From Microbacterium sp. H83 (GTDB lineage Bacteria > Actinomycetota > Actinomycetes > Actinomycetales > Microbacteriaceae), in the NCBI RefSeq assembly GCF_001650405.1, contig NZ_LWCU01000001.1, forward strand, positions 90,311-154,310: 64,000 nt of DNA. Direction: 5' to 3'. The notes below the pieces were generated by a model. It was not told the origin of the DNA. It searched no databases and saw only the letters and a list, made by a program, of their open reading frames with translations. Shown here piece after piece: positions 1 through 64,000 of this stretch (within the stretch, counting starts at the first letter, position 1; the number at the start of each line of letters is the position of its first letter). Both the position numbers and the translations under genes were made by a program.

Positions 1-458
1 GCGTTCTTGACCAGGAACGAGTGCTTCGTGACCGGCATCGTGATGCCGACGATGTCGGCCTCCTGGAAGGCGTCCGTCCCCATCAGGGTCGAGAACACCT
101 GTCCGGTGATGGCGAGCAGCGGCACGGAGTCCATGTAGGCGTCGGCGATCGCCGTGACGAGGTTCGTCGCCCCCGGGCCCGACGTCGCGATGCACACGCC
201 GACCTTCCCGGACGAGGACGCATAGCCCTCGGCCGCGTGACCGGCGCCCTGCTCGTGGCGCACGAGGATGTGTCGGAGCTCCGACGCGTCCATGAGCGGG
301 TCGTACACGGGCAGGATCGCCCCTCCGGGCAGGCCGAAGACGTCGGTGACGCCGAGGAGCTCGAGAGTCCGGACGACGGCCTCGGCGCCGGAGATCTCGG
401 GGGCGGCGGACTTGGGTGCGGGCGGCCTCGGCACGGCCGAGACGGTGTCAGCAGTCAT
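1..458 (-). CDS. ilvB: Acetolactate synthase large subunit (N-terminal part, cut by window edge)
   Basis: Condenses two pyruvates, or pyruvate with 2-oxobutyrate, in the first common step of valine, leucine and isoleucine synthesis; uses ThDP, FAD and Mg2+. About 152 N-terminal residues are present. After a proline/alanine-rich leader of some 22 residues the ThDP-enzyme N-terminal (PYR) domain is clear: [27 protein letters not shown], then the [14 protein letters not shown] block with the catalytic glutamate, and [20 protein letters not shown]. The rest (FAD and PP domains) lies beyond the left edge. It sits 60 bp downstream of ilvD in the same direction, so the two probably form one ilv transcript. 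The start ATG at 456-458 is preceded by an AAGGAA-type ribosome site (minus strand). Confidence 0.93.
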
Positions 459-518
459 GACATTCCTTCTGATGGTCTGTGGGCGACGTCGGATGCCGGA
501 GGCCGGGGCCGACGCGGA

Positions 519-2237
519 TCAGCCGGTCGTCGCGCCCTCGGCGGCGGACCGCACGAGACGCGAGTACTTGGCAAGAACGCCACGGGTATAGCGCGGGGGA
601 AGCGGCTCCCAGCCAGAGCGGCGGGAGGCGAGCTCCGCCTCGTCGACGAGTAGGTCGAGAGAGCGAGCTGCGATATCGACCCGTATCAGATCACCATCGC
701 GCACGAAGGCGATGGGACCTGCGTCCACCGCTTCGGGTGCTATGTGGCCGATGCACAGGCCGGTTGTGCCGCCTGAGAATCGTCCGTCCGTCAAGAGTAG
801 TACATCTTTCCCGAGCCCCGCGCCCTTGATGGCCGCGGTGATGGCCAGCATCTCCCGCATGCCCGGTCCGCCCTTGGGTCCTTCGTAGCGGATGACGATG
901 ACGGTGTTCTTCTCGATCTCGCCGTTCGCGACGGCATCCATCGCGGCGCGCTCGCGCTCGAACACGCGTGCCGTGCCCTCGAACACCGCGGCGTCGAAGC
1001 CGGCCGTCTTCACCACGGCGCCCTCGGGAGCCAGCGATCCGTGCAGGATCGTCAGACCGCCGGTCGCGTGGATCGGGTTGTCGAACGTGTGGATGACCTC
1101 GCCGTCGATGGGCATGGGGTCGAGCTCTGCGAGGTTCTCGGCGAGCGTCTTGCCGGTCACCGTCAGCGCGTCGCCGTGCAGGAGGCCTTCGTCGAGCATG
1201 GCCTTCATGATCACCGGGATGCCGCCGTGACGGTCCACGTCGTTCATGACGTACTTGCCGAACGGCTTCATGTCGGCCACGTGCGGCACCTTGTCGCCGA
1301 TGCGGTTGAAGTCGTGCAGGCTCAGCTCGACCTCGGCCTCGCGGGCGATCGCGAGCAGATGCAGGACGACGTTCGTCGAGCCGCCCAGCGCCATGGCGAG
1401 GGCGATCGCGTTCTCGAACGCCTCCTTGGTCAGGATGTCGCGCGTCGTGATCCCCTGGCGCAGCAGGTTCACCACGGCCTCGCCGGAACGGTGCGCGAAG
1501 TAGTCGCGACGACGATCTGCGGCGGGCGGCGCGGCCGATCCGGGCAGGCTGAGCCCCAGGGCCTCGGCGACCGACGCCATCGTGTTGGCGGTGTACATGC
1601 CGCCGCACGCGCCCTCACCGGGAGCGATCGCGCACTCGATGCGCTTGAGATCCTCTTCGCTCATGAGCCCGGCGCGGCACGCGCCCACGGCCTCGAACGA
1701 GTCGATGATCGTGACGTCCTTCTCGGTGCCGTCGGAGAGCTTGACCCATCCGGGGGCGATCGAGCCCGCGTACAGGAACACGCTCGAGAGGTCGAGACGC
1801 GCGCTCGCCATGAGCATTCCGGGGATCGACTTGTCGCATCCGGCGAGCAGGACGGAGCCGTCGAGGCGCTCGGCCATCATGACGGTCTCGACGGAGTCGG
1901 CGATGACCTCGCGGGAGACGAGGGAGAAGTGCATGCCCTCGTGGCCCATCGAGATGCCGTCGGAGACGGAGATGGTGCCGAACTGCAGCGGATAGCCGCC
2001 GCCGGAGTGCACGCCCTCCTTCGCGCCCTGGGCGAGCCGGTCGAGGCTCAGGTTGCAGGGCGTGATCTCGTTCCAGCTCGACGCGATGCCGATCTGGGGC
2101 TTGTCCCAGTCGGCGTCCCCCATCCCGACGGCGCGGAGCATGCCGCGGGAGGTGGTCGCCTCGATGCCGTCGGTGACGACGCGGCTGCGGGGCTTGATGT
2201 CGATGGGCGCGCTGGTGGAGGGATCATGCGAGGACAT
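519..2237 (-). CDS. ilvD: Dihydroxy-acid dehydratase
   Basis: Dehydrates 2,3-dihydroxy-isovalerate and -methylvalerate to the 2-oxo acids of valine and isoleucine; cytoplasmic iron-sulphur enzyme. 572 residues, close to the family norm. Visible signatures are the [11 protein letters not shown] motif near residue 134 and [15 protein letters not shown] near residue 208, which supply cluster ligands, and the C-terminal [11 protein letters not shown] and DGRFSGGT blocks. The start is set by a TAGACT hexamer ending 6 nt before the ATG, leaving no room for a ribosome site, so the mRNA is probably leaderless. That -10 element overlaps the stop codon of otsB. Followed 60 bp later by ilvB. Confidence 0.97.
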
Positions 2238-2243
2238 GACGAG

Positions 2244-2249
2244 AGTCTA
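2244..2249 (-). promoter_or_regulatory. Leaderless -10 element of ilvD
   Basis: TAGACT on the minus strand, 6 nt from the ilvD ATG. No convincing -35 is visible. The hexamer lies across the otsB stop codon. Confidence 0.6.
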
Positions 2250-3044
2250 TTCCCGCAGCGAGGCCCTCTCGTCCGCCAGCGCCTCCAGAAGCCGCGCCAT
2301 CTCTTGTGGATTCTCCACACGAAGGGCGGCGGCGCTCTCCCCCGGCCCGACACGCACTCCGAGATCGTCCGCGGTCAGCACCCGCATCGCGTCCTCGTCG
2401 GTGACGTCGTCGCCGGCGAAGAGGATGCCCGTGGCGTCGAAGTGGTCGCGCAGAGCGGTCATCGCCGCATCCTTGCCCTCGGTCCTGGATGAGAACTCCA
2501 GCACCCGGTGTCCCGAGCGACGGCGCCAGTGCGGGAACCTCTCGGCCACGAGCGCGTCGATCTCGGCGAACACCTGGCGCTCGACCTCCGCGGTCGCGGT
2601 GCGCGTGTGCACGCCCATGCCGAACGTCTTGGGTTCGAACTCCGCGCCCTCGTAGCGGTCGATGATCGGTCGTGCGGCCGCCCAGAGCGCCTCGCGCTCG
2701 GCATCGTCGGTGTCCGGTCCGGTCGCCGGCGCGTCGCCGATTCCGGGATACCAGTACTGCGCTCCGTGGGATCCGGCCAGGGCGACGAGCGAGTCGTCCG
2801 TGTGCTCGGTGATCACGCGCAGATCATGCATGCTGCGGCCCGAGACGTATGCCACGACCGTGTCGGGCAGCGCCGCGAGCCGGGCCACCTGCTCGGCGAC
2901 CTCGGGCAGCGCGCGCGCCGCCATCGGGTCCGGCACGAGGGGCGACGCCGTGCCGTCGAAGTCGAGAGCGACGACGAGCCGCGGTGTGGCGGCGACGGCG
3001 CTCAGCGCGGCATCGGGGGTTCCGGGGGTCCAGGTGCGGGTCAC
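2247..3044 (-). CDS. otsB: Trehalose-6-phosphate phosphatase
   Basis: Dephosphorylates trehalose 6-phosphate made by OtsA, completing synthesis of the compatible solute trehalose. HAD-superfamily signatures are present: VVALDFDGTASPL near residue 23 carries the DxD nucleophile and acid, YVSGRS is motif II, and FAGDDVTDEDAM near residue 220 is the C-terminal metal site. The open frame extends upstream into otsA, but a GTG at 3042-3044 with GGAGAATCT before it gives a 265-residue protein, normal for the family, 46 bp after otsA. The otsA-otsB order on one strand fits a two-gene operon. Confidence 0.93.
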   Translation of the reverse strand: MTRTWTPGTPDAALSAVAATPRLVVALDFDGTASPLVPDPMAARALPEVAEQVARLAALPDTVVAYVSGRSMHDLRVITEHTDDSLVALAGSHGAQYWYPGIGDAPATGPDTDDAEREALWAAARPIIDRYEGAEFEPKTFGMGVHTRTATAEVERQVFAEIDALVAERFPHWRRRSGHRVLEFSSRTEGKDAAMTALRDHFDATGILFAGDDVTDEDAMRVLTADDLGVRVGPGESAAALRVENPQEMARLLEALADERASLRE

Positions 3045-3090
3045 AGATTCTCCGATCGGAAGGGGGGTCGGCCGTGGGTCGGACGGGCGT

Positions 3091-4500
3091 TCAGCGCGTG
3101 CGCACGTCTGAGAGCGCCCGCAGGAACGAGGAGGACCAGGCGTTGACATCGTTCTCGAGCACGCGCCGACGCAGTGCCCGCATCCGCTTCGTCTGCTCGC
3201 CCGACGGCATCTCGATGGCCGTCATGATGGCGTCCTTCAGTCCCGCGATGTCATGAGGATTCACGAGGACTGCCTGTCGGAGCTCGTCCGCTGCTCCGGT
3301 GAACTCGCTGAGCACCAGGACGCCGTGATTGTCGGCGCGCGTGGCGACGTATTCCTTGGCCACGAGGTTCATGCCGTCACGGAGTGCGGTGACGAGCATG
3401 ACGTCGGCCGCCAGGTACAGCGCCACCATCTCCTCCCGCGGATACCCCTGGTGCAGGTAGCGGATCGCGGTGTGGCCCATCGTGTCGTTGTCGCCGTTGA
3501 TGCGTCCCACGGCGAGCTCGATCTCGTCGCGCAGGTGCACGTACGCGTCGACGCGCTCCCGGCTCGGACTCGCGACCTGGACGAGCGTGACGTCCTCGAC
3601 ATCGAGGCGCCCGTCCTCGAGAAGCTCGCCGTATGCCTTGACGCGGTGACGGATGCCTTTGGTGTAGTCGAGACGGTCGACTCCGAGCAGGATCTTCTTC
3701 GGATTGCCGAGGCTCGCCCGGATCTCGGCGGCGCGCGCTCGGATCTCGGGCCGTGCCGCGAGCTCCTTGTACGGCGCGGTGTCGATCGAGATCGGGAAGG
3801 CTCGCGCGACCGCGGTGCGCGTCCCGCCGTCCTCGGTGGGGACGGTGACGGCCGAGCCCTTGACCTCGTAGCGCACGCGGCGACGGACCGCGGTGAGGAA
3901 GTACGTCGCGTCCTGCGCCCGCTGGAACCCGATCACGTCGGCGCCGAGCAGGCCTTTTATCACCTGGTCCCGCCACGGCAGCTGGGCGTACAGTCCGTGC
4001 GCGGGGAACGGGATGTGGTGGAAGTACCCGATCGTGACGTCCGGACGCAGTTCACGGATCATCTGCGGTACGAGCTGCAGCTGGTAGTCGTGGACCCAGA
4101 CGGTGCCGTCCGACGCCACCACGGATGCGGCGGCCTCGGCGAACCGCCGATTCACGCGGACGTACGCCTCCCACCATTCGCGGTGATACTGCGGGGGTGC
4201 GATCACGTCGTGGTAGAGCGGCCAGATCGTGTCGTTGGCGAAGCCCTCGTAGTAGTCGGCGATCTCCTCCGCGCTGAGCGCCACCGGGACGAGGTCGATG
4301 CCGTTGATCTCGAACGGATCGAGTTCCACGTCGGGCTGACCGGCCCATCCGACCCACGCACCGTGGACGCTGCGCATCATCGGCTCGAGCGCCGCGACGA
4401 GACCTCCGGGCGAGGTGCGCCAGGTCTCCTCGCCGTCGGGGCCCTCCACCCGGTCGACCGGGAGGCGGTTGGCGACGACGACGAAGTCTGCGGCTGGCAT
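3091..4500 (-). CDS. otsA: Alpha,alpha-trehalose-phosphate synthase (UDP-forming)
   Basis: Transfers glucose from a nucleotide sugar to glucose 6-phosphate to give trehalose 6-phosphate. GT20 family, 469 residues. Recognisable blocks are [12 protein letters not shown] at the N terminus, [21 protein letters not shown] near residue 135, FFHHIPFP-like [27 protein letters not shown] near residue 275, and the phosphate- and nucleotide-binding region [15 protein letters not shown] with [15 protein letters not shown] stands 8 nt before the ATG. It is first in the otsAB unit; the MFS gene upstream ends 61 bp before it. Confidence 0.96.
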
Positions 4501-4560
4501 GGTGACGCTCCTGACGGTGCTGTGGGGATGTCCTCAGGCTACAGAAGCCTCACACCGAGG

Positions 4561-5814
4561 CTACGCGAGGGGGCTCGCAGTCAGTCGCCAGTTGACAAGC
4601 CCTGCGGTGAACGCTACCCCCGCGGCGACGATCGGCAGCAGCAGGGCCGTGCCGGTGCCGAGGCTCTCTGCGATTTCGCCGGCGACGGCCGCACCGAGGG
4701 ACTGCCCCACGACGATCCCCGAGCCCAGCATCGTCATGACCGTGGCCGAACGCCCGAGCGGACTCCGCGCGGCTCCGAAGCTGTACTGCGTGACGAGGGT
4801 GGGTCCGATGCCGATGCCCATGATGCCGAGGGCCACCATCATGGTCGCGGGAGTGTCGACGAGCAGGAGCAGCAGCGTCCCCGCGAGCAGGACGCCGGAG
4901 AACACCAGCCAGCGCGCACGCAGCGAGAAGCGGGCGGGAAGCCAGGCGACGCCGAGCGCGAGGATCGCCGAGCCGACGCCCATGACGCCGTACAGCAGGC
5001 CGGCCTGTTCGGATGCACCCCGGTCCGTCATGAATGAGGTGAGCGAGGTCAGCATCGTGCCGAAGAACATCCCGACGCCCAGGATGCCGAGGACGACGAC
5101 CAGCAGGCGCGGGCTGAAGAGCTCCGACACCGATGACGGAGCCCGGCCGTCGCCGTCGCGGTGAGCGGACACCGTGCGCGCGCTCGGATGCAGCGCGAAG
5201 GCGCCGACGAACACCACGGTGAGGACGGCGGCTCCCACGAGCGGCGCCCAGGGCGCCAGCGCGGAGGCGAGGATGCCGACGATGAAGGGGCCGAAGACGA
5301 ACACGGTCTCGTCCGCCGCGGATTCGTACGCCATCGTGCCGGACACGGTCCGGCCGCGCACGTGCTCCGGCATGCGATCCGTGATCATGGTGACCAGACG
5401 GGACCTCGACATGGGCGCCACCTGCGGGGCCGTCGCTCCGATCCCGAAGGCGGAGACCAGCACGAGCGCCTCGGCGGAATCGCCGTAGACGACGAGGGTG
5501 AAGAGCACCAGGGTCGCGCCGTTCGCGATCGCCAGCGCGAGCAGGACCGCCCGCTGCCCGAACCGGTCGGCCGCGGCGCCGAGCAGCGGACCGAAGCAGG
5601 CGGTGCCGAGCCCGACCGCCGCCGAGGTGAGTCCGCCCAGCGAGAGGGACCCTCGGGCCGAGACGACCACCGTGAGGACGCCGACGACCATCATCGCGAA
5701 GGGGAGGCGCGCGACGAAGGCGATCACGAAGTAGGGCAGTCCCGCGATGCGGAGCAGGCCGGGTCCGTCGTCCGTCGGCGGGTGGGGCTGGATCTGAGGT
5801 TCTGCGTGTGTCAT
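4561..5814 (-). CDS. MFS transporter, 12 membrane segments
   Basis: Major facilitator permease of 417 residues with about twelve hydrophobic segments and a short cytoplasmic loop after the second (GGLTSAAVGLGTACFGPLLGAAADRFGQR, the MFS motif A region with DRFG). Substrate cannot be read from sequence; drug- or metabolite-efflux permeases are the closest general match. The frame stays open for 850 bases upstream, but that part reads as low-complexity Arg/Gly, typical of a shadow frame, whereas MTHAEPQIQ at 5814 starts a normal N-terminal tail. It lies ahead of otsA in the same direction. Confidence 0.85.
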   Translation of the reverse strand: MTHAEPQIQPHPPTDDGPGLLRIAGLPYFVIAFVARLPFAMMVVGVLTVVVSARGSLSLGGLTSAAVGLGTACFGPLLGAAADRFGQRAVLLALAIANGATLVLFTLVVYGDSAEALVLVSAFGIGATAPQVAPMSRSRLVTMITDRMPEHVRGRTVSGTMAYESAADETVFVFGPFIVGILASALAPWAPLVGAAVLTVVFVGAFALHPSARTVSAHRDGDGRAPSSVSELFSPRLLVVVLGILGVGMFFGTMLTSLTSFMTDRGASEQAGLLYGVMGVGSAILALGVAWLPARFSLRARWLVFSGVLLAGTLLLLLVDTPATMMVALGIMGIGIGPTLVTQYSFGAARSPLGRSATVMTMLGSGIVVGQSLGAAVAGEIAESLGTGTALLLPIVAAGVAFTAGLVNWRLTASPLA

Positions 5815-6000
5815 GGCTCTCGCGCGTCGGACGACGCGGGTCGGGTGCCGCCGCTGTCCGCCGGGGAGCCGGCGGCCGGTAGATACACGGGTGCGGCCGC
5901 GGCGAGCCGCGACCGTCCCATGATAGCCCTGTCGTCCGGGAAGCTCCTGGCAGAGACCGCTCACGGTTGTCAAGGCGGCGCGGCCGGGTGGCGAGCCGGG

Positions 6001-6006
6001 TAGCGT
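6001..6006 (+). promoter_or_regulatory. Leaderless -10 element of the 92-residue membrane protein gene
   Basis: TAGCGT, then GAGGGC, then the ATG at 6013. Confidence 0.55.
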
Positions 6007-6012
6007 GAGGGC

Positions 6013-6291
6013 ATGAACTACCTCTTCGGCACCGGACTCATCGGCGCGATCACGGCAGGACGCACGCTGCTGCGCGGTTCTCGGGACGAGCCCATCACGT
6101 GGCGGGCCGTCCTCGCGTGGGCGAGCTGGGGCATCACGCTCGCCCTCGCCATCGGCGCCATCGTCGACACGCGGCGCCTCAAGCAGGGGAAGCCCGTCGC
6201 CCACGACTCCCCCGTCTACGCGAAGCAGCAGAAGGAGCAGGAGAAGGACGCGAAGCAGCTCAACAAGGATCTCAAGCGCCAGAAGCGCTGA
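6013..6291 (+). CDS. Small single-pass membrane protein, function unknown
   Basis: 92 residues, family not recognised. A weakly hydrophobic N-terminal stretch is followed by a clear membrane segment at about residues 35-52 (VLAWASWGITLALAIGAIV), then a highly charged tail of about 35 residues, KQQKEQEKDAKQLNKDLKRQKR, that should be helical or coiled-coil and cytoplasmic. It stands alone on the plus strand, divergent from the MFS gene and convergent with the thiolase gene, whose stop codon is 2 bp away. The start is supported by a leaderless-type -10 hexamer 6 nt upstream. Confidence 0.75.
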   Translation: MNYLFGTGLIGAITAGRTLLRGSRDEPITWRAVLAWASWGITLALAIGAIVDTRRLKQGKPVAHDSPVYAKQQKEQEKDAKQLNKDLKRQKR

Positions 6292-6293
6292 CC

Positions 6294-7490
6294 TCAGCGG
6301 GTGAGGATGAGCGCTTCGCCCTGACCACCGCCTCCGCAGAGACCGACGGCTCCGACACCGGCTCCCCGGCGGGACAGCTCGTGAGCGAGATGCACCACGA
6401 GCCGCGTGCCCGATGCGCCGATCGGATGCCCGATGGCGATGCCCCCTCCGTGCACGTTCACGATCTCCGCGTCGAGCCCCAGCTCCGTCTGAGAACGAGC
6501 GACCACGGCGCCGAAGGCCTCGTTGATCTCGACCAGATCGAGGTCGGCGGCCGTGATCCCCTGCTTCGCGCAGGCACGCTCGATCGCACGTGCGGGCTGC
6601 GCCTGCAGCGAGTTGTCCGGCCCGGCGGTCTGACCGCTGGCCCCGACCGTCACCAGGATCGGCCATCCCTCGGCGTGCGCTCGCGCACGGGTGGTGACGA
6701 CCACCGCGGAGGCGCCGTCGGAGATCTGAGACGAATTGCCCGCCGTGATCGAGCCGCCGTCGGCGAACGCGGCGCGAAGCCCCGCCAGGGACTCCACGGT
6801 GGTGTCGGGGCGGACGCCCTCGTCCGCGGTGAGCACGACCGGCTCCCCCCGCCGCTGCGGGACGGTCACGGAGACGATCTCGTCGTCGAACACCCCCGCC
6901 GCCTGCGCCGCGGCGGCGCGCTGGTGAGACAGGGCCGCGACGGCGTCCTGCGCCTCTCTGGTCAGCTCATATCGAGCGTTGTGGCGCTCGGTCGACGCTC
7001 CCATGCTCTCGCGGTCGTAGGCGTCGGTCAGTCCGTCGTACGCCATGTGATCGAGCACCTCGACGCTGCCGTACGTCCATCCGTCGCGCGACCCCATGAG
7101 CAGGTGCGGTGCTCGCGTCATGGACTCCATCCCGCCGGCGACGACGACCTCCGCGTCGCCCGTGCGGATCATCCTCGCGGCGTCGATGATCGCCGTCAGG
7201 CCCGACAGGCAGACCTTGTTCACGGAGTGGGCGGGGACCTCCCAGCCGATGCCCGCGCCGATGGCCGCCTGTCGCGCGGCATTCTGCCCCGACCCGGCGG
7301 CGAGCACCTGGCCGAGGATGACCGCGTCGATCGATCCGGGGGCGATCGACGCCTGGTCGAGTGCGCCGCGGATGGCCAGTGCTCCCAGCTGCGGCGCCGT
7401 GAAGCTCGCGAGCTGCCCCTTGAGGCGCCCCTGCGGAGTGCGGGCAGCGGCGACGACGACGACGTCCTGATCGTTCTCGGTATGACTCAT
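6294..7490 (-). CDS. Acetyl-CoA C-acetyltransferase (thiolase)
   Basis: Thiolase-family enzyme that cleaves or forms beta-ketoacyl-CoA. About 398 residues from the ATG at 7490. The nucleophile region VCLSGLTAI lies near residue 90, the central EINEAFGAVVARS block supplies the active-site NEAF, GGGIAIGHPIGASGTR carries the catalytic histidine, and LCGGGGQGEA the C-terminal cysteine. It starts 10 bp after the scoB stop, so it is the third gene of a scoA-scoB-thiolase operon. The partner transferase suggests acetoacetyl-CoA (ketone or butyrate use) or 3-oxoadipyl-CoA (aromatic degradation) as substrate; sequence alone does not separate these. Confidence 0.92.
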   Translation of the reverse strand: MSHTENDQDVVVVAAARTPQGRLKGQLASFTAPQLGALAIRGALDQASIAPGSIDAVILGQVLAAGSGQNAARQAAIGAGIGWEVPAHSVNKVCLSGLTAIIDAARMIRTGDAEVVVAGGMESMTRAPHLLMGSRDGWTYGSVEVLDHMAYDGLTDAYDRESMGASTERHNARYELTREAQDAVAALSHQRAAAAQAAGVFDDEIVSVTVPQRRGEPVVLTADEGVRPDTTVESLAGLRAAFADGGSITAGNSSQISDGASAVVVTTRARAHAEGWPILVTVGASGQTAGPDNSLQAQPARAIERACAKQGITAADLDLVEINEAFGAVVARSQTELGLDAEIVNVHGGGIAIGHPIGASGTRLVVHLAHELSRRGAGVGAVGLCGGGGQGEALILTR

Positions 7491-7500
7491 CTCGGCATCC

Positions 7501-8157
7501 TCACTCGGTTCGGTCCTGCAGGGAATCATGCACGATCAGCGGGGGCTGCGTGGCGCCGACGACCTGCTCGACGGTCACGCCGGGCGCGGTCTCCACGAGC
7601 ACCAGGCCGTCGTCCGTCACGTCGATCACAGCCAGATCGGTGATGATCCGGTCGACGACGCCGCGCCCCGTGAGCGGAAGGGAGCAGTCGTCGACGATCT
7701 TCGCCGTACCGTCCTTCGCCACGTGCTCCATCAGCACGATCACCCGCGCGGCGCCGTGGACCAGGTCCATCGCGCCGCCCGGCCCCTTGACCATCTTGCC
7801 GGGGATCATCCAGTTCGCGAGGTCTCCGGATGCCGACACCTGCATCGCTCCGAGGATCGCCGCATCGATCTTGCCGCCGCGGATCATGCCGAAGCTCATG
7901 GCCGAGTCGAAGAAGGCGGCTCCGGGCAGCACGGTGACCGTCTCCTTCCCCGCGTTGATGAGGTCGGGATCCACCGCGTCCGCCTGCGGATACGGCCCGA
8001 CGCCCAAGATGCCGTTCTCGGACTGCAGCACGACGGTGACTCCGTCGGGCACATGATTGGGCACGAGGGTCGGCAGTCCGATGCCGAGGTTCACGTACGA
8101 GCCGTCCTGGAGCTCCGCCGCGGCCCGCGCGGCCATCTGGTCTCGGGTGAGGGGCAT
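7501..8157 (-). CDS. scoB: 3-oxoacid CoA-transferase, subunit B
   Basis: Beta subunit of a two-subunit CoA-transferase that moves CoA from succinyl-CoA to acetoacetate or a related 3-oxoacid. 218 residues. The catalytic glutamate lies in the [12 protein letters not shown] motif near residue 47; [17 protein letters not shown] and [10 protein letters not shown] are further family blocks. The ATG at 8155-8157 follows the scoA stop by 1 bp, so the subunits are translated together. The PcaJ subunit of 3-oxoadipate CoA-transferase is a close relative and cannot be excluded. Confidence 0.92.
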
Positions 8158-8158
8158 G

Positions 8159-8932
8159 TCAGGCTCCTTCCGCGGCGACCGTGCGCCGCTCGATCCGCTT
8201 GGGGATGTCCGAGCCCACCTCGACCACCCGATGCACGAAGACGCCCGGCAGGTGGATGCGGTCCGGGTCGAGCTCCCCCGGCTCGACGAGCTGCTCGACC
8301 TGCGCGATGCAGATCCGCCCGGCCATGGCGGCCAGCGGGTTGAAGTTGCGGGCGGCCTTGGTGAAGATGAGGTTCCCGTGCCGGTCGCCCGCCAGCGCAT
8401 GCACGAGGGAGAAGTCGGTCGTGATCGACTCCTCGAGCACGTACTCCCGCGGCGTCCCGTCGATGTCGAACGTCCGCACGTCCTTCGCGGGAGAAGCCAC
8501 GGCGATCGAGCCGTCCGGCGCATAGCGACGCGGGAGCCCGCCGTCCGCCACCTGGGTCCCGACGCCGGTCTGCGTGAAGAAGGCGGCGATCCCCGAGCCG
8601 CCCGCGCGGAGCTTCTCGGCGAGGGTTCCCTGCGGGGTCAGCTCCAGCTCGAGCTCGCCGGACAGGAACTGTCGCTCGAACTCCTTGTTCTCGCCGACGT
8701 ACGACGACGTCATCTTCCGGATGCGGCGCGCGGCCAGCAGGACACCCAGTCCCCAGTCGTCGACACCGCAGTTGTTGCTCACGACGCTCAGGTCGCTAGT
8801 CCCCTGCGCAAGCAGCGCCTCGATCAGCGCGATCGGATTGCCGGAGAGTCCGAACCCTCCCACGGCGAGGGACGATCCGTTCGAGATGTCGGCGACGGCC
8901 TCGGCCGCCGATGCCCAGTGCTTGTCGATCAC
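8159..8932 (-). CDS. scoA: 3-oxoacid CoA-transferase, subunit A
   Basis: Alpha subunit of the CoA-transferase. 257 residues from a GTG with a strong GAAGGAG site 6 nt upstream. [16 protein letters not shown] is the glycine-rich CoA-binding loop. The long match around [31 protein letters not shown] and [10 protein letters not shown] resembles succinyl-CoA:3-ketoacid transferases more than PcaI. First gene of the operon and divergent from an iclR-type regulator about 100 bp away, which probably controls it. Confidence 0.93.
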
Positions 8933-9023
8933 GTGTGCTCCTTCGAAGACGTGCGCTCTCCAGCATCCCTCCCCCTCGAGCCGACCACACAGGCCGTGCT
9001 TGCGATGTGGACCGATCGCGCAG

Positions 9024-9029
9024 TAGCGT
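9024..9029 (+). promoter_or_regulatory. Leaderless -10 element of the iclR gene
   Basis: TAGCGT ending 7 nt before the GTG at 9037. It lies in the 104-bp divergent interval shared with scoA, where the regulator would be expected to bind. Confidence 0.5.
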
Positions 9030-9036
9030 CCACGAT

Positions 9037-9825
9037 GTGGACACTCCCTCACGCACCATCCCCGGGGCCCAGGCCATCGCGCGCGCGGCGGCGCTGCTCC
9101 GCCTGGTGACGGCGAGCGGGGCGCGGGGTGCGACGCTGCAGGATCTCGCGCGCACGTCCGACCTCTCCCGATCGACCGTGCACAGGATCCTCTCCGCGCT
9201 GCGGGCAGAGGGCCTCGTCGACCGCGATGAGCAGAGCGCGCGATGGACCCCTGGCCCCGAGCTCTTTCTCATGGGATCGGTGGCGGCCGCCCGGTACGAC
9301 GTCACGACGCTGGCACGCGACATCGTCCGCTCCCTCGCCGTCAAGACCGAGGAGAGCGCATTCCTGTCGGTGCGCAGGGCGGACGAGACGGTATGCCTGC
9401 TGCGCGAGGAGGGCTCCTTCCCGATCCGATCGTTCGTACTCAGCGAGGGGGTCCGGTTCCCGCTCGGAGTGGCCAGCGCCGGACTGGCCATCCTCTCCTT
9501 CCTGCCCGACCACGATGTGGATGCGTACCTCGACCGTCATCCCGAGCTGCAGCACGAGTGGGGACGTTCACATGACGAGTCCGCCTTGCGCACGCGCATC
9601 GCCCAGACGAAGGAGCGCGGCTACGCGGTCAATCCGGGACTGATCGTCGAAGGAAGCTGGGGGCTCGGCGCCGCGGTGTTCGATCGTGCGGGTCGTCCGG
9701 AATGGGCCCTCAGCCTCACCGGCGTGGGCTTCCGGTTCGGCCCCGACCGGATCGCCGACCTGGGCCGCACGCTGCTCGCGCACGCGCACCAGCTCTCGGC
9801 GCGGATCGCGGCCAGCCGACGCTGA
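9037..9825 (+). CDS. IclR-family transcriptional regulator
   Basis: 262 residues, normal for the family. An N-terminal winged helix-turn-helix spans roughly residues 10-75 (GATLQDLARTSDLSRSTVHRILSALRAEGLVDR), followed by the effector-binding domain with LREEGSFPIRSF, FPLGVASAGLAILSF and the RGYAVNPGLIVEGSWGLGAAVFD block. The frame is open upstream, but the GTG at 9037 is favoured because a TAGCGT hexamer ends 7 nt before it. Divergent from scoA, which suggests control of the CoA-transferase/thiolase operon in the manner of PcaR-type regulators; this is inference from context. Confidence 0.88.
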   Translation: MDTPSRTIPGAQAIARAAALLRLVTASGARGATLQDLARTSDLSRSTVHRILSALRAEGLVDRDEQSARWTPGPELFLMGSVAAARYDVTTLARDIVRSLAVKTEESAFLSVRRADETVCLLREEGSFPIRSFVLSEGVRFPLGVASAGLAILSFLPDHDVDAYLDRHPELQHEWGRSHDESALRTRIAQTKERGYAVNPGLIVEGSWGLGAAVFDRAGRPEWALSLTGVGFRFGPDRIADLGRTLLAHAHQLSARIAASRR

Positions 9826-9863
9826 CCCCACGCGAACCCGAAACTCGTCGGGCGATCCGATGC

Positions 9864-9891
9864 ATACCATTGGGTATATACTTGGTGGTAT
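9864..9891. promoter_or_regulatory. 28-bp palindrome over the marR promoter and start codon (probable MarR operator)
   Basis: Outer arms ATACCA and TGGTAT flank a central GTATATAC that is itself self-complementary; the two 4-nt spacers (both TTGG) break the symmetry. The segment is AT-rich against a GC-rich background, contains the TATACT -10 hexamer (9877-9882) and overlaps the first two bases of the marR ATG. Binding of a MarR dimer here would block RNA polymerase and, if the mRNA is leaderless, the ribosome entry point as well. This indicates autorepression of the marR-MFS pair. Confidence 0.7.
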
Positions 9892-10327
9892 GAATCGTCA
9901 GGATGTCATCCCGTCGCTCGTTCTCTCGGGATACGCGCTCGGCCGGATCGCCGCGCAGGATGCCGGAAACGACGCGCCCGCTGCGCAGTGGCGGGTGCTG
10001 AATCTGCTCGAGCAGACGGGACGGAAGCGCGTCGGGGAGCTCGCATCCGCCGCACGTACGACGCAACCCGGCATGACGCGGCTCATCGGACATCTGGAGC
10101 GCGACGGCCTCGTCCGCCGCTCGCCCCTGCCCGAGGACTCCCGAGCCATCGCCGTGGACATCACCGACGCCGGCACCGCCGCTCTCGCCGCATGGCGATC
10201 AGAGTTCCGGGACACGCTCGCGCCCCGTTTCGCCGACGTGGACGACGACGACTGGAGCATCCTCACTCGCGCAGCGGAGATCCTCGCCGCGCACACCACG
10301 AACGACTCGACAGGAGCCCCCCGATGA
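9890..10327 (+). CDS. MarR-family transcriptional regulator
   Basis: 145 residues with the MarR winged helix: recognition region VGELASAARTTQPGMTRLIGHLERDGLVRRSPLPEDSRAIAVDITDAG, in which the DSRA wing is typical. The start ATG lies 7 nt after a TATACT -10 hexamer, so the transcript should begin at or next to the ATG. The stop overlaps the start of the MFS gene by 4 nt. By family precedent it represses the exporter and itself and is released by a small phenolic or drug-like ligand; the ligand is unknown. Confidence 0.92.
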   Translation: MNRQDVIPSLVLSGYALGRIAAQDAGNDAPAAQWRVLNLLEQTGRKRVGELASAARTTQPGMTRLIGHLERDGLVRRSPLPEDSRAIAVDITDAGTAALAAWRSEFRDTLAPRFADVDDDDWSILTRAAEILAAHTTNDSTGAPR

Positions 10328-11553
10328 CCAGCACCCCCACCGCATCCGTGTGGAAGCAGCCCGCGCAGGTGTGGGCCGTCGCCTTCGCGTGCGTCGTCGC
10401 ATTCATGGGCATCGGCCTCGTCGACCCGATCCTCCCCGCCATCGCGGAGTCGCTGCAGGCCAGCCCGTTCGAGACGGAGCTGCTCTTCACGAGCTACCTC
10501 GCCGTCACGGGTCTCGCGATGCTCGTCACCAGCTGGATCTCGAGCCGTATCGGCGCCAAGAGGACGCTGCTGATCGGCCTCGCACTCATCGTCGTGTTCG
10601 CGCTGCTCTGTGCCCTCAGCGGCAGCGTGGACGCGGTGATCGGCTTCCGCGCCGGCTGGGGACTCGGCAACGCCCTGTTCATCTCCACCGCCCTCGCCAC
10701 GATCGTCGGCGCCGCATCCGGAGGGAGCGCGGCGGCGATCGTCCTGTACGAGGCCGCTCTCGGCCTCGGGATCGCGATCGGTCCGCTGCTCGGCGGGATC
10801 CTCGGCGAGCAGAGCTGGCGCGCGCCCTTCTTCGGTGTCGTCGTGCTCATGGCCATCGCCTTCCTCGCGGTGCTCGTGCTGCTCCGCGGACCCGCCGAGT
10901 CGCGCACCCCCGTGGCCTTCTCCGCACCGTTCCGAGCGCTCGGACGCCCGGCGCTCGCCGTTCTCGCCGTGGCCGCGCTGTTCTACAACATCGGCTTCTT
11001 CATCCTCCTCGCGTTCTCCCCCTTCCCGCTCGGCTTCGGCGCCATGGGCATCGGCTTCACGTTCTTCGGCTGGGGCGTCGCGCTCGCTGTCACGAGCGTG
11101 TGGGTCGCACCCTTCCTGATGCGGAGGATGTCGCGGACCCGCGTGATCCTGACCGTGCTCCCCCTCCTCGCCGTGGACCTCGTCGTCGCCGGACTCGTCG
11201 TGTCCTCCGCCGCGGCGCTCGTCGTGTGCATCGTCATCGGCGGGCTGCTGCTCGGCGTGATGAACACGGTCCTCACGGAGGCGGTGATGGAGGCGACGGA
11301 TCTCCCCCGCTCGGTCGCCTCGTCGGCGTACTCGTCGGTGCGATTCCTCGGCGGTGCCATGGCGCCCCCGCTCGCGGCCGCCCTGTGGCACGCGTTCGAT
11401 GCGACGGTGCCCTATCTCGTCGCCGCCGCCGCCGTGCTGCTGTCGGCGCTGACGATCTTCCTCGGACGCCGGGTGCTGGCGCACATCGACGACGAGGCGG
11501 ACGACACGGTCGCGGAGGACGCGCAGGCGATCCTGATGGGCGACGCGGCCTGA
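10324..11553 (+). CDS. MFS efflux transporter, translationally coupled to marR
   Basis: 409 residues, twelve predicted membrane segments. MFS motif A appears in the loop after segment 2 as SSRIGAKRTLL, and VDPILPAIAESLQASPFETELLFTSYLA at segments 1-2 resembles drug:H+ antiporter-1 exporters of the EmrD/Bcr/YdhP type. The start overlaps the marR stop (ATGA), so the two proteins are made from one mRNA. The context suggests an inducible exporter of the compound sensed by MarR. Ends with an acidic cytoplasmic tail. Confidence 0.9.
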   Translation: MTSTPTASVWKQPAQVWAVAFACVVAFMGIGLVDPILPAIAESLQASPFETELLFTSYLAVTGLAMLVTSWISSRIGAKRTLLIGLALIVVFALLCALSGSVDAVIGFRAGWGLGNALFISTALATIVGAASGGSAAAIVLYEAALGLGIAIGPLLGGILGEQSWRAPFFGVVVLMAIAFLAVLVLLRGPAESRTPVAFSAPFRALGRPALAVLAVAALFYNIGFFILLAFSPFPLGFGAMGIGFTFFGWGVALAVTSVWVAPFLMRRMSRTRVILTVLPLLAVDLVVAGLVVSSAAALVVCIVIGGLLLGVMNTVLTEAVMEATDLPRSVASSAYSSVRFLGGAMAPPLAAALWHAFDATVPYLVAAAAVLLSALTIFLGRRVLAHIDDEADDTVAEDAQAILMGDAA

Positions 11554-11572
11554 TCGAGGCCGCCGCGTCCGA

Positions 11573-11578
11573 TACGGT
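11573..11578 (+). promoter_or_regulatory. Leaderless -10 element of the YbaK-type gene
   Basis: TACGGT, 6 nt before the ATG at 11585. Confidence 0.5.
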
Positions 11579-11584
11579 GAGCGG

Positions 11585-12067
11585 ATGATGGACGAGTCCC
11601 TCCTTCCCGAACGCAGCAGGATCGTAGCGCGGCACCTGCACGACGCGGGTGTCGAGGCCGAGATCCGGGTCCTCCCGGACTCCGCGCGCACCGCTCCCGA
11701 GGCGGCGGCGGCGATCGGGTGCGACGTCGCGGCGATCGCGAACAGCCTGGTCTTCCTGGCGGACGACTCTCCCGTGCTGGTGCTCACGAGCGGCGGACAC
11801 CGCGCCGACCTGACGACCGTGGCGAAGCACATCGGGGCGGACGTCGTGCGGATGGCTCCCGCGGCCGTCGTCCGCTCCGCGACCGGACAGGCGATCGGCG
11901 GCGTGGCCCCGGTCGGGCATCCGACGCCCCTTCCCACCTTCATCGATGCGGCGCTGCAGGAGCACGAGGAGATCTGGGCGGCGGCGGGTCATCCTCACAC
12001 CGTCATGCCGATGACCTTCACCTCACTGCGACGGCTCACCGGAGGCCGGGTCATCCCGGTCGCCTGA
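11585..12067 (+). CDS. YbaK/EbsC-family aminoacyl-tRNA deacylase
   Basis: 160 residues spanning a single YbaK/ProX domain, which hydrolyses mischarged tRNA (for example Cys- or Ala-tRNA-Pro) in trans. Family blocks are TAPEAAAAIGCDVAAIANSLVFL near residue 40, LVLTSGGHRADL with the conserved G-x-x-R-D/A-L region, and AIGGVAPVGHPTPLPTFIDAAL near residue 100. Substrate specificity is not readable. Its stop is 3 bp from the convergent lipoprotein gene. Confidence 0.88.
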   Translation: MMDESLLPERSRIVARHLHDAGVEAEIRVLPDSARTAPEAAAAIGCDVAAIANSLVFLADDSPVLVLTSGGHRADLTTVAKHIGADVVRMAPAAVVRSATGQAIGGVAPVGHPTPLPTFIDAALQEHEEIWAAAGHPHTVMPMTFTSLRRLTGGRVIPVA

Positions 12068-12070
12068 GCG

Positions 12071-12478
12071 TCACTTCACGGTGACGGTGATCTCCGCCCG
12101 CTGCTGGTCCTCCGCGTCGTCGGGGACCTGGCCGCGGAACTGATACTCGAACTGGATCACCGTCGTCCCCTGTCCGACCGGAGGGAACCGGTAGGCGACC
12201 TCGCTCGGCGCGCCTGTCTCCCCCTCGTCGCCGAGATAGCGCGAGCGCTCCTCCCCCGGGCCCAGAACGGCCGGATCCGGCTCCCTGGTGATCACCCAGG
12301 CGTCGCCCACCGTCGGGTTGATGGTCCCGAAGTCGACGACCAGGGCCTCGCCCGGTGCGAGCGAGACGGATGAGGTCCGATAGTCGACGCTCTTCTCGAC
12401 GACCGCGGCGCACGCCGTCAGGCACAGGCCGAGCACGGCCATCGCGCCCACAGCGCACAGCTTCATCCCATCCCGCAT
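12071..12478 (-). CDS. Lipoprotein with a chagasin-like (I42) domain pattern
   Basis: About 135 residues. An N-terminal signal peptide ends in the lipobox LTAC (Cys23), so the mature protein is anchored outside the membrane. The mature part holds NPTVGDAW (residues 54-61) and, about 40 residues on, GQGTTVIQFEYQFRG. This spacing and wording recall the NPTTGYxW and GxxxxxxxYRRPW loops of chagasin-type cysteine protease inhibitors, although the second loop is altered. The ATG at 12478 has AGGGGG 6 nt upstream; the ATG at 12484 is too close to that site. Convergent with the deacylase gene. Confidence 0.7.
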   Translation of the reverse strand: MRDGMKLCAVGAMAVLGLCLTACAAVVEKSVDYRTSSVSLAPGEALVVDFGTINPTVGDAWVITREPDPAVLGPGEERSRYLGDEGETGAPSEVAYRFPPVGQGTTVIQFEYQFRGQVPDDAEDQQRAEITVTVK

Positions 12479-12547
12479 CGCCATCCCCCTAGCGTTGGCA
12501 TCACGCTAGCGCACGTCGTCGCGATGGGGAACGTGCTCCGGGTGCAG

Positions 12548-12583
12548 AAAAGCCCCGGAGACTGGCGAGAGTCTTCGAGGCTT
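12548..12583 (-). terminator. Rho-independent terminator of tRNA-Lys
   Basis: On the minus strand, arms AAGCC...AGACT and AGTCT...GGCTT close a CTCGCC loop, followed by TTTTC. It begins 6 nt past the tRNA 3' end. Confidence 0.65.
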
Positions 12584-12588
12584 ATCCG

Positions 12589-12661
12589 TGCACCCCCAGG
12601 GACTTGAACCCTGAACCCACTGATTAAGAGTCAGTTGCTCTGCCGATTGAGCTAGAGGTGC
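12589..12661 (-). tRNA. tRNA-Lys (anticodon CUU)
   Basis: 73-nt cloverleaf. The acceptor stem GCACCTC pairs with GGGGTGC and the discriminator base is A (12589). The anticodon stem ACTGA/TCAGT closes the loop CTCTTAA, giving anticodon CTT. The T arm carries GGTTCAAGTCC. CCA is not encoded. Confidence 0.97.
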
Positions 12662-12795
12662 GTGGCCCGGGAATCCCCGGCCGAGGAATTACATTACCAG
12701 CCGACGGCCACGAGGCGAAATCGAGACGGCCCGTCGAGTCGGTCCGCGCGTGTCGCCGCGAGTCGGCGCTCATCGAAGCGTGGAATCGGGGCGGT

Positions 12796-12801
12796 TATCC
12801 T
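12796..12801 (+). promoter_or_regulatory. Leaderless -10 element of hisN
   Basis: TATCCT followed by GGGAGG and the GTG at 12808. The GGGAGG touches the start codon, too close to act as a ribosome site. Confidence 0.55.
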
Positions 12802-12807
12802 GGGAGG

Positions 12808-13605
12808 GTGACCGCCTCCCCCAGCGCCGACGACCTGTCGCGCGACCTCGAACTCGCGCTCCGCCTCGCCGACCTGGCCGACGCGCAGTCCCTGCCGCGC
12901 TTCGACAGCGCCGACCTGGAGATCTCCACGAAGGCCGACAGCTCGCACGTCACGGACGCGGATCTCGCCACGGAGCGTGCGATCCGTGAGCGCCTCGCCG
13001 CTGAGCGACCAGACGACGGCATCTTCGGCGAGGAGTTCGGCGCCGAAGGCAGCACCCACCGCCAGTGGATCATCGATCCCATCGACGGCACGGCCAACTT
13101 CCTCCGCGGCGTGCCGCTGTGGGGCACGATGATCGCGCTCGCGATCGACGGCACTCCGCAGATCGGCGTCGTGAGCATGCCGGCCCTCCGACGACGGTGG
13201 TGGGGGTCCGCGGGCGCCGGTGCGTGGACGGCCACGGATGCCGAGCCCCGTCGGCTGCGCACGTCCGCCGTCTCGTCGCTGGACGACGCGAGCATCAGCT
13301 TCCAGAGCATCTCGCAGTGGACGGACGCGGGACACCGGGACCAGCTGCTCGCGCTCGTCGACCGGGTCTGGCGCGACCGGGCGTACGGCGACATCTACGC
13401 CTACATGCTGCTCGCCGAGGGTCGCATAGACATGGTGGCCGAGTTCGACGTCAAGGAGTACGACATCGCCGCGGCCGTTCCCATCGTGCGCGAAGCGGGC
13501 GGCCGCATGACCGGATTCGACGGCGCTGAGACGATCTCCGACCGGTCGACACTCGCCACCAACGGCATCCTGCACGATGCCTTCCTCGAGCTTCTGCACG
13601 ACTGA
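12808..13605 (+). CDS. hisN: Histidinol-phosphatase / inositol-monophosphatase family
   Basis: Probably removes phosphate from L-histidinol phosphate in histidine synthesis, the usual role of this actinobacterial family. 265 residues. The Li+-sensitive Mg2+-phosphatase sites are all present: GEEFG near residue 74 (metal-binding glutamate), WIIDPIDGTANF near residue 89 (DPIDGT motif) and EYDIAAAVPIVREAGGRMTGF near residue 213 (third metal ligand). Paralogous inositol monophosphatases share these motifs, so the exact substrate is inferred from overall similarity. The GTG start is set by the -10 hexamer 6 nt upstream. Confidence 0.88.
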   Translation: MTASPSADDLSRDLELALRLADLADAQSLPRFDSADLEISTKADSSHVTDADLATERAIRERLAAERPDDGIFGEEFGAEGSTHRQWIIDPIDGTANFLRGVPLWGTMIALAIDGTPQIGVVSMPALRRRWWGSAGAGAWTATDAEPRRLRTSAVSSLDDASISFQSISQWTDAGHRDQLLALVDRVWRDRAYGDIYAYMLLAEGRIDMVAEFDVKEYDIAAAVPIVREAGGRMTGFDGAETISDRSTLATNGILHDAFLELLHD

Positions 13606-13623
13606 CACCCCCACCGAAGGCCC

Positions 13624-14193
13624 GTGATGACCCTCCGCACCACCTCAGCCGCCGTCGGCGCCCTTCTGCTCGCCGTCGTGCTGGTCTCCTGCAGCGGCAC
13701 CGCCGAGGAGTCCGCGTCGCCCTCGCCCGAGGCCCCGCGTCCGACCCCGACAGTGACCGCGACGCCCATCGAGACAGCCGCGCCGATGCCGGCCGCTGAA
13801 CCCGCATGCGACACCATCGTGTCGGCGGGCACCGTGAAGGCTCTGACCGACGAGGGATGGACCTTCGAGGAGCAGCCGTTCGTGATCGGCGACGTGACCC
13901 TCGATGACGGCCTGCTGTGCTTCTGGGCCGATTACACCGTCGCCTCCGACCACGGGCAGCTGTACGGCTGGTCGGCGATCGCTCCGGAGGACGCCACGCA
14001 GGCACAGACGTCGCTGCTCGGCGAGGGCTGGCGACGCGAGGACGGCCCCGACGGGATCTACATCACCGAGAATCCGCAGTTCGCGATGGGCACCGACGAG
14101 GACGGCTACGGCATGACCTACCTGTTCGGAGACGGCTGGGTGAAGTTCGCCGACACGCGTCAGGGACTCATCCTCATCGAGTGGGCCGGCTGA
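13624..14193 (+). CDS. Putative secreted lipoprotein, function unknown
   Basis: 189 residues if the GTG at 13624 is used; an ATG follows directly at 13627. A hydrophobic signal segment (residues 10-22) ends in a VVLVSC lipobox, so the protein is expected on the outer face of the membrane. After a Ser/Pro/Thr-rich linker (residues 24-58) comes a compact domain rich in Trp, Gly and Asp with two cysteines (PACDTIV and LLCFWADY) that could form a disulphide. Family not recognised. Starts 18 bp after hisN and may be co-transcribed with it. Confidence 0.75.
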   Translation: MMTLRTTSAAVGALLLAVVLVSCSGTAEESASPSPEAPRPTPTVTATPIETAAPMPAAEPACDTIVSAGTVKALTDEGWTFEEQPFVIGDVTLDDGLLCFWADYTVASDHGQLYGWSAIAPEDATQAQTSLLGEGWRREDGPDGIYITENPQFAMGTDEDGYGMTYLFGDGWVKFADTRQGLILIEWAG

Positions 14194-14232
14194 GCTCCCC
14201 GGCGTCGGCCGAGCGCCCCCTGCGTCGCGGTG

Positions 14233-14238
14233 TAGTGT
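14233..14238 (+). promoter_or_regulatory. Leaderless -10 element of the coiled-coil protein gene
   Basis: TAGTGT, 7 nt before the ATG at 14246. Confidence 0.5.
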
Positions 14239-14245
14239 CGCTCGC

Positions 14246-15109
14246 ATGAGCGGCGACTCCACACTCGAGGCGATCGCTGCCGAGCTGTACACCTCGCCGC
14301 TGTCCGAGTTCGTCTCCGCGCGCAACGCGCACGCGAAGGACACGTCGGATGCCGCACTGGCGGCGCAGATCCGCGCTCTGCGCAAGCCGTCGGTCGCTGC
14401 GTGGGTGGTGAACGTCTTCGCGCGGGAGCGGAGCTCCCAACTCGGGGAGGCGCTGAGACTGGCGGAGGAGCTGCGGGAGGCGCAGGAGGACCTCGACGCA
14501 CGGGCTCTCGCACAGCTGGGGCGAGACCGTCGCGCTCTCACGCGCAGGCTCGCCTCCTCCGCCGCGGAACTCGCGGAGGCTCGGGGCGAGAGCATCACCG
14601 CCTCGACGCTGGAAGCCGTGACGCAGACCATCGCGGCCGCCTTCTTCGATCAGGCGGCCGCGGCAGCGGTGGCCTCCGGACGCCTGGTGCGCGAACTGGA
14701 GCCCGCCGGTACCTTCGCCGACATCGTCGACACCCTCGTCGCAGGAGGGCCGCCGAGCTCGGCATCCGCCTCCGCACCGCCGGCGGACGAGGTGGCGGAG
14801 CGGCGACGGCGCAGAGACGCCGAACGCGCGCTCCGAGACGCCGAAGCAGCCCATGACCGTGCCACGCGAGAGGTGAGCGGCGCGGAGCGCGCCGTGAAGG
14901 ACTCGAGCGACCGCATCGCGGAGCTCGAGACCCGCGCCGCGGAGCTCGAAGCCGAGCTCGCCGGAGTACGCCGCGACGTCGAGCGCGCCCGCGCCGACGA
15001 GGAGCGCGCGGAGACTCGACGCAGCGAGGCGACGGCCGCCGTGACCGCGTCGGAGAAGACGCTCGCGAAGGCCAGGAAAGCGCTCGACGCCCTCCCCTCT
15101 CGTCGCTGA
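14246..15109 (+). CDS. Actinobacterial coiled-coil protein, function unknown
   Basis: 287 residues without signal peptide or membrane segment. The N-terminal third has a recognisable block, LYTSPLSEFVSARNAHAK...RALRKPSVAAWVVNVFAR, which I know from uncharacterised actinobacterial proteins. The C-terminal half (from about residue 175) is a long heptad-rich helix dominated by Ala, Arg and Glu, probably a coiled coil of about 100 residues. No catalytic motif seen. Closed by a strong hairpin at 15147. Confidence 0.8.
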   Translation: MSGDSTLEAIAAELYTSPLSEFVSARNAHAKDTSDAALAAQIRALRKPSVAAWVVNVFARERSSQLGEALRLAEELREAQEDLDARALAQLGRDRRALTRRLASSAAELAEARGESITASTLEAVTQTIAAAFFDQAAAAAVASGRLVRELEPAGTFADIVDTLVAGGPPSSASASAPPADEVAERRRRRDAERALRDAEAAHDRATREVSGAERAVKDSSDRIAELETRAAELEAELAGVRRDVERARADEERAETRRSEATAAVTASEKTLAKARKALDALPSRR

Positions 15110-15146
15110 GGCCCGTCTCGACGCGCGACGCCGGCCGTCCGCATAC

Positions 15147-15192
15147 GACGAAGCCCGCCTCCTCGGTGGTCGCCGAGGAGGCGGGCTTCGTC
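15147..15192. terminator. Bidirectional terminator between the coiled-coil gene and ssrA
   Basis: Perfect 20-bp inverted repeat with arms beginning GACGAAGCCCGCC and a 6-nt loop. It lies directly beyond the tmRNA 3' end and after the plus-strand gene, so it can stop transcription from both sides. Confidence 0.85.
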
Positions 15193-15205
15193 AGTGACAG
15201 CGACC

Positions 15206-15575
15206 TGGTGGAGCTGGGGGGAATCGAACCCCCGTCCAACGCTGAGTCTCCACGCCTTCTCCGGGCGCAGTCTGTGGAAGCGTTCTGCTCGGCTCCGACC
15301 TTTGTCACAGACACCCAAGTCGACGAGCCCAGCCTGGCAAGAGTCCCACGTGACGTCCAGACGCCGTCACGCAGCAAGATTCCTAGATGACGCCAGGATC
15401 CGTATCGGAATCACATACGGCCTGACGGACTATCGGGCTCGCTTAGGCAGCGAGGGCGAAGTCGTTGCGCTTGGTTTCGGCAACTATGGTTTTGCAGAGG
15501 GCGTTCACGAGATAACTCTGCATCCTCGGCCCGCTTCTCGTGGATTCACAGGCGCTGTCGAAACCGATCAGCCCC
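15206..15575 (-). ncRNA. ssrA: Transfer-messenger RNA (tmRNA)
   Basis: 370 nt, one-piece form. The 5' GGGGCTG pairs with the 3' CAGCTCC followed by A and an encoded CCA. The T arm reads GGGTTCGATTCCC and the 5' region holds GGTTTCGACAG, the usual D-loop-like start. The reading frame resumes at GCC after ATAGTT and encodes AETKRNDFALAA followed by TAA, the peptide that marks stalled products for ClpXP and ClpAP-type proteases. Works with SmpB, which is not in this window. The stop TAA lies near 15443 on the minus strand. Confidence 0.97.
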
Positions 15576-15702
15576 GTGGTCCTTCTCTCGAAGGAGCCGC
15601 TGTCACTCTGTGGAATTTCCATCTCGGGGACCGAAGCACCCGAGCGTCTCAGACTACAACGTCTTCGGGCACGGCGCCATTCCCGGCCCCCTCCGGCTGG
15701 CG

Positions 15703-15708
15703 TAGAGT
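15703..15708 (+). promoter_or_regulatory. Leaderless -10 element of the SIMPL-domain gene
   Basis: TAGAGT, 6 nt before the ATG at 15715. Confidence 0.5.
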
Positions 15709-15714
15709 CGCGGC

Positions 15715-16383
15715 ATGAGCGAAGTCACCGTCACCGTCCGCGGAGAGCACGAGACCCGGATCACCCCCGAACGAGCGACCGTCCGGGTGACCGTCCGCGC
15801 CGACGGCCCCGAGCGCGCGGACGTCGTCGAGCGGACGATGAGCCTCGCCGAGCCGGTGCGCCGGAGCATCACCGAGCGCAAGGGCGCCGGGTCGGTGGTG
15901 GACTGGTCGAGCACGCGCCTCACGGTGCGAGCCGAGCGTCCGTGGAACAGCGACGGCATCCGACTCGATCCGGTCTACTACGCCGCGATCGACCTGACGG
16001 CGACGTTCACCGACGTGTCCGACCTGTCGATGTGGGTCTCGGACATCTCCTCCTGGGACGGCGTGGATGTCGGGTGGGTCGACTGGCACCTCACGCCCGA
16101 GACCCGGGCGCGAGCCGAGCGCGACGTCGCCGCGCAGGCCGTCACGGTCGCGGTCGCCCGCGCGCAGGCCTATGCGACCGCTCTCGGCCTCCGCGAGGTG
16201 ACCCCTGTCGAGATCGCCGACGTCGGCCTCATCGCCCCCGCGCCGTCGCAGCCCTTCACGGGCATGATCAAGTCGCGTGGGGCGATGCTCGCGGCCTCCC
16301 CCGCCGGCGACGCCGCGATGACGTTCGAGCCGGACGAGATCGTCATCGCGGCGACCGTCGAGGCCCGATTCGTCGCCCGCTGA
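15715..16383 (+). CDS. SIMPL (DUF541) domain protein
   Basis: 222 residues, essentially one SIMPL domain. It begins EVTVTVRGEHETRITPERATVRVTVRADG, the usual opening beta strand, and includes the ARAERDVAAQAVTVAVARAQAYATALGL helix and the following VTPVEIADVGL strand. Unlike many family members it has no signal peptide, so it should be cytoplasmic. The function of the domain is poorly defined. Stop codon 3 bp from convergent hflX. Confidence 0.85.
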   Translation: MSEVTVTVRGEHETRITPERATVRVTVRADGPERADVVERTMSLAEPVRRSITERKGAGSVVDWSSTRLTVRAERPWNSDGIRLDPVYYAAIDLTATFTDVSDLSMWVSDISSWDGVDVGWVDWHLTPETRARAERDVAAQAVTVAVARAQAYATALGLREVTPVEIADVGLIAPAPSQPFTGMIKSRGAMLAASPAGDAAMTFEPDEIVIAATVEARFVAR

Positions 16384-16386
16384 TCG

Positions 16387-17898
16387 TCAGCGGTTCTCGG
16401 CGAAGGGGGCCAGGTCGGCGGCGAGCCGCTCGGACACTCGCGCATGCACGAGAGTGCCGTCCTCCCGGTGGTCCACCGACAGCAGCATCCCGGTCTCGTG
16501 GATCGCGGCGACCAGGTCGCCCCGATCGTAAGGGACCACGGCGTGCACCTCGACGGCCGGCTTCGGGAGCGCCTCCTCGATCGCCGCGCGCAGCTCGTCG
16601 ATGCCCTCGCCCGACCGCGACGACACGAAGTGCGCCGTCGGCTCGAGTCCGCGCAGGACGAGGCGCTCATCGGGATCGATCAGGTCTGCCTTGTTGAAGA
16701 CGACGAGCTCGGGCATGTCCCGGACTCCCACATCGCCCATCACATCGCGCACCGTCTGCAGCTGGCCTGCGGGATCGGGGTGGGACCCGTCGACGACGTG
16801 GAGCACCACGTCGGCGTCGCCGACCTCCTCGAGCGTCGACCGGAAGGCCTCCACCAGCTGATGCGGCAGATTCCGGACGAACCCGACGGTGTCCGTGAGC
16901 GTGTAGACACGTCCGTCCGTGGTCTCGGACCGGCGCACGGTCGCGTCGAGTGTCGCGAACAGGGCGTTCTCCACGAGCACGCCCGCGCTGGTCAGAGCGT
17001 TGAGGAGGCTGGACTTGCCCGCGTTCGTGTAGCCGGCGATCGCGACGGAGGGAATCGTGTTCCGCCGACGCTCGGCGCGCTTCGCCTCGCGCGCCGGACC
17101 GAAGTCGCGTATCTGTCGACGCAGGAGCGCCATCTTCGTGCGGATGCGACGGCGGTCGAGTTCGATCTTCGTCTCACCGGGACCACGGGACCCCATGCCC
17201 GCGCCGCCGGCGCCGACCTGCCCACCCGCCTGACGGCTCATCGACTCGCCCCAGCCGCGGAGACGCGGCAGCAGGTACTCGAGCTGCGCGAGCTCGACCT
17301 GGGCCTTGCCCTCGCGGCTCTTGGCGTGCTGGCTGAAGATGTCCAGGATGACGGTCGTCCGGTCGATGACCTTCACCTTGACGACATCCTCGAGCGCGCG
17401 CCGCTGGCTGGGAGCGAGCTCGGTATCGGCGATCACGGTGTCCGCGCCCGTGGCGGCGACGATGTCGCGCAGCTCCTGAGCCTTGCCTCGTCCGATGTAG
17501 GTGGCGGCATCGGGGTGGGGTCTCCTCTGGAGCACGCCGTCGAGCACAACAGCCCCAGCGGTTTCGGCCAAGGCGGCGAGCTCGCGCAGCGAGTTCTCCG
17601 CATCCTCCTGGGCACCCTGCGGATACACACCGACGAGGACCACGTTCTCGAGACGCAGCTGCCGATACTCGACCTCGGTGACGTCCTCGAGCTCCGTCGA
17701 CAGCCCGCCGACCCTCCGCAGGGCATGACGATCCTCGAGATCCCACTGGTCACCGTCGGATGAGGCGTGCGACGCCGTCGATTCGTCCTGCAGCGCCTGC
17801 GCCGCCCCGAACACGCGCGCTTCCGTGCGCTTCTCCGCGTTCGCGAGCACCCGCTCGACAGCCTCGTCGTCGGTGGAGTGTGTGGTGGTTTCCGTCAT
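16387..17898 (-). CDS. hflX: Ribosome-associated GTPase HflX
   Basis: GTPase that binds the 50S subunit and splits stalled or hibernating ribosomes in other bacteria. 503 residues. The N-terminal HflX domain (VLVGVYPQG...LAALAETAGA, DPATYIGRGKAQEL-like region) precedes a helical linker with GSRGPGETKIELDRRRIR. The G domain follows with GYTNAGKSSLLN (G1), DTVGFVRNLPHQL (G3 and the family-specific extension) and NKADL (G4). AAGGA stands before the ATG. It faces a divergent methyltransferase gene across 68 bp. Confidence 0.96.
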   Translation of the reverse strand: MTETTTHSTDDEAVERVLANAEKRTEARVFGAAQALQDESTASHASSDGDQWDLEDRHALRRVGGLSTELEDVTEVEYRQLRLENVVLVGVYPQGAQEDAENSLRELAALAETAGAVVLDGVLQRRPHPDAATYIGRGKAQELRDIVAATGADTVIADTELAPSQRRALEDVVKVKVIDRTTVILDIFSQHAKSREGKAQVELAQLEYLLPRLRGWGESMSRQAGGQVGAGGAGMGSRGPGETKIELDRRRIRTKMALLRRQIRDFGPAREAKRAERRRNTIPSVAIAGYTNAGKSSLLNALTSAGVLVENALFATLDATVRRSETTDGRVYTLTDTVGFVRNLPHQLVEAFRSTLEEVGDADVVLHVVDGSHPDPAGQLQTVRDVMGDVGVRDMPELVVFNKADLIDPDERLVLRGLEPTAHFVSSRSGEGIDELRAAIEEALPKPAVEVHAVVPYDRGDLVAAIHETGMLLSVDHREDGTLVHARVSERLAADLAPFAENR

Positions 17899-17954
17899 CC
17901 GGTCCTTGTCTCTGGGTTTCGTTGCGAGCCTTAACCTTAGCCCGCGGTGTCCGC

Positions 17955-17960
17955 TACGCT
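17955..17960 (+). promoter_or_regulatory. Leaderless -10 element of the methyltransferase gene
   Basis: TACGCT, 6 nt before the ATG at 17967. Confidence 0.5.
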
Positions 17961-17966
17961 CACGGT

Positions 17967-18620
17967 ATGGGGTCAGACCATTACTTCACTGCGGCCCCGG
18001 CCAGTCCTGAGAATCTGCGTACGATCCGTGTGTCGCTCGCAGGCCGCGAGCTGGATGTCACCACCGCTGGTGGCGTCTTCAGCCCGGATCGGCTGGATGC
18101 CGGAACCGCAGTCCTTCTCTCCAACATGCCTCCGGTGCCGCCGGGCGGCAATCTCCTCGACCTCGGGAGCGGATGGGGTCCGATCACGATGTCGATGGCG
18201 CTGTCCGCTCCCCACGCGACCGTCTGGGCGGTCGACGTGAACGAGAGGGCGCTGGACCTCGTCCGCAAGAACGCTGCCGCGCTGGGCCTCACCAACGTCA
18301 ACGCATCGCTGCCGGAGGATGTTCCCGCAGACGTCACGTTCCGCACGATCCGCTCGAACCCCCCTATCCGCGTGGGCAAGAACGAGCTGCATGGGCTGCT
18401 CGAGAAGTGGATCCCGAGACTGGACGATCGCAGCGACGCCTGGCTCGTGGTCCAGCGCAACCTCGGTGCGGACTCGCTCCAGCGATGGATCGGAGCGACG
18501 TTCCATCCGGGTTTCTCGGTCTACCGGACCGCCACGGCCAAGGGCTATCGCGTGCTGAAGGTCCGCAAGCACGGCACGCCGCCAACGGAGCCGATCGCCC
18601 TGAGCCCGTTCGCCGAATAG
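17967..18620 (+). CDS. Class I SAM-dependent methyltransferase (RsmC/YbxB-like)
   Basis: 217 residues. The SAM-binding motif I is LLDLGSGWGPI near residue 62, the acidic motif II is WAVDVNERAL, and the NPP catalytic motif appears as SNPPIRVGK near residue 132. NPP-type enzymes of this size methylate an exocyclic amino group, usually of a guanine in 16S rRNA. The exact target is not readable. A short N-terminal region (SDHYFTAAPASPENLRTIRVSLAG) matches the YbxB-like single-domain forms. Divergent from hflX. Confidence 0.87.
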   Translation: MGSDHYFTAAPASPENLRTIRVSLAGRELDVTTAGGVFSPDRLDAGTAVLLSNMPPVPPGGNLLDLGSGWGPITMSMALSAPHATVWAVDVNERALDLVRKNAAALGLTNVNASLPEDVPADVTFRTIRSNPPIRVGKNELHGLLEKWIPRLDDRSDAWLVVQRNLGADSLQRWIGATFHPGFSVYRTATAKGYRVLKVRKHGTPPTEPIALSPFAE

Positions 18621-18640
18621 TCGGCGTTCAGGGTCACCAC

Positions 18641-19513
18641 TCAGACGAGGTCGACCTCGCCGCTGAACACGAGCTGTGCAGGCCCGGACAGGGCCACGTG
18701 CTCGCCGTCCTCCGCAGCGAACATGCGCACTCCGAGTGTGCCCCCGGGTACGTCGACGCGCCAGTGCGAGGGCGCCTTCTCCCCCGCCCAGTAGCGAACG
18801 GCCAGAGCCGTCGCCGCGACCCCGGTGCCACAGCTCAGCGTCTCGCCCACCCCGCGCTCGGAGACGCGCATGCGCACGTGTCCGATCCCGTCTCGGACCA
18901 GCGGCTCGCCGGGGACGACGAACTCCACATTCGCCCCCGCGGGGAGTGCCGGGTCGAGATCGGGGGTGCGATGGAGTTCGAGGGATGCGAGCTCGGCATC
19001 GGATGCCAGTGCCACCACGACGTGCGGATTCCCCACGTCGATCCCGAGGCCGGGCCGCGTGACCGACAGGCCGTCGGCGCGGACCAGCGGGTCATCGCCC
19101 GACAGCTTCCAGAGCCCCAGGTCCACCTGGTAGCCGGTCTCGCTGCGGGTGACGTCGCGCACGCCGGCGCGCGTGCCGATGGGGAGGGTCGATCCGTGCT
19201 CGATCACCGCGAGCCCGGACCGCACGAGATAATGGGCGAAGACGCGGATGCCGTTGCCGCACATCTCCGCGATCGAGCCGTCAGCGTTCCGATAGTCCAT
19301 GAACCACTCGGCGGCGGGTTCGTCGTCGAGCGCCGCCCGGCCGTCGGCGATCGCCGAAGAGCGCACGACTCGCAGGATGCCGTCCGCACCGATGCCGAAG
19401 TGGCGATCGCACAGCACGGCCACCTGTTCGGCGGTCAGCTCGAGGGCGCCGTCCGGGTCGGCGATGATGATGAAGTCGTTGCCCGTGCCGTGACCCTTGG
19501 TGAATGCGACCAT
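18641..19513 (-). CDS. dapF: Diaminopimelate epimerase
   Basis: Interconverts LL- and meso-diaminopimelate for lysine and peptidoglycan cross-links, without cofactor. 290 residues. Both catalytic cysteines are visible: [14 protein letters not shown] near residue 81 and [17 protein letters not shown] near residue 218, together with [14 protein letters not shown] at the N terminus. The start is supported by TAGACT 6 nt upstream. dapA and dapB occur elsewhere in the window (31788 and 37484), so the lysine branch is scattered. Confidence 0.97.
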
Positions 19514-19519
19514 CCGTCC

Positions 19520-19525
19520 AGTCTA
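19520..19525 (-). promoter_or_regulatory. Leaderless -10 element of dapF
   Basis: Minus-strand TAGACT, then GGACGG, then the dapF ATG. Confidence 0.55.
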
Positions 19526-19535
19526 GAGAGCCGCC

Positions 19536-20003
19536 CTATGCGTCGGCGATGAGACGCTTGCCCGTCGTGGAGACCGCGAATCTCTCGTACCCGATCCCGT
19601 CGTAGAACCCGAGCACCGCCTCGTTCCCCTCGCGCACCATCAGCTGGACCTTCGGGCAGCCCATGGAGAGGAGAAGACGCTCCGCCTCTTCGACGAGCGC
19701 CCGGGCGATGCCTCGATGCCGGTGCGCCGCGGCGGTCGCGAGGTAGTACAGCCAGCCGCGGTGGCCGTCGTATCCTGCCATGACGCTGCCGACGATGGCG
19801 GTCGCCGCGCGGGCACCGCGAGCGCGCTCCGCGTCGTCGCCGACCGTGTGCTCGGCGACCAGGAAGAGTTCCGGCTGCACGGCCAGCTTGCGCTCGATGT
19901 CGCGTCGCGGATCGTTCCACGGACGGGTGAGACCCGCCTCGTTCCAGAGGGCGATGACGGAGTCCGTGTCTCCGGGCGCGAAGGCGCGGATCGTCGCCGT
20001 CAC
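19536..20003 (-). CDS. GNAT-family acetyltransferase (YpeA-like)
   Basis: 155 residues. It follows E. coli YpeA closely: ALWNEAGLTRPWNDPRRDIERKL, ELFLVAE, VGSVMAGYDGHRGWLYYLA and the acetyl-CoA loop HRHRGIARALVEEAERLLLSMGCPKVQL. An insertion of about 15 residues (VGDDAERARGARAAT) separates the second and third blocks. The physiological substrate is unknown. The GTG at 20001-20003 overlaps the stop of the upstream reductase-like gene by 4 nt, so the two are translationally coupled. Confidence 0.87.
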   Translation of the reverse strand: MTATIRAFAPGDTDSVIALWNEAGLTRPWNDPRRDIERKLAVQPELFLVAEHTVGDDAERARGARAATAIVGSVMAGYDGHRGWLYYLATAAAHRHRGIARALVEEAERLLLSMGCPKVQLMVREGNEAVLGFYDGIGYERFAVSTTGKRLIADA

Positions 20004-20575
20004 GCGAGGTCGCCGGTGGTCGAAGCCTCGGACGAGTCGCCGGACGACGAATCGGTGACGACGCGATAGCGGCCGCACAGGAAGCTGCGGTTGCGTGTCA
20101 CCTCGAGCAGTTCGAGGTCCAGCGGCCGTGGGAGCAACGGTGCGCCCGATCCCAGCGTGACCGGCGCATACTGCACCCACACCTCGTCGAGGAGACCCGC
20201 GTCGGCGAACTGTCCGGCGAGATCGCCGCCGCCGACCACCCACACATCGAGGCCCCCCGCCGCCTCGACCATGTCGCGATGAACCGTCGCCACGTCGCCC
20301 TCCGCCCGACGGATGTCGGCCCCCTCGGGGACCGTGAGCTCGCGGTGAGTGAACACCCACGTGGGCTGCGTGTATCCCCAGCGCCCTTCTTCGTGACGCA
20401 TGACCCAGTCGAACGTCGAGGATCCCATCGCCAGCGCGCCGATCCTCTTCTCGAATGCCGGATAGGCCATGGGGCCGTCTTCGTCGATCTCCTGCTTCAG
20501 AAGCCAGTCGAGCGAATGGTCCGCCGTCGCGATGAAGCCGTCGAGGCTGGACGCCGTGTAGAAGTGAGTCGCCAT
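20000..20575 (-). CDS. Dihydrofolate-reductase-fold protein (RibD C-terminal-like)
   Basis: 191 residues with the DHFR/RibD reductase fold: MATHFYTASSLDGFIATADHSLDWLL at the N terminus, LAMGSSTFDWVM, and the cofactor loop VWVVGGGDLAGQFADAGLLDEVWV near residue 110. Family members use NADPH on pterin or pyrimidine substrates, but most of these stand-alone forms have no known role. A genuine folA is present at 34168, so this is not the housekeeping DHFR. The tail is Ser/Asp-rich. Coupled to the downstream acetyltransferase. Confidence 0.82.
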   Translation of the reverse strand: MATHFYTASSLDGFIATADHSLDWLLKQEIDEDGPMAYPAFEKRIGALAMGSSTFDWVMRHEEGRWGYTQPTWVFTHRELTVPEGADIRRAEGDVATVHRDMVEAAGGLDVWVVGGGDLAGQFADAGLLDEVWVQYAPVTLGSGAPLLPRPLDLELLEVTRNRSFLCGRYRVVTDSSSGDSSEASTTGDLA

Positions 20576-20672
20576 GCGTCCAGGGTCTCACCTGCATCCG
20601 ACATCCGCGGGCGACCGCTCGTCGGAACCGGCGGACGGTCCCGCCCGGGCTCCGCGGTCGATCAGTCGTCGA

Positions 20673-21611
20673 TCAGTCGTCGATCAGCGTGGCCACGTCG
20701 ACGGGCGGCTGATGCCAGACCAGCTCCGGATAGCGCTTGAACCACGACACCTGACGCCGTGCATAGCGTCGCGTCAGGGCCTGCGTCTCCGCGATCGCCT
20801 CGGAGCGGGTCAGGCGCCCCTCGAGCTCGCCCAGTGCCTGTGCGTAGCCGATCGCGCGCGGGGCCGTGACTCCTCGTCGCAGTCCTCGTTCGCGCAGCAG
20901 CTCGACCTCGTCGACGAGGCCGGACTCCCACATCCGCTCCACCCGCGCGTCGAGACGTGCGACGAGTTCTTCTCTCGGGACGTGCAGGCCGATCACGCGC
21001 GTGTCCGCCTGCCAGAGGAGCGGCTTCTCCGGAAGGGCGGCCCCGTACGTGGCCCGGCCCTGTTCGAGCACCTCGAGCGCTCTCACCACGCGCCTCCCGT
21101 TCTTCGGATCGACGCGAGCCGCAGTGGCGGGGTCGAGCGCTCTGATCCGCTCCATCAGCGGCGCCACGCCCTGCTCTTCGAGGTCGCGCTCCAGCCGCTC
21201 GCGGAGCTCGGGGTCCCGCGGTGGGAAGGAGAAGTCGTACACGACGCTGGACACATACAGTCCCGATCCCCCGACGAGGATGGCGTCTCCCCCGCGGCTC
21301 TGGATGTCCATGACCGCCGATCGCGCCAGCGGCTGATACCACGCCACAGCCGCTTCCTGCTCGACGTCCCGGACATCGAGGAGATGATGCGGGATCCCTC
21401 GCCGGTCCTCCGGTGGGAGCTTCGCGGTGCCGATGTCCATGCCGCGATACAGCTGCATGGCGTCGGCATTGACGATCTCAGCGGGATTGCCTCGCGCGCG
21501 CAGCGCTTCCGCGAGGTCGAGGGCGAGGTCGCTCTTTCCGGTTCCGGTCGCGCCGACCACCGCCCAGAGGCGTCGCGGCGACGGCGAGAGGCTCGCGTCC
21601 GCTGCCCTCAC
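20673..21611 (-). CDS. miaA: tRNA dimethylallyltransferase
   Basis: Adds the dimethylallyl group to A37 of tRNAs reading UNN codons; MiaB then methylthiolates it. About 312 residues. Signatures are the P loop [56 protein letters not shown] and the C-terminal [16 protein letters not shown] with [13 protein letters not shown]. The GTG at 21609-21611 overlaps the miaB stop by 4 nt and is preferred over an ATG 26 codons upstream that would overlap miaB further. Two tandem copies of GATCAGTCGTC lie at the stop codon. Confidence 0.94.
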
Positions 21612-23155
21612 ACGCCGACGCGCAGGGTCGGGAGCCCGAGCGACACGGCGCGCGGGGCCCCGCCACCCGAGGGTGCGGGAACGGCGCACGATTCGGACTG
21701 CGACCGATCCCAGGCGTCGCCGCCGCGGGTGCGTCGGATGCGCAGCGGGGAACCCGTCGGATCGTCGGCGAGGAGATGGAACGGCGCCGCGTGAGTGATC
21801 GTGACGGTGACCGCGTCACCGGGACGCGGGATCTCGGATCCCGGCGTCACCTCGAAGTGGACGAGGCGGTTGTCCTCGCCGCGACCGGTGAGGCGGTGCG
21901 TCTCCGCATCCTTCTTGCCCTCGCCGGTGGAGACGAGCACCTCGACCTCGCGGCCCACCTGCTTCTGGTTCTCTTCCAGGGAGATGCGCTCCTGAAGCGC
22001 GAGGAGCCGGTTGTAGCGCTCCTGGACGATCGCCTTCGGCACCTGTTCGTCCATGGTGGCCGCGGGCGTGCCCTCCCGAATCGAGTACTGGAACGTGAAC
22101 GCGCTCGCGAACCGCGCCTGCTCCACGACCCGGAGCGTGTCCTCGAAGTCCTCATCTGTCTCGCCGGGGAAGCCGACGATGATGTCGGTCGTGATCGCGG
22201 CGTGCGGGATACGCTCGCGAACGCGATCCAGGATGCCGAGAAACCGCTCGCTCCGATACGAGCGCCGCATCGCCTTGAGGATGCGGTCACTGCCCGACTG
22301 CAGGGGCATGTGCAGCTGCGGCATCACGCTGGGCGTCTCCGCCATGGCATCGATGACGTCATCGGTGAACGCGGCAGGATGCGGACTCGTGAAGCGGACG
22401 CGCTCCAGTCCGTCGATCTCGCCGACTGCCCGCAGCAGCTTGCCGAAGGCCTGGCGATCACCGAACTCGACACCGTACGAGTTCACGTTCTGTCCGAGGA
22501 GTGTCACCTCGATCGCGCCGTCATCGACGAGCAGGCGGATCTCATTGAGGATGTCACCCGGCCGACGGTCCTTCTCCTTGCCGCGGAGGCTCGGCACGAT
22601 GCAGAAGGTGCAGGTGTTGTTGCATCCCACGGAGATCGACACCCAGCCGCTGTGCGCCGAGTCCCGCTTGGTCGGGAGAGTCGAGGGGAAGACCTCGAGC
22701 GATTCGAGGATCTCGAGCTCCGCCTCGCCGTTGTGCCGCGCGCGCTCGAGGAGCCCGGGGAGCGAGCCCATGTTGTGTGTGCCGAAGACCACATCGACCC
22801 AGGGGGCCTTGTCGAGCACCGCCTGCTTGTCCATCTGCGCGAGGCATCCGCCGACGGCGATCTGCATGCCGCCCTTGCGCCGCTTCACGGCCGCGAGCTG
22901 ACCGAGCGTGCCGTAGAGCTTGCCGGCGGCGTTGTCACGGACGGCGCACGTGTTGATGATGACGACGTCGGCCTCGTCGCCGTTCTCTGCCCGGATGTAC
23001 CCCGCGCTCTCGAGCGACCCCGAGAGGCGCTCGGAGTCGTGGACGTTCATCTGGCACCCGAAGGTGCGGACCTCGTACGAGCGCTGGCGCCCGTCGAGGT
23101 CGATTGCCGCCGACGACGAGGAGATGATCGTCGGCTCACTGCGCGGGATAGTCAT
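21608..23155 (-). CDS. miaB: tRNA-2-methylthio-N6-dimethylallyladenosine synthase
   Basis: Radical-SAM methylthiotransferase acting on i6A37. 515 residues. The N-terminal domain holds three cluster cysteines ([21 protein letters not shown]) and the radical SAM triad is CNNTCTFC near residue 183. A TRAM domain follows near residue 395. After it comes a C-terminal tail of about 45 residues, rich in Arg, Gly and Ser, that the family does not need. GGAGCAATC precedes the ATG. Forms the miaB-miaA operon, which acts in sequence on the same nucleoside. Confidence 0.95.
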
Positions 23156-23216
23156 GATTGCTCCATTGTACGAGCGCGCTCCGCGGTCGCCCGCTGCGCA
23201 GCAGGGTCGGACCGGA

Positions 23217-24110
23217 TCAGTCGGACTCGGTGAAACGGACGCCCGATGTCGGTCGCCCGAACGACGCCTCCGCGAGTGCGGTCTTCGCCGCGGTCATGGC
23301 GACGGATCCGTTGTATCCGCGCCGCGACAGCTGTCCGACGAGCCGACGGAGGGCTGTATCGCCGTCGAGACGAGCGAGACCCCGCGCCTTCGTGCGTGCG
23401 TAGTCGAGCGCGCGCTCCGTGTCGTCGTCCGGCACCTCGTCGAGGGCCGCGTCGATCACGTCGCGGGGAACACCCCGTTGCGCGAGTGCCCGCGCGAGCG
23501 CCACTCTGCCCTGCCCCTTGCGCTCGATCCCCGAGGCGACGAGCTGCCCGGCGAGCACCGCATCGTCGAGATACCCGCGACGGCCGAAGTCGTCGAGGAT
23601 GTCGTCGATGGTGCCGGCATCGAGTCTGTCCGGGTCGGCGCCGAATCCCTTGAGGACCATCCTCGCCTCGGACACCGACAGGGATCGCATGCGGAGCTTG
23701 CGCACCAGCAGCTCCTCGGCGGCAGCGCGAAGGCCCGAAGCATCCGATCCCTCAGGATCATGCCTCTGCGACTCCTCGGACTCGAGCGCGCGGAGACGAG
23801 GTGCGTTTCTCGCCGAGGCGCCGCGGGCGGGGTGCCGATCGCTCGGCCCTCGGGTGTCGACCGACGCGGCGGGACGCGGCATCCTGCCGGCGACATCGTC
23901 GCTCCACGTCGAGCGCCACACAGCCGGTTCACCTCGGCCACTCTCTTCGGCTTCGACGGACGCCCGTGCTCCTTCGCCTGACGCGCGGCCTCTCGGCTCC
24001 GTGTCACCGACGATCGCCGCGTCATCGGCACCGGTCGGTCGCGGCGTGTGTCGGCCGAAGAGCGGGATGACGGGGGCGAGGTCGTCAGACCCGCCCCCGC
24101 CGTCACGCAC
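23217..24110 (-). CDS. recX: Recombination regulator RecX, with long N-terminal extension
   Basis: Modulates RecA filaments. The RecX domain occupies roughly the last 160 residues: [65 protein letters not shown] and [19 protein letters not shown], the usual three-helix repeats. The first 130 or so residues are low-complexity Arg/Pro/Ala/Ser sequence without recognisable domain, so the true start could lie further in than the GTG used here. It begins 39 bp after recA on the same strand and is probably co-transcribed by readthrough. Confidence 0.88.
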
Positions 24111-24149
24111 GGCTCGCTCCCGCCTCGAAGCGCCCCCCGGAGATCATCG

Positions 24150-25193
24150 TCACGCCGGGCGACGCTCGGCGAGCTCGTCTGCCGGAGCCTCGGACGCGCC
24201 GCCGATGCCCAGCTTCTGCTTGATCTGCGTCTCGATCGCGAGAGCGATGTCCGGGTTCTTGAGCAGGAAGGAACGCGCGTTCTCCTTGCCCTGACCGAGC
24301 TGGTCGCCGTCGTAGGTGTACCACGAACCGGACTTCTTCACGATTCCGTGATCCACACCGAAGTCGATGAGGCTTCCCTCACGGGAGATGCCCACCCCGT
24401 ACAGGATGTCGAACTCCGCCTGCTTGAAGGGCGGAGCCATCTTGTTCTTCACGACCTTGACCCTGGTCCGGTTTCCGACCGCGTCGGTACCGTCCTTCAG
24501 CGTCTCGATGCGCCGGATGTCCATACGCACGGACGCGTAGAACTTCAGGGCCTTTCCACCCGCGGTGGTCTCGGGCGAGCCGAAAAACACGCCGATCTTC
24601 TCGCGCAGCTGGTTGATGAAGATCATGGTGGTGTTGGTCTGGTTGAGACCACCGGTGAGCTTTCGCAGCGCCTGAGACATCAGTCGCGCCTGGAGACCGA
24701 CGTGGGAGTCGCCCATCTCACCCTCGATCTCCGCCCGCGGCACGAGAGCCGCCACGGAGTCGATGACGATCAGATCGATGGCGCCGGACCGGACCAGCAT
24801 GTCCGCGATCTCGAGTGCCTGCTCGCCGGTGTCGGGCTGCGACACGAGCAGAGCATCGATGTCCACGCCGAGCTTCGCCGCGTAGTCGGGGTCGAGCGCG
24901 TGCTCCGCATCGATGAACGCGGCGATGCCGCCGGCGCGCTGCGCGTTGGCGATCGCGTGAAGCGTGAGGGTCGTCTTACCCGAGGATTCCGGACCGTAGA
25001 TCTCGACGATGCGGCCACGCGGGAGCCCTCCGACGCCGAGAGCGACATCGAGGGCGATGGAGCCGGTCGGGATCACGGCGACGGGCGCGCGCTCATCGCT
25101 GCCCAGCCGCATGACCGAGCCCTTTCCGAACTGGCGATCGATCTGGGCGAGTGCGGTCTCGAGGGACTTCTCGCGGTCTGCGGGAGATGGCAT
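24150..25193 (-). CDS. recA: Recombinase RecA
   Basis: Catalyses homologous strand exchange and triggers LexA self-cleavage. 347 residues, no intein. Walker [15 protein letters not shown] is near residue 70, Walker [40 protein letters not shown] near residue 142 onward, and loop 2 includes [23 protein letters not shown] good AGGAG site precedes the ATG. A candidate LexA box lies about 200 bp upstream. Confidence 0.99.
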
Positions 25194-25490
25194 GTCGTGC
25201 TCCTATGGTGCTCGCGTGGTGCCGCCTGTAGGCTGTCGCGGTCATCCCGGCTGGGACGAACTCTCCGACAAGGCGTATGGCTCTTCGGCCTGTCATCACC
25301 GTAGGAGCGACCACCGACATTGCGTCGTCAGCGCTGGAAAACGGGGAGGACGAGAATCCCGAACCACTTGTGCAGAACACTACGCCGATATCGAACACAT
25401 CTTCGACGACACGCCGAGGACACGAGTGCGAGGTCCGCACATCGAGACCGCGAGGTCCGAGGCGCCCGAGCAGTCGGAGACGGGAGCGCG
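25194..25490. other. recA upstream region, no gene seen
   Basis: 297 bases between recA and DUF3046 with no convincing coding potential on either strand. On the minus strand it holds a TAGTGT hexamer (25377-25382) and, just upstream of it, the LexA-like box at 25391. It therefore reads as the recA promoter with a leader of up to about 180 nt. Confidence 0.5.
25391..25406. promoter_or_regulatory. lexA box: LexA (SOS) box candidate of recA
   Basis: TCGAACACATCTTCGA matches the actinobacterial SOS palindrome TCGAACNNNNGTTCGA except for one base (C for G in the right half). Position relative to the TAGTGT hexamer at 25377-25382 would let LexA cover the promoter. Confidence 0.6.
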
Positions 25491-25715
25491 TCAGTGCCGC
25501 CGCGGCTCCAGCCGGCCCGCACCGTGACGGCGCTCCACGGGGACATCGGCCTCGACGCACAGCGCCATCCAGATGTCGCGCGGCGGGACGCCGGCGTCGA
25601 GCGCCTCGTTCGCCGTGCGGTCGCCCACCTGCCTCAGAACGAGATCGGTGACGAGAGACGTGGCGCGTCCGCCGAATTCCGCGTCGACGGCGCGGAGGAA
25701 CTCACTGCGTCGCAT
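25491..25715 (-). CDS. DUF3046 protein
   Basis: 74 residues, beginning MRRSEFLRAVDAEFGGRATSLVTDLVLRQVGDRTANEALDAGVPPRDIWMALC. This is the short all-helical DUF3046 family found next to recA in many actinobacteria. The upstream in-frame extension is out of family and was rejected. It lies 19 bp downstream of clgR and probably shares its transcript. Function unknown; the constant position beside recA suggests a link to DNA repair or stress, but nothing in the sequence shows one. Confidence 0.85.
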   Translation of the reverse strand: MRRSEFLRAVDAEFGGRATSLVTDLVLRQVGDRTANEALDAGVPPRDIWMALCVEADVPVERRHGAGRLEPRRH

Positions 25716-25734
25716 GAGATGTGGACGGCGGCGC

Positions 25735-26043
25735 TCAGTGCAGCGAGAGCTCGGGCTCGACCGATGCGACCAGGTCGTCGGGGACGACATCCGGGAAGAC
25801 CTGGATGCCTTCGAGCACCGAGATGCGATCGCCGACCTCGCGCATGATGGTCGAGATCGGGACGTCGAGCGCGTCGGCGACGGAGGCGAGGATCTCGCTC
25901 GATGCCTCCTTCTGACCGCGCTCGACCTCGCTGAGGTATCCGAGAGCGACCGAAGCCTTGCTCGCGACCTGACGGAGGGTCCGGCCCTTCTGCAGGCGGA
26001 AGTCCCTCAGTACATCGCCGATTTCCTGTCGTACGAGAATCAT
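25735..26043 (-). CDS. clgR: XRE-family regulator, ClgR-like
   Basis: 102 residues. An N-terminal helix-turn-helix (IGDVLRDFRLQKGRTLRQVASKASVALGYLSEVERGQKEASSEILASVADALDVPI) covers residues 8-65 and a short acidic tail follows. It matches ClgR, which activates clp protease and other proteostasis genes in mycobacteria, corynebacteria and Streptomyces and is itself degraded by Clp. The usual C-terminal hydrophobic degron appears only as ELSLH. A very strong GGAGGAGG site precedes the ATG, unlike the leaderless genes around it. Confidence 0.88.
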   Translation of the reverse strand: MILVRQEIGDVLRDFRLQKGRTLRQVASKASVALGYLSEVERGQKEASSEILASVADALDVPISTIMREVGDRISVLEGIQVFPDVVPDDLVASVEPELSLH

Positions 26044-26094
26044 CGGAACCTCCTCCCAGATCGCTTCACCGGAGTCTCCCCCGATGAGATCGCC

Positions 26095-26100
26095 AGTCTA
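26095..26100 (-). promoter_or_regulatory. Candidate clgR -10 element and upstream inverted repeat
   Basis: Minus-strand TAGACT lies 51 nt before clgR, giving a leader long enough for the strong ribosome site. Further upstream, TGTGCT (26137-26142) and AGCACA (26152-26157) form a 6-9-6 inverted repeat that could be a regulator site. The 141-bp clgR-cinA interval holds no gene. Confidence 0.4.
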
Positions 26101-26184
26101 ATCCAACCGACTTTCACAGAACCTACCTTTGCACGCTGTGCTTTAGGTGTGAGCACATAGGACTCAACCTCCATCACGCGACCG

Positions 26185-26667
26185 CTATTCCCGTGTCATC
26201 CGGTGGAGAAGGTCGAGCGCCGCGGCGACCGCCTGGGCACGCACGGCCTCACGATCCCCGGCGAATCGATAAACCTCCGCCGCCGAGTCCTCCGGCGTGA
26301 CCACGGCCACGTGCACCGTCCCGACCGGCTGGCCGTCAGGAGAGTCGGGGCCCGCGATCCCGGTCGTCGAGACTCCGACGTCCGCGGGGCGCTCGTCCAC
26401 GCTCACTGCCGAGCGCACGCCGTCCGCCATCTGCAGCGCCACCTCGCGATGCACCGGGCCGTGTGCCGCGAGCAGAGCGGCCTCCACACGCAGGAGGCTG
26501 TGCTTGACCGGCGTCGCGTAGGCGACCACGCCGCCGAGAAGCGATGCGGACGCACCCGGCACGGAGACGATGGCAGCCGAGACGGCCCCACCCGTCAGCG
26601 ACTCGGCCACCCCCAGCGTCCAGCCCCGCTGCCGGAGCGATCGGAGCGCGTCCTCCGCGATGCTCAC
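26185..26667 (-). CDS. CinA C-terminal domain protein (nicotinamide-nucleotide amidohydrolase)
   Basis: 160 residues, the stand-alone PncC-type amidohydrolase domain without the N-terminal molybdopterin-binding-like part of full CinA. Motifs are TLGVAESLTGGAVSAAIVSVPGASASLLGGVVAYATPVKHSLL near residue 17 and STTGIAGPDSPDGQPVGTVHVAV near residue 98. It converts NMN to nicotinate mononucleotide in NAD salvage where tested. The GTG start overlaps the pgsA stop by 4 nt, so translation is coupled. Confidence 0.9.
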   Translation of the reverse strand: MSIAEDALRSLRQRGWTLGVAESLTGGAVSAAIVSVPGASASLLGGVVAYATPVKHSLLRVEAALLAAHGPVHREVALQMADGVRSAVSVDERPADVGVSTTGIAGPDSPDGQPVGTVHVAVVTPEDSAAEVYRFAGDREAVRAQAVAAALDLLHRMTRE

Positions 26668-27239
26668 GATGCCTGCCGCGCGCCTCGCACCTGGGCGACG
26701 ATGTAGTCGATGCCGCTCGCCACGGTGAGGATCAGCACGACGATCATGAGCACGGCCGTCACGACCACCCAGGGGCCCAACCCGATGAAGACGTGCAACG
26801 GGAGCAGCGCCCACCCGAGAGCGACGCCCTGCGCGGCGGTCTTGATCTTGCCCATCCACGCCGCCGCGACCACGTGCTGCCTCACGACCATGAACCGGTG
26901 GATGGTGATGCCCCACTCCCGGACGAGGATGACGATCACGAGCCACCACTGCAGCTCGCCCAGGACGGCGAGTCCGATGAACCCGGCACCGGTCAGGAGC
27001 TTGTCGGCGATCGGATCCCACAGCTTGCCGAAGTCGCTCACGATGTCGTATCGGCGGGCCAGGTACCCGTCGACCCAGTCGGTCGAGATCGCGATCACGA
27101 AGAGGATCCCCGCGACCCATCGGATCGTGACGTCCTCGAGACCGAAGGTCCCGCCGAGCAGCAGCAGGATGAAGAAGACGACGGCGAGCGGGATGCGCGC
27201 GACGGTGATCGCGTTGGGGAGCTGCCGAGGGATCGTCAT
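26664..27239 (-). CDS. pgsA: CDP-diacylglycerol-glycerol-3-phosphate phosphatidyltransferase family
   Basis: Integral membrane enzyme of phospholipid synthesis, making phosphatidylglycerol phosphate. 191 residues, about five or six membrane segments. The CDP-alcohol phosphotransferase signature D-x2-DG-x2-AR-x8-G-x3-D-x3-D reads DWVDGYLARRYDIVSDFGKLWDPIAD near residue 46. Its ATG overlaps the ftsK stop by one base and its own stop overlaps the cinA-like gene, so ftsK, pgsA and the amidohydrolase form one operon. Confidence 0.93.
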   Translation of the reverse strand: MTIPRQLPNAITVARIPLAVVFFILLLLGGTFGLEDVTIRWVAGILFVIAISTDWVDGYLARRYDIVSDFGKLWDPIADKLLTGAGFIGLAVLGELQWWLVIVILVREWGITIHRFMVVRQHVVAAAWMGKIKTAAQGVALGWALLPLHVFIGLGPWVVVTAVLMIVVLILTVASGIDYIVAQVRGARQAS

Positions 27240-29959
27240 CAGTCGCGTCCCGTCAATCCCCAGGCGTCCTCATCGCCCTCGGCCTCGACCACCGGCAGGC
27301 CGTCGAACTGCGCCTCGGTGGGGTCGAACGGAGCCCCGGCGGCGGTCGCGGCGGGAGCGGCGGGGGCGTGCATCGAGGCCGTCGGCGCGGCCGGGACGTC
27401 CTCGCCCCTGAGCTTCGCCATGACCTGAGGCAGCTGCTCCACGGTGGCCAGCACGTCGCGGGCCTTCGATCCCTCGGACGGACCGACGACCTCGCGCGAC
27501 TCGAGGAGATCCATGAGGCGCCCGGCCTTCGCGAACCCGACGCGGAGCTTGCGCTGGAGCATCGACGTGGACCCGAACTGCGAGGAGATGATGAGCTCGG
27601 CCGCCGCGAGCAGGAGCTCCAGGTCGTCTCCGATGTCCTCGTCGACCTCCTTCTTCTTGCTCGGCTCCATCGCCTCCTGCACGTCCGACCGGTACTCCGG
27701 TCGAGCCTGACGGGTGACGTGCTTCACGACCGCGTCGATCTCCTTCTCATCGACCCACGCGCCCTGCAGACGGAACGGCTTGGAGGAGCCCATCGGGGAG
27801 AACAGGGCGTCACCCTGACCGATGAGCTTGTCGGCACCCGGGCTGTCGAGGATGACACGGCTGTCGGTGACGCTCGTGACGGCGAAGGCCAGACGCGAGG
27901 GGACGTTCGCCTTGATCAGGCCGGTGACGACGTCGACGCTCGGACGCTGCGTCGCGAGGACGAGGTGGATGCCCGATGCTCGCGCGAGCTGCGTGATGCG
28001 CACGATCGAGTCCTCGACGTCGCGCGGGGCGACCATCATGAGGTCGGCGAGCTCGTCGACCACCACCAGCAGGTACGGGTAGGGCTTGAGCACGCGCTCG
28101 CTGCCCACCGGGACCTCGACCTCGCCGGCGCGGACGGCGCGGTTGAAGTCGTCGATGTGACGGAATCCGAACGACGCGAGGTCGTCGTATCGCATGTCCA
28201 TCTCCTTCACGACCCACTGCAGCGCCTCCGCCGCCTTCTTGGGGTTCGTGATGATGGGCGTGATCAGGTGCGGCACCCCGGCGTAGCTGGTGAGCTCGAC
28301 GCGCTTCGGGTCGATGAGCACCATGCGCACGTCCGTCGGCCGGGCACGCATGAGGAGGCTCGTGATCATGCTGTTGACGAAGCTCGACTTACCGGATCCG
28401 GTGGAACCCGCCACGAGCAGATGGGGCATCTTGGCGAGGTTCGCGGTGACGAAGTTCCCGCCCACGTCCTTGCCGACGCCGATCGTCAGCGGATGCGTGC
28501 TCTTCAGCGCCGCCTGCGACCGGAGCACATCGCCGAGGGCGACGGTCTCGCGGTCCGTGTTCGGGATCTCGATGCCGATCGCGCTCTTGCCGGGGATGGG
28601 CGACAGGATGCGCACGTCGTTCGAGGCGACGGCGTAGGCGAAGTTGTTGCTGAGCTGCAGGATCTTCTCGACCTTGACGCCGTGGCCGACCTCGACCTCG
28701 TACTGAGTGACCGTGGGACCGCGCGAGAAGCCGGTGACCTTCGCATCGACGTTGAACTGCGACAGGACGCTCGTGATCTGCTCGACGATGCGGTCGTTCG
28801 CCTCGGAGCGCGCCACCGAGGGCGGCCCCTCCGCGAGCACTCCCGGCGACGGCAGGATGTACGGTGCGACCGGCGCCTGGGGGCCGCGGTCCCCGGGGCC
28901 GTCGGTGCCGAAGCCGTCGAGACCCGGAAGCTCGGGCATCTCCCCCGTGTCGGATTCGTCGTCCAGCAGCGCCGTCGTCTGCTGCTCGGCCAGCGAGTCG
29001 GTCACCGAGCGCACGTCCGACAGCACCTCCGTGGCGGCGTCGTACGGGTCGGCGACCGTCACCGCCTGGTCGTACGCGGGGGTGGTGTCGGTGGTCGACA
29101 GCAGAGCCGTGATGTCGTCGGAGGCGAGGGTGCCCTCGTCGGGATCCTCTTCACGACCGGTCTTGTTGCGCCGCCACCAGGGCAGCACGTCGGGATCGTC
29201 CACCTTGTCGGCGTCGTCGATCGCGGCGGTGTCCTTGGCCGGCTTCTCCGCACGCTGCGCGTCGAACATCCAGGCGTACAGATCGCCCAGCCGCTCGCCG
29301 ATGCGGTTCGGCGGGGTCTTGGTGAGGATCAGGATGCTGAGCGCCGCGAGCAGGGCCAGCACGATGTAGGCGGGGATTGCGGTGAGGTAGCTGAGCGGCT
29401 GTCCGAGCAACCATCCGAAGAGACCGCCGGCCTCGCTCAGCGCGAGCATCCCCTCTCGCGGCTGAGGGAGCCCGCCCGCGATGTGGAGGATCCCAGCGAG
29501 AGTGACGGAGAAGAGCCCGAAGCCGATCCCGATGCGCCCGTTGTCGTGGACCGACGACGGATGCCGGAACAGCCAGCCGGCCAGGATCAGCAGGAGGACG
29601 GGGAAGATGAATGCGCCGCGTCCGATCACGAGACCGAAGGTGTAGGCGCTGATCTGAGCCGCCACGTCGTTGCCGATGAAGAACCACTCGTTGACCGCAC
29701 CGGCCACCGCGAGGAGCACGAGCAGGAAGGGGAAGCCGTCGCGACGGTCGTCCTTCTCGAGCGTCTCGGGGCCGAACGCGCGGAACAGGCCCCCGACCCC
29801 GTGGGCGAGGCCGGTCCACGCACGCACGATCACCGGCGGCTTGTCGAGCTCGTCGATGTACTTCTTCGGGGCCGCCTGGGTCTTCGGAGCAGCCTGCCGC
29901 TTCGGGCGGGGCGTGGCGCTCTCGGACGCGCGCGCTGATTTCGTGGTGCTCCTGGCCAT
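27239..29959 (-). CDS. ftsK: DNA translocase FtsK/SpoIIIE
   Basis: Septal motor that clears chromosomes from the closing division site. 906 residues. Four or five membrane segments occupy residues 60-220, then an acidic Asp/Thr-rich linker runs to about 400. The motor follows with [15 protein letters not shown] (Walker A, near 530), [27 protein letters not shown] (Walker B) and [22 protein letters not shown] gamma winged helix near 800-865 ([31 protein letters not shown]) should read polar KOPS-type sequences. Ends in an Ala-rich and acidic tail. The leaderless-type TAACGT hexamer supports this start. Confidence 0.97.
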
Positions 29960-29965
29960 GCTCTC

Positions 29966-29971
29966 ACGTTA
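29966..29971 (-). promoter_or_regulatory. Leaderless -10 element of ftsK
   Basis: Minus-strand TAACGT, 6 nt before the ftsK ATG. Confidence 0.5.
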
Positions 29972-30042
29972 CGGCCAGCAGCCCGCATCACCCCGCAATG
30001 ACGCGGCATTCCGGGGTGATCGACGGATGGTCCTCGGCGGGA

Positions 30043-31719
30043 TTAGGCCTCGATGACGAGCGGCACGATCATCGGACGGCGGCGCAGCTTCTGGTTGACC
30101 CACCGGCCGATCGTGCGACGCACGACCTGCGACAGAGCATGCGTGTCGCGGACCCCGTTTCCGGACGCCTCCTTGAGCGCCGCCACGATCTTCGGTGCGA
30201 CGTCGTCGAAGACGGCGTCGTCCTCGGCGATCCCTCGCGCGTGGATCTCCGGTCCGGAGATGATGCGGCCGGTCGCGGCGTCCACCACCACGATCACCGA
30301 GACGAAGCCCTCCTCACCCAGGATCCGACGGTCCTTGAGGTCGGCGTCCGTGATCGCGCCGACACTCGAGCCGTCGACGTACACGAAGCCGAGGTCGAGC
30401 TGTCCGGCGATGCGGGCCTCGCCGTCCTTGAGATCGATCACGGTGCCGTTCGAGGCGATGATCGTGCGCTCCTCGGGAATGCCGGTGTCCTGGGCGAGCT
30501 TGGCGTTCGCGGTCAGGTGGCGGTACTCGCCGTGCACAGGGAGGACGTTGCGGGGCTTCAGGATGTTGTAGCAGTACAGCAGCTCGCCGGCCGCGGCGTG
30601 ACCCGACACGTGCACGCGCGCGTTCGCCTTGTGCACCACGTTCGCACCGAGCTTCGTGAGTCCGTCGATGACGCGGTACACGGCGTTCTCGTTGCCGGGG
30701 ATGAGGCTGGAGGCGAGGATCACCGTGTCCCCCTCGCCGACCTCGATCGCGTGGTCGAGATTCGCCATCCGGCTGAGGACGGCCATCGGCTCGCCCTGCG
30801 ATCCGGTCGACATGTAGACGATCCTGTCGTCGGGGAGGTCGCGCGCCTTCTTGTAGTCGATGAGCACGCCGGCGGGCACCTTGAGGTAGCCGAGCTGCTC
30901 CGCGATGGTCATGTTGCGCACCATGCTGCGTCCGAGGAACGCGACGCGACGGCCGTGCGCGTGCGCGGCGTCGATCACCTGCTGGACGCGGTGGACGTGG
31001 CTCGAGAAGCTGGCGACGATCACGCGCCGTGGTGCCTTGCCGATCACCTGGTCGAGGACGGGACCGATAGAGCGCTCCGTCGGCGTGAATCCGGGCACGT
31101 CGGCGTTGGTGGAGTCCACCAGGAACAGGTCGACGCCCTCTTCGCCGAGCCGCGAGAACGCCCGCAGATCGGTGATCCGGCCGTCCAGCGGCAGCTGGTC
31201 CATCTTGAAGTCGCCCGTCGCGAGCGCCATGCCCGCAGGGGTGCGGATGGCGACGGCGAGAGCATCCGGGATCGAGTGGTTCACCGCGACGAACTCGAGG
31301 TCGAACGGTCCGACGCGCTCCTCCTGGCCCTCGACCACCGTGAGGGTGAACGCCTTGATCCGATGCTCCTTGAGCTTGGCCTCGACGAGCGCCAGGGTCA
31401 GCCCCGATCCGATGAGCGGGATGTCGCTCTTGAGTCGGAGGAGGTACGGGACGGCCCCGATGTGATCCTCGTGCCCGTGAGTCAGCACGACGCCGACGAT
31501 GTCGTCGAGTCGGTTCTTGATCGGCTCGAAGTCGGGCAGGATCAGGTCGACGCCGGGCTGGTGCTCCTCGGGGAAGAGCACGCCGCAGTCCACGATGAGG
31601 ATCTTGCCGTCGTACTCGAACATCGTCATGTTGCGGCCGATCTCGCCGAGACCGCCGAGCGGGGTGACGCGCAGCGTCCCCTGTTCGAGCGGAGCGGGAT
31701 CTGCGAGCGGGATGGACAT
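30043..31719 (-). CDS. rnj: Ribonuclease J
   Basis: Metallo-beta-lactamase/beta-CASP RNase with endonuclease and 5'-exonuclease activity, central to mRNA decay and rRNA maturation. 558 residues from the ATG at 31719. The zinc site is VVLTHGHEDHIGAVPYLL near residue 80 (HxHxDH), with further ligands in VNHSIPDALAVAIRTPAG. Beta-CASP blocks include STNADVPGFTPTERSI and SSHVHRVQQVIDAA, and STGSQGEPMAVLSRMAN is the RNA 5'-end pocket region. The frame is open far upstream through dapA, but that part is antisense-like noise. Lies 69 bp downstream of dapA. Confidence 0.96.
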   Translation of the reverse strand: MSIPLADPAPLEQGTLRVTPLGGLGEIGRNMTMFEYDGKILIVDCGVLFPEEHQPGVDLILPDFEPIKNRLDDIVGVVLTHGHEDHIGAVPYLLRLKSDIPLIGSGLTLALVEAKLKEHRIKAFTLTVVEGQEERVGPFDLEFVAVNHSIPDALAVAIRTPAGMALATGDFKMDQLPLDGRITDLRAFSRLGEEGVDLFLVDSTNADVPGFTPTERSIGPVLDQVIGKAPRRVIVASFSSHVHRVQQVIDAAHAHGRRVAFLGRSMVRNMTIAEQLGYLKVPAGVLIDYKKARDLPDDRIVYMSTGSQGEPMAVLSRMANLDHAIEVGEGDTVILASSLIPGNENAVYRVIDGLTKLGANVVHKANARVHVSGHAAAGELLYCYNILKPRNVLPVHGEYRHLTANAKLAQDTGIPEERTIIASNGTVIDLKDGEARIAGQLDLGFVYVDGSSVGAITDADLKDRRILGEEGFVSVIVVVDAATGRIISGPEIHARGIAEDDAVFDDVAPKIVAALKEASGNGVRDTHALSQVVRRTIGRWVNQKLRRRPMIVPLVIEA

Positions 31720-31787
31720 GCGGTCTCCTCTGTCGGACGCTCCACGCGTCCGTTCGTTCGTGGTGGTGCGCCGCAGCGCGACCCTTC

Positions 31788-32765
31788 TCAGCGTGTCGTG
31801 CCGTGCACCTTGGGCAGGGCGCCGCCGGCGGCCGCGTTGCGGTCGGGGCGGAAGTTGGAGAAGTCGGCCCCCGGCACGCCCTGGACGAGATCGAGCTCGT
31901 CCTCGATGAGGGCGGCCTCCCACTCCTCCGGGCCGACCAGGGGCAGACGGACGCGCGGACTCGAGATGCGACCGAGTCCGTGCAGGATGTACTTCGCGGC
32001 GACCGTTCCGGGTACGTGCGTCATGACGGCCCGCACCAGCGGCTCGAGCCGTCGGTGCTCCGCCGTGGCGGTCGCGAGGTCGCCGCGGTTCACGGCGTCG
32101 ATGATGGTGCGGTACGGCGTCGCCGCGATGTTCGCCGTGACGCCGATCAGGCCGGAGGCGCCGATCGAGAGGTGCGGCAGCACATTGGCGTCGTCGCCGG
32201 AGAAGTACATGAGGTCCGTCTGATTGAGGACGCGGCTGACCTCGGAGAAGTCGCCCTTGGCGTCCTTCACGGCGAGGATATTCGGGTGCTTCGCGAGGCG
32301 CAGGATCGTCTCGTACTTGATGGGGACGCCGGTGCGGCCCGGGATGTCGTACAGGATGACCGGCAGATCCGTCGCATCCGCGACCAGGCGGAAGTGCGTG
32401 AGGATGCCGGCCTGCGTCGGCTTGTTGTAGTACGGCGTGACGATCATGATGCCGTCGGCGCCGGCCTTCTCGCTGGCCTTGTAGAGTTCGATCGCGTGCG
32501 CGGTCTCGTTGGATCCGCCGCCGGTGATGATCTTCGCGCGACCGGCCGAGACGGACTTCCCGACCTCGACCAGCGTGAGCTTCTCGGGGTCCGTCAGCGT
32601 GGAGGTCTCCCCGGTGGTGCCCGTCACGACGATGCCGTCGGCGCCCGCCGTGATGACGTCGTCGATGTGCTTCTCGACCGCAGGCCAGTCGACTTCGCCG
32701 TCGGCCGTCATGGGAGTGACGAGCGCGACGAGGACCTGTCCGAATGGGTTGCCCGAGTGCGTCAT
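31788..32765 (-). CDS. dapA: 4-hydroxy-tetrahydrodipicolinate synthase
   Basis: Condenses pyruvate and aspartate semialdehyde to enter the lysine/diaminopimelate branch. About 325 residues. GTTGETSTLTDPEKLTLVE near residue 52 is the pyruvate-binding region, ILYDIPGRTGVPIKYE supplies the catalytic tyrosine, and NILAVKDAKGD the Schiff-base lysine. The ATG at 32765 is chosen because TACGCT ends 6 nt upstream. Divergent from a NUDIX gene that is also leaderless. Confidence 0.97.
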   Translation of the reverse strand: MTHSGNPFGQVLVALVTPMTADGEVDWPAVEKHIDDVITAGADGIVVTGTTGETSTLTDPEKLTLVEVGKSVSAGRAKIITGGGSNETAHAIELYKASEKAGADGIMIVTPYYNKPTQAGILTHFRLVADATDLPVILYDIPGRTGVPIKYETILRLAKHPNILAVKDAKGDFSEVSRVLNQTDLMYFSGDDANVLPHLSIGASGLIGVTANIAATPYRTIIDAVNRGDLATATAEHRRLEPLVRAVMTHVPGTVAAKYILHGLGRISSPRVRLPLVGPEEWEAALIEDELDLVQGVPGADFSNFRPDRNAAAGGALPKVHGTTR

Positions 32766-32771
32766 GCACCC

Positions 32772-32777
32772 AGCGTA
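32772..32777 (-). promoter_or_regulatory. Leaderless -10 element of dapA
   Basis: Minus-strand TACGCT followed by GGGTGC and the dapA ATG. The opposing NUDIX -10 lies 39 bp away, so the whole divergent control region is about 64 bp. Confidence 0.55.
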
Positions 32778-32816
32778 TCGGGTCGGGTGCCGTGCCGACG
32801 ATCCTGCGGACCCGCA

Positions 32817-32822
32817 TAGGCT
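32817..32822 (+). promoter_or_regulatory. Leaderless -10 element of the NUDIX gene
   Basis: TAGGCT, 7 nt before the ATG at 32830. Confidence 0.55.
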
Positions 32823-32829
32823 CGGACGC

Positions 32830-33372
32830 ATGGCATGGGTCACGCACGCATCGACGACGGTCTACTCGAATCCCTGGATCGAGGTGCGCGAGGACTCCGT
32901 CACCGGTCCGGGCGGCGACGGCATCTACGGTGTCGTGACGATGCGCAACGCCGCCGTGTTCATCGTCGCCCTCGACAGCGACGACCGCGTCTGCCTCGTG
33001 ACACTCGAGCGCTACACGACGGGCTCCTCCATCGAGGTCCCGGCCGGAGGCAGCGACGGGGAGGACCCGCTCGTCGCCGCCCGTCGCGAGCTCGCGGAGG
33101 AGACAGGATACGAGGCCGACAGCTGGACGCGGATCGGGACCATGAACGCTCTGAACGGCATCGCGGATGCCCCGGAGCACGTCTTCCTCGCCCGGGGCCT
33201 GCGGCCCGCCGCGTCGGGCGACGGTCACGGCCGGATCGAGGAGGGCATCGATGCCGTCTCCTGGACACCCTTCGCCGATGTGCTGGCGATGATCGCAGAT
33301 GGACGCATCACCGACGGCGAGACGATCGCGGCGATCGCCTTCGCCGGGATCGCTCTGGGCCGCTTCCGCTGA
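32830..33372 (+). CDS. NUDIX hydrolase, ADP-ribose-pyrophosphatase type
   Basis: 180 residues. The NUDIX box reads GEDPLVAARRELAEETGYEAD near residue 78, with all catalytic Arg-Glu and Glu-Glu positions; the loop before it (PAGGSDGE) is one residue shorter than the strict consensus. WIEVREDSVTGPGG and EVPAGG suggest the ADP-sugar group that cleaves ADP-ribose. Substrate not proven. Stands alone between divergent dapA and convergent SDR. Confidence 0.88.
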   Translation: MAWVTHASTTVYSNPWIEVREDSVTGPGGDGIYGVVTMRNAAVFIVALDSDDRVCLVTLERYTTGSSIEVPAGGSDGEDPLVAARRELAEETGYEADSWTRIGTMNALNGIADAPEHVFLARGLRPAASGDGHGRIEEGIDAVSWTPFADVLAMIADGRITDGETIAAIAFAGIALGRFR

Positions 33373-33406
33373 GCCGAGCGCTCGACGCGTCGCGACGCCG
33401 CGCGGG

Positions 33407-34168
33407 TCAGACCCTTCCCCTCCGCGCGACGCCCGATGTGAGCGAGGCGGGGAGCACGCGCCCGAGAGCCGCGAGAAGCGTGTAGCGCAGCGACGGGACC
33501 GACACGGCCCTGCCCAGGGCGGCGTCGCGGAGCCCCTCGCGGACGACGTCCCGTGCGTCGAGCCACAGGAAGCGCGGCACGCCCTCCTCCCCGGGCGGCA
33601 TGCCCATCCGCTCGTGGAAGGACGTGTGGGTGAAGCCGGGGCACACGGCCGTGACGGTCACGCGGTCACGGGCGTACTCCGCATTCGCCCAGCGGCTGAA
33701 GCCGATGAGCCAGCTCTTGCACGCCGAGTACGTCGATCGGGAGATGAATCCCGCCACCGACGAGACGTTGATGATCCGACCGCCTCGTCCTCGCATCACC
33801 TGGAGGGCCGCATGCATCAGCCGCATGGAGGCCTCGACGTGCACACGGAGATGGCGCACCTCGTCGTCGATGTCGTTGTCGGCGAACTGGAGCGGCAGTC
33901 CGAACCCGGCGTTGTTGACCAGCAGATCGATCGGATCGGAGGAGTCGGCGACTCGCGCCGCCACGCGCTCGACGTCGTCCTCGCGGGAGAGGTCGGCGAC
34001 GATCAGCTCGACCGCGACGCCGTACTCGCTGCGCAGGTCGGCGGCGATGTCGGCGAGCCGCTCCTCCGAGCGTGCGACGAGAACCAGGTCGGCGCGACGC
34101 CGCGCGAGCTGACGCGCGAACTCGGCACCGAGCCCGGCGCTCGCGCCTGTGATGAGTGCGGTCGGCAT
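33407..34168 (-). CDS. Short-chain dehydrogenase/reductase
   Basis: 253 residues, classical SDR. TGASAGLGAEFARQLARR at the N terminus binds the cofactor, and RSEERL after strand 2 favours NADP(H). NNAGFGLPLQF is the structural NNAG, NVSSVAGFISRSTYSACKSW supplies the catalytic Ser, Tyr and Lys. The C-terminal ARDVVREGLRDAALGRAVSVPSLRYTLLAALGRVLP tail is typical of DltE/YqjQ-like members. The ATG overlaps the folA stop by one base, so it is third in a thyA-folA-SDR operon. Substrate unknown. Confidence 0.9.
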   Translation of the reverse strand: MPTALITGASAGLGAEFARQLARRRADLVLVARSEERLADIAADLRSEYGVAVELIVADLSREDDVERVAARVADSSDPIDLLVNNAGFGLPLQFADNDIDDEVRHLRVHVEASMRLMHAALQVMRGRGGRIINVSSVAGFISRSTYSACKSWLIGFSRWANAEYARDRVTVTAVCPGFTHTSFHERMGMPPGEEGVPRFLWLDARDVVREGLRDAALGRAVSVPSLRYTLLAALGRVLPASLTSGVARRGRV

Positions 34169-34644
34169 CAGCGCTCGTATCCGAGGAAGCGGTAGCGCAG
34201 CCCGGTACGGGATGTCTGCCACTCCCCTTCGTCGACCAGGCGCCATCCCTGCCGCGACGGCGCATACGCGTCGCCGTCGACCTCGAGGTCGATCTCGGTG
34301 ACCTCGAGCCGGTCGGCGTCGGCGATCACCTGCCGGAAGATCTCGGCACCGCCGATGACCCACACCTTCTCGTGTCCGCGGACGGCATCCGTCAGAGCCG
34401 ACGCCCGTCGGGCCCCGTCCGCCGTCCAGTCCTGCTGACGGGTGATCACCACGTTCTCGCGTCCGGGAAGCGGGCGGAACCTTTCGGGCAGCGAGTCCCA
34501 GGTCTTGCGGCCCATGATCACCGGTGCCCCGAGGGTCACCTCCTTGAAGTGCGACAGGTCCTCGGGGACGTACCAGGGCATTCCGCCTTCGGCTCCGATC
34601 ACGCCGTCGCGCGCCTCGGCCCAGACGAGCCCGACCCAGGTCAT
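34168..34644 (-). CDS. folA: Dihydrofolate reductase
   Basis: Regenerates tetrahydrofolate consumed by thymidylate synthase. 158 residues. [65 protein letters not shown] holds the folate and NADPH contacts, with the catalytic acid as Glu in [31 protein letters not shown] is the second cofactor loop. The start overlaps the thyA stop (ATGA), the usual coupling of the two enzymes. Confidence 0.96.
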
Positions 34645-35450
34645 ACCGCCACCGCCGCCCTGATGGGCGCATGGTGCTGGTAGTCCTCCACGACGAAGTC
34701 CTCGTACCGGTAGTCGAGGATCGACTCGGGCGTGCGCGCGAACCGCAGCGTGGGATACGGGTACGGGTCGCGCGACAGCTGCTCGCGGACCTGATCGACG
34801 TGGTTGTCGTAGATGTGGCAGTCTCCGCCCGTCCATACGAAGTCGCCGGGCTCGAGGCCGACCTGCTGGGCCACCATGAGGGTGAGGAGAGCGTAGGACG
34901 CGATGTTGAAGGGGACGCCGAGGAAGAGATCCGCGCTGCGCTGATACAGCTGGCACGAGAGCTTGCCGTCTGCGACGTAGAACTGGAAGAGCGCGTGACA
35001 GGGCGCGAGTGCCATGTCCGGGATATCCGCGGGATTCCATGCCGACACGATCAGGCGCCGGGAGTCGGGCGACTGCCGGATCTGCTCGATGACCTCGGAG
35101 AGCTGGTCGATGCTCTGCCCGTCGGGAGTCGGCCAGGAGCGCCACTGCACGCCGTACACGGGACCGAGGTCTCCGGACTCGTCGGCCCACTCGTCCCAGA
35201 TCGTCACGCCGTTCTCCTGGAGCCAGCGCACGTTCGAGTCACCACGGAGGAACCACAGCAGCTCGTAGGCGATCGACTTGAAGTGCACGCGCTTGGTCGT
35301 GATCAGCGGGAACCCCTCGGAGAGGTCGAAGCGGATCTGTCGACCGAACACGCTGGTCGTCCCCGTTCCGGTGCGATCCGACTTGTGCGTGCCGGTCTCC
35401 AGCACGTCGCGGAGCAGGTCTTCATACGGCGTCGGGACGGCTTCGCTCAT
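34641..35450 (-). CDS. thyA: Thymidylate synthase
   Basis: Methylates dUMP to dTMP with methylene-tetrahydrofolate. 269 residues. Arg of [10 protein letters not shown], the nucleophile in [14 protein letters not shown] near residue 150, and [20 protein letters not shown] with the [10 protein letters not shown] region are all present. TATCCT ends 7 nt before the ATG. This gives a leaderless start and rules out the longer reading that begins nearer the divergent thioredoxin gene. Confidence 0.98.
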
Positions 35451-35457
35451 GCCAGCA

Positions 35458-35463
35458 AGGATA
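35458..35463 (-). promoter_or_regulatory. Leaderless -10 element of thyA
   Basis: Minus-strand TATCCT, 7 nt before the thyA ATG. Confidence 0.55.
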
Positions 35464-35533
35464 CCCGCACCCCGTGCGATCGGTTCGCTCGTCATCCTCC
35501 GACACAACGGCCCTCCCCCACCGTCGGTCGTCA

Positions 35534-35539
35534 TACTCT
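35534..35539 (+). promoter_or_regulatory. Leaderless -10 element of the thioredoxin-like gene
   Basis: TACTCT, 6 nt before the ATG at 35546. Confidence 0.5.
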
Positions 35540-35545
35540 CTACCC

Positions 35546-35959
35546 ATGTCGCCGACCATCGCCCTCCTCGTCATCGGGGCGCTCCTGGTGTCCGCGGTGC
35601 TGGTCGGGTTCCTGCTGCGCATCCGCGACGGCAGGCGTCGGAACGCGGGCGGGCTTCGTTTCGACCCCGACGACGCGTCCGGCGCGGCGCTGGGGTCCCG
35701 CGCCACGCTCGTGCAGTTCAGCACGGAGCTGTGCACGCGCTGCCCGCAGGTCCGCCGGCTGCTCACCACGCACGCGGCAGCGGTCGACGGAGTGCGGCAC
35801 ATCGAGGTCGACCTCACGCGGCGCCCGGATCTCTCCACCCGCTATCGGGTCCTGCAAACCCCGACGACCTTCCTCGTCGACCGCGACGGCGCTGTCCGCG
35901 CGCGATTCCACGGCATCCCGCAGCGGGACGCCCTGAACGAGGCCCTCGCCGCCGTCTGA
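35546..35959 (+). CDS. Membrane-anchored thioredoxin-fold protein
   Basis: 137 residues. A single N-terminal membrane segment (residues 4-23) is followed by a thioredoxin fold with the active site [16 protein letters not shown] near residue 62 (CTRC) and the cis-proline region [15 protein letters not shown] stop-transfer-like RIRDGRRR directly after the anchor suggests the domain may face the cytoplasm rather than the outside. Followed after 20 bp by a DUF4395 membrane protein, a pairing that suggests electron transfer between the two. Confidence 0.85.
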
Positions 35960-35979
35960 GGCGCGCAGATCGGAGCACC

Positions 35980-36537
35980 ATGAGCACTCCTGCCGGCATC
36001 GACCCGCGCGGTCCCCGTTTCGCCGCGACGATCACGTCCGTGCTGCTGCTCGCCGCGACATTCCTCGCGCTCACCGGCATGTCGACGGCGACGTCCTACG
36101 GCTGGTTCTCGCCGGGTTCGGGGTTCGTGGTCGGCGAAGGATCGGCCGTGGCGGCCGCCTCGCCGCTCCAGCGGGCGCAGGATCCCGGGTTCCTGCTCAC
36201 CACCCTGATCGCCCTGCTGTTCCTGTGGAGCGTCGTGTCACCGAGGACCGCGCCATGGGGCGTGCTCTTCCGCCGCGTCGTGCGACCGCGTCTGGCGCCG
36301 CCCACGGAGCTCGAGGACCCTCGCCCGCCGCGCTTCGCGCAGGGCGTCGGTCTCGTCGTCGTCGGCGCCGGTCTCGTGCTGCATCTCCTCGGAGTGCCGT
36401 GGGCTCTGCCCATCGCGACTGCGGCGGCATTCATCGCCGCGTTCCTGAACGCCGCCTTCTCCTTCTGCCTCGGATGCCAGATCTACCTGCTTCTGCAGAG
36501 AACCGGTCTGTTCGGGCGCCGCGCGTCCGCGGCCTGA
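35980..36537 (+). CDS. DUF4395 membrane protein
   Basis: 185 residues with about four membrane segments (near 18-38, 65-85, 118-140 and 142-162). The last carries FCLGCQIYLLLQRTG, a CxxC pair at the membrane edge that is the family hallmark. Function unknown; by analogy with MauE/DsbD-like redox membrane proteins it may pass electrons to the adjacent thioredoxin-fold protein. This is inference from the CxxC and the gene pairing. Confidence 0.85.
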   Translation: MSTPAGIDPRGPRFAATITSVLLLAATFLALTGMSTATSYGWFSPGSGFVVGEGSAVAAASPLQRAQDPGFLLTTLIALLFLWSVVSPRTAPWGVLFRRVVRPRLAPPTELEDPRPPRFAQGVGLVVVGAGLVLHLLGVPWALPIATAAAFIAAFLNAAFSFCLGCQIYLLLQRTGLFGRRASAA

Positions 36538-36566
36538 GAACGGTTCCGCGGGCGACACCCGCTCGC

Positions 36567-36572
36567 TAGGCT
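36567..36572 (+). promoter_or_regulatory. Candidate -10 element of the osmC gene
   Basis: TAGGCT about 50 nt before the gene. Unlike most hexamers here it leaves a leader with a GGGAGGAA ribosome site. Confidence 0.4.
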
Positions 36573-36623
36573 GGCCGCAGATGCGGTCCGCACACGAGCG
36601 GCACGTGCAAACGGGAGGAAATC

Positions 36624-37049
36624 ATGACCGTCACCAGCGAAGCGATCACCACCTGGACCGGCTCCCTCGCGGAGGGATCGGGAACCGTCGCCTTCTCCTC
36701 CTCGAAGCTCGGCACCTTCCCGATCAACTGGAAGGCGCGCAGCGAGGGCAGCGACACCACGACCACGCCGGAGGAGCTGATCGCGGCCGCTCATGCCTCC
36801 TGCTTCAGCATGGCGCTCTCGCACGCTCTCGCCGAGAAGGGGACTCCTCCGGAGCGCGTCAACACCACGGCTTCCGTCACCTTCAAGCCGGGGACCGGGA
36901 TCACCGGCAGCCACCTGAATGTGAACGCCACCGTTCCAGGTCTCTCCCCCGAGGCGTTCCAGCAGATCGCGGACGACGCCAAGACGAACTGCCCGGTGTC
37001 GCAAGCGCTCTCGGGCATCGAGATCACCCTCGAGGCCACGCTCGCCTGA
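36624..37049 (+). CDS. OsmC/Ohr-family peroxiredoxin
   Basis: Thiol peroxidase that reduces organic hydroperoxides. 141 residues. Both family cysteines are present: AAHASCFSMALSHAL near residue 59 (peroxidatic) and TNCPVSQALSGIEITL near residue 125 (resolving). The sequence is of OsmC rather than Ohr type (TWTGSLAEGSGTVAFSSSKLG at the start). A strong GGGAGGAAATC site precedes the ATG. Convergent with the membrane protein gene 3 bp away. Confidence 0.93.
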   Translation: MTVTSEAITTWTGSLAEGSGTVAFSSSKLGTFPINWKARSEGSDTTTTPEELIAAAHASCFSMALSHALAEKGTPPERVNTTASVTFKPGTGITGSHLNVNATVPGLSPEAFQQIADDAKTNCPVSQALSGIEITLEATLA

Positions 37050-37052
37050 CGA

Positions 37053-37487
37053 TCAGCGGGCGAGCCGGATCGCCTCTCGGATGCTCGCGCGAGCGTCCTT
37101 GCGGCGCCCCGCGGCATCCTGGACCACGCCGAGTCGGTATCGCGCCCGCCAGTCGGCGGGTGCGGCATCGACATCGGCGGTGTATCGCGCGATCAGCGGA
37201 TCGGCGTCCGCGCGAGCGATGCGTCCGCTCGGTGTGATCTCCGTCTCGACAGGCGGCATCCCGCCCTCGGCGTCGAGCTCCCGTCCCAGGCGATCGGCCG
37301 CGAAGCCGAACTGCATCTCCCGCACGAGCGCCCAGCCGCCGACCGGTGTCAGGACGACGAGCGCGATCCCCATCCCGATCGACACCGCGGTCCCGACGGC
37401 GAAGAACATCACGGCGAGCCACACCCCCACCGCGAGATAGACCAGCAGGGCCGCCGCCATGAGGGCGACGCCGACACGCGACATCAT
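37053..37487 (-). CDS. Membrane protein with short helical repeat tail, function unknown
   Basis: 144 residues. Two adjacent membrane segments (residues 6-26 and 28-50) are followed by a cytoplasmic region whose end, DWRARYRLGVVQDAAGRRKDARASIREAIRLAR, looks like a single tetratricopeptide repeat with the usual Tyr-Leu-Gly and Ala positions. Family not recognised. The ATG overlaps the dapB stop by 4 nt, so it is made together with dapB, though nothing ties it to lysine synthesis. Confidence 0.78.
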   Translation of the reverse strand: MMSRVGVALMAAALLVYLAVGVWLAVMFFAVGTAVSIGMGIALVVLTPVGGWALVREMQFGFAADRLGRELDAEGGMPPVETEITPSGRIARADADPLIARYTADVDAAPADWRARYRLGVVQDAAGRRKDARASIREAIRLAR

Positions 37488-38224
37488 GAGCGGAGGCCGA
37501 GGTCGATCATGCTCTCGAGGCCCACGACGACGCCCTCGGCACGAGCGGCGAACGGGACGGCGAGACGGATGCCGGGCGCGTACGCCAGCGCCGGGTCCAC
37601 GGTGTCGTGGGTGAAGGTCAGCGACTCCCCCGCACCCGATAGGATGACCTCCTGCTTGGCGATCACCCCGGGCCGACGGAGCGAATGGATCGGGACGCTG
37701 CCGACCTGCTGCCCACGAGCGCGCTGGTCGGCATGCGGGGCGCTCACCGGTCCCTGCTCGGCACGGGCGGCCGCGATGAGCTCTGCGGTGCGCACGGCGG
37801 TGCCGCTCGGCGAGTCGACCTTCTTCTCGTGGTGCGCCTCCACGATCTCCGCGGAGCCGAAGAATGGTGCCGCAGCGGCCGCCAGCGCCGAGCCGAGCAC
37901 CGAGCCGAGGGAGAAGTTCGGGATGAAGACCGCACCGGTGCCGGCCTCGTCGACCAGGGGACGCACGAGGGCGATGCGCTCGGCCGACCAGCCGGAGGTC
38001 GCGACGAGCACGTTGCTCCCCCGCTCGATCGCTGCACGGACCACATCGATGCTCACCTGAGGGGTCGTCGCATCGATCACGAGGTCGGCCCCGTCGAGTT
38101 CTGCGAGCTGGCTCCGGGATGTGAGAACCCGCGCGACCTCGAACCCCTCGAGCTCACGGAGGACTCCGTGGATGATGGATCCGAGCTTCCCGGATCCGCC
38201 GACGAGGGCTACCTGCGTGGTCAT
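37484..38224 (-). CDS. dapB: 4-hydroxy-tetrahydrodipicolinate reductase
   Basis: Follows DapA in diaminopimelate synthesis. 246 residues. GGSGKLGSIIHG binds NAD(P)H, DATTPQ and VATSGW are family blocks, and EAHHEKKVDSPSGTAVRTAELI near residue 129 carries the catalytic His and substrate Lys residues. TAGACT ends 6 nt before the ATG. Coupled to the downstream membrane protein gene. Confidence 0.96.
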   Translation of the reverse strand: MTTQVALVGGSGKLGSIIHGVLRELEGFEVARVLTSRSQLAELDGADLVIDATTPQVSIDVVRAAIERGSNVLVATSGWSAERIALVRPLVDEAGTGAVFIPNFSLGSVLGSALAAAAAPFFGSAEIVEAHHEKKVDSPSGTAVRTAELIAAARAEQGPVSAPHADQRARGQQVGSVPIHSLRRPGVIAKQEVILSGAGESLTFTHDTVDPALAYAPGIRLAVPFAARAEGVVVGLESMIDLGLRS

Positions 38225-38230
38225 GCACCC

Positions 38231-38236
38231 AGTCTA
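38231..38236 (-). promoter_or_regulatory. Leaderless -10 element of dapB
   Basis: Minus-strand TAGACT, then GGGTGC, then the dapB ATG: the same spacer as at dapA. Confidence 0.55.
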
Positions 38237-38282
38237 TTTCCCGGACCGGGTCGTCCCCGGCGGCGGGCCGGGCGTCGCGGCA

Positions 38283-38885
38283 TCAGACGGGCATGGTGTC
38301 GGGGATGCCGGTACGCAGCTCGACCGGAAGGTGTCCGGTGTCGTTGTGCGTCAGCAGCGTCCACGGCCGGCCCTGCTTCTGCGCGATGATCGTGAGTCCG
38401 CAGTGCGCCTGATTCAGCGTCATCCACCGCCATTCCGGCGCGCCGAGCACCTCCCGCACGAACCAGGAGATCACGAAATTGTGGGTGATCAGGACTTCGT
38501 GGACGTCACCCGGTTTGCGGACGAGGAACTCGTTGACCGCGTCGGACATCTGGGCGCGCCCCGCCTCGATCTCGGCCTCGGTCACGGAGCCGAAGAACGG
38601 CTCGAAGGCCGCCGGCGTCTCCTCCGTCATCCCGGTGGGCACGCAGTCGAAGAGCAGCGCCGTCGGCTCAGGGTCCACGGAGGGGAGGCGTGCCGCGATC
38701 GCTCGCGCGGTCTCGTTCGCGCGCAGCAGCGGAGAGTGCCAGACCGAGTCCAGAGGGAGCCCGGAGAGACGATCGGCGATCAGCTCCGCCTGCCGCTGAC
38801 CGCGCGGCGACAGAGGGCCGTCGGTGAGGCCGTGCTCGGCGTCCTGGTGTTCGCCGTGTCTGACCAGATATATGTAATGCGTCAC
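38283..38885 (-). CDS. Histidine phosphatase family protein
   Basis: 200 residues from a GTG. The phosphoenzyme histidine lies in YLVRHGEHQDAEHGLT near residue 9, the second arginine in SPLLRANETARAIA, and the second histidine in EVLITHNFVISWFV near residue 140. SixA/phosphoglycerate-mutase superfamily; the broad-specificity group fits best and the substrate is unknown. No ribosome site or clean -10 element stands before the GTG, so the start is less certain than the domain. Confidence 0.88.
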   Translation of the reverse strand: MTHYIYLVRHGEHQDAEHGLTDGPLSPRGQRQAELIADRLSGLPLDSVWHSPLLRANETARAIAARLPSVDPEPTALLFDCVPTGMTEETPAAFEPFFGSVTEAEIEAGRAQMSDAVNEFLVRKPGDVHEVLITHNFVISWFVREVLGAPEWRWMTLNQAHCGLTIIAQKQGRPWTLLTHNDTGHLPVELRTGIPDTMPV

Positions 38886-38964
38886 AAACTCGCTCGCTTC
38901 ATCGACAGCGTTTGCCGGATCCCCTCCACCCTATGCCAGGTGTGCGACGAAGCCGGGAGGACTC

Positions 38965-39990
38965 TCAGTTGCCGGCGCGGGTCAGCTCCGCCACCTGCGC
39001 ACGCGACAGCATCACGCCGGCACCCTGCATCAGCTCGTCGACGTGGTCGGTCGCGAAGGTGTTCACGATCGGCGCGACGACGGTGCGCTGCGCGATCAGC
39101 CACGCGATGGACACGGCGGCCACGGGCACGTCCAGCTCGCTCGACACCTGATCGAGGGCTCGCAGGATCTTGATGCCGCGACGGTTGAGCTGACCGCGCA
39201 GCTGCTCGCCGCGCACACCCCGAGACGCGATCGACCGGTTGCGGTGACGACCGGACAGGAACCCGTGCTCCAGAGCATGGGAAGGGGTCACGGCCAGGTT
39301 CTGCGCACCCGCGACGAGGCGCAGGTCGCCTTCGAAGGGCTGTCGCCGCACCAGGTTGTACGGCGAGTCGATCACCTCGATGCGCGGATAGCCCGCCGAG
39401 GCGAGGATGCGGGCCTCGACGAGACGCTCGGGCGCGAAGCCGAAGGCGCCGACGGCTCCGATCTTCCCTGCTTCGAGGAGCCACTCGACGGTCGCTAGCG
39501 TGTCCTCGAGATTCGTCGCGGCGTCGAGCGTCGCATCCAGGTACAGCACGTCGATGCGATCGACGCCGAGCCGAGTGAGGGATCCCTCCACGGCGCGGAC
39601 GAGGTTGACCGATCCGAGACCGGGGTTGTCTGCGTGGGCACCGACCCGAACGCTGAGGAGCGCCCGATCCCGCTGACCACGTGAGCGCAGCCACTGGCCG
39701 ATGATGTGCTCGCTGCGTCCGCCGGAGAAGCCGTCGGCGGTGTGTATCGCATTGCCGCCGAACTCCACGTAGCGGTCGAGGATCCCGTGGCTGGTCTCGA
39801 GGTCGACGTTCCATCCGAACTCGGCGGCGCCGAGCATGAGCGGGAAGGTCGCGTGTCCGGTCTCGCCCAGCGGGACGCGGATGCTCTCCCCCACTCCGGG
39901 GCCGACGATCGGGATGGGAGCGGAGGGATGCTCGGTCGTCTGCGGCGCGCGCTCGTCCGACGCTCCTGCGCCTACACTGAACAACCGCAT
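38965..39990 (-). CDS. Aldo-keto reductase homologue lacking the catalytic tetrad
   Basis: 341 residues with a clear aldo-keto reductase TIM-barrel pattern after a 40-residue N-terminal extension. All four catalytic positions are changed. The Asp of the D-T-A motif is His83 (NAIHTADGF), the Tyr is Phe88, the Lys is Arg115 (LLSVRVG) and the His is Asp152 (VLYLDATLD). The cofactor half, such as GAVGAFGFAPERLVEA and NLVRRQPFE, is better kept. An inactive scaffold or ligand-binding role is therefore more likely than reduction. A GGTGAGGAT site precedes the ATG. Monocistronic. Confidence 0.85.
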   Translation of the reverse strand: MRLFSVGAGASDERAPQTTEHPSAPIPIVGPGVGESIRVPLGETGHATFPLMLGAAEFGWNVDLETSHGILDRYVEFGGNAIHTADGFSGGRSEHIIGQWLRSRGQRDRALLSVRVGAHADNPGLGSVNLVRAVEGSLTRLGVDRIDVLYLDATLDAATNLEDTLATVEWLLEAGKIGAVGAFGFAPERLVEARILASAGYPRIEVIDSPYNLVRRQPFEGDLRLVAGAQNLAVTPSHALEHGFLSGRHRNRSIASRGVRGEQLRGQLNRRGIKILRALDQVSSELDVPVAAVSIAWLIAQRTVVAPIVNTFATDHVDELMQGAGVMLSRAQVAELTRAGN

Positions 39991-40154
39991 ATCCTCACCC
40001 CCGCGTCGATCGGTGCGTGCCGACCTGCGTCACAACCTTCATTGCACCCCCCGGTGCGTACTTCGAGGGTATGCGACATCTGAGAACGCGCCGACCAATC
40101 CGGGGAACGGCGGGAAAACTCCGCATAACGGTTTGGTCACGCCAGACATGACGG

Positions 40155-40187
40155 AAGCCCGGGCCGTCGCGAGACGGACCCGGGCTC
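40155..40187 (-). terminator. Terminator of pnp
   Basis: Imperfect hairpin 16 nt past the pnp stop: AAGCCCGGGCCGTC and GACGGACCCGGGCTC around a GCGA loop. It lacks a long T tract. Confidence 0.6.
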
Positions 40188-40202
40188 CCGGTCGAGCGAT
40201 GC

Positions 40203-42476
40203 TTACTCGGCGGCGTCCTCGGCAGGAGCCTCGTCCGCTGCGGGAGCGTCGTCGAGCACGGGCTCGAGCGACAGCTTGCCGCGGTCGTCGATCTTCGTGA
40301 TCTTCACGAGGATCTTCTGGCCGACCGAGAGCACGTCGTCGACGTTCTCGACGCGCTTGCCACCGGCGAGCTTGCGCACCTCGGTGACGTGCAGCAGGCC
40401 GTCCTTGCCGGGCAGCAGCGAGATGAACGCGCCGAACGTCGCGATCTTCACGACCGTCCCGAGGAACTGCTCGCCGACCTCCGGGTTGGTGGGGTTGGCG
40501 ATCGCGTTGACCTGGGCACGGGCGGCCTCGGCCGAGGGGCCGTCGGTCGCGCCGATGTAGACGGTGCCGTCCTCCTCGATGGAGATCTGCGCGCCGGTCT
40601 CGTCCTGGATCGCGTTGATCGTCTTGCCCTTCGGGCCGATCAGCTCGCCGATCTTGTCGACCGGGATCTGCACGCTGATGACGCGAGGCGCGGTCGGCGC
40701 CATCTCGTCGGGAGCGTCGATCGCGGCGTTCAGGACGTTGAGGATCGTGAGACGGGCGTCACGGGCCTGGGTCAGCGCGCCGGCGAGGACCGACGAGGGG
40801 ATGCCGTCGAGCTTCGTGTCGAGCTGGATGGCGGTGACGAACTCGCTGGTGCCGGCGACCTTGAAGTCCATGTCGCCCAGCGCGTCCTCGGCGCCGAGGA
40901 TGTCGGTGAGCGCGGCGTAGCGCGTCTCACCGTCGACCTCGTCGGACACCAGGCCCATCGCGATGCCGGCGACGGGTGCGCGCAGCGGCACACCCGCGTT
41001 CAGCAGCGACAGGGTCGAGGCGCAGACGGAGCCCATGGACGTCGAGCCGTTGGAGCTCAGCGCCTCGGACACCTGACGGATCGCGTACGGGAACTCCTCG
41101 CGGCTCGGCAGCACCGGCACGAGGGCGCGCTCGGCGAGGAAGCCGTGCCCGATCTCGCGACGCTTCGGCGAACCCACGCGGCCGGTCTCACCGGTCGAGT
41201 AGGGCGGGAAGTTGTAGTGGTGCATGTAGCGCTTGCTCGTCGTGGGCGACAGCGAGTCGATCTGCTGCTCCATCTTGAGCATGTTGAGCGTGGTGACGCC
41301 CATGATCTGGGTCTCGCCGCGCTGGAAGATCGCGGAGCCGTGGACGCGCGGGATGACCTGCACCTCGGCGTCGAGCGGACGGATGTCCGCCAGACCGCGG
41401 CCGTCGATGCGGACGCTCTCCGTGAGGATGCGGCCGCGGACGATCTTCTTCGTGACCGACTTGTACGCCGCGGAGAACTCCAGCGGCGCGGCGGCGGGAA
41501 GGTTCCCTGCCTCGGTCGCCTCGATGAGCTCGGCCTTGACGCGATCCTTGATCTCGTCGTCCTTCGCCTGACGCTCCTGCTTGTCCGCGATCTGGTACGC
41601 GTCGCTGAGGTCCGCATAGGCGCGCTCGGCGACGAAGTCGTAGACCTCGTCCTGGTACGGCGGGAAGACCGGGTAGACGCCCGGCTCCTTCGATGCGGTC
41701 GCGGCGAGCTCGGCCTGAGCCTTGACGAGCTGGGCGATGAACGGCTTGGACGCCTCGAGACCCTGGGCGACGACAGCTTCGTCGGGCTTCGTGGCGCCGG
41801 CCTTGATGAGGTTCCAGCTGCCCTCGGTCGCCTCGGCCTCGACCATCATGATCGCGACGTCCTCGGAGCCGTCGGCCTTGGTGACGACGCGTCCGGCGAC
41901 GATGAGGTCGAACACGGCCTCCGAGACCTGCTCGGCGGTCGGGAACGCGACCCACTGGTCGGCGTGCTCGCCGTGGCCGGGGATGAACGCGAGGCGCACA
42001 CCGGCGACGGGACCCGAGAACGGCAGACCCGAGATCTGCGTCGACGCGGAGGCGGCGTTGATCGCGAGGGCGTCGTAGAACTCACCCGGAGCGATCGAGA
42101 GGACGGTGATGACGATCTGGACCTCGTTGCGCAGGCCGTCGACGAAGGACGGACGCAGCGGACGGTCGATCAGACGGCAGACCAGGATCGCCTCGGTCGA
42201 GGGACGGCCCTCGCGACGGAAGAACGAGCCGGGGATCTTGCCGGCGGCGTACGAGCGCTCCTCGACGTCGACCGTCAGCGGGAAGAAGTCGAAGCCCTCG
42301 CGCGGGTGCTTGCCCGCGCTGGTGGCCGACAGGAGCATGGTCTCGCCGTCGAGGTACGCGGCGACGGCGCCCTGAGCCTGCTGCGCGAGGCGGCCGGTCT
42401 CGAAGCGGATGGTGCGGGTGCCGAAGCGGCCGTTGTCGAGAACGGCCTCGGTGGCGGTGATTTCAGGACCTTCCAA
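40203..42476 (-). CDS. pnp: Polyribonucleotide nucleotidyltransferase (PNPase)
   Basis: Phosphorolytic 3'-exoribonuclease of mRNA decay. 757 residues. First RNase PH domain ([20 protein letters not shown] to about 230), an all-helical linker, second RNase PH domain (from about 340, with [22 protein letters not shown] near the active site), then KH ([25 protein letters not shown]) and S1 ([33 protein letters not shown]) domains. The start is a TTG with GAAGGAGAGACC before it, a rare start that may hold translation down. The tail is acidic. Confidence 0.98.
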
Positions 42477-42841
42477 GAGGTCTCTCCTTCTTTGTTTAGA
42501 CTCGCGAATCCGTGTGACGCGCGAGCGTGTTCATGAAGGAGCGGACGGGCAGGATATGGGCGCGCGGGCACTCCCGCGAATGTCGCCTGCGCTGGCCACC
42601 AGTAGAAAGCCACCCGACATGCCCTGCCGAGGAACCCACCACAGGGGACCAGCTTCTCCGCCGATCGCTCCATGAGTCGATGTGAAGTTGTGCAGCCGAC
42701 AGAGATCGGCCTCCTACACCCTACCAGCGGACCCGCGGAAACCCGCGGCGATCACGACGATCGCCGATCCGACACCCGTCGTCCACGAGGCGTTCACCCC
42801 TCGGACTCCGCGTCGTGCGGAACCTCGGGTGTCCTGGGGCC
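42477..42841. other. 365-bp intergenic region: pnp leader and ugd upstream region
   Basis: No coding potential on either strand. On the minus strand a TAGGGT hexamer lies near 42718-42723. A GCCGA/TCGGC stem with a 6-nt loop follows at 42695-42710, so the pnp mRNA probably has a long leader of over 200 nt. PNPase genes often autoregulate through their leader, but no specific structure can be proved here. On the plus strand TGTCCT ends 6 nt before the ugd ATG. Confidence 0.45.
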
Positions 42842-44152
42842 ATGCGCATGTCAGTGATCGGCTGCGGGTACCTCGGTGCCGTGCACGCCGCCGCGATGGC
42901 CTCGATCGGACACGACGTCATCGGCATCGACGTCGACGACCGGAAGGTCGACGCCCTCCGCCGCGGATCCGCTCCGTTCTTCGAGCCCCAGCTCGAGGAT
43001 CTCCTGCAGGAGGGAGTCGCCTCGGGGCGTCTGCGCTTCAGCTCCGACATGGCGGACGCCGCGGGCGCTGCCGTGCACTTCCTGGCGGTCGGCACGCCGC
43101 AGATCGCGGGTGGGCACGCCGCCGACCTGCAGTTCGTCGATGCCGCTGTCTCGGCTCTCCTGCCCCATCTGCGAGACGGCGACGTGGTCGCCGGCAAGTC
43201 CACGGTGCCCGTCGGCACGGCGGAGCGGCTGAGCGCCGCGGTGGAGGCATCCGGCGCCACGCTGGTGTGGAACCCGGAGTTCCTCCGCGAGGGGTGGGCC
43301 GTGCACGACACGATCTCTCCGGACCGACTGGTGGTCGGCGTGCCGTCCGGCGACGCGGGCGAGCGGGCCGCCGAGCTGCTGCGGGACGCCTATCGCCCCG
43401 CGGTCGACGCGGGCACCCCGTTCCTCGTCACGGACCTCGCCACCGCCGAGCTCGTCAAGGGAGCTGCGAACGCCTTCCTCGCCACGAAGATCTCGTTCAT
43501 CAACGCGATGGCGGAGATCGCCGAGGCGGCCGGCGCCGACGTCACGCTCCTCGCGGACGCGATCGGCCATGACACTCGCATCGGACGCCGGTATCTCGGC
43601 TCCGGGATCGGCTTCGGGGGCGGGTGCCTCCCGAAGGACATCCGGGCCTTCGCCGCGCGTGCGGAGGAGCTGGGCCGCGGGGAGGCCGTCGGATTCCTGC
43701 GCGAGGTCGACTCGATCAACCTGCGCCGCCGCGACCGGGCGGTCCAGATGGTCGTCGACGCGCTCGGCGGCCTCGTGTTCGGGCGCCGGATCGCCGTGCT
43801 CGGAGCGGCGTTCAAGCCGTTCAGCGACGACATCCGCGATTCGCCCGCGCTGGACGTCGCCGTCCGCCTGCGCGGACTCGGCGCCGATGTCGTCGTCACC
43901 GACCCCGCAGCGCTCGACAACGCGCGGGCCGCGCACCCGCAGCTGGGCTTCGCGGAGGACCGTGACGACGCGCTGCGGGATGCCGATGCCGTCGTCATCG
44001 TCACCGAGTGGGATCTGTACCGACGCGAGCTCTCGCCGGAGCACGCGGGCTCGCTCGTGGCCGGGAGGGTCGTCATCGACGGCCGGAACTGCCTCGACGC
44101 CGCCGCCTGGCGGGCCGCCGGATGGTCGTATCGGGGCATGGGGCGTCCGTGA
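42842..44152 (+). CDS. ugd: UDP-glucose 6-dehydrogenase
   Basis: Oxidises UDP-glucose to UDP-glucuronate with two NAD+, feeding cell-surface glycans. 436 residues. The Rossmann loop is SVIGCGYLGAVHAAAMASIGHDVIGIDVD. KSTVPVGTAERL, WNPEFLREGWAVHD and GIGFGGGCLPKDI near residue 260 (catalytic Cys) identify the family, and VLGAAFKPFSDDIRDSPALDVA opens the C-terminal domain. TGTCCT 6 nt upstream resembles the leaderless elements but lacks the A. Convergent with the glycosyltransferase-hydrolase gene. Confidence 0.95.
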   Translation: MRMSVIGCGYLGAVHAAAMASIGHDVIGIDVDDRKVDALRRGSAPFFEPQLEDLLQEGVASGRLRFSSDMADAAGAAVHFLAVGTPQIAGGHAADLQFVDAAVSALLPHLRDGDVVAGKSTVPVGTAERLSAAVEASGATLVWNPEFLREGWAVHDTISPDRLVVGVPSGDAGERAAELLRDAYRPAVDAGTPFLVTDLATAELVKGAANAFLATKISFINAMAEIAEAAGADVTLLADAIGHDTRIGRRYLGSGIGFGGGCLPKDIRAFAARAEELGRGEAVGFLREVDSINLRRRDRAVQMVVDALGGLVFGRRIAVLGAAFKPFSDDIRDSPALDVAVRLRGLGADVVVTDPAALDNARAAHPQLGFAEDRDDALRDADAVVIVTEWDLYRRELSPEHAGSLVAGRVVIDGRNCLDAAAWRAAGWSYRGMGRP

Positions 44153-44171
44153 CGGACGCAGGGCGCCGCGG

Positions 44172-46112
44172 TCAGGCGACCGAGACGTCTCGACGCGACG
44201 AGGATCGCCCCAGGTAGACGTAGTCGTCGTGCTTCGCGACGCGCCCGTCTCCTGCAGCGCGACCGTGCAGCCGCCGCCACACCCACGGCAGCGCGTGCCG
44301 CCGCCACCAGAGACCGGCGCCGAGCGGCTCGTTCTCGTGCAGGGCGGCATCGAGTGCACCGAGCGCGTCGGCGTGGGGCACCCCGAGCACCTCCCCCGCG
44401 CGATAGGCGAGCACACGGTGACCGCGGCTGCTGAGGTGCACGAGATCCTCGCCCCAGTTCGGCCGGTCGGGCAGCGTCGGGTGCATGTCGGTGTCGATCA
44501 GGATCGCGCCGGTGCGTGCTGCGACGCCGGTGAGGGCCGTGGCGAATGCCGCGAACCGCCGCGTGTAGATGCCGGCCGCCCGCCGCCTCGGCAGGAACGG
44601 GGTGACGAGGAGGACATCGGCACCGGCCTCTCGCAGCCGCGAGACGGCGCCCTCGAGCTGGGCGGCGAGAGCCCGCACGTCCACCGATCGACCGACGAGG
44701 TCGTTGGCGCCGACGAGGATCGACACCAGGTCGGGACGAAGCTCGAGCGCCCGTGCGAGCTGCGGGCCGCATACGTCTCGCACCCGCTTCGAGCGGATGG
44801 CGAGGTTCGCGTAGTGCAGCCCGCCTCGGGCGGCGAGGAGAAGCGCCAGACGGTCCGCCCACCCGCGCAGAGCGCCGTCCGGCGCCGGATCGCACAGCCC
44901 CTCGGTCAGGGAGTCGCCCAGCGCGACGTAGCGCTGCCAACGGCGATGCGGCACGGGTGCGGTGCGCTCCGGACGCGTCGCGCGTCGAGCCCGACGCGCG
45001 GCGTCCACCTCACGCAGTGTGCGGGCCTCGTCGAAGTGCGCGAGCAGCTGGTCGCAGACGCTGGCCCAGCTCCGGTCCTGCACGGCCTCGTGCCCGGCCC
45101 GGCCGAAGGCTCTGCGCTTGCGCCCGTCGCCCGCGAGGTCGGCGACACGCATGCGGAGGTCGTCCCGGTCGCCCGGCCGGTAGAGCCATCCGTCGATGCC
45201 CATGCGCACGAGGTCCAGCGGGCCGCCGCGGCCCGTCGCCACGACCGGGACCCCGCTCGCGTGCGCCTCCTGCAGCGTCTGTCCGAACGTCTCGCTCTCG
45301 CCCGGGTGGACGAACACGTCGAACGAGGCCAGGGCCGCGGCGAGCGCGTCGCCGTCGAGGTGGCCGAGGAAGAGCGCGTCCGGCAGCGCGGCCTCGAGCT
45401 TCGCGCGGCTCGGCCCGTCGCCGACGATCACGAGGCGGGTGCCGGGGATGCCGCGGAGCGCCGCGAGGTCCTCCACCTGCTTCTCCGGTGCGAGTCGACC
45501 GACGTAGCCGATCACGACGTCAGACCCCCAGTGCGTGCGGAGCGTCTCGCTCCGCTGGGAGGGATGGAACCGTTCGGCGTCGACGCCTCTGCCCCAGCGG
45601 CGCACCCTGTCGACGCCGAGCGAGGCGAGCTGCCTCGCGGAGTCCTCCGACGGAGCGAGGGTGAGAGTGGCCCGACGGTGCAGACGCGCGATGTGGGACT
45701 GGGCGATGCCGGTGGTCGCGGGGATCCGGTATCGCTCGGTGTAGGCGGCCACGTCCGTCTGGTACGCCGCGACCGAGGCGACGTCGAGACGCTCCGCGGC
45801 GAGCGCGCCTCTCCATCCCAGGGCGAACGGGGAGGCGAGGTGCACGACGTCGGGATCGAACCTCCGCAGGGATGCGGCGACACGATGCGCGGGAGAGGTC
45901 CCGACGCGCACGTTGCGGTAGCCGGGGAGAGCGAGGCTCGGGATCGTCTCGACGGCGGCGCCGTGCACGTGTGCCGGTATGCCGGCGGCATCCGGGGCGA
46001 TGACATGCGCGTCATGACCCGTTCGCTCGAGGTGCCGGAGGATCTGCAGCACCGATCCGGTCACACCGTTCATGTGCGGAAGGAAGGACTCTGTCACGAT
46101 CGCGACTCTCAC
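44172..46112 (-). CDS. GT4 glycosyltransferase fused to an SGNH/GDSL hydrolase
   Basis: 646 residues with two complete domains. Residues 1-375 form a GT-B glycosyltransferase of family 4: AIVTESFLPHMNGVTGSV, the phosphate-binding YVGRLAPEKQVEDLAAL near 205, and the E-x7-E motif in GESETFGQTLQEAHASGVPVV (E274 and E282). It resembles the MgtA/PimB-type mannosyltransferases. An Arg-rich linker of about 20 residues follows. Residues 393-600 form an SGNH hydrolase: ALGDSLTEG (Ser401), LVGANDLVGR, and DLVHLSSRGHRVLA with the catalytic Asp and His. The last 40 residues are basic and Trp-rich. No signal peptide or membrane segment, so both act in the cytoplasm. GTG start. Confidence 0.9.
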   Translation of the reverse strand: MRVAIVTESFLPHMNGVTGSVLQILRHLERTGHDAHVIAPDAAGIPAHVHGAAVETIPSLALPGYRNVRVGTSPAHRVAASLRRFDPDVVHLASPFALGWRGALAAERLDVASVAAYQTDVAAYTERYRIPATTGIAQSHIARLHRRATLTLAPSEDSARQLASLGVDRVRRWGRGVDAERFHPSQRSETLRTHWGSDVVIGYVGRLAPEKQVEDLAALRGIPGTRLVIVGDGPSRAKLEAALPDALFLGHLDGDALAAALASFDVFVHPGESETFGQTLQEAHASGVPVVATGRGGPLDLVRMGIDGWLYRPGDRDDLRMRVADLAGDGRKRRAFGRAGHEAVQDRSWASVCDQLLAHFDEARTLREVDAARRARRATRPERTAPVPHRRWQRYVALGDSLTEGLCDPAPDGALRGWADRLALLLAARGGLHYANLAIRSKRVRDVCGPQLARALELRPDLVSILVGANDLVGRSVDVRALAAQLEGAVSRLREAGADVLLVTPFLPRRRAAGIYTRRFAAFATALTGVAARTGAILIDTDMHPTLPDRPNWGEDLVHLSSRGHRVLAYRAGEVLGVPHADALGALDAALHENEPLGAGLWWRRHALPWVWRRLHGRAAGDGRVAKHDDYVYLGRSSSRRDVSVA

Positions 46113-46251
46113 ACCCTCAGGATGCAGCGGGCGCGGGGCCGCGGAGGCGCGAATCGGTCGTGGGCACCAGAAGTTCACCGGATGCTGGAGCGCTGGTCAC
46201 CGGCTATCCGCGCGTTGGTTCCCGTTCACCTCCGCCGCGCAGGGTGGACCC

Positions 46252-46824
46252 GTGCCGACCGACCTGCTCACCGGCCCCTGGTCCCTCGCGATCATGGCGC
46301 TGCTGGTGCTCGGAGACTCCTTCTTCGTGATCATCCCGGGCGAGATCGCCGTCACGGCGCTCGGCGCGATCGCGTCGTCGTCGGGCTCGCCTCCTCTGTG
46401 GTCCGTGATCCTCTGCGCCGGGGCGGCGGCGGCGTGCGGAGACGCCGCCTGCTACCTGATCGGACGCACGGTCGGGACGGAGCGCTGGCGGTGGATGCGC
46501 GCACGCCGGGTGCGTCAGGCCCTCGACTGGGCGCGACGACGACTGGACGGGGGCACGGCGACGGTGCTGTTCACCGCCCGCTTCGTCCCGTTCGCCAGGC
46601 TGGCCATCAATCTCGTCGCCGGAGCCTCCCGCATCCATCCGCTGCGGTACCTGTGCCTGGTCGTGGTGGCGGCTCTGGGCTGGGCCGCGTATCAGGCGTC
46701 GGTCGGGACCATCGTCGCCGCGCTCGTCCCCGGCGGCCCGGTGGTCGCCGTCGTGGTGTCGGTGGTCGTGGCGCTCGGACTCGGTGCGGCGATCGACCTC
46801 GCCACCCGGAAGGCGCGCAGGTGA
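46252..46824 (+). CDS. DedA-family membrane protein
   Basis: 190 residues, about four or five membrane segments. The DedA/SNARE-associated core shows the reentrant region GDSFFVIIPGEIAVTALGAI near residue 20 and the conserved GDAACYLIGRTVG and FTARFVPFARLAINLVAGASRIHPLRYL. DedA proteins flip or recycle lipid carriers such as undecaprenyl phosphate in tested bacteria. The GTG at 46252 gives a normal N terminus; the open frame upstream encodes no membrane protein features. Lies next to glycolipid-type genes, which suits a lipid-carrier role. Confidence 0.83.
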   Translation: MPTDLLTGPWSLAIMALLVLGDSFFVIIPGEIAVTALGAIASSSGSPPLWSVILCAGAAAACGDAACYLIGRTVGTERWRWMRARRVRQALDWARRRLDGGTATVLFTARFVPFARLAINLVAGASRIHPLRYLCLVVVAALGWAAYQASVGTIVAALVPGGPVVAVVVSVVVALGLGAAIDLATRKARR

Positions 46825-46850
46825 GCCTGCCGCCGCCGAGGGGCGTGCTC

Positions 46851-46856
46851 TAGGCT
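46851..46856 (+). promoter_or_regulatory. Leaderless -10 element of the DUF5302 gene
   Basis: TAGGCT, 7 nt before the ATG at 46864. Confidence 0.5.
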
Positions 46857-46863
46857 GGCGGGC

Positions 46864-47040
46864 ATGAGCACCGAAGAAGGCGCCTCCTCCAGCGAGGAGA
46901 TGAAGCGCAAGTTCAAGGAAGCGCTCGAGAAGAAGAACGCGCACCAGCGCCAGGGCGAGGCCCACCTCGACGGCGATTCCGCCGTCCACGGCGCCCATGC
47001 CCCGCAGACGCGGCGCGAGTTCCGACGCAAGAGCGGTTGA
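46864..47040 (+). CDS. DUF5302 protein
   Basis: 58 residues, highly charged and probably disordered with one helix: EEMKRKFKEALEKKNAHQRQ, then GEAHLDGDSAVHGAHAPQ and ending REFRRKSG. The AHLDGDSxVHGAH and FRRKSG blocks are the hallmark of the small actinobacterial DUF5302 family. Function unknown. The last residues resemble the basic C termini of ribosome- or nucleic-acid-binding peptides, but this is only an impression. Starts 39 bp after the DedA gene and has its own -10 element. Confidence 0.85.
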   Translation: MSTEEGASSSEEMKRKFKEALEKKNAHQRQGEAHLDGDSAVHGAHAPQTRREFRRKSG

Positions 47041-47046
47041 CCGCAC

Positions 47047-47081
47047 GGATGCGGGAGCCGCGACAGGCGGCTCCCGCATCC
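47047..47081. terminator. Bidirectional terminator between DUF5302 and dctA-like genes
   Basis: Perfect 14-bp inverted repeat, arms GGATGCGGGAGCCG and CGGCTCCCGCATCC, 7-nt loop, placed between two convergent genes. Confidence 0.85.
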
Positions 47082-47092
47082 CCCTCGGGCGA

Positions 47093-48532
47093 TCAGTTCC
47101 GGCGGGCCCGCAGCCGGGCCCGCTCCTCCTTCGCCGCCATCTCGGTGAGGGCGGAGTCCTGGAGTCCCTGGACGCCGACGGCCTTCTTCTCGTCGGCCAT
47201 CCCGTGCTCGTCCACGCCGTCGAGGAGCGACTCGTCGAACGGCAGGTCGCCGCTGAGGACCCGGCGGACGCGGTCGCGATCGATCTGACGCGTCCATGTG
47301 CCGATCAGGAGCGTCGCGACGGCGTTCCCGGTGAAGTTGGTCAGGGCCCGCCCCTCGGACATGAACCGGTCGATCCCGACGATCACTCCGACACCGTCGA
47401 CCAGGTCGGGCCGGTACGCCTGCAGACCGCCCGCAAGGGTCGCCAGTCCCGCGCCCGTGACGCCGGCGGCGCCCTTGCTCGCGATGATCATGAACACCAG
47501 GAGCCCGATCTGCTCGCCGATCGACATCGGCTGCCCCATCCCCGTGGCGATGAAGAGCGAGGCCATGGTGAGGTAGATCGCCGTGCCGTCGAGGTTGAAC
47601 GAGTAGCCGGTCGGCACGGTGATGCCCACCACCGGCTTGGAGACGCCGACGTGCTCCATCTTGGCGATCAGTCGCGGCAGCGCGGACTCCGACGACGAGG
47701 TGCCGACGATCAGGAGGTACTCGCGCGCCAGGTACTTGATGAGGCTGAAGATGTTGACCCTGGTCACCGCGTACAGCAGCACGCCGAGCACCACCACGAT
47801 GAAGAGGATGCAGGTGATGTAGAACGCGATCATCAGGACGCCGAGGCTCCAGATCGCCGCGACCCCCGTCTTGCCGACGACGGCTGCGATCGCGCCGAAG
47901 GCGCCGAGCGGGGCGAGCCAGAGGATCATGCCCAGGATGCGGAACACGAGCTTCTGCAGGTTCTTCACCGCGTCCATGATCGGCGCGCCCTTGTCGCCGA
48001 GGCCCTGCAGGGCGAAGCCGACCAGCAGGGCGATGAACAGCACCTGCAGCACGCTCTCACCCGTGAAGGCCGAGAAGAAGGTGGTGGGGATGATGCCGAG
48101 CACGAACTCCGTCGTCGTCTTCGCCTCGGTCTCGGTCGCGTCGTACGACGCACCCGCCATGTCGAGGCCCGCGCCGGGGTGGATGAGGTTGCCCACGACG
48201 AGACCGATCGCGAGCGCGAAGGTCGACATGATCATGAAGTACAGCAGCGCGAGGCCGCCGATCTTGCCGACCGTCGCCGCCTTCGCGATGGAGCCGACGC
48301 CCACGACGATGGTGCAGAAGATGATCGGCGCGATCATCATCTTGATCAGCGACACGAAGCCCTTTCCGACCGGCTCGAGCGACTGCCCGACCTCGGGAGC
48401 GACCAGACCGACGACCGCGCCGAGCACGACCGCGATGATCACGGAGACGTAGAGCCAGGTGTGCCGGTCCCAGGACTGCTTGCCTCGGCGCCAGTGGAAC
48501 CCGGGAAGTGAGAACCCCGTCGTGATGGCCAT
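47093..48532 (-). CDS. dctA: C4-dicarboxylate/cation symporter (DctA-like)
   Basis: Na+- or H+-coupled uptake of succinate, fumarate or malate (DAACS family). 479 residues, eight membrane segments and two hairpins. TSSSESALPRL in hairpin 1, VPTGYSFNLDGTAIYLTMASLFIA in segment 7, and DRFMSEGRALTNFTGNAVATLL in segment 8 follow DctA rather than glutamate carriers. The C-terminal tail is long and charged (about 60 residues). GAGGAGGAAAAC precedes the ATG. Divergent from a CitA/DcuS-type kinase and its regulator, which probably induce it. Confidence 0.92.
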   Translation of the reverse strand: MAITTGFSLPGFHWRRGKQSWDRHTWLYVSVIIAVVLGAVVGLVAPEVGQSLEPVGKGFVSLIKMMIAPIIFCTIVVGVGSIAKAATVGKIGGLALLYFMIMSTFALAIGLVVGNLIHPGAGLDMAGASYDATETEAKTTTEFVLGIIPTTFFSAFTGESVLQVLFIALLVGFALQGLGDKGAPIMDAVKNLQKLVFRILGMILWLAPLGAFGAIAAVVGKTGVAAIWSLGVLMIAFYITCILFIVVVLGVLLYAVTRVNIFSLIKYLAREYLLIVGTSSSESALPRLIAKMEHVGVSKPVVGITVPTGYSFNLDGTAIYLTMASLFIATGMGQPMSIGEQIGLLVFMIIASKGAAGVTGAGLATLAGGLQAYRPDLVDGVGVIVGIDRFMSEGRALTNFTGNAVATLLIGTWTRQIDRDRVRRVLSGDLPFDESLLDGVDEHGMADEKKAVGVQGLQDSALTEMAAKEERARLRARRN

Positions 48533-48692
48533 GTTTTCCTCCTCGATCATGAACGTCGTCGTCTCATGTCCGCCGGCGTCGTCGCCGTCGGTGGATCCAC
48601 GGTCGCCGACTTCGCATCGGACCGCCATTTGTGGTCGTATTGGTCATCGCCGTGATCACGGACCCGAGATCGACGAAGATCGGAAGGACGCC

Positions 48693-49973
48693 ATGGGACG
48701 CGCCCGCACCACCCGCAGCACCGCCTCACGGGTGTTCGCCGTCGTCCTCGTCGCGACCGTGCTCGTCGGCGCACTGGTGGCCGTCTTCCTGGTGGTCGAG
48801 GCGCAGCGGGCGACGCACGCCGAGGCCGAGCGCGCGACGTCGGTCACCGCCGTGTCGATCGCCACGTCGCCCCTGGTCGTCGAGGCGCTGCAGAACGGCG
48901 ACGCGGATGCGGCGACCGCCGTGCTCGAGCCGTACGTGATGGACGTCGTCGACACGGCCGCCCTCGACTTCATCACGATCATGACGCCGGCAGGAGTGCG
49001 CATCACCCACCCCGACACGGAGCAGATCGGGGGTCGCTACCTCGGGACCATCCCATCGGAGACGCAGACGCTCACAGAGGTCTTCACCGGCACCCTCGGC
49101 CCCTCGGTGCGCACGATCGTCCCGGTTCTCTCCCCCGACGACGAGCTGATCGGCTGGGTGTCGGCAGGCGTGACGATCGAGTCGATCTCGGAGACGCTGC
49201 TGCGCCGTCTGCCGCTGACCATCGGCATCACGGGCGGACTCATCGGACTCGGAGTGCTCGGCGCCTGGGCGGCGCGTCGCATGACGCGTCGCATCGCGGG
49301 CGACCTGCCGCCGGGACAGGTGCGGGACGCGGTGTCCTCGTACGAGTCCCTGCGGACGCTCGGCGAGGCCCTCCGGGCGCAGACGCATGAACACGGGAAC
49401 CGGATGCACACCGCCGTCGCGCTGCTCGAGCTCGAGCGGATCGACGAGGCCATCGAGATCCTCACCGAGACGTCGCGTCAGAGTCAGTCGCTCGTCGATC
49501 AGGTGACGGCGCGACGCGCCGGGGACCCGGCGGTCGGCGCGCTCCTGCTCGGCAAGGCGTCGCAGGCCAAGGAGCGTGGCATCGACTGGCGGGTGCGCAT
49601 CGAACCGGACACACCCCGCTCCCCCTTGTCGCCCGTCGACAGCGTCGCCGTGGTCGGAAATCTGATCGACAACGCGTTGGACGCCGCGGGGCCGGGCCCG
49701 GACAGGTGGGTGGCAGTCGTGCTCGAGCCCTCACCGGACGGCGGAATCGTCCTCCGCGTGTCGGACAGCGGAGACGGGGTCCCCGGGGAGCTGCGCGAGC
49801 GCATCTTCGCGAACGGCTTCTCCACCAAGCCGGCGGACGCCCAGGGCCGGGGTGTCGGCCTGGCGCTCGTGCGATCGATCGTCGCGGGCGCGGGCGGGAC
49901 GATCGAGCTGTCGTCGCACCCGACCTGCTTCGAGGTCGTGCTTCCCTCGGCGAGGACGAGGGGCCGGTCATGA
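48693..49973 (+). CDS. Sensor histidine kinase, CitA/DcuS type, without cytoplasmic PAS domain
   Basis: 426 residues. Membrane segments at about 14-37 and 172-195 bracket an extracellular sensor of some 135 residues (sCache-like: DFITIMTPAGVRITHPDTEQIGGRYLG). The HPK7 phosphoacceptor block THEHGNRMHTAVALLEL puts His232 only about 37 residues after segment 2, so the PAS domain normal in CitA and DcuS is missing. The ATPase has NLIDNALDAA, DSGDGVPGELRERIFANGFSTK and GRGVGLALVRSIV. GGAAGGAC precedes the ATG. Likely senses an external di- or tricarboxylate and controls dctA. Confidence 0.9.
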   Translation: MGRARTTRSTASRVFAVVLVATVLVGALVAVFLVVEAQRATHAEAERATSVTAVSIATSPLVVEALQNGDADAATAVLEPYVMDVVDTAALDFITIMTPAGVRITHPDTEQIGGRYLGTIPSETQTLTEVFTGTLGPSVRTIVPVLSPDDELIGWVSAGVTIESISETLLRRLPLTIGITGGLIGLGVLGAWAARRMTRRIAGDLPPGQVRDAVSSYESLRTLGEALRAQTHEHGNRMHTAVALLELERIDEAIEILTETSRQSQSLVDQVTARRAGDPAVGALLLGKASQAKERGIDWRVRIEPDTPRSPLSPVDSVAVVGNLIDNALDAAGPGPDRWVAVVLEPSPDGGIVLRVSDSGDGVPGELRERIFANGFSTKPADAQGRGVGLALVRSIVAGAGGTIELSSHPTCFEVVLPSARTRGRS

Positions 49974-50665
49974 TCAACACTCTCCTGGTCGATGACGACG
50001 CGCTCACCCTCGAGCTGCACCGCACGTACGTCGAACGGATCGACGGCTTCACGGTCGGCGGCGAGTGCTCGGGGGCGCGAGCCGCCGTTCGGGCCGTGCT
50101 CGAGCAGCCGCAGGATCGGCGCTTCGATCTGGTGCTGCTGGACATCACGATGCCGGACGGGTCGGGCCTCGACGTGCTGCGGACGCTGCGCGCGCGGGCC
50201 GCTGCCGTCGACGTCATCGCCATCACCGGGGTGCGCGACGCGGACACCGTGCGTCAGATGGCGGCGCTGGGCGTGTACCACTACCTGGTGAAGCCCTTCC
50301 CCTTCGCGGTGTTCCGCGAGCGGCTGATCACGTACCGAGAGCACCGGGCGACCGCGCGGGCGACCGACGGCGACGCCACTCAGGCCGAGATCGACGCTCT
50401 TCTCGGTCGATCGACGGGCACCATCGCCCTGCCCAAGGGCCTGTCCCCCGACACCCTCCAGCGCGTCTCGGCCGAGCTCCGGTCCGGCGGCGCCCTGTCG
50501 GCGAGCGAAGCGGCCGATCGCCTGGGGATGGCGCGCGTCTCGGCCCGGCGGTATCTCGAGCATCTGGCCGCGGAGGGAACGGTCGTCCGTGCGGCGCGCT
50601 ACGGAGCGCGAGGCCGCCCGGAGACCGAGTACCGCTGGAGTCGGAGGGCCGACGACGAGCCCTGA
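49970..50665 (+). CDS. Response regulator, CitB/DcuR type
   Basis: 231 residues. Receiver domain residues 1-120 with the acidic DDD pocket (LLVDDDALT), phosphoacceptor Asp in VLLDITMPDGSGLDVL near residue 56, Thr in AITGVRD and Lys in HYLVKPFPF. A linker and a winged or tri-helical DNA-binding region follow (LSASEAADRLGMARVSARRYLEHLAAEGTVVR near residue 178), typical of the CitB subgroup. The ATG overlaps the kinase stop by 4 nt. Expected target is the dctA promoter 160 bp upstream of the kinase gene. Confidence 0.93.
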   Translation: MINTLLVDDDALTLELHRTYVERIDGFTVGGECSGARAAVRAVLEQPQDRRFDLVLLDITMPDGSGLDVLRTLRARAAAVDVIAITGVRDADTVRQMAALGVYHYLVKPFPFAVFRERLITYREHRATARATDGDATQAEIDALLGRSTGTIALPKGLSPDTLQRVSAELRSGGALSASEAADRLGMARVSARRYLEHLAAEGTVVRAARYGARGRPETEYRWSRRADDEP

Positions 50666-50707
50666 TCGGCGCCGACGGGACTCGTCGACCTGCCCGTGGA
50701 CGCTGCC

Positions 50708-50740
50708 GCAGACGGACCGTCGATCGACGGGGCCGTCTGC
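50708..50740. terminator. Hairpin between the response regulator and FAD oxidoreductase genes
   Basis: Arms GCAGACGG and CCGTCTGC enclose an inner CCGTC/GACGG stem with a GATC loop. Lies between convergent stops. Confidence 0.75.
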
Positions 50741-50743
50741 GTC

Positions 50744-52096
50744 TCAGCGCGGAAGGCGGCCCTCGTGCAGAACGCCGTTCGGGTCGACCGCGTCGCGCAG
50801 GGCACGGAGCTTCTCGATCGACTGCTCTCCGGCGCAGAGCTCCAGCGTCTGCCCCGGCCCGAGGAACGTCGGCACGGTCTGCGGCGCGAGCGCGGGGGCC
50901 AGAACACGCTCGAAGCCCGCGATGCTCGCGTCTCCGGGCTCGCTCGGAACTCCCGGGAACACCGGCACGAGCGCATGCAGCAGCCACGCGGCACCCTGCA
51001 GCGAGGCGAGACCGGGACGCTTCGGCGCGTCGAGGGCGCCGCCGAGCAGCCGCATGCCGATGCCCATGATCGGCCAATTGTCATCGTGCGCCCGGAACCG
51101 CAGGAGATCCGCGAGGACGGCGTCGTCGAGATGCGACAGCGCGGCCGATGCGCCTCGACCGGGGGTCGGGTCGGTGGGCTCGTTCGATGCCGCGGCGAGC
51201 GCGCCGGGCGACGTGGGGCCGGCGACCTCGCGCCGCACCGTGCCGGCCGCGCGGAGGCGCTCGACGAGCGCTGCCGGTTCGCCGTCGACCGCGAGCACCT
51301 GCACCGTGAGGAAGCTGCGACCGCGGATCTCCGCCGGCAGCTCCGGGGCATCGGGGAGGCGCATCGAATCGACGAAGACGTTGACGGACGGCGGGGCGTC
51401 GTCCGCGAGGTCTCGCACCGCGCGGATCACCGCCTCGGCATCGGATGCGTCATACGTGAGCCCCGTTCCCCACACGGCGGGTGCCCGGACGAGGTCGATC
51501 TCGAGGGCGGTGACGATGCCCGTGATCCCTCCCGCTCCGCGCAGCGCCCACATGAGCTCCGGATCGGTGTCGTCGTCGACGCGCTCGTGACTGCCGTCCG
51601 CGCGGAGGACCCACGCCGCCCGCAGGTTGTCGGAGCCGAGGCCCGCGGTGCGGCTGAACCAGGAATGGCCGCCGCCGAGCGTGTACCCGGCCACGCTGAC
51701 GACGGGGCTCGTCCCCGCCGGGGCCACCCAGCCGGATCCCTCGAGGGCGTCGACCACGGCCCCCCAGTGGACGCCGCCGCCGACTCGTGCGACGCCGGCC
51801 TCGAGGTCGATGTCGAGGTCGTCGAACGCCGCGGTGCGGACGATCACGGAGCCGGACAGGTCGCTGGACGCCCCGTGACCGCTCGGTTGCACCGCCAGGG
51901 TGAACGCCCCGTCGGCGGCGGCGCGCAGCAGGGTGCGGAGATCGTCGACGTCGGACGGGAGCGCGACGCCCGCCGGCCGCTGCTCGACGGCGAGATTCCA
52001 GGGACGCGCAGCCGAGGCATACGAGTCGTCGCCCGGCAGGATCAGACGGCCGCGCAGCGCATCCCGCGCGGTTTCCAGCTCAGAGAGAAGGGCCAT
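50744..52096 (-). CDS. FAD-linked oxidoreductase (PCMH / berberine-bridge type)
   Basis: 450 residues. The FAD domain includes VALPSDVDDLRTLLRAA, VQPSGHGASSDLSG near residue 70 (His at the position used for covalent FAD attachment), and APAGTSPVVSVAGYTLGGGHSWFSRTAGLGSDNLRAAWVL. The C terminus DAVDPNGVLHEGRLPR is the usual ending. The second covalent-linkage Cys of two-point flavoproteins is not evident, so one-point attachment is expected. Substrate unknown; sugar, alkaloid or secondary-metabolite oxidases share the fold. TACGGT 6 nt upstream indicates a leaderless start. Confidence 0.87.
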   Translation of the reverse strand: MALLSELETARDALRGRLILPGDDSYASAARPWNLAVEQRPAGVALPSDVDDLRTLLRAAADGAFTLAVQPSGHGASSDLSGSVIVRTAAFDDLDIDLEAGVARVGGGVHWGAVVDALEGSGWVAPAGTSPVVSVAGYTLGGGHSWFSRTAGLGSDNLRAAWVLRADGSHERVDDDTDPELMWALRGAGGITGIVTALEIDLVRAPAVWGTGLTYDASDAEAVIRAVRDLADDAPPSVNVFVDSMRLPDAPELPAEIRGRSFLTVQVLAVDGEPAALVERLRAAGTVRREVAGPTSPGALAAASNEPTDPTPGRGASAALSHLDDAVLADLLRFRAHDDNWPIMGIGMRLLGGALDAPKRPGLASLQGAAWLLHALVPVFPGVPSEPGDASIAGFERVLAPALAPQTVPTFLGPGQTLELCAGEQSIEKLRALRDAVDPNGVLHEGRLPR

Positions 52097-52102
52097 GACG
52101 TC

Positions 52103-52108
52103 ACCGTA
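52103..52108 (-). promoter_or_regulatory. Leaderless -10 element of the FAD oxidoreductase gene
   Basis: Minus-strand TACGGT, then GACGTC, then the ATG. Confidence 0.5.
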
Positions 52109-52190
52109 CGATGCCCCACGGACATTGTCGACGGCGTCATGGCCCCGGTAGGGCGCGGATCCGACGGACGCCGGATCCGCGCATCCGCTC

Positions 52191-52835
52191 TCATTCGCCG
52201 GCGAGACCGCCCAGCATGTGCCCGAAGGATCGCCCTTCGCCCAGATAGGTGGCCGGGTCATAGGGGTCGGCAGAGGACGACGCCGCGCGCTTCGACACCG
52301 CGTCGGCGAGCTCCTTCGCCCCCTTCTCGACCCGCTTCGCGAGCGGAGCCACGTCGTCGCCCGCGCCGCCCCAGTCGCTCGACGCCGCGAAGACGCCGGT
52401 CGAGACGGCGTCCGCGTGCAGGTAGGCGAAGAGCGGGCGGATCGCGTAGTCGATCGCGAGGGAGTGTCGAGCCGTTCCCGCGTTCGCGCCGATCAGCACG
52501 GGCACTCCGGTCAGCGCGTCGGGGTCGAGCACGTCGATGAACGACTTGAAGAGACCCGAGTAGCTCGTCGAGAAGATCGGCGTCACCGCGATCAGGGCGT
52601 CGGCCGAGACGACGGTGTTGATCGCCGTCTCCAGCGCGGGCGGCGCAAAGCCGGTGAGCAGGTTGTTCGTGATGTCGTGCGCGTAGTCGCGCAGCTCGAT
52701 CACGTCGACGGTCGCCTCGATGTCCCGCGCGGCGAGAGCCTTCACGGTCTCCGCGGCCAGCCGATCGGCCAGCATCCGCGTCGACGAGGGGTTCGACAGT
52801 CCCGCGGAGATGACCGCGATGCGACGCGCGGTCAT
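52191..52835 (-). CDS. NAD(P)H-dependent FMN reductase (CE1759 type)
   Basis: 214 residues, flavodoxin-like fold: IAVISAGLSNPSSTRMLADRLAAETV binds FMN phosphate, and AVTPIFSTSYSGLFKSFIDVLD near residue 82 with LIGANAGTARHSL lines the flavin. The match is to CE1759-type reductases named from Corynebacterium, which lie beside luciferase-like monooxygenases. Starts 1 bp after the monooxygenase stop, so it probably supplies reduced FMN to that enzyme. Confidence 0.88.
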   Translation of the reverse strand: MTARRIAVISAGLSNPSSTRMLADRLAAETVKALAARDIEATVDVIELRDYAHDITNNLLTGFAPPALETAINTVVSADALIAVTPIFSTSYSGLFKSFIDVLDPDALTGVPVLIGANAGTARHSLAIDYAIRPLFAYLHADAVSTGVFAASSDWGGAGDDVAPLAKRVEKGAKELADAVSKRAASSSADPYDPATYLGEGRSFGHMLGGLAGE

Positions 52836-52836
52836 G

Positions 52837-54060
52837 TCACGCCTCCTTGCGGGAGAGTCCGAACGCCGCACCGGCCGGTGCGGGCGTGTCCTGATACGGC
52901 GAATCGCCCGTGAGGTTGTCGCCGCGGTTCGCTCCGGGACGTGCCTGGCGGGTCGGGCCGTCGCCGAACTCGGCCTTGACCCGCGCAGCGTGCGTGGGAG
53001 CGTCGGGCACGGACGCCGGGCGACCCTCGGCGAGCTCCTTGCGGAGCACCGGGACCACCTCCGACCCCAGGATGTCGAGCTGCTCGAGGACGGTCTTCAG
53101 CGGCAGACCGGCGTGGTCGATGAGGAACAGCTGACGCTGGTAGTCGCCGAAGTGCTCGCGCATCGCGGCGTAGCCGTCGATGACCTGCTGCGGCGATCCG
53201 ACGGTGAGCGGGGTCATCTCCGTGAAGTCCTCGAGGCTGGGACCGTGGCCGTACACCGGCGCGTTGTCGAAGTACGGACGGAACTGCGTGACCGCATCCT
53301 GCGACTTCGCCGCCATGAAGACCTGACCGCCGAGACCGACGATCGCCTGCTCCGGGGTTCCGTGACCGTAGTGCGCATAGCGCTGGCGGTACAGCTCGAT
53401 CAGGCGCTGGTAGTGCTCCTTCGGCCAGAAGATGTTGTTCGCGAAGAACCCGTCGCCGTAGTACGCCGCCTGCTCGGCGATCTCGGGGGTGCGGATCGAC
53501 CCGTGCCACACGAAGGGCGCGACGCCGTCGAGCGGACGCGGCGTCGACGTGAATCCCTGCAGCGGGGTGCGGAACTTTCCCTCCCAGTCGACGACGTCCT
53601 CGCGCCACAGCTTGTGCAGCAGGGCGTAGTTCTCGATCGCCAGCGGCAGACCCTGGCGGATGTCCTTGCCGAACCACGGGTAGACGGGACCGGTGTTGCC
53701 TCGACCGAGCATGAGGTCCATGCGTCCGCCGGACACGTGCTGCAGCATCGAGTACTCCTCCGCGATGCGCACCGGGTCGTTGGTCGTGATGAGGGTGGTC
53801 GATGTGGAGACGATGAGGCGCTCGGTCTGCGCCGCGAGCGCGGCGAGGAACGTCGTGGGGCTGGAGGACCAGAACGGCGGGTTGTGGTGCTCGCCGATCG
53901 CGAAGACGTCGAGACCGACCTCCTCGCTGTGCTTGGCGATCGCGAGCGTCGCCGCGATGCGCTCCTGCTCGCTCGGGGTGACACCGGTGGTGGGATCGCG
54001 GGTGATGTCGCTGACCGACATGATTCCGAACTGCACCGGAACGCTGGACTGCTCGCTCAT
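52837..54060 (-). CDS. Luciferase-like FMN-dependent monooxygenase (CE1758 type)
   Basis: 407 residues, TIM-barrel bacterial-luciferase fold: FGIMSVSDI, GLDVFAIGEHHNPPFWSSSPTTFLAALAAQTERL near residue 50 and YSMLQHVSGGRMDLMLGRGNTGPVYPWFG near residue 105. These proteins use FMNH2 and O2. The natural substrate is unknown. The C-terminal 50 residues (PTRQARPGANRGDNLTGDSPYQDT) are disordered-looking and typical of this subgroup. A GGAGCAATC site precedes the ATG. First gene of a two-gene operon with the reductase. Confidence 0.9.
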   Translation of the reverse strand: MSEQSSVPVQFGIMSVSDITRDPTTGVTPSEQERIAATLAIAKHSEEVGLDVFAIGEHHNPPFWSSSPTTFLAALAAQTERLIVSTSTTLITTNDPVRIAEEYSMLQHVSGGRMDLMLGRGNTGPVYPWFGKDIRQGLPLAIENYALLHKLWREDVVDWEGKFRTPLQGFTSTPRPLDGVAPFVWHGSIRTPEIAEQAAYYGDGFFANNIFWPKEHYQRLIELYRQRYAHYGHGTPEQAIVGLGGQVFMAAKSQDAVTQFRPYFDNAPVYGHGPSLEDFTEMTPLTVGSPQQVIDGYAAMREHFGDYQRQLFLIDHAGLPLKTVLEQLDILGSEVVPVLRKELAEGRPASVPDAPTHAARVKAEFGDGPTRQARPGANRGDNLTGDSPYQDTPAPAGAAFGLSRKEA

Positions 54061-54104
54061 GATTGCTCCGTCTTCTCCGAATCGGGTGCCGTGCATCCGG
54101 TTCT

Positions 54105-54129
54105 ATTCATTTGAATGTATATGAGTCAA
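54105..54129. promoter_or_regulatory. AT-rich operator-like element upstream of the monooxygenase operon
   Basis: ATTCA-TT-TGAAT inverted repeat (54105-54116) inside an AT-rich island, next to a minus-strand TTGACT (54124-54129) that can serve as a -35 element for the monooxygenase operon. No good -10 sequence is visible at the right distance. The opposing acyltransferase promoter is only 30 bp away. Confidence 0.45.
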
Positions 54130-54158
54130 CGTGGTGGGAGCAACTCTATTCCCGGCTG

Positions 54159-54164
54159 TAGCCT
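54159..54164 (+). promoter_or_regulatory. Leaderless -10 element of the acyltransferase gene
   Basis: TAGCCT, 6 nt (CGGAGG) before the ATG at 54171. Confidence 0.55.
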
Positions 54165-54170
54165 CGGAGG

Positions 54171-55328
54171 ATGAACAGCGCCGGCGCCGACCCGACGACC
54201 TCCGCCTCGGCGCCCGCACCGAAGCCCCGTAGACGGGTGCCCTTCTGGGACAACGCCCGTTTCGCGTGCATCGTGCTGGTGGTCCTCGGGCACGCGATCC
54301 AGCGCCTCATCTACGACTCCGACATCGCCCTGGCGTCGTACCTCGCCATCTTCGCCTTCCACATGCCCGCGTTCGCGATCATCTCGGGCTACTTCTCGAA
54401 GGCGGGCTCTCCGACCCGCGTCCAGATGGCCAGGGTCGTGACGGACATCCTCATTCCCTACGTCATCTTCGAGTTCCTGTGGACCCTCACCAAGTGGCTC
54501 GTCGAGGGGCAGGCCGACCCGAACCTCACGAAGCCGTCATGGACGCTGTGGTTCCTTCTGGCGCTCGGCATCTTCCGACTCGTGCTCCCCTACCTGGCGC
54601 TGCTGCGATGGCCGCTGCTGTGGACGGTGGTCATCTCCATCGGCGTCGGCTATCTCCCCAACGTCGACAGCACCTTCTCCCTGTCGCGCACGCTCGGGCT
54701 CCTTCCCTTCTTCACGCTGGGATGGTGGCTGCACGATCGCGATATCGTCGCGCGATTCCGGCTCCTCGACGTCCGCCCCTGGTGGCTCCGTCTGAGCGCG
54801 CTCGCCGTGCTGGGGGCGGCAGGATTCGCCGCCTGGAGATGGATCGACGTGTGGAAGGAGGTCGACCTCCGGCGCTGGCTCTTCTACGACGATGCGTACG
54901 CGGACCTCGGCGGCGAGCAGTGGTGGGCGGGCGGTGTCCGCGTGCTTCTCATGATGCTCGCCGTGGTGCTGAGCGCGGCCTTCTTCGCACTCATCCCCCG
55001 CGGCACGTTCTGGTGGACGACGTTCGGCCAGTACACGATGTACGTCTTCCTCCTGCATTCCTTCGTGCTCTACCCGTTCCGCGAATCGGGCGTGCTGCGA
55101 GACCTGGACCCGACCTGGCTGTGGCTGCCGCTCGTGACTCTCCTGTCGGTCCTCCTGGCTCTCGCCCTCGCGACGTCGCCGGTGCGGCGCGTCTTCCGGC
55201 CGCTCGTCGAGCCTCGGCCTCGATGGCTGTTCGTCGACCCGGGGCTCGCGAGCCGCGAGGGGCACCGCAGCGATCCGACGGGCTCCCGCCGACCGCGTGA
55301 GACCCGGACGGACGGCCCGGGGCGATGA
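54171..55328 (+). CDS. Integral membrane acyltransferase (acyltransferase-3 / NodX-OafA-like)
   Basis: 385 residues with about ten membrane segments. The family start is present: FWDNARFACIVLVVLGHAIQRLIYDSD near residue 26, with the His and Arg/Asp positions, then FAFHMPAFAIISGYFSKAG. These enzymes O-acylate sugars or other surface molecules using an acyl-CoA on the cytoplasmic side; closest in feel to fucose-4-O-acetylase types. Stop overlaps the next start (ATGA). The polar C terminus is Arg/Pro-rich. Confidence 0.88.
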   Translation: MNSAGADPTTSASAPAPKPRRRVPFWDNARFACIVLVVLGHAIQRLIYDSDIALASYLAIFAFHMPAFAIISGYFSKAGSPTRVQMARVVTDILIPYVIFEFLWTLTKWLVEGQADPNLTKPSWTLWFLLALGIFRLVLPYLALLRWPLLWTVVISIGVGYLPNVDSTFSLSRTLGLLPFFTLGWWLHDRDIVARFRLLDVRPWWLRLSALAVLGAAGFAAWRWIDVWKEVDLRRWLFYDDAYADLGGEQWWAGGVRVLLMMLAVVLSAAFFALIPRGTFWWTTFGQYTMYVFLLHSFVLYPFRESGVLRDLDPTWLWLPLVTLLSVLLALALATSPVRRVFRPLVEPRPRWLFVDPGLASREGHRSDPTGSRRPRETRTDGPGR

Positions 55329-56188
55329 CCGAGGCGGCGACGATCCTCGACACCCTGGTGCGGGAGGTCGAGCGATCGGGCTTCGGCGCGCATGGGCTGC
55401 ACGTCCTCGTCGGCGACGACGGCGCCGAGCATCGGTGGACCGCGGATGTCAGGGAGGAGATCCACTCGGTCACCAAGGCCGTGAGCGTCCTCGCCGCCGG
55501 GATCGCCCAGGACGAGGGGCTGATATCACTCGACTCCCCGGTCGTCGACGATCTGCCGGACATCCGGCCGGGGGCGGGCGCCGAGGAGGTCACGCTGCGT
55601 CAGCTGCTCTCGATGTCCAGCGGCATCGACCTGCCGTGGTCCGAGACGATGATGACGGATTGGCCCGATCTCGCGGCCGAGTTCCTGTCCCGCCCCTCGC
55701 AGGGCCGGGTGTTCCAGTATTCGAACGCGAGCACGTACACGGCGATGGCCGTCCTCGCCGCGCGGGTCGGTGACGTCAGGCAGTACCTCGAGCCGCGGCT
55801 GTTCGCTCCTCTGGGTCTCGAGGATCTCGAGTGGCGCCGCTCCCCTGCCGGACGCGTTCTGGCCGGCGAGGGCATCGCGCTGCGGACCGAGGAGATGGCG
55901 CGCCTCGGTCGTCTGATCCGCGACCGCGGCGTGTGGAGGGGCGACCGCCTCGTGTCCTCCGAGATCATCGATGCGATGCACTCCGACTGGGTGCGCGCAG
56001 GCTCCACCCGCGGCTACGAGCGCTATGCGCTCTCCGGCTGGGACGGACCGGGACCCGGCTGGCGCCTGCACGGGGCGTACGGCCAGCTGATCGTGTTCCA
56101 CGAGCGCGCCGTGGTGACCGTGAGCGCCGCCGACCATCTCGGAGCGGATGCGTTCGCTGCTTTCGTCACGGGGAGCCTGGAGCACTGA
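55325..56188 (+). CDS. Beta-lactamase-fold serine hydrolase
   Basis: 287 residues. Penicillin-binding-protein-like motifs: EIHSVTKAVSVLAAG near residue 42 (S-x-x-K nucleophile), VFQYSNASTYTAMAVLA near residue 129 (Y-x-N) and LHGAYGQLIVFHE near residue 247 in place of K-T-G. There is no signal peptide, so it is probably cytoplasmic and unlikely to be a resistance enzyme; esterase or amidase activity of the EstB/6-aminohexanoate-hydrolase kind is more likely. Translationally coupled to the membrane acyltransferase, so the two may act on the same small molecule, one adding and one removing an acyl group. Confidence 0.85.
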   Translation: MTEAATILDTLVREVERSGFGAHGLHVLVGDDGAEHRWTADVREEIHSVTKAVSVLAAGIAQDEGLISLDSPVVDDLPDIRPGAGAEEVTLRQLLSMSSGIDLPWSETMMTDWPDLAAEFLSRPSQGRVFQYSNASTYTAMAVLAARVGDVRQYLEPRLFAPLGLEDLEWRRSPAGRVLAGEGIALRTEEMARLGRLIRDRGVWRGDRLVSSEIIDAMHSDWVRAGSTRGYERYALSGWDGPGPGWRLHGAYGQLIVFHERAVVTVSAADHLGADAFAAFVTGSLEH

Positions 56189-56233
56189 CTTCGGCCCGCC
56201 GCCGGAGACGCGGCGGTCAGGCGACGGCACTGC

Positions 56234-57562
56234 TCAGGCGAAGAGCTCGGCGCCCACGAACGATCCGGGCGTCGCGCCCGGCGGAACGGCCCAGATGCCG
56301 GAGCCGACGTGGCGGATGTACTCGCTCATGAGGTCCGTCGAGAGGCGCCGCTGCAGGGTGACGAACTGCGCCGGGTCGCGCTGATACGACAGGAAGAACA
56401 GCCCGGCATCCAGGCGACCGAGGGCGTTGTTGCCGTCGACGTAGTTGAACCCGCGACGGAGGATGCGGATGCCGTCGTTCTGATCGGGGTGCGCGAGGCG
56501 GACGTGGGCATCGCGGTCGATGCTCGCATGCGAGAAGTCCGGCGGGGTGAACTCGTCGCCGCCGGAGAGCGGGGCTCCGCGTCCCTTGTCCCGCCCGATG
56601 ATGGCGTCCTGTTCGCTCAGTCGCACGCGGTCCCAGGTCTCGATGAGCATCGCGATCTTGCGGGCCACGAGATAGGAGCCGCCGGCCATCCACGCGGGAT
56701 CGTCGGACTCCGACGACCACACGTGCTGATCGAGGGCGACCGTATCGTCCGCGAGGATGTTCGCCGTGCCGTCCTTGAAGCCGAAGAGGTTGCGGGGGGT
56801 GGCCTGGTCGGCGGTCGTGCGGGAGGTCTTGCCGAAGCCGAGCTGCGACCAGCGGAGCGTGGCTCGCCCGAAGGCGATCCTGCTCAGATTGCGGATGGCG
56901 TGCACGGCGACCTGCGGATCGTCCGCACAGGCCTGGATGCAGAGGTCGCCGTGCGACGCCTCCGGCACGAGGTCGTCGCCGAGGAACGCCGGCAGCCTCT
57001 CGAGGCGCTGCGGCCGACGGTCCACGATGCCGTAGCGGTCGCCCTCGTCGTTCTCGAACAGGGTCGGGCCGAAGCCGACGGTGATCGTGAGGCCGGAGGC
57101 CGGCAGGCCGTATGCCTCTCCGGTGTCATCCGGCGGCACTTCGGGGTCCCCGCCGACGGCGCCCGTGGCGCTGACCTCGAGGCCCTGCGTCATCCGCGAC
57201 GCCGCGTACGTCCAGTCCTGCAGCAGCGTGATGAGGTCGTCCCTGTCGGTGCGCGGCATCATGTCGAAGGACGCGAAGTGCAGATGCTCCTGCACAGGCG
57301 TCGTGATGCCCGCCTGATGCGCTCCGAAGAAGTCGTAGGAGGTCTGCGACTCCGCCTCGGCTCGCGCGCGCCCGAGAGCGACCCCGCCCGCGAGCCCTGC
57401 GCCGACGCCGGCGGTCAGGGTGGCGACGCCCCCGCCCAGCGCGAGACCGAGCAGGCCGCGTCTGCTGAGGCCGGAGGGCGCGGGCGTCCCCGCCTCCCGC
57501 TCCGGAGCGGAGTCGGACCGAGCCGACGAGCTGTCGTCCACCTGCGAGATCGCCCTCTCCAC
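56234..57562 (-). CDS. efeB: Deferrochelatase/peroxidase EfeB (DyP-type)
   Basis: Heme peroxidase of the EfeUOB ferrous/ferric iron system. 442 residues. A twin-arginine signal (LSRRGLLGLALGGGVATLTAG, about residues 32-55) exports it folded with heme. The DyP motif GFKDGTANI near residue 268 holds the distal Asp, and RRGFNYVDGNNALGRLDAGLFFLSYQRDP near residue 360 is the conserved core after the heme-binding His. The GTG start directly abuts the efeO stop. Third gene of efeUOB. Confidence 0.95.
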   Translation of the reverse strand: MERAISQVDDSSSARSDSAPEREAGTPAPSGLSRRGLLGLALGGGVATLTAGVGAGLAGGVALGRARAEAESQTSYDFFGAHQAGITTPVQEHLHFASFDMMPRTDRDDLITLLQDWTYAASRMTQGLEVSATGAVGGDPEVPPDDTGEAYGLPASGLTITVGFGPTLFENDEGDRYGIVDRRPQRLERLPAFLGDDLVPEASHGDLCIQACADDPQVAVHAIRNLSRIAFGRATLRWSQLGFGKTSRTTADQATPRNLFGFKDGTANILADDTVALDQHVWSSESDDPAWMAGGSYLVARKIAMLIETWDRVRLSEQDAIIGRDKGRGAPLSGGDEFTPPDFSHASIDRDAHVRLAHPDQNDGIRILRRGFNYVDGNNALGRLDAGLFFLSYQRDPAQFVTLQRRLSTDLMSEYIRHVGSGIWAVPPGATPGSFVGAELFA

Positions 57563-58795
57563 TCAGTCGAGGACCGTGCCGGTGAGCTGCGACAGGGGCT
57601 CCGCCAGCGCATTGATCAGATCGGTGAACTGCCGCTTGTCCGCGTCGGTGAGCTCTCCGTAGCCGACGAATCCGTCCGCGAGCGAACCATGCGTCGCCAG
57701 CGCCTCCTCGAGTGCGGAGTATCCGGCCTCGATCTCCGACACGAGCGCCTCGCCTTCGTCCCCCTGTGACGTGGCGAAGTCCTGCACGAGCGAGAACGCC
57801 ATCTTCGACCCCTCGACGTTCGCCGCGAAGTCGTACAGGTCGGTGCCGGACCACCAGTCCTCCTCGCCGGAGATCTTGCCGGTCGCCACCTCGTCGAGAA
57901 GGGCGATGGCACCGTTCGAGATCCCGCCGATGCCCTGGTCCTCCAAGGCCGCCGTGAAGTCGTCGGAGTGGACGTAGTCGTAGAGCTCCTGCACGTCCGC
58001 GAGCAGCTGGTCGCCGTATCCGGCGCGCTCCTGGGCGGTGGACGGCGCCCAGTCCTGCCACGCCGGCGTCTCGCCGTCCGCGTTCAGCGCGTCCTGCGCG
58101 GGGACCCACAGGTCCTTCTCGACGCGGTGGAAGCCCGTCCAGTCGAGCTCTTCGGCCACCGCGTCGACCTCCCGGTAGTCGATGCGGGGGTCGAGCGTGC
58201 CCAGCGCCTCGGCCACGGGCTCGATGCGCTCGTAGAAGGCCCGGGTCTGCGGGAAGAGAGCGCGAGCGGTCCCGTCATCGCCGCTCTCGTACGCCGAGAC
58301 CAGGTCCTCCACGGCGGGCATGAGCAGGCCGACCTGGTCCTTGACGAAGGCGGCGTACAGATCGACCGCCTGCTGCTTCAGATCGGCGTCCTCGCCGTCC
58401 ACGGCGACACGGTCGCCGGTGACCGTGAACTCCGCCTTGCCCACGCCCTCGCCGACCATTCCCGGCTTGCACAGGGTGAAATAGCTTCCGGGCTGCGCGA
58501 CCACGGTGAGCGTTCGCGATGCGGAGGGCGCGATGTTCTCGACCTCGCCGACGATGCGCAGACCGTCCTCGGCGAGCAGATAGAACTCCGAGGTCTGGCC
58601 GCTGTCGTTGCTGACGTCGAAGGTCAGGGTGCCGCTCTGCGCCGTCGTCGCCGAGACGTCGCACCCGGATGCGGTCGAGGTCACGTCGAAGGCGGCGCCG
58701 GCGGCGACATCGCTCTTCGCCACGCACCCGGAGAGGAGGAGAGCGGTCGCTCCGGCCGCCGCGAGGACGCCGAGGATTCGTCGGGGGGTGGTCAT
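57563..58795 (-). CDS. efeO: Iron-uptake lipoprotein EfeO (cupredoxin plus imelysin domain)
   Basis: 410 residues. A signal peptide ends in the lipobox LLSGC (Cys24), so the mature protein is membrane-anchored outside. Residues 35-125 are a cupredoxin-like domain that binds and oxidises Fe2+. The rest is a peptidase-M75/imelysin-like helical domain with the metal motif GFHRVE near residue 218 (G-x-H-x-x-E). Delivers iron to EfeU. Its ATG overlaps the efeU stop by 4 nt. Confidence 0.95.
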   Translation of the reverse strand: MTTPRRILGVLAAAGATALLLSGCVAKSDVAAGAAFDVTSTASGCDVSATTAQSGTLTFDVSNDSGQTSEFYLLAEDGLRIVGEVENIAPSASRTLTVVAQPGSYFTLCKPGMVGEGVGKAEFTVTGDRVAVDGEDADLKQQAVDLYAAFVKDQVGLLMPAVEDLVSAYESGDDGTARALFPQTRAFYERIEPVAEALGTLDPRIDYREVDAVAEELDWTGFHRVEKDLWVPAQDALNADGETPAWQDWAPSTAQERAGYGDQLLADVQELYDYVHSDDFTAALEDQGIGGISNGAIALLDEVATGKISGEEDWWSGTDLYDFAANVEGSKMAFSLVQDFATSQGDEGEALVSEIEAGYSALEEALATHGSLADGFVGYGELTDADKRQFTDLINALAEPLSQLTGTVLD

Positions 58796-59742
58796 GCTGC
58801 TCCTTGATCGGTGAGTGAGGTGTGGACGACGCGTGCATCGGCGCGCGGCGGCAGAGCAGGAGTGCGCGAACGCCCCGCGCCGAGGCCCCGCACGAAGAGG
58901 ATGCCGACGACGACGAGGTAGACCGCCCACGCCGCGACCTGGAGCCACGTCATCCGCGGCATGAAGCCGACGGTCGCCTGGAGGACGGTCGCCCAGACGC
59001 CGTCCGGCGCGATGACCGCCGTCACATCGAACGCCCATCCGAACGGGAACGCCGCCCATCCGAGTGCGACGGCCCCGGTCACGGGGTCGAGCGGCGCCGC
59101 CGCCGTGAACGGCCCTGGGAGGGCCGCGGCCTCCTGCAGGTCCATGACCGCGTAGGCCAGCACCCCGGCCGCGACCACGACGAGGAATCCACTGGTCCAG
59201 GTGAAGAATCGACGGAGATCGAGCCGCACGGCGCCTCGGGCGAGGAGCCATCCGACAACCACAGCGGCGAGGAGTCCGAGGACGGCACCGAGCAGGGCCG
59301 ACGGCGCATCGCCGAACGACTGGACCATCGACCACAGCAGCAGGGTGGTCTCGATGCCCTCGCGTGCGACCGACACGAAGCCGATCGCGACGAGCGCCCA
59401 GACGCCGCCCCGCGTCAGCGCACGGTCGAGCCCGCCCTCGAGCGTCGCCTTCATGGTGCGGCCGGCCTTCTGCATCCAGAAGATCATCCCCGTGACCATG
59501 GCGACGGCGAGCAGCGACAGGAGCCCGCCGATGAGTTCCTGCGCCTCGAACGTCAGCGAGTAGGCGCCGAAGGTGAGGATCGCGCCGATGCCGAGGGCGA
59601 GGAGGACGGCCAGCGCCACCCCCGCCCACATCCGCGGCAGCGCGTCGGAGCGACCGAGCCTGCGGAGGTAGGCGACGAGGATGCCGACGACGAGCGCGGC
59701 TTCGAGGCCTTCACGAAGACCGATGAGGAAGGTGGCGAGCAC
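58792..59742 (-). CDS. efeU: Iron permease EfeU (FTR1 family)
   Basis: 316 residues, seven membrane segments. Two iron-binding R-E-x-x-E motifs are intact: FLIGLREGLEAALVVG near residue 9 and FVSVAREGIETTLLLW near residue 125, so the permease should be functional. The N terminus VLATFLIGLREGLEA from the GTG at 59742 is standard. First gene of efeUOB and preceded by a promoter with a palindromic operator, so induction by iron limitation is expected. Confidence 0.95.
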   Translation of the reverse strand: MLATFLIGLREGLEAALVVGILVAYLRRLGRSDALPRMWAGVALAVLLALGIGAILTFGAYSLTFEAQELIGGLLSLLAVAMVTGMIFWMQKAGRTMKATLEGGLDRALTRGGVWALVAIGFVSVAREGIETTLLLWSMVQSFGDAPSALLGAVLGLLAAVVVGWLLARGAVRLDLRRFFTWTSGFLVVVAAGVLAYAVMDLQEAAALPGPFTAAAPLDPVTGAVALGWAAFPFGWAFDVTAVIAPDGVWATVLQATVGFMPRMTWLQVAAWAVYLVVVGILFVRGLGAGRSRTPALPPRADARVVHTSLTDQGAA

Positions 59743-59764
59743 GGAATGGACTCTCTGGAGAACT

Positions 59765-59786
59765 GAGGTAAGGCATCCCTTACCTC
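59765..59786. promoter_or_regulatory. Palindromic operator of efeUOB
   Basis: GAGGTAAGG and CCTTACCTC form a perfect 9-4-9 inverted repeat just after the promoter, covering the expected +1 to +20 of the efeU transcript. The AGGTAAGG half resembles the AGGTNAG half-site of DtxR/IdeR boxes, but the spacing is wider than the classic 19-bp box. An iron-responsive repressor of that family is the best guess. Confidence 0.65.
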
Positions 59787-59790
59787 CGAG

Positions 59791-59820
59791 ACTGTAGCAC
59801 CGTGGCGGCCTGTGTGACAA
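59791..59820 (-). promoter_or_regulatory. Sigma-70-type promoter of efeUOB
   Basis: Minus-strand -35 TTGTCA (59815-59820) and -10 TACAGT (59791-59796) with an 18-nt spacer. One of the few promoters here with both hexamers. The start point would fall at the upstream edge of the operator. Confidence 0.7.
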
Positions 59821-59889
59821 CGCGGACCTGCGCCTGCACGCGGGAGGTAATGCGACGCAACACTCGACCGTGCGACGCGATCTCCGACC

Positions 59890-59895
59890 TACCCT
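59890..59895 (+). promoter_or_regulatory. Leaderless -10 element of the dioxygenase gene
   Basis: TACCCT, 6 nt before the ATG at 59902. Confidence 0.55.
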
Positions 59896-59901
59896 CGGGA
59901 C

Positions 59902-60906
59902 ATGGCTGATCTCTCGCTTCCCATCCTCGACCTGTCCCAGCTCGACGCCGGCCCCGAGGCCGCCGCGCGATTCCGCGACGACCTGCGGGCGGCCACGCAC
60001 GATGTCGGGTTCTTCTATCTGACCGGAACCGGCATCTCCCCCGAGCTGGAGGCCCGTCTCCACCAGGCGGCGCGCGACTTCTTCGCCCTCCCCGTGGAGG
60101 ACAAGCTCGCGATCGAGAACGTGAACAGCCCGCACTTCCGCGGCTATACCCGGATCGGCGGCGAGCGGACCCAGGGCGAGGTCGACTGGCGCGAGCAGAT
60201 CGACATCGGACCCGAGCGGGAGCCGATCGAGGGCGGCCCCAGCTTCAACCGCCTGACCGGCCCCAACCTGTGGCCCGCGGCGCAGCCGGAGCTCAAGGAG
60301 GTCGTGACGGAGTGGCACGACACGCTGACGGAGATCGCGCGCAAGCTGCTCCGCGCCTGGGCGCTCACGCTCGGGGCGGACGAGACGTACTTCGACGAGC
60401 CGTTCCGCGACCCGTCGACGCTCATCAAGATCGTCCGCTACCCGGGGACGCTCGAGCCGGAGCCCCAGCAGGGCGTCGGAGCCCACAAGGACTCGGGTGT
60501 TCTGACGCTGCTCTGGGTCGAACCGGGCAAGGGCGGGCTGCAGGTGGAGCGGGACGGCGAGTGGGTCTCGGCCCCGCCCGTTCCCGGCGCGTTCGTCGTC
60601 AACATCGGCGAGCTGCTGGAGTACGCGACCGGCGGCTACCTCAAGGCGACCAACCACCGGGTGATCTCTCCGAAGGCGCCGGACGAGCGCATCTCCATCC
60701 CGTTCTTCTTCAACCCTGCGCTCGACCAGCAGCTGCCGCTCCTCGAGCTGCCTGCCGACCTCGCCGCGGCGGCCACCGGGATCACCGAGGACCCGACCAA
60801 CCCGATCCATGCGACCTACGGCGAGAACGCGATGAAGTCCCGTCTGCGCGCACACCCCGACGTCGCCGCGATCCACCACCCCGACCTCGTCGCCGGACGC
60901 GCCTGA
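59902..60906 (+). CDS. 2-oxoglutarate/Fe(II)-dependent dioxygenase, isopenicillin-N-synthase-like
   Basis: 334 residues. The N-terminal DIOX_N region begins LPILDLSQLDAGPEAAARFRDDLRAATHDVGFFYLTG. The 2OG-FeII core has the iron triad H-x-D...H in VGAHKDSGVLTLLW near residue 193 and TNHRVISPKAPDERISIPFFFNP near residue 250, with R-x-S (RIS) for the 2-oxoglutarate carboxylate. Substrate unknown; it is a stand-alone gene, so secondary-metabolite synthesis is not implied. Divergent from efeU; the iron-dependent enzyme sits beside iron uptake, perhaps by chance. Confidence 0.88.
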   Translation: MADLSLPILDLSQLDAGPEAAARFRDDLRAATHDVGFFYLTGTGISPELEARLHQAARDFFALPVEDKLAIENVNSPHFRGYTRIGGERTQGEVDWREQIDIGPEREPIEGGPSFNRLTGPNLWPAAQPELKEVVTEWHDTLTEIARKLLRAWALTLGADETYFDEPFRDPSTLIKIVRYPGTLEPEPQQGVGAHKDSGVLTLLWVEPGKGGLQVERDGEWVSAPPVPGAFVVNIGELLEYATGGYLKATNHRVISPKAPDERISIPFFFNPALDQQLPLLELPADLAAAATGITEDPTNPIHATYGENAMKSRLRAHPDVAAIHHPDLVAGRA

Positions 60907-60914
60907 GCGCGATC

Positions 60915-60941
60915 GTGTCCGGGGCCCTGGTCCCCGGACAC
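60915..60941. terminator. Hairpin after the dioxygenase gene
   Basis: Perfect 10-bp stem GTGTCCGGGG/CCCCGGACAC, 7-nt loop, 9 nt past the stop. First of two tandem hairpins. Confidence 0.65.
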
Positions 60942-60944
60942 GAC

Positions 60945-60975
60945 GAAGGCCGCCCCACACCGTGGGGCGGCCTTC
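60945..60975. terminator. Second terminator hairpin, shared with rpsO
   Basis: Perfect 14-bp stem GAAGGCCGCCCCAC/GTGGGGCGGCCTTC with a 3-nt loop, followed on the plus strand by TCT. It lies between convergent genes and can serve rpsO from the other side. Confidence 0.8.
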
Positions 60976-61017
60976 TCAAGAATGTTCTGCGCGATTGTAC
61001 GCTGGCAGCGCTCTGCG

Positions 61018-61287
61018 TTATCGACGAAGACCCAGGCGCGCGATCAGCGAGCGATAACGCTCGATGTCGACGCTCTGGAGGTAGCCGAGCAGACGACGGC
61101 GCTGACCCACGAGCAGGAACAGACCACGACGCGAGTGGTGGTCGTGCTTGTGCTCCTTCAGGTGCTCGGTGAGGTCCTTGATGCGCTGCGTCAGCATCGC
61201 GGCCTGCACCTCGGGGGATCCGGTGTCACCGGGGTGCGTCGCGTACTCTTCGATGATCGCCTTCTTGACGTCTGCTTCCAGTGCCAT
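61018..61287 (-). CDS. rpsO: 30S ribosomal protein S15
   Basis: 89 residues, normal length. [70 protein letters not shown] is the S15 core that binds 16S rRNA helices 20-22. In many bacteria rpsO is directly upstream of pnp; here pnp is about 19 kb away, so the pair is separated. A long leader of some 50 nt precedes the ATG and could carry autoregulation, though no specific structure is visible. Confidence 0.98.
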
Positions 61288-61343
61288 AGATTCGATCCCC
61301 TCTCTGCTTGTTGCGCGGCGCCCGACGCCGTATGCGTGAGCTC

Positions 61344-61371
61344 TCTTTATCCGCGGCCGATCGAACGGCAA
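61344..61371 (-). promoter_or_regulatory. Candidate rpsO promoter
   Basis: Minus-strand TTGCCG (61366-61371) and TAAAGA (61344-61349) with a 16-nt spacer. Places the start about 50 nt before rpsO. Confidence 0.4.
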
Positions 61372-61440
61372 CCTGTTGAGTCTACCAGGCATCCGACCCG
61401 CCGAGCGACCGCGCCCGGGGACCGCTCCGCCCGTCTCGGA

Positions 61441-61446
61441 TACGCT
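61441..61446 (+). promoter_or_regulatory. Leaderless -10 element aimed at the 7-codon leader ORF
   Basis: TACGCT, then CGGACC, then ATG at 61453. The spacing fits the other leaderless genes exactly but serves the short ORF, not the MFS gene 20 nt further on. Confidence 0.6.
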
Positions 61447-61452
61447 CGGACC

Positions 61453-61476
61453 ATGCATGACAGGCACCGGACGTGA
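61453..61476 (+). CDS. Seven-codon leader ORF (MHDRHRT)
   Basis: ATG CAT GAC AGG CAC CGG ACG TGA. It starts 6 nt after a TACGCT -10 element and its TGA overlaps the GTG of the MFS gene (GTGA). The peptide has two His and two Arg in seven residues. It can couple ribosomes from a leaderless start onto the MFS gene, or respond to slow His/Arg decoding. The alternative is that transcription starts elsewhere and the ORF is accidental. Confidence 0.5.
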
Positions 61477-62765
61477 GCACCGCTCGAAGCCACCTGATCG
61501 ACCTCAGTCCCCTCACGGCCAGTCCCGCCTTCGCGCGGATGTGGATCGGCTCCGTCCTCGCCGGGATCGGCGGACAGCTGACGATCGTCACCGTGATGCT
61601 GCACGTCTTCGAGCTGACCGAGAGCACGTTCGCGGTCTCGATGGTCGCCGTGGCCGGGCTCGTGCCGATGATCCTCGCGGGACTCTACGGCGGCATGCTC
61701 GCCGACGCCTTAGACCGTCGGCGGGTCGCCCTCGTGGCCGCGACCGTGACCTTCGCCTCGACCGGCCTGCTGGCAGGGCTGACCTGGGCCGGCGCGGAGA
61801 CGATCTGGTGGCTCTACGTGCTGAGCATCGTCAACTCCGCGGCGAACTCCGTCGGCATGGCGACCCGCACCGCGATCGTCCCCCGTCTCATCCCCCGCGA
61901 CAAGCTCGCGGCGGCCTCCGCTCTCAACGGGGTCACCTTCGGGCTCACGGTGATGGCGGGGCCGGCCCTCGCCGGGGTGCTGGTCGCGCTCACGGGGTAC
62001 GGCTGGACCTACACGCTCGACGTCGTGCTGATGCTGTCGATGTTCCTCGGGCTCTGGACGCTGCCCGCGCTCCGCCCGGAGGGCGAGATCGTCCGCCCCG
62101 GTCTCGCCTCTCTCGTCGACGGCTGGCGCTTCCTGCGGCGGGCGAGCAACATCCGGATGCAGTACATCGTCGACATCATCGCGATGACGTTCGGCCAGCC
62201 CCTCGCGCTGTTCCCCGCACTCGGCACCGTGCTGCTCGGGGGCGGAGCGGTGACGACCGGCATCCTCACCGCCGCCGTCGCCGTCGGCACGTTCGCCTCG
62301 AGCCTCTTCTCGGGCCGCGTCGTCCAGTACCGCTGGCACGGACGCGGCATCGAGAGGGCGGTCGAGGCCTATGGCGTGTCGATCCTGATCTTCGGCGTGG
62401 TGCTGCTGATCGGCGCGGTGTCGGGACGAGCGACCGAGAGCGCGCCGCAGATCGGGCTCATCGTCGCGGCGTCGCTGGCTCTCGCGCTGTCCGGCGCTGC
62501 GGACAACGTCAGCTCGATCTACCGGAACACGATGATGCAGGCCGCCGTACCCGACACCATCCGGGGCAGGCTGCAGGGCGTGTTCATCGTCGTGGTCGCC
62601 GGGGGGCCGCGCATCGGCGCGCTCTACGCGGGCACGCTCGCCACTCTCACCACGCTGTGGTTCCCCCCGCTCCTCGGCGGGTTCCTCGTCGTCGGACTCG
62701 TCGCGGTGCTCGCCCGGCGAAGTGCGCGGTTCCGGCTCTACGACGCAGAGAACCCCGAACCCTGA
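61473..62765 (+). CDS. MFS exporter, EntS-like
   Basis: 430 residues, twelve membrane segments. The pattern of the MFS-3 group, which includes enterobactin exporter EntS, is visible: [66 protein letters not shown], with the motif A loop [15 protein letters not shown]-rich second half ends with [10 protein letters not shown]. Substrate unknown; siderophore export is one possibility and efeUOB is 2 kb away. GTG start within the stop of a 7-codon leader ORF; no ribosome site of its own is evident. Confidence 0.88.
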
Positions 62766-62779
62766 CGGGTCCGGGGTTC
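62750..62779. terminator. Terminator overlapping the MFS stop codon
   Basis: GAACCCCG and CGGGGTTC close an inner CCC/GGG stem; the left arm lies in the last codons of the MFS gene. May also serve yceI from the other side. Confidence 0.65.
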
Positions 62780-62795
62780 CGGCGATCGCGAACGA

Positions 62796-63350
62796 TCAGT
62801 CCTGCTGCAGCGCGCCCTGCAGGTCGAGGCTGATGGTGACGTCCTTGCCGACCAGCACGCCGCCGGTCTCGAGAGCGGCGTTCCAGGTGAGGCCGAAGTC
62901 CTCGCGGTTGATGACCGTCTTGGCCGATGCGCCGGCCTTGTAGTTGCCCCACGGGTCGGAGCCGAAGCCGCCGAAGTCGAGCTCGAAGCTGACCGGCTTG
63001 GTGATGCCGCGGATCGTGAGGTCGCCGTCGACGAAGAGCTCGCCGCCCTCGGTGCGGGCACCGGTCGACACGAAGTCCATGGTCGGGAAGTTCTCGGTGT
63101 CGAAGAAGTCGCCGGAGCGGAGGTGCGCGTCGCGGCCCTCGTCCTTGGTGTCGATGGAGGTGACGTCGACGCTCGCCTCGACGCGGGCCTCGAGCGGGTT
63201 CTCGGGAGCGACCAGGGTGGCGCTCTTGACGCCGAACGTGCCGCGCACCTTGGAGATCATCATGTGGCGGACGCTGAAGGTGACCTCGCTGTGAGACGGG
63301 TCGAGCACCCAGGTGCCGGGGCGGTAGCCGGGGATGTCGATGCTGGTCAT
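62796..63350 (-). CDS. YceI-family protein
   Basis: 184 residues, lipocalin-like beta barrel that binds isoprenoid or other amphipathic ligands. WVLDPSHSEVTFSVRHMMISKVRGTFG opens the family signature, followed by ASVDVTSIDTKDEGRDAHLRSGDFFDTENFPTMDF and the LTIRGITKPVSFELDFGG strand pair. No signal peptide from the ATG at 63350 (GAGGAGA site 8 nt upstream), so this form is cytoplasmic, unlike the secreted E. coli protein. A perfect 8-2-8 palindrome in its upstream region suggests control by a dimeric repressor. Confidence 0.92.
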   Translation of the reverse strand: MTSIDIPGYRPGTWVLDPSHSEVTFSVRHMMISKVRGTFGVKSATLVAPENPLEARVEASVDVTSIDTKDEGRDAHLRSGDFFDTENFPTMDFVSTGARTEGGELFVDGDLTIRGITKPVSFELDFGGFGSDPWGNYKAGASAKTVINREDFGLTWNAALETGGVLVGKDVTISLDLQGALQQD

Positions 63351-63429
63351 GGGTTTCTCCTCGGAGATCTCGGCCGCGATCTGCGGCAACGGATGAGGGG
63401 CCGTGTTCACGGCGTCTCTTCTCCCAACT

Positions 63430-63447
63430 TACATGCACATGCATGTA
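63430..63447. promoter_or_regulatory. Palindromic operator upstream of yceI
   Basis: TACATGCA-CA-TGCATGTA, a perfect 8-2-8 inverted repeat 80 bp before the yceI start, in a GC-rich setting. The pattern and spacing suit MarR- or TetR-type repressors. No such gene is adjacent. Confidence 0.6.
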
Positions 63448-63488
63448 TTCCCGAGAATGCGGAATCGATCGACGCGTGCGCGGACGAC

Positions 63489-63522
63489 AGAGGCGCCGCA
63501 CCCGATCGGGTGCGGCGCCTCT
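63489..63522. terminator. Terminator downstream of the FKBP gene
   Basis: Perfect 34-nt self-complementary stretch starting AGAGGCGCCGCACCCG, 17 nt beyond the FKBP stop. Without a loop base in between, a real stem would open at the centre. Confidence 0.75.
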
Positions 63523-63538
63523 GCGACGTCGAGGACGG

Positions 63539-63907
63539 TCAGCCGACGGCCACCAGGTCGATGATGAAGATCAGCGTCTTGCCGGACAGGAAGTGCCCGC
63601 CGCCGACCGGGCCGTACGCGAGGTGCGGCGGGATGACGAGCTCGCGGCGTCCGCCGACCTTCATGCCGGGGATGCCGTCCTGCCAGCCCTGGATGAGACC
63701 GCGGAGCGGGAACTGGATGGTCTCGCCGCGTCCCCACGAGGAGTCGAACTCCTCGCCGGACTCGAACTCGACACCGGCGTAGTGCACGGTCACGGTGTCG
63801 CCGGGCTTCGCCTCGGTGCCGTCACCTTCGATGATGTCGCGGATCACGAGCTCCGCGGGCGCGGGGCCGGTGGGGGCGTCGAACTCAGGCTTCGTACGAT
63901 CAGTCAT
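63539..63907 (-). CDS. FKBP-type peptidyl-prolyl isomerase
   Basis: 122 residues, one FKBP domain. VTVHYAGVEFESGEEFDSSWGRGETIQFPL, GLIQGWQDGIPGMKVGGRRELVIPPHLAYG and a LIFIIDLVAVG end carry the aromatic proline-binding pocket (Tyr, Phe/Asp, Trp, Tyr). No signal peptide, so cytoplasmic folding helper. The ATG at 63907 has GGGGAT before it. Cis-trans proline isomerisation is expected; the glycine-rich loop PVGGGHF replaces the usual GxxGxIPPN. Confidence 0.95.
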   Translation of the reverse strand: MTDRTKPEFDAPTGPAPAELVIRDIIEGDGTEAKPGDTVTVHYAGVEFESGEEFDSSWGRGETIQFPLRGLIQGWQDGIPGMKVGGRRELVIPPHLAYGPVGGGHFLSGKTLIFIIDLVAVG

Positions 63908-64000
63908 ATCCCCATCCAACCGGAGCCCCGCCCCGGAGGTCAACGCGACGGCCCCTGCTCACAGCGAACACGTCGGTGGACCCTCGTCTGCGCCGGGTTT

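Follow-up and report, generated by a model that had tools for sequence, protein, structure and literature searches.

What would a single protein do with both a sugar-transferring and an acyl-handling domain? The question is raised by a gene on the minus strand at 44172..46112 of the window, which is the whole 64,000-nucleotide stretch of Microbacterium sp. H83 DNA analysed here. The gene joins a GT4 glycosyltransferase (GT) to an SGNH/GDSL hydrolase, and the first-pass annotation suggested that the protein couples glycosylation to acylation or deacylation of one glycolipid.

A conserved fusion of GT4 and SGNH domains

The gene is defined by its open frame, its Pfam domains and its conservation. 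It starts with GTG and encodes 646 amino acids and a stop. Translation of the frame confirmed that both domains lie in one chain, with three Pfam domains over their cut-offs: Glyco_transf_4 at residues 15-181 (82.7 bits), Glycos_transf_1 at 198-341 (84.4 bits) and Lipase_GDSL_2 at 397-567 (94.8 bits). The first two of these, together with an E-x7-E motif, place the MgtA-like N-terminal half (residues 1-365; 45018..46112, minus strand, as are all parts of the gene) in GT4. The best NCBIfam match of the fused protein, GlcN-PG synthase (NF053787), scores 144.7 bits and lies below its curated cut-off of 480. A linker (residues 366-393; 44934..45017), in which 4% of columns reach 95% identity and which has lengths of 15-61 in 98 fused sequences, leads to the SGNH catalytic domain (residues 394-575; 44388..44933). 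The C-terminal tail (residues 576-646; 44175..44387) has W602, P609, W610, R613, R614 and GDG as invariant columns in 46 sequences, and this Trp/Arg-rich segment is possibly membrane-binding.

The catalytic residues were found where the annotation had placed them, and they are very strongly conserved in 98 distinct fused sequences (including the query; another set, of 102 fused rows, holds repeats of the same genomes). In the GT half, E274 (45291..45293) is glutamate in 97 of the 98 and aspartate in one, while E282 (45267..45269) is invariant. In the SGNH half, the Block I nucleophile Ser401 (44910..44912), Gly468, Asn470, Asp471, and both Asp556 and His559 of the Block V D-x-x-H motif (44436..44447) are kept in 98/98.

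An AlphaFold model of the whole protein, using 46 fused sequences, had a mean pLDDT of 85.2 and a pTM of 0.86. The GT half of the model (to residue 369) matches PimB' of C. glutamicum with GDP-mannose (3oka; Z 36.1, rmsd 2.3 over 345 residues, 24% identity), MshA (3c4q; Z 36.4, rmsd 3.2 over 360) and PimA (2gej; Z 34.5, rmsd 3.6 over 340); the top match is sucrose-phosphate synthase (6kih; Z 37.2, rmsd 3.1 over 364). The GT fold begins at residue 1 of the model, which suggests that the protein is probably cytosolic rather than extracytoplasmic. The fold matches listed for the whole model were all to glycosyltransferases, and therefore the SGNH half was also folded separately (pLDDT 79.2, pTM 0.81). 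Its matches are GDSL lipases and acetylxylan esterases (best Z 19.3), and include TesA (4jgg; Z 18.5, rmsd 2.4 over 174), so that the domain has an SGNH fold at Z about 19.

The whole fusion is spanned on the other strand by an antisense open frame of 1094 amino acids (43569-46853, plus strand). It matched no Pfam family at E 0.01, and is a shadow of high-GC DNA.

A frameshift or assembly error that joined two separate genes would give the same chain, and a few genomes do carry frameshifted or GT-only forms. This explanation is refuted by the conservation of the fusion, and its probability is negligible. The GT was found in 95 of 119 Microbacterium genomes (tallied by hand from the match table), and 92 of these 95 carry the GT and the SGNH domain in a single frame; they are 91 single full-length matches and one genome (G263) with two pieces in one frame. 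The other 24 genomes gave distant matches only (best E 1e-37 to 1e-31). At the level of genome contigs, 80/80 Microbacterium loci are fused, in a set that is biased towards fused forms since the 80 top-ranking of 330 matches were kept, with the full-length protein as query. The fusion is broken by an apparent frameshift close to the 3' end in G392 (L274), and G419 (L272) and G457 (L273) have the Microbacterium GT without the SGNH half. In a GT tree the last two nest at different spots within the fused clade, and look like two separate secondary losses.

A search across Microbacteriaceae, as proposed in the first-pass annotation, found the domain pair in one open frame in 13 of 150 family genomes (12 full-length matches, and G142 with two pieces in one frame). 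In the 150 family and 246 class genomes together, the fusion occurs under at least eight genus codes of the family; outside the family, there was no full-length one-frame fusion among the matches listed for the 246 class genomes. The fused GT halves, represented in one GT tree by 18 rows, cluster as a single clade (SH-aLRT 99), and a tree with the GT-only and frameshifted genes places these within it (100/99). The two outcomes that the annotation had named as fatal, an assembly error or domains always kept apart in relatives, are thus not what was found, although two Microbacterium genomes have the GT only. It is concluded that the GT4-SGNH fusion is real and conserved.

The glycosyltransferase half and its partners

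Among the matches listed, single-domain GTs of family code f10 are 46-53% identical to the GT half. The GT of L120 (49% identical) has menD upstream (339 bits, cut-off 244.2), and that of L177 (53% identical) adjoins a demethylmenaquinone methyltransferase gene (414.6 bits, cut-off 327). A menaquinone-gene neighbourhood is also the setting of M. tuberculosis Rv0557 (MgtA), and the likeness of the GT half to MgtA, a putative orthology, is judged from the GTs at these two loci and from this synteny. The GT half is likely to carry out a lipid-directed, and probably mannosyl, transfer.

Two neighbours of the gene had been remarked on in the first-pass annotation. The ugd gene (42815..44152, plus strand), of UDP-glucose 6-dehydrogenase type by Pfam and NCBIfam (TIGR03026; 385.8 bits, cut-off 189.8), does face the fused gene, with 19 bases between the two. 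As an argument for a pathway supplied with UDP-glucuronate it is weak, and suggestive at most: of the 80 Microbacterium loci, 27 have ugd at a distance of 5 kb or less, in convergent orientation, and most of these belong to a single group of related species. In L111 and L112, both of family code f2, ugd is again a neighbour of the GT. The DedA neighbour is a steadier companion. This VTT/DedA-family membrane protein (46072..46824, plus strand; PF09335, 70.4 bits) has an open frame that is divergent from the fused gene, and its true start probably lies further inside that frame. A VTT/DedA gene is near in 68/80 loci and divergent in all 68. DedA proteins have a role in lipid transport; NCBIfam matches to UptA lie far below cut-off. 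PNPase is near in 72/80 loci. A further open frame of 58 amino acids close to the VTT/DedA gene (46864-47040, plus strand) has tblastn matches in 70/80 loci, and is predicted to be, probably, a real small protein.

Partners of the GT in other lineages were surveyed in 99 GT neighbourhoods, hand-picked from the listed matches to cover the family codes, so that the fractions are not population frequencies. Outside the family, a same-strand SGNH gene lies downstream of the GT in 19 of 56 loci, of which 17 have the order GT1-GT2-SGNH and two are GT-SGNH (L128, L175); they come from family codes f8, f18, f21, f22, f26, f32 and f35. The remaining 37 of the 56, including all loci of 14 other codes, were scored without an SGNH gene; some loci so scored stop at contig edges (L127). 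Of the 43 loci picked within the family, L140 alone has the GT and SGNH as adjacent genes, whose start and stop codons overlap in GTGA. At all 37 junctions in the 19 loci and L140, the open frames of consecutive genes overlap or are no more than 16 bases apart. Compact GT1-GT2-SGNH operons are seen for example at L126:5037-8433, L171:3938-7145 and L176:2068-5204, and at 14 more loci. The three f26 loci come from genomes of 1.3-1.5 Mb, which implies that reduced genomes retain the operon. These operons probably represent a conserved glycolipid pathway. At L209:1222-5511 (G046), an SGNH gene lies behind ugd, and the two face a VTT/DedA gene and an MgtA-like GT; this locus holds the same parts as the region studied here, in unfused form.

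An SGNH tree was made with 19 of the 102 fused rows, and with L022 (the same genome locus as L140) and the fragment L257|1|525 dropped. In this tree the 19 operon genes are a clade by themselves (100/100). The fused SGNHs group with L209 (80/99), a sequence with a long branch and an unsure placement. This group lies in a larger one with two lineages of standalone SGNHs, A and B, and L140 nests in B. The partners thus come from three SGNH lineages, and it follows that the pairing of GT and SGNH arose more than once. Such repeated joining points to shared substrate use. The neighbours of the sister standalone SGNHs (L211-L223) were considered as a further clue and rejected, since the next gene in L211 is an oligoribonuclease, which gives no glycolipid link. 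In lineage A generally (L211:4056-5537 and relatives), which consists of SGNH genes from other Microbacteriaceae and lies close to the fused SGNHs in the tree, the commonest next gene occurs in 8 of 14 clustered loci, and is oligoribonuclease in the one tested.

It could be argued that the GT half is an ordinary MgtA whose product, Man-GlcA-diacylglycerol, serves as a membrane glycolipid or as the anchor of a lipoglycan, and that the SGNH half is mainly a tether or has an unrelated substrate. This would fit the identity to GTs at MgtA loci, the ugd genes close by here, in L111 and L112 and in L209, the GT-only losses in two genomes, and a conserved Trp/Arg tail that could bind the membrane. 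It would leave unexplained why the SGNH catalytic residues are invariant in 98 sequences and why the GT is repeatedly paired with SGNH genes elsewhere, and the low frequency of ugd counts against it. In addition, a search of the genome of this strain gave no match to MptB (NF038066), though the same search finds MptB in C. glutamicum (one of 14 controls); a main role in lipomannan anchor synthesis was rejected on this ground. We consider the ordinary MgtA unlikely.

The Block II serine and a possible acyl transfer

Of the features expected of an SGNH/GDSL enzyme, the fused proteins have the Block I Ser, the Block III Asn and the Block V Asp-x-x-His, each in 98/98 sequences. The Block II Gly is replaced: Ser441 (44790..44792) stands at this position in all 98. 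In a profile alignment it lines up with the Gly of the N-x-G-x-S-G motif in solved SGNH esterases. The glycine is retained by 12/13 standalone relatives in lineage A and by 33/34 in lineage B (with one partial row left out), the exceptions with serine being L218 and L228. The SGNH of L140, which adjoins a GT in another genus, has serine as well; its sister L228 is on a different contig from the GT of its genome. The operon SGNHs of other Actinomycetes have glycine in 19/19.

The Block II Gly is part of the standard oxyanion hole (PMC9487903). In the peptidoglycan O-acetyltransferase PatB, its change to Ser/Asn, together with a hydrophobic wall, is described as hindering water and helping to shape the preference for transfer (PMC12148441). 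Other acyltransferases have an altered Block II, or the usual Gly as in S. aureus OatA (PMC9487903), so that the serine is neither required for transfer nor proof of it. By analogy, Ser441 points to acyl transfer over deacylation, and the view of the SGNH half as an acyl-transferring domain depends chiefly on it; transfer of an acyl group to a sugar by this domain is plausible, with a probability not far below even.

Lipids that would need such a transfer are known. Reports of acyl-mannosyl glycerolipids from Microbacterium, Arthrobacter, Rothia and relatives date back to the 1990s (cited in PMC10786734, PMC4365757). The testacosides of M. testaceum are glucosyl-(1-3)-mannosyl-glycerol lipids, and testacoside A has a single acyl chain, on mannose O-6, with none on glycerol (PMC10786734). 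GGL.2 of Microbacterium sp. DSM 12583 carries acyl groups at mannose C-6 and on the glycerol (cited in PMC10786734), and dimannosylacyl monoglycerides, in which one chain sits at C6 of a mannose, occur in Rothia, Arthrobacter, Sinomonas, Nocardiopsis and Saccharopolyspora (PMC4365757). The text of PMC10786734 has no occurrence of gene cluster, mannosyltransferase or hydrolase, and a literature search with little cover of subscription journals gave no gene for mannose acylation and no report of a GT4-SGNH fusion.

The SGNH half could instead be a plain esterase, which deacylates the new glycolipid to a lyso form or clears misplaced acyl groups, any acylation of mannose then being the work of another enzyme. 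Its best matches in fold and sequence are indeed esterases, lipases and thioesterases, the operon SGNHs carry the hydrolase-type glycine, and the single acyl chain of testacoside A (PMC10786734) would suit a deacylated product. That chain is on the mannose, however, and simple deacylation of the glycerol does not explain it; nor would an esterase account for serine in 98/98 fused sequences. The plain esterase seems to us rather unlikely.

A short acyl group on the sugar, such as acetyl or succinyl, might be moved or removed in place of a fatty acyl chain. Acetylxylan and other carbohydrate esterases are among the nearest solved structures, and characterised enzymes with a Block II Ser, such as PatB, are acetyltransferases (PMC12148441). 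The chain has no AT3/MBOAT acetyl-donating domain among its Pfam matches, however, the membrane protein encoded next to it is of the VTT/DedA family, and the lipids known from Microbacterium bear fatty acyl groups (PMC10786734). A short acyl substrate is accordingly quite improbable.

Proposed function and comparison with known systems

An acyl-mannosyl core would need a mannosyltransferase and an SGNH domain that moves acyl chains, and the fused protein is thus a candidate for making it. We tentatively propose a bifunctional mannosyltransferase and acyltransferase that makes 6-O-acyl-mannosyl glycerolipids such as the testacosides and GGL.2, a reading to which we give a little less than an even chance. 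The donor, acceptor and product are those that we infer. The MgtA-type GT4 half would add alpha-mannose from GDP-mannose to a membrane acceptor, either diacylglycerol or, as for MgtA, glucuronosyl-diacylglycerol. The SGNH half would then load Ser401 with a fatty acyl chain, drawn either from the glycerol of that lipid or from a different membrane lipid, and hand it to the mannose 6-OH, with Ser441 making its loss to water slower. This would yield a (6-O-acyl-mannosyl)-monoacylglycerol core, to which another enzyme adds glucose. That this is the core of GGL.2 and the testacosides is a guess, supported by the chemistry and the genus.

The bifunctional reading is based on the retention of the fusion, the intact motifs of both halves, the Block II Ser in 98/98 sequences, the likeness of the GT half to MgtA, and the recurrent pairing of this GT with different SGNH lineages. 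It is also favoured by the published 6-O-acyl-mannose lipids of Microbacterium (PMC10786734), and by a genome that has no MptB match and has one ManC-type domain (48.5 bits). Several observations weigh against it. The operon SGNHs keep the glycine, and therefore the change to serine is not tied to pairing generally; serine is also present in the standalone L218 and L228; the SGNH half is absent from two GT-bearing Microbacterium genomes; the nearest SGNH folds are mostly esterases; and the known MgtA acceptor is glucuronosyl-diacylglycerol, not diacylglycerol (PMC3229680). The genome also has no clear ortholog of the operon GT2 among its GT loci, where the best score was 91.6 bits (L261), with 117 for the fused protein itself and 574 for a GT2 in the profile seed. 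Of the original suggestion, coupling of sugar transfer to acyl chemistry on one glycolipid gains from the MgtA-like GT, the intact SGNH domain and the recurrent pairing; deacylation loses ground, since the Block II Ser favours transfer.

In its widest form, the proposal is that one polypeptide adds a sugar to a membrane lipid and then transfers a fatty chain from the glycerol of that lipid to the new sugar, and that in other Actinomycetes, SGNH genes recruited independently carry out this step next to the same GT, together making 6-O-acyl-mannosyl monoacylglycerol glycolipids. This is a speculative extension, which we regard as more doubtful than the function suggested for the fused protein.

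The conserved fusion brings together two known kinds of protein, a GT4 lipid glycosyltransferase and an SGNH acyl enzyme. The fused gene and the GT-GT2-SGNH operons provide a single-gene, testable hypothesis for the open acyl-mannose step in actinobacterial glycolipids. If it is true, an SGNH fold has been turned into a lipid transacylase that is physically tied to the sugar-transfer step, and the fusion would be a genome marker for the acyl-mannosyl glycerolipid class.

Four known systems can be compared with the fused protein. MgtA (Rv0557 / NCgl0452, alpha-mannosyl-glucopyranosyluronic acid transferase) shares the GT4 fold and motif, with 49-53% identity between the GT half and the menaquinone-locus GTs, whereas the four f10 MgtA-locus GTs examined have no adjoining SGNH gene. 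The SGNH/GDSL hydrolases of the Lipase_GDSL_2 type, such as TesA and the acetylxylan esterases, are alike in fold, in the Ser-Asp-His residues and in the Block III Asn, but have the Block II Gly and lack the attached glycosyltransferase. The peptidoglycan O-acetyltransferases PatB and OatA (MBOAT-SGNH and AT3-SGNH) are similar in that PatB likewise has Ser for the Block II Gly (PMC12148441), a change that the fused protein shares; they differ in having an AT3 or MBOAT domain, in place of which the fused chain has a GT fold from residue 1 and is probably cytosolic. Finally, the Actinomycete GT1-GT2-SGNH operons begin with a gene of the same GT family and have an SGNH gene downstream on the same strand, but their SGNH belongs to another clade with the Block II Gly, and in 17 of 19 a second GT lies between the two.
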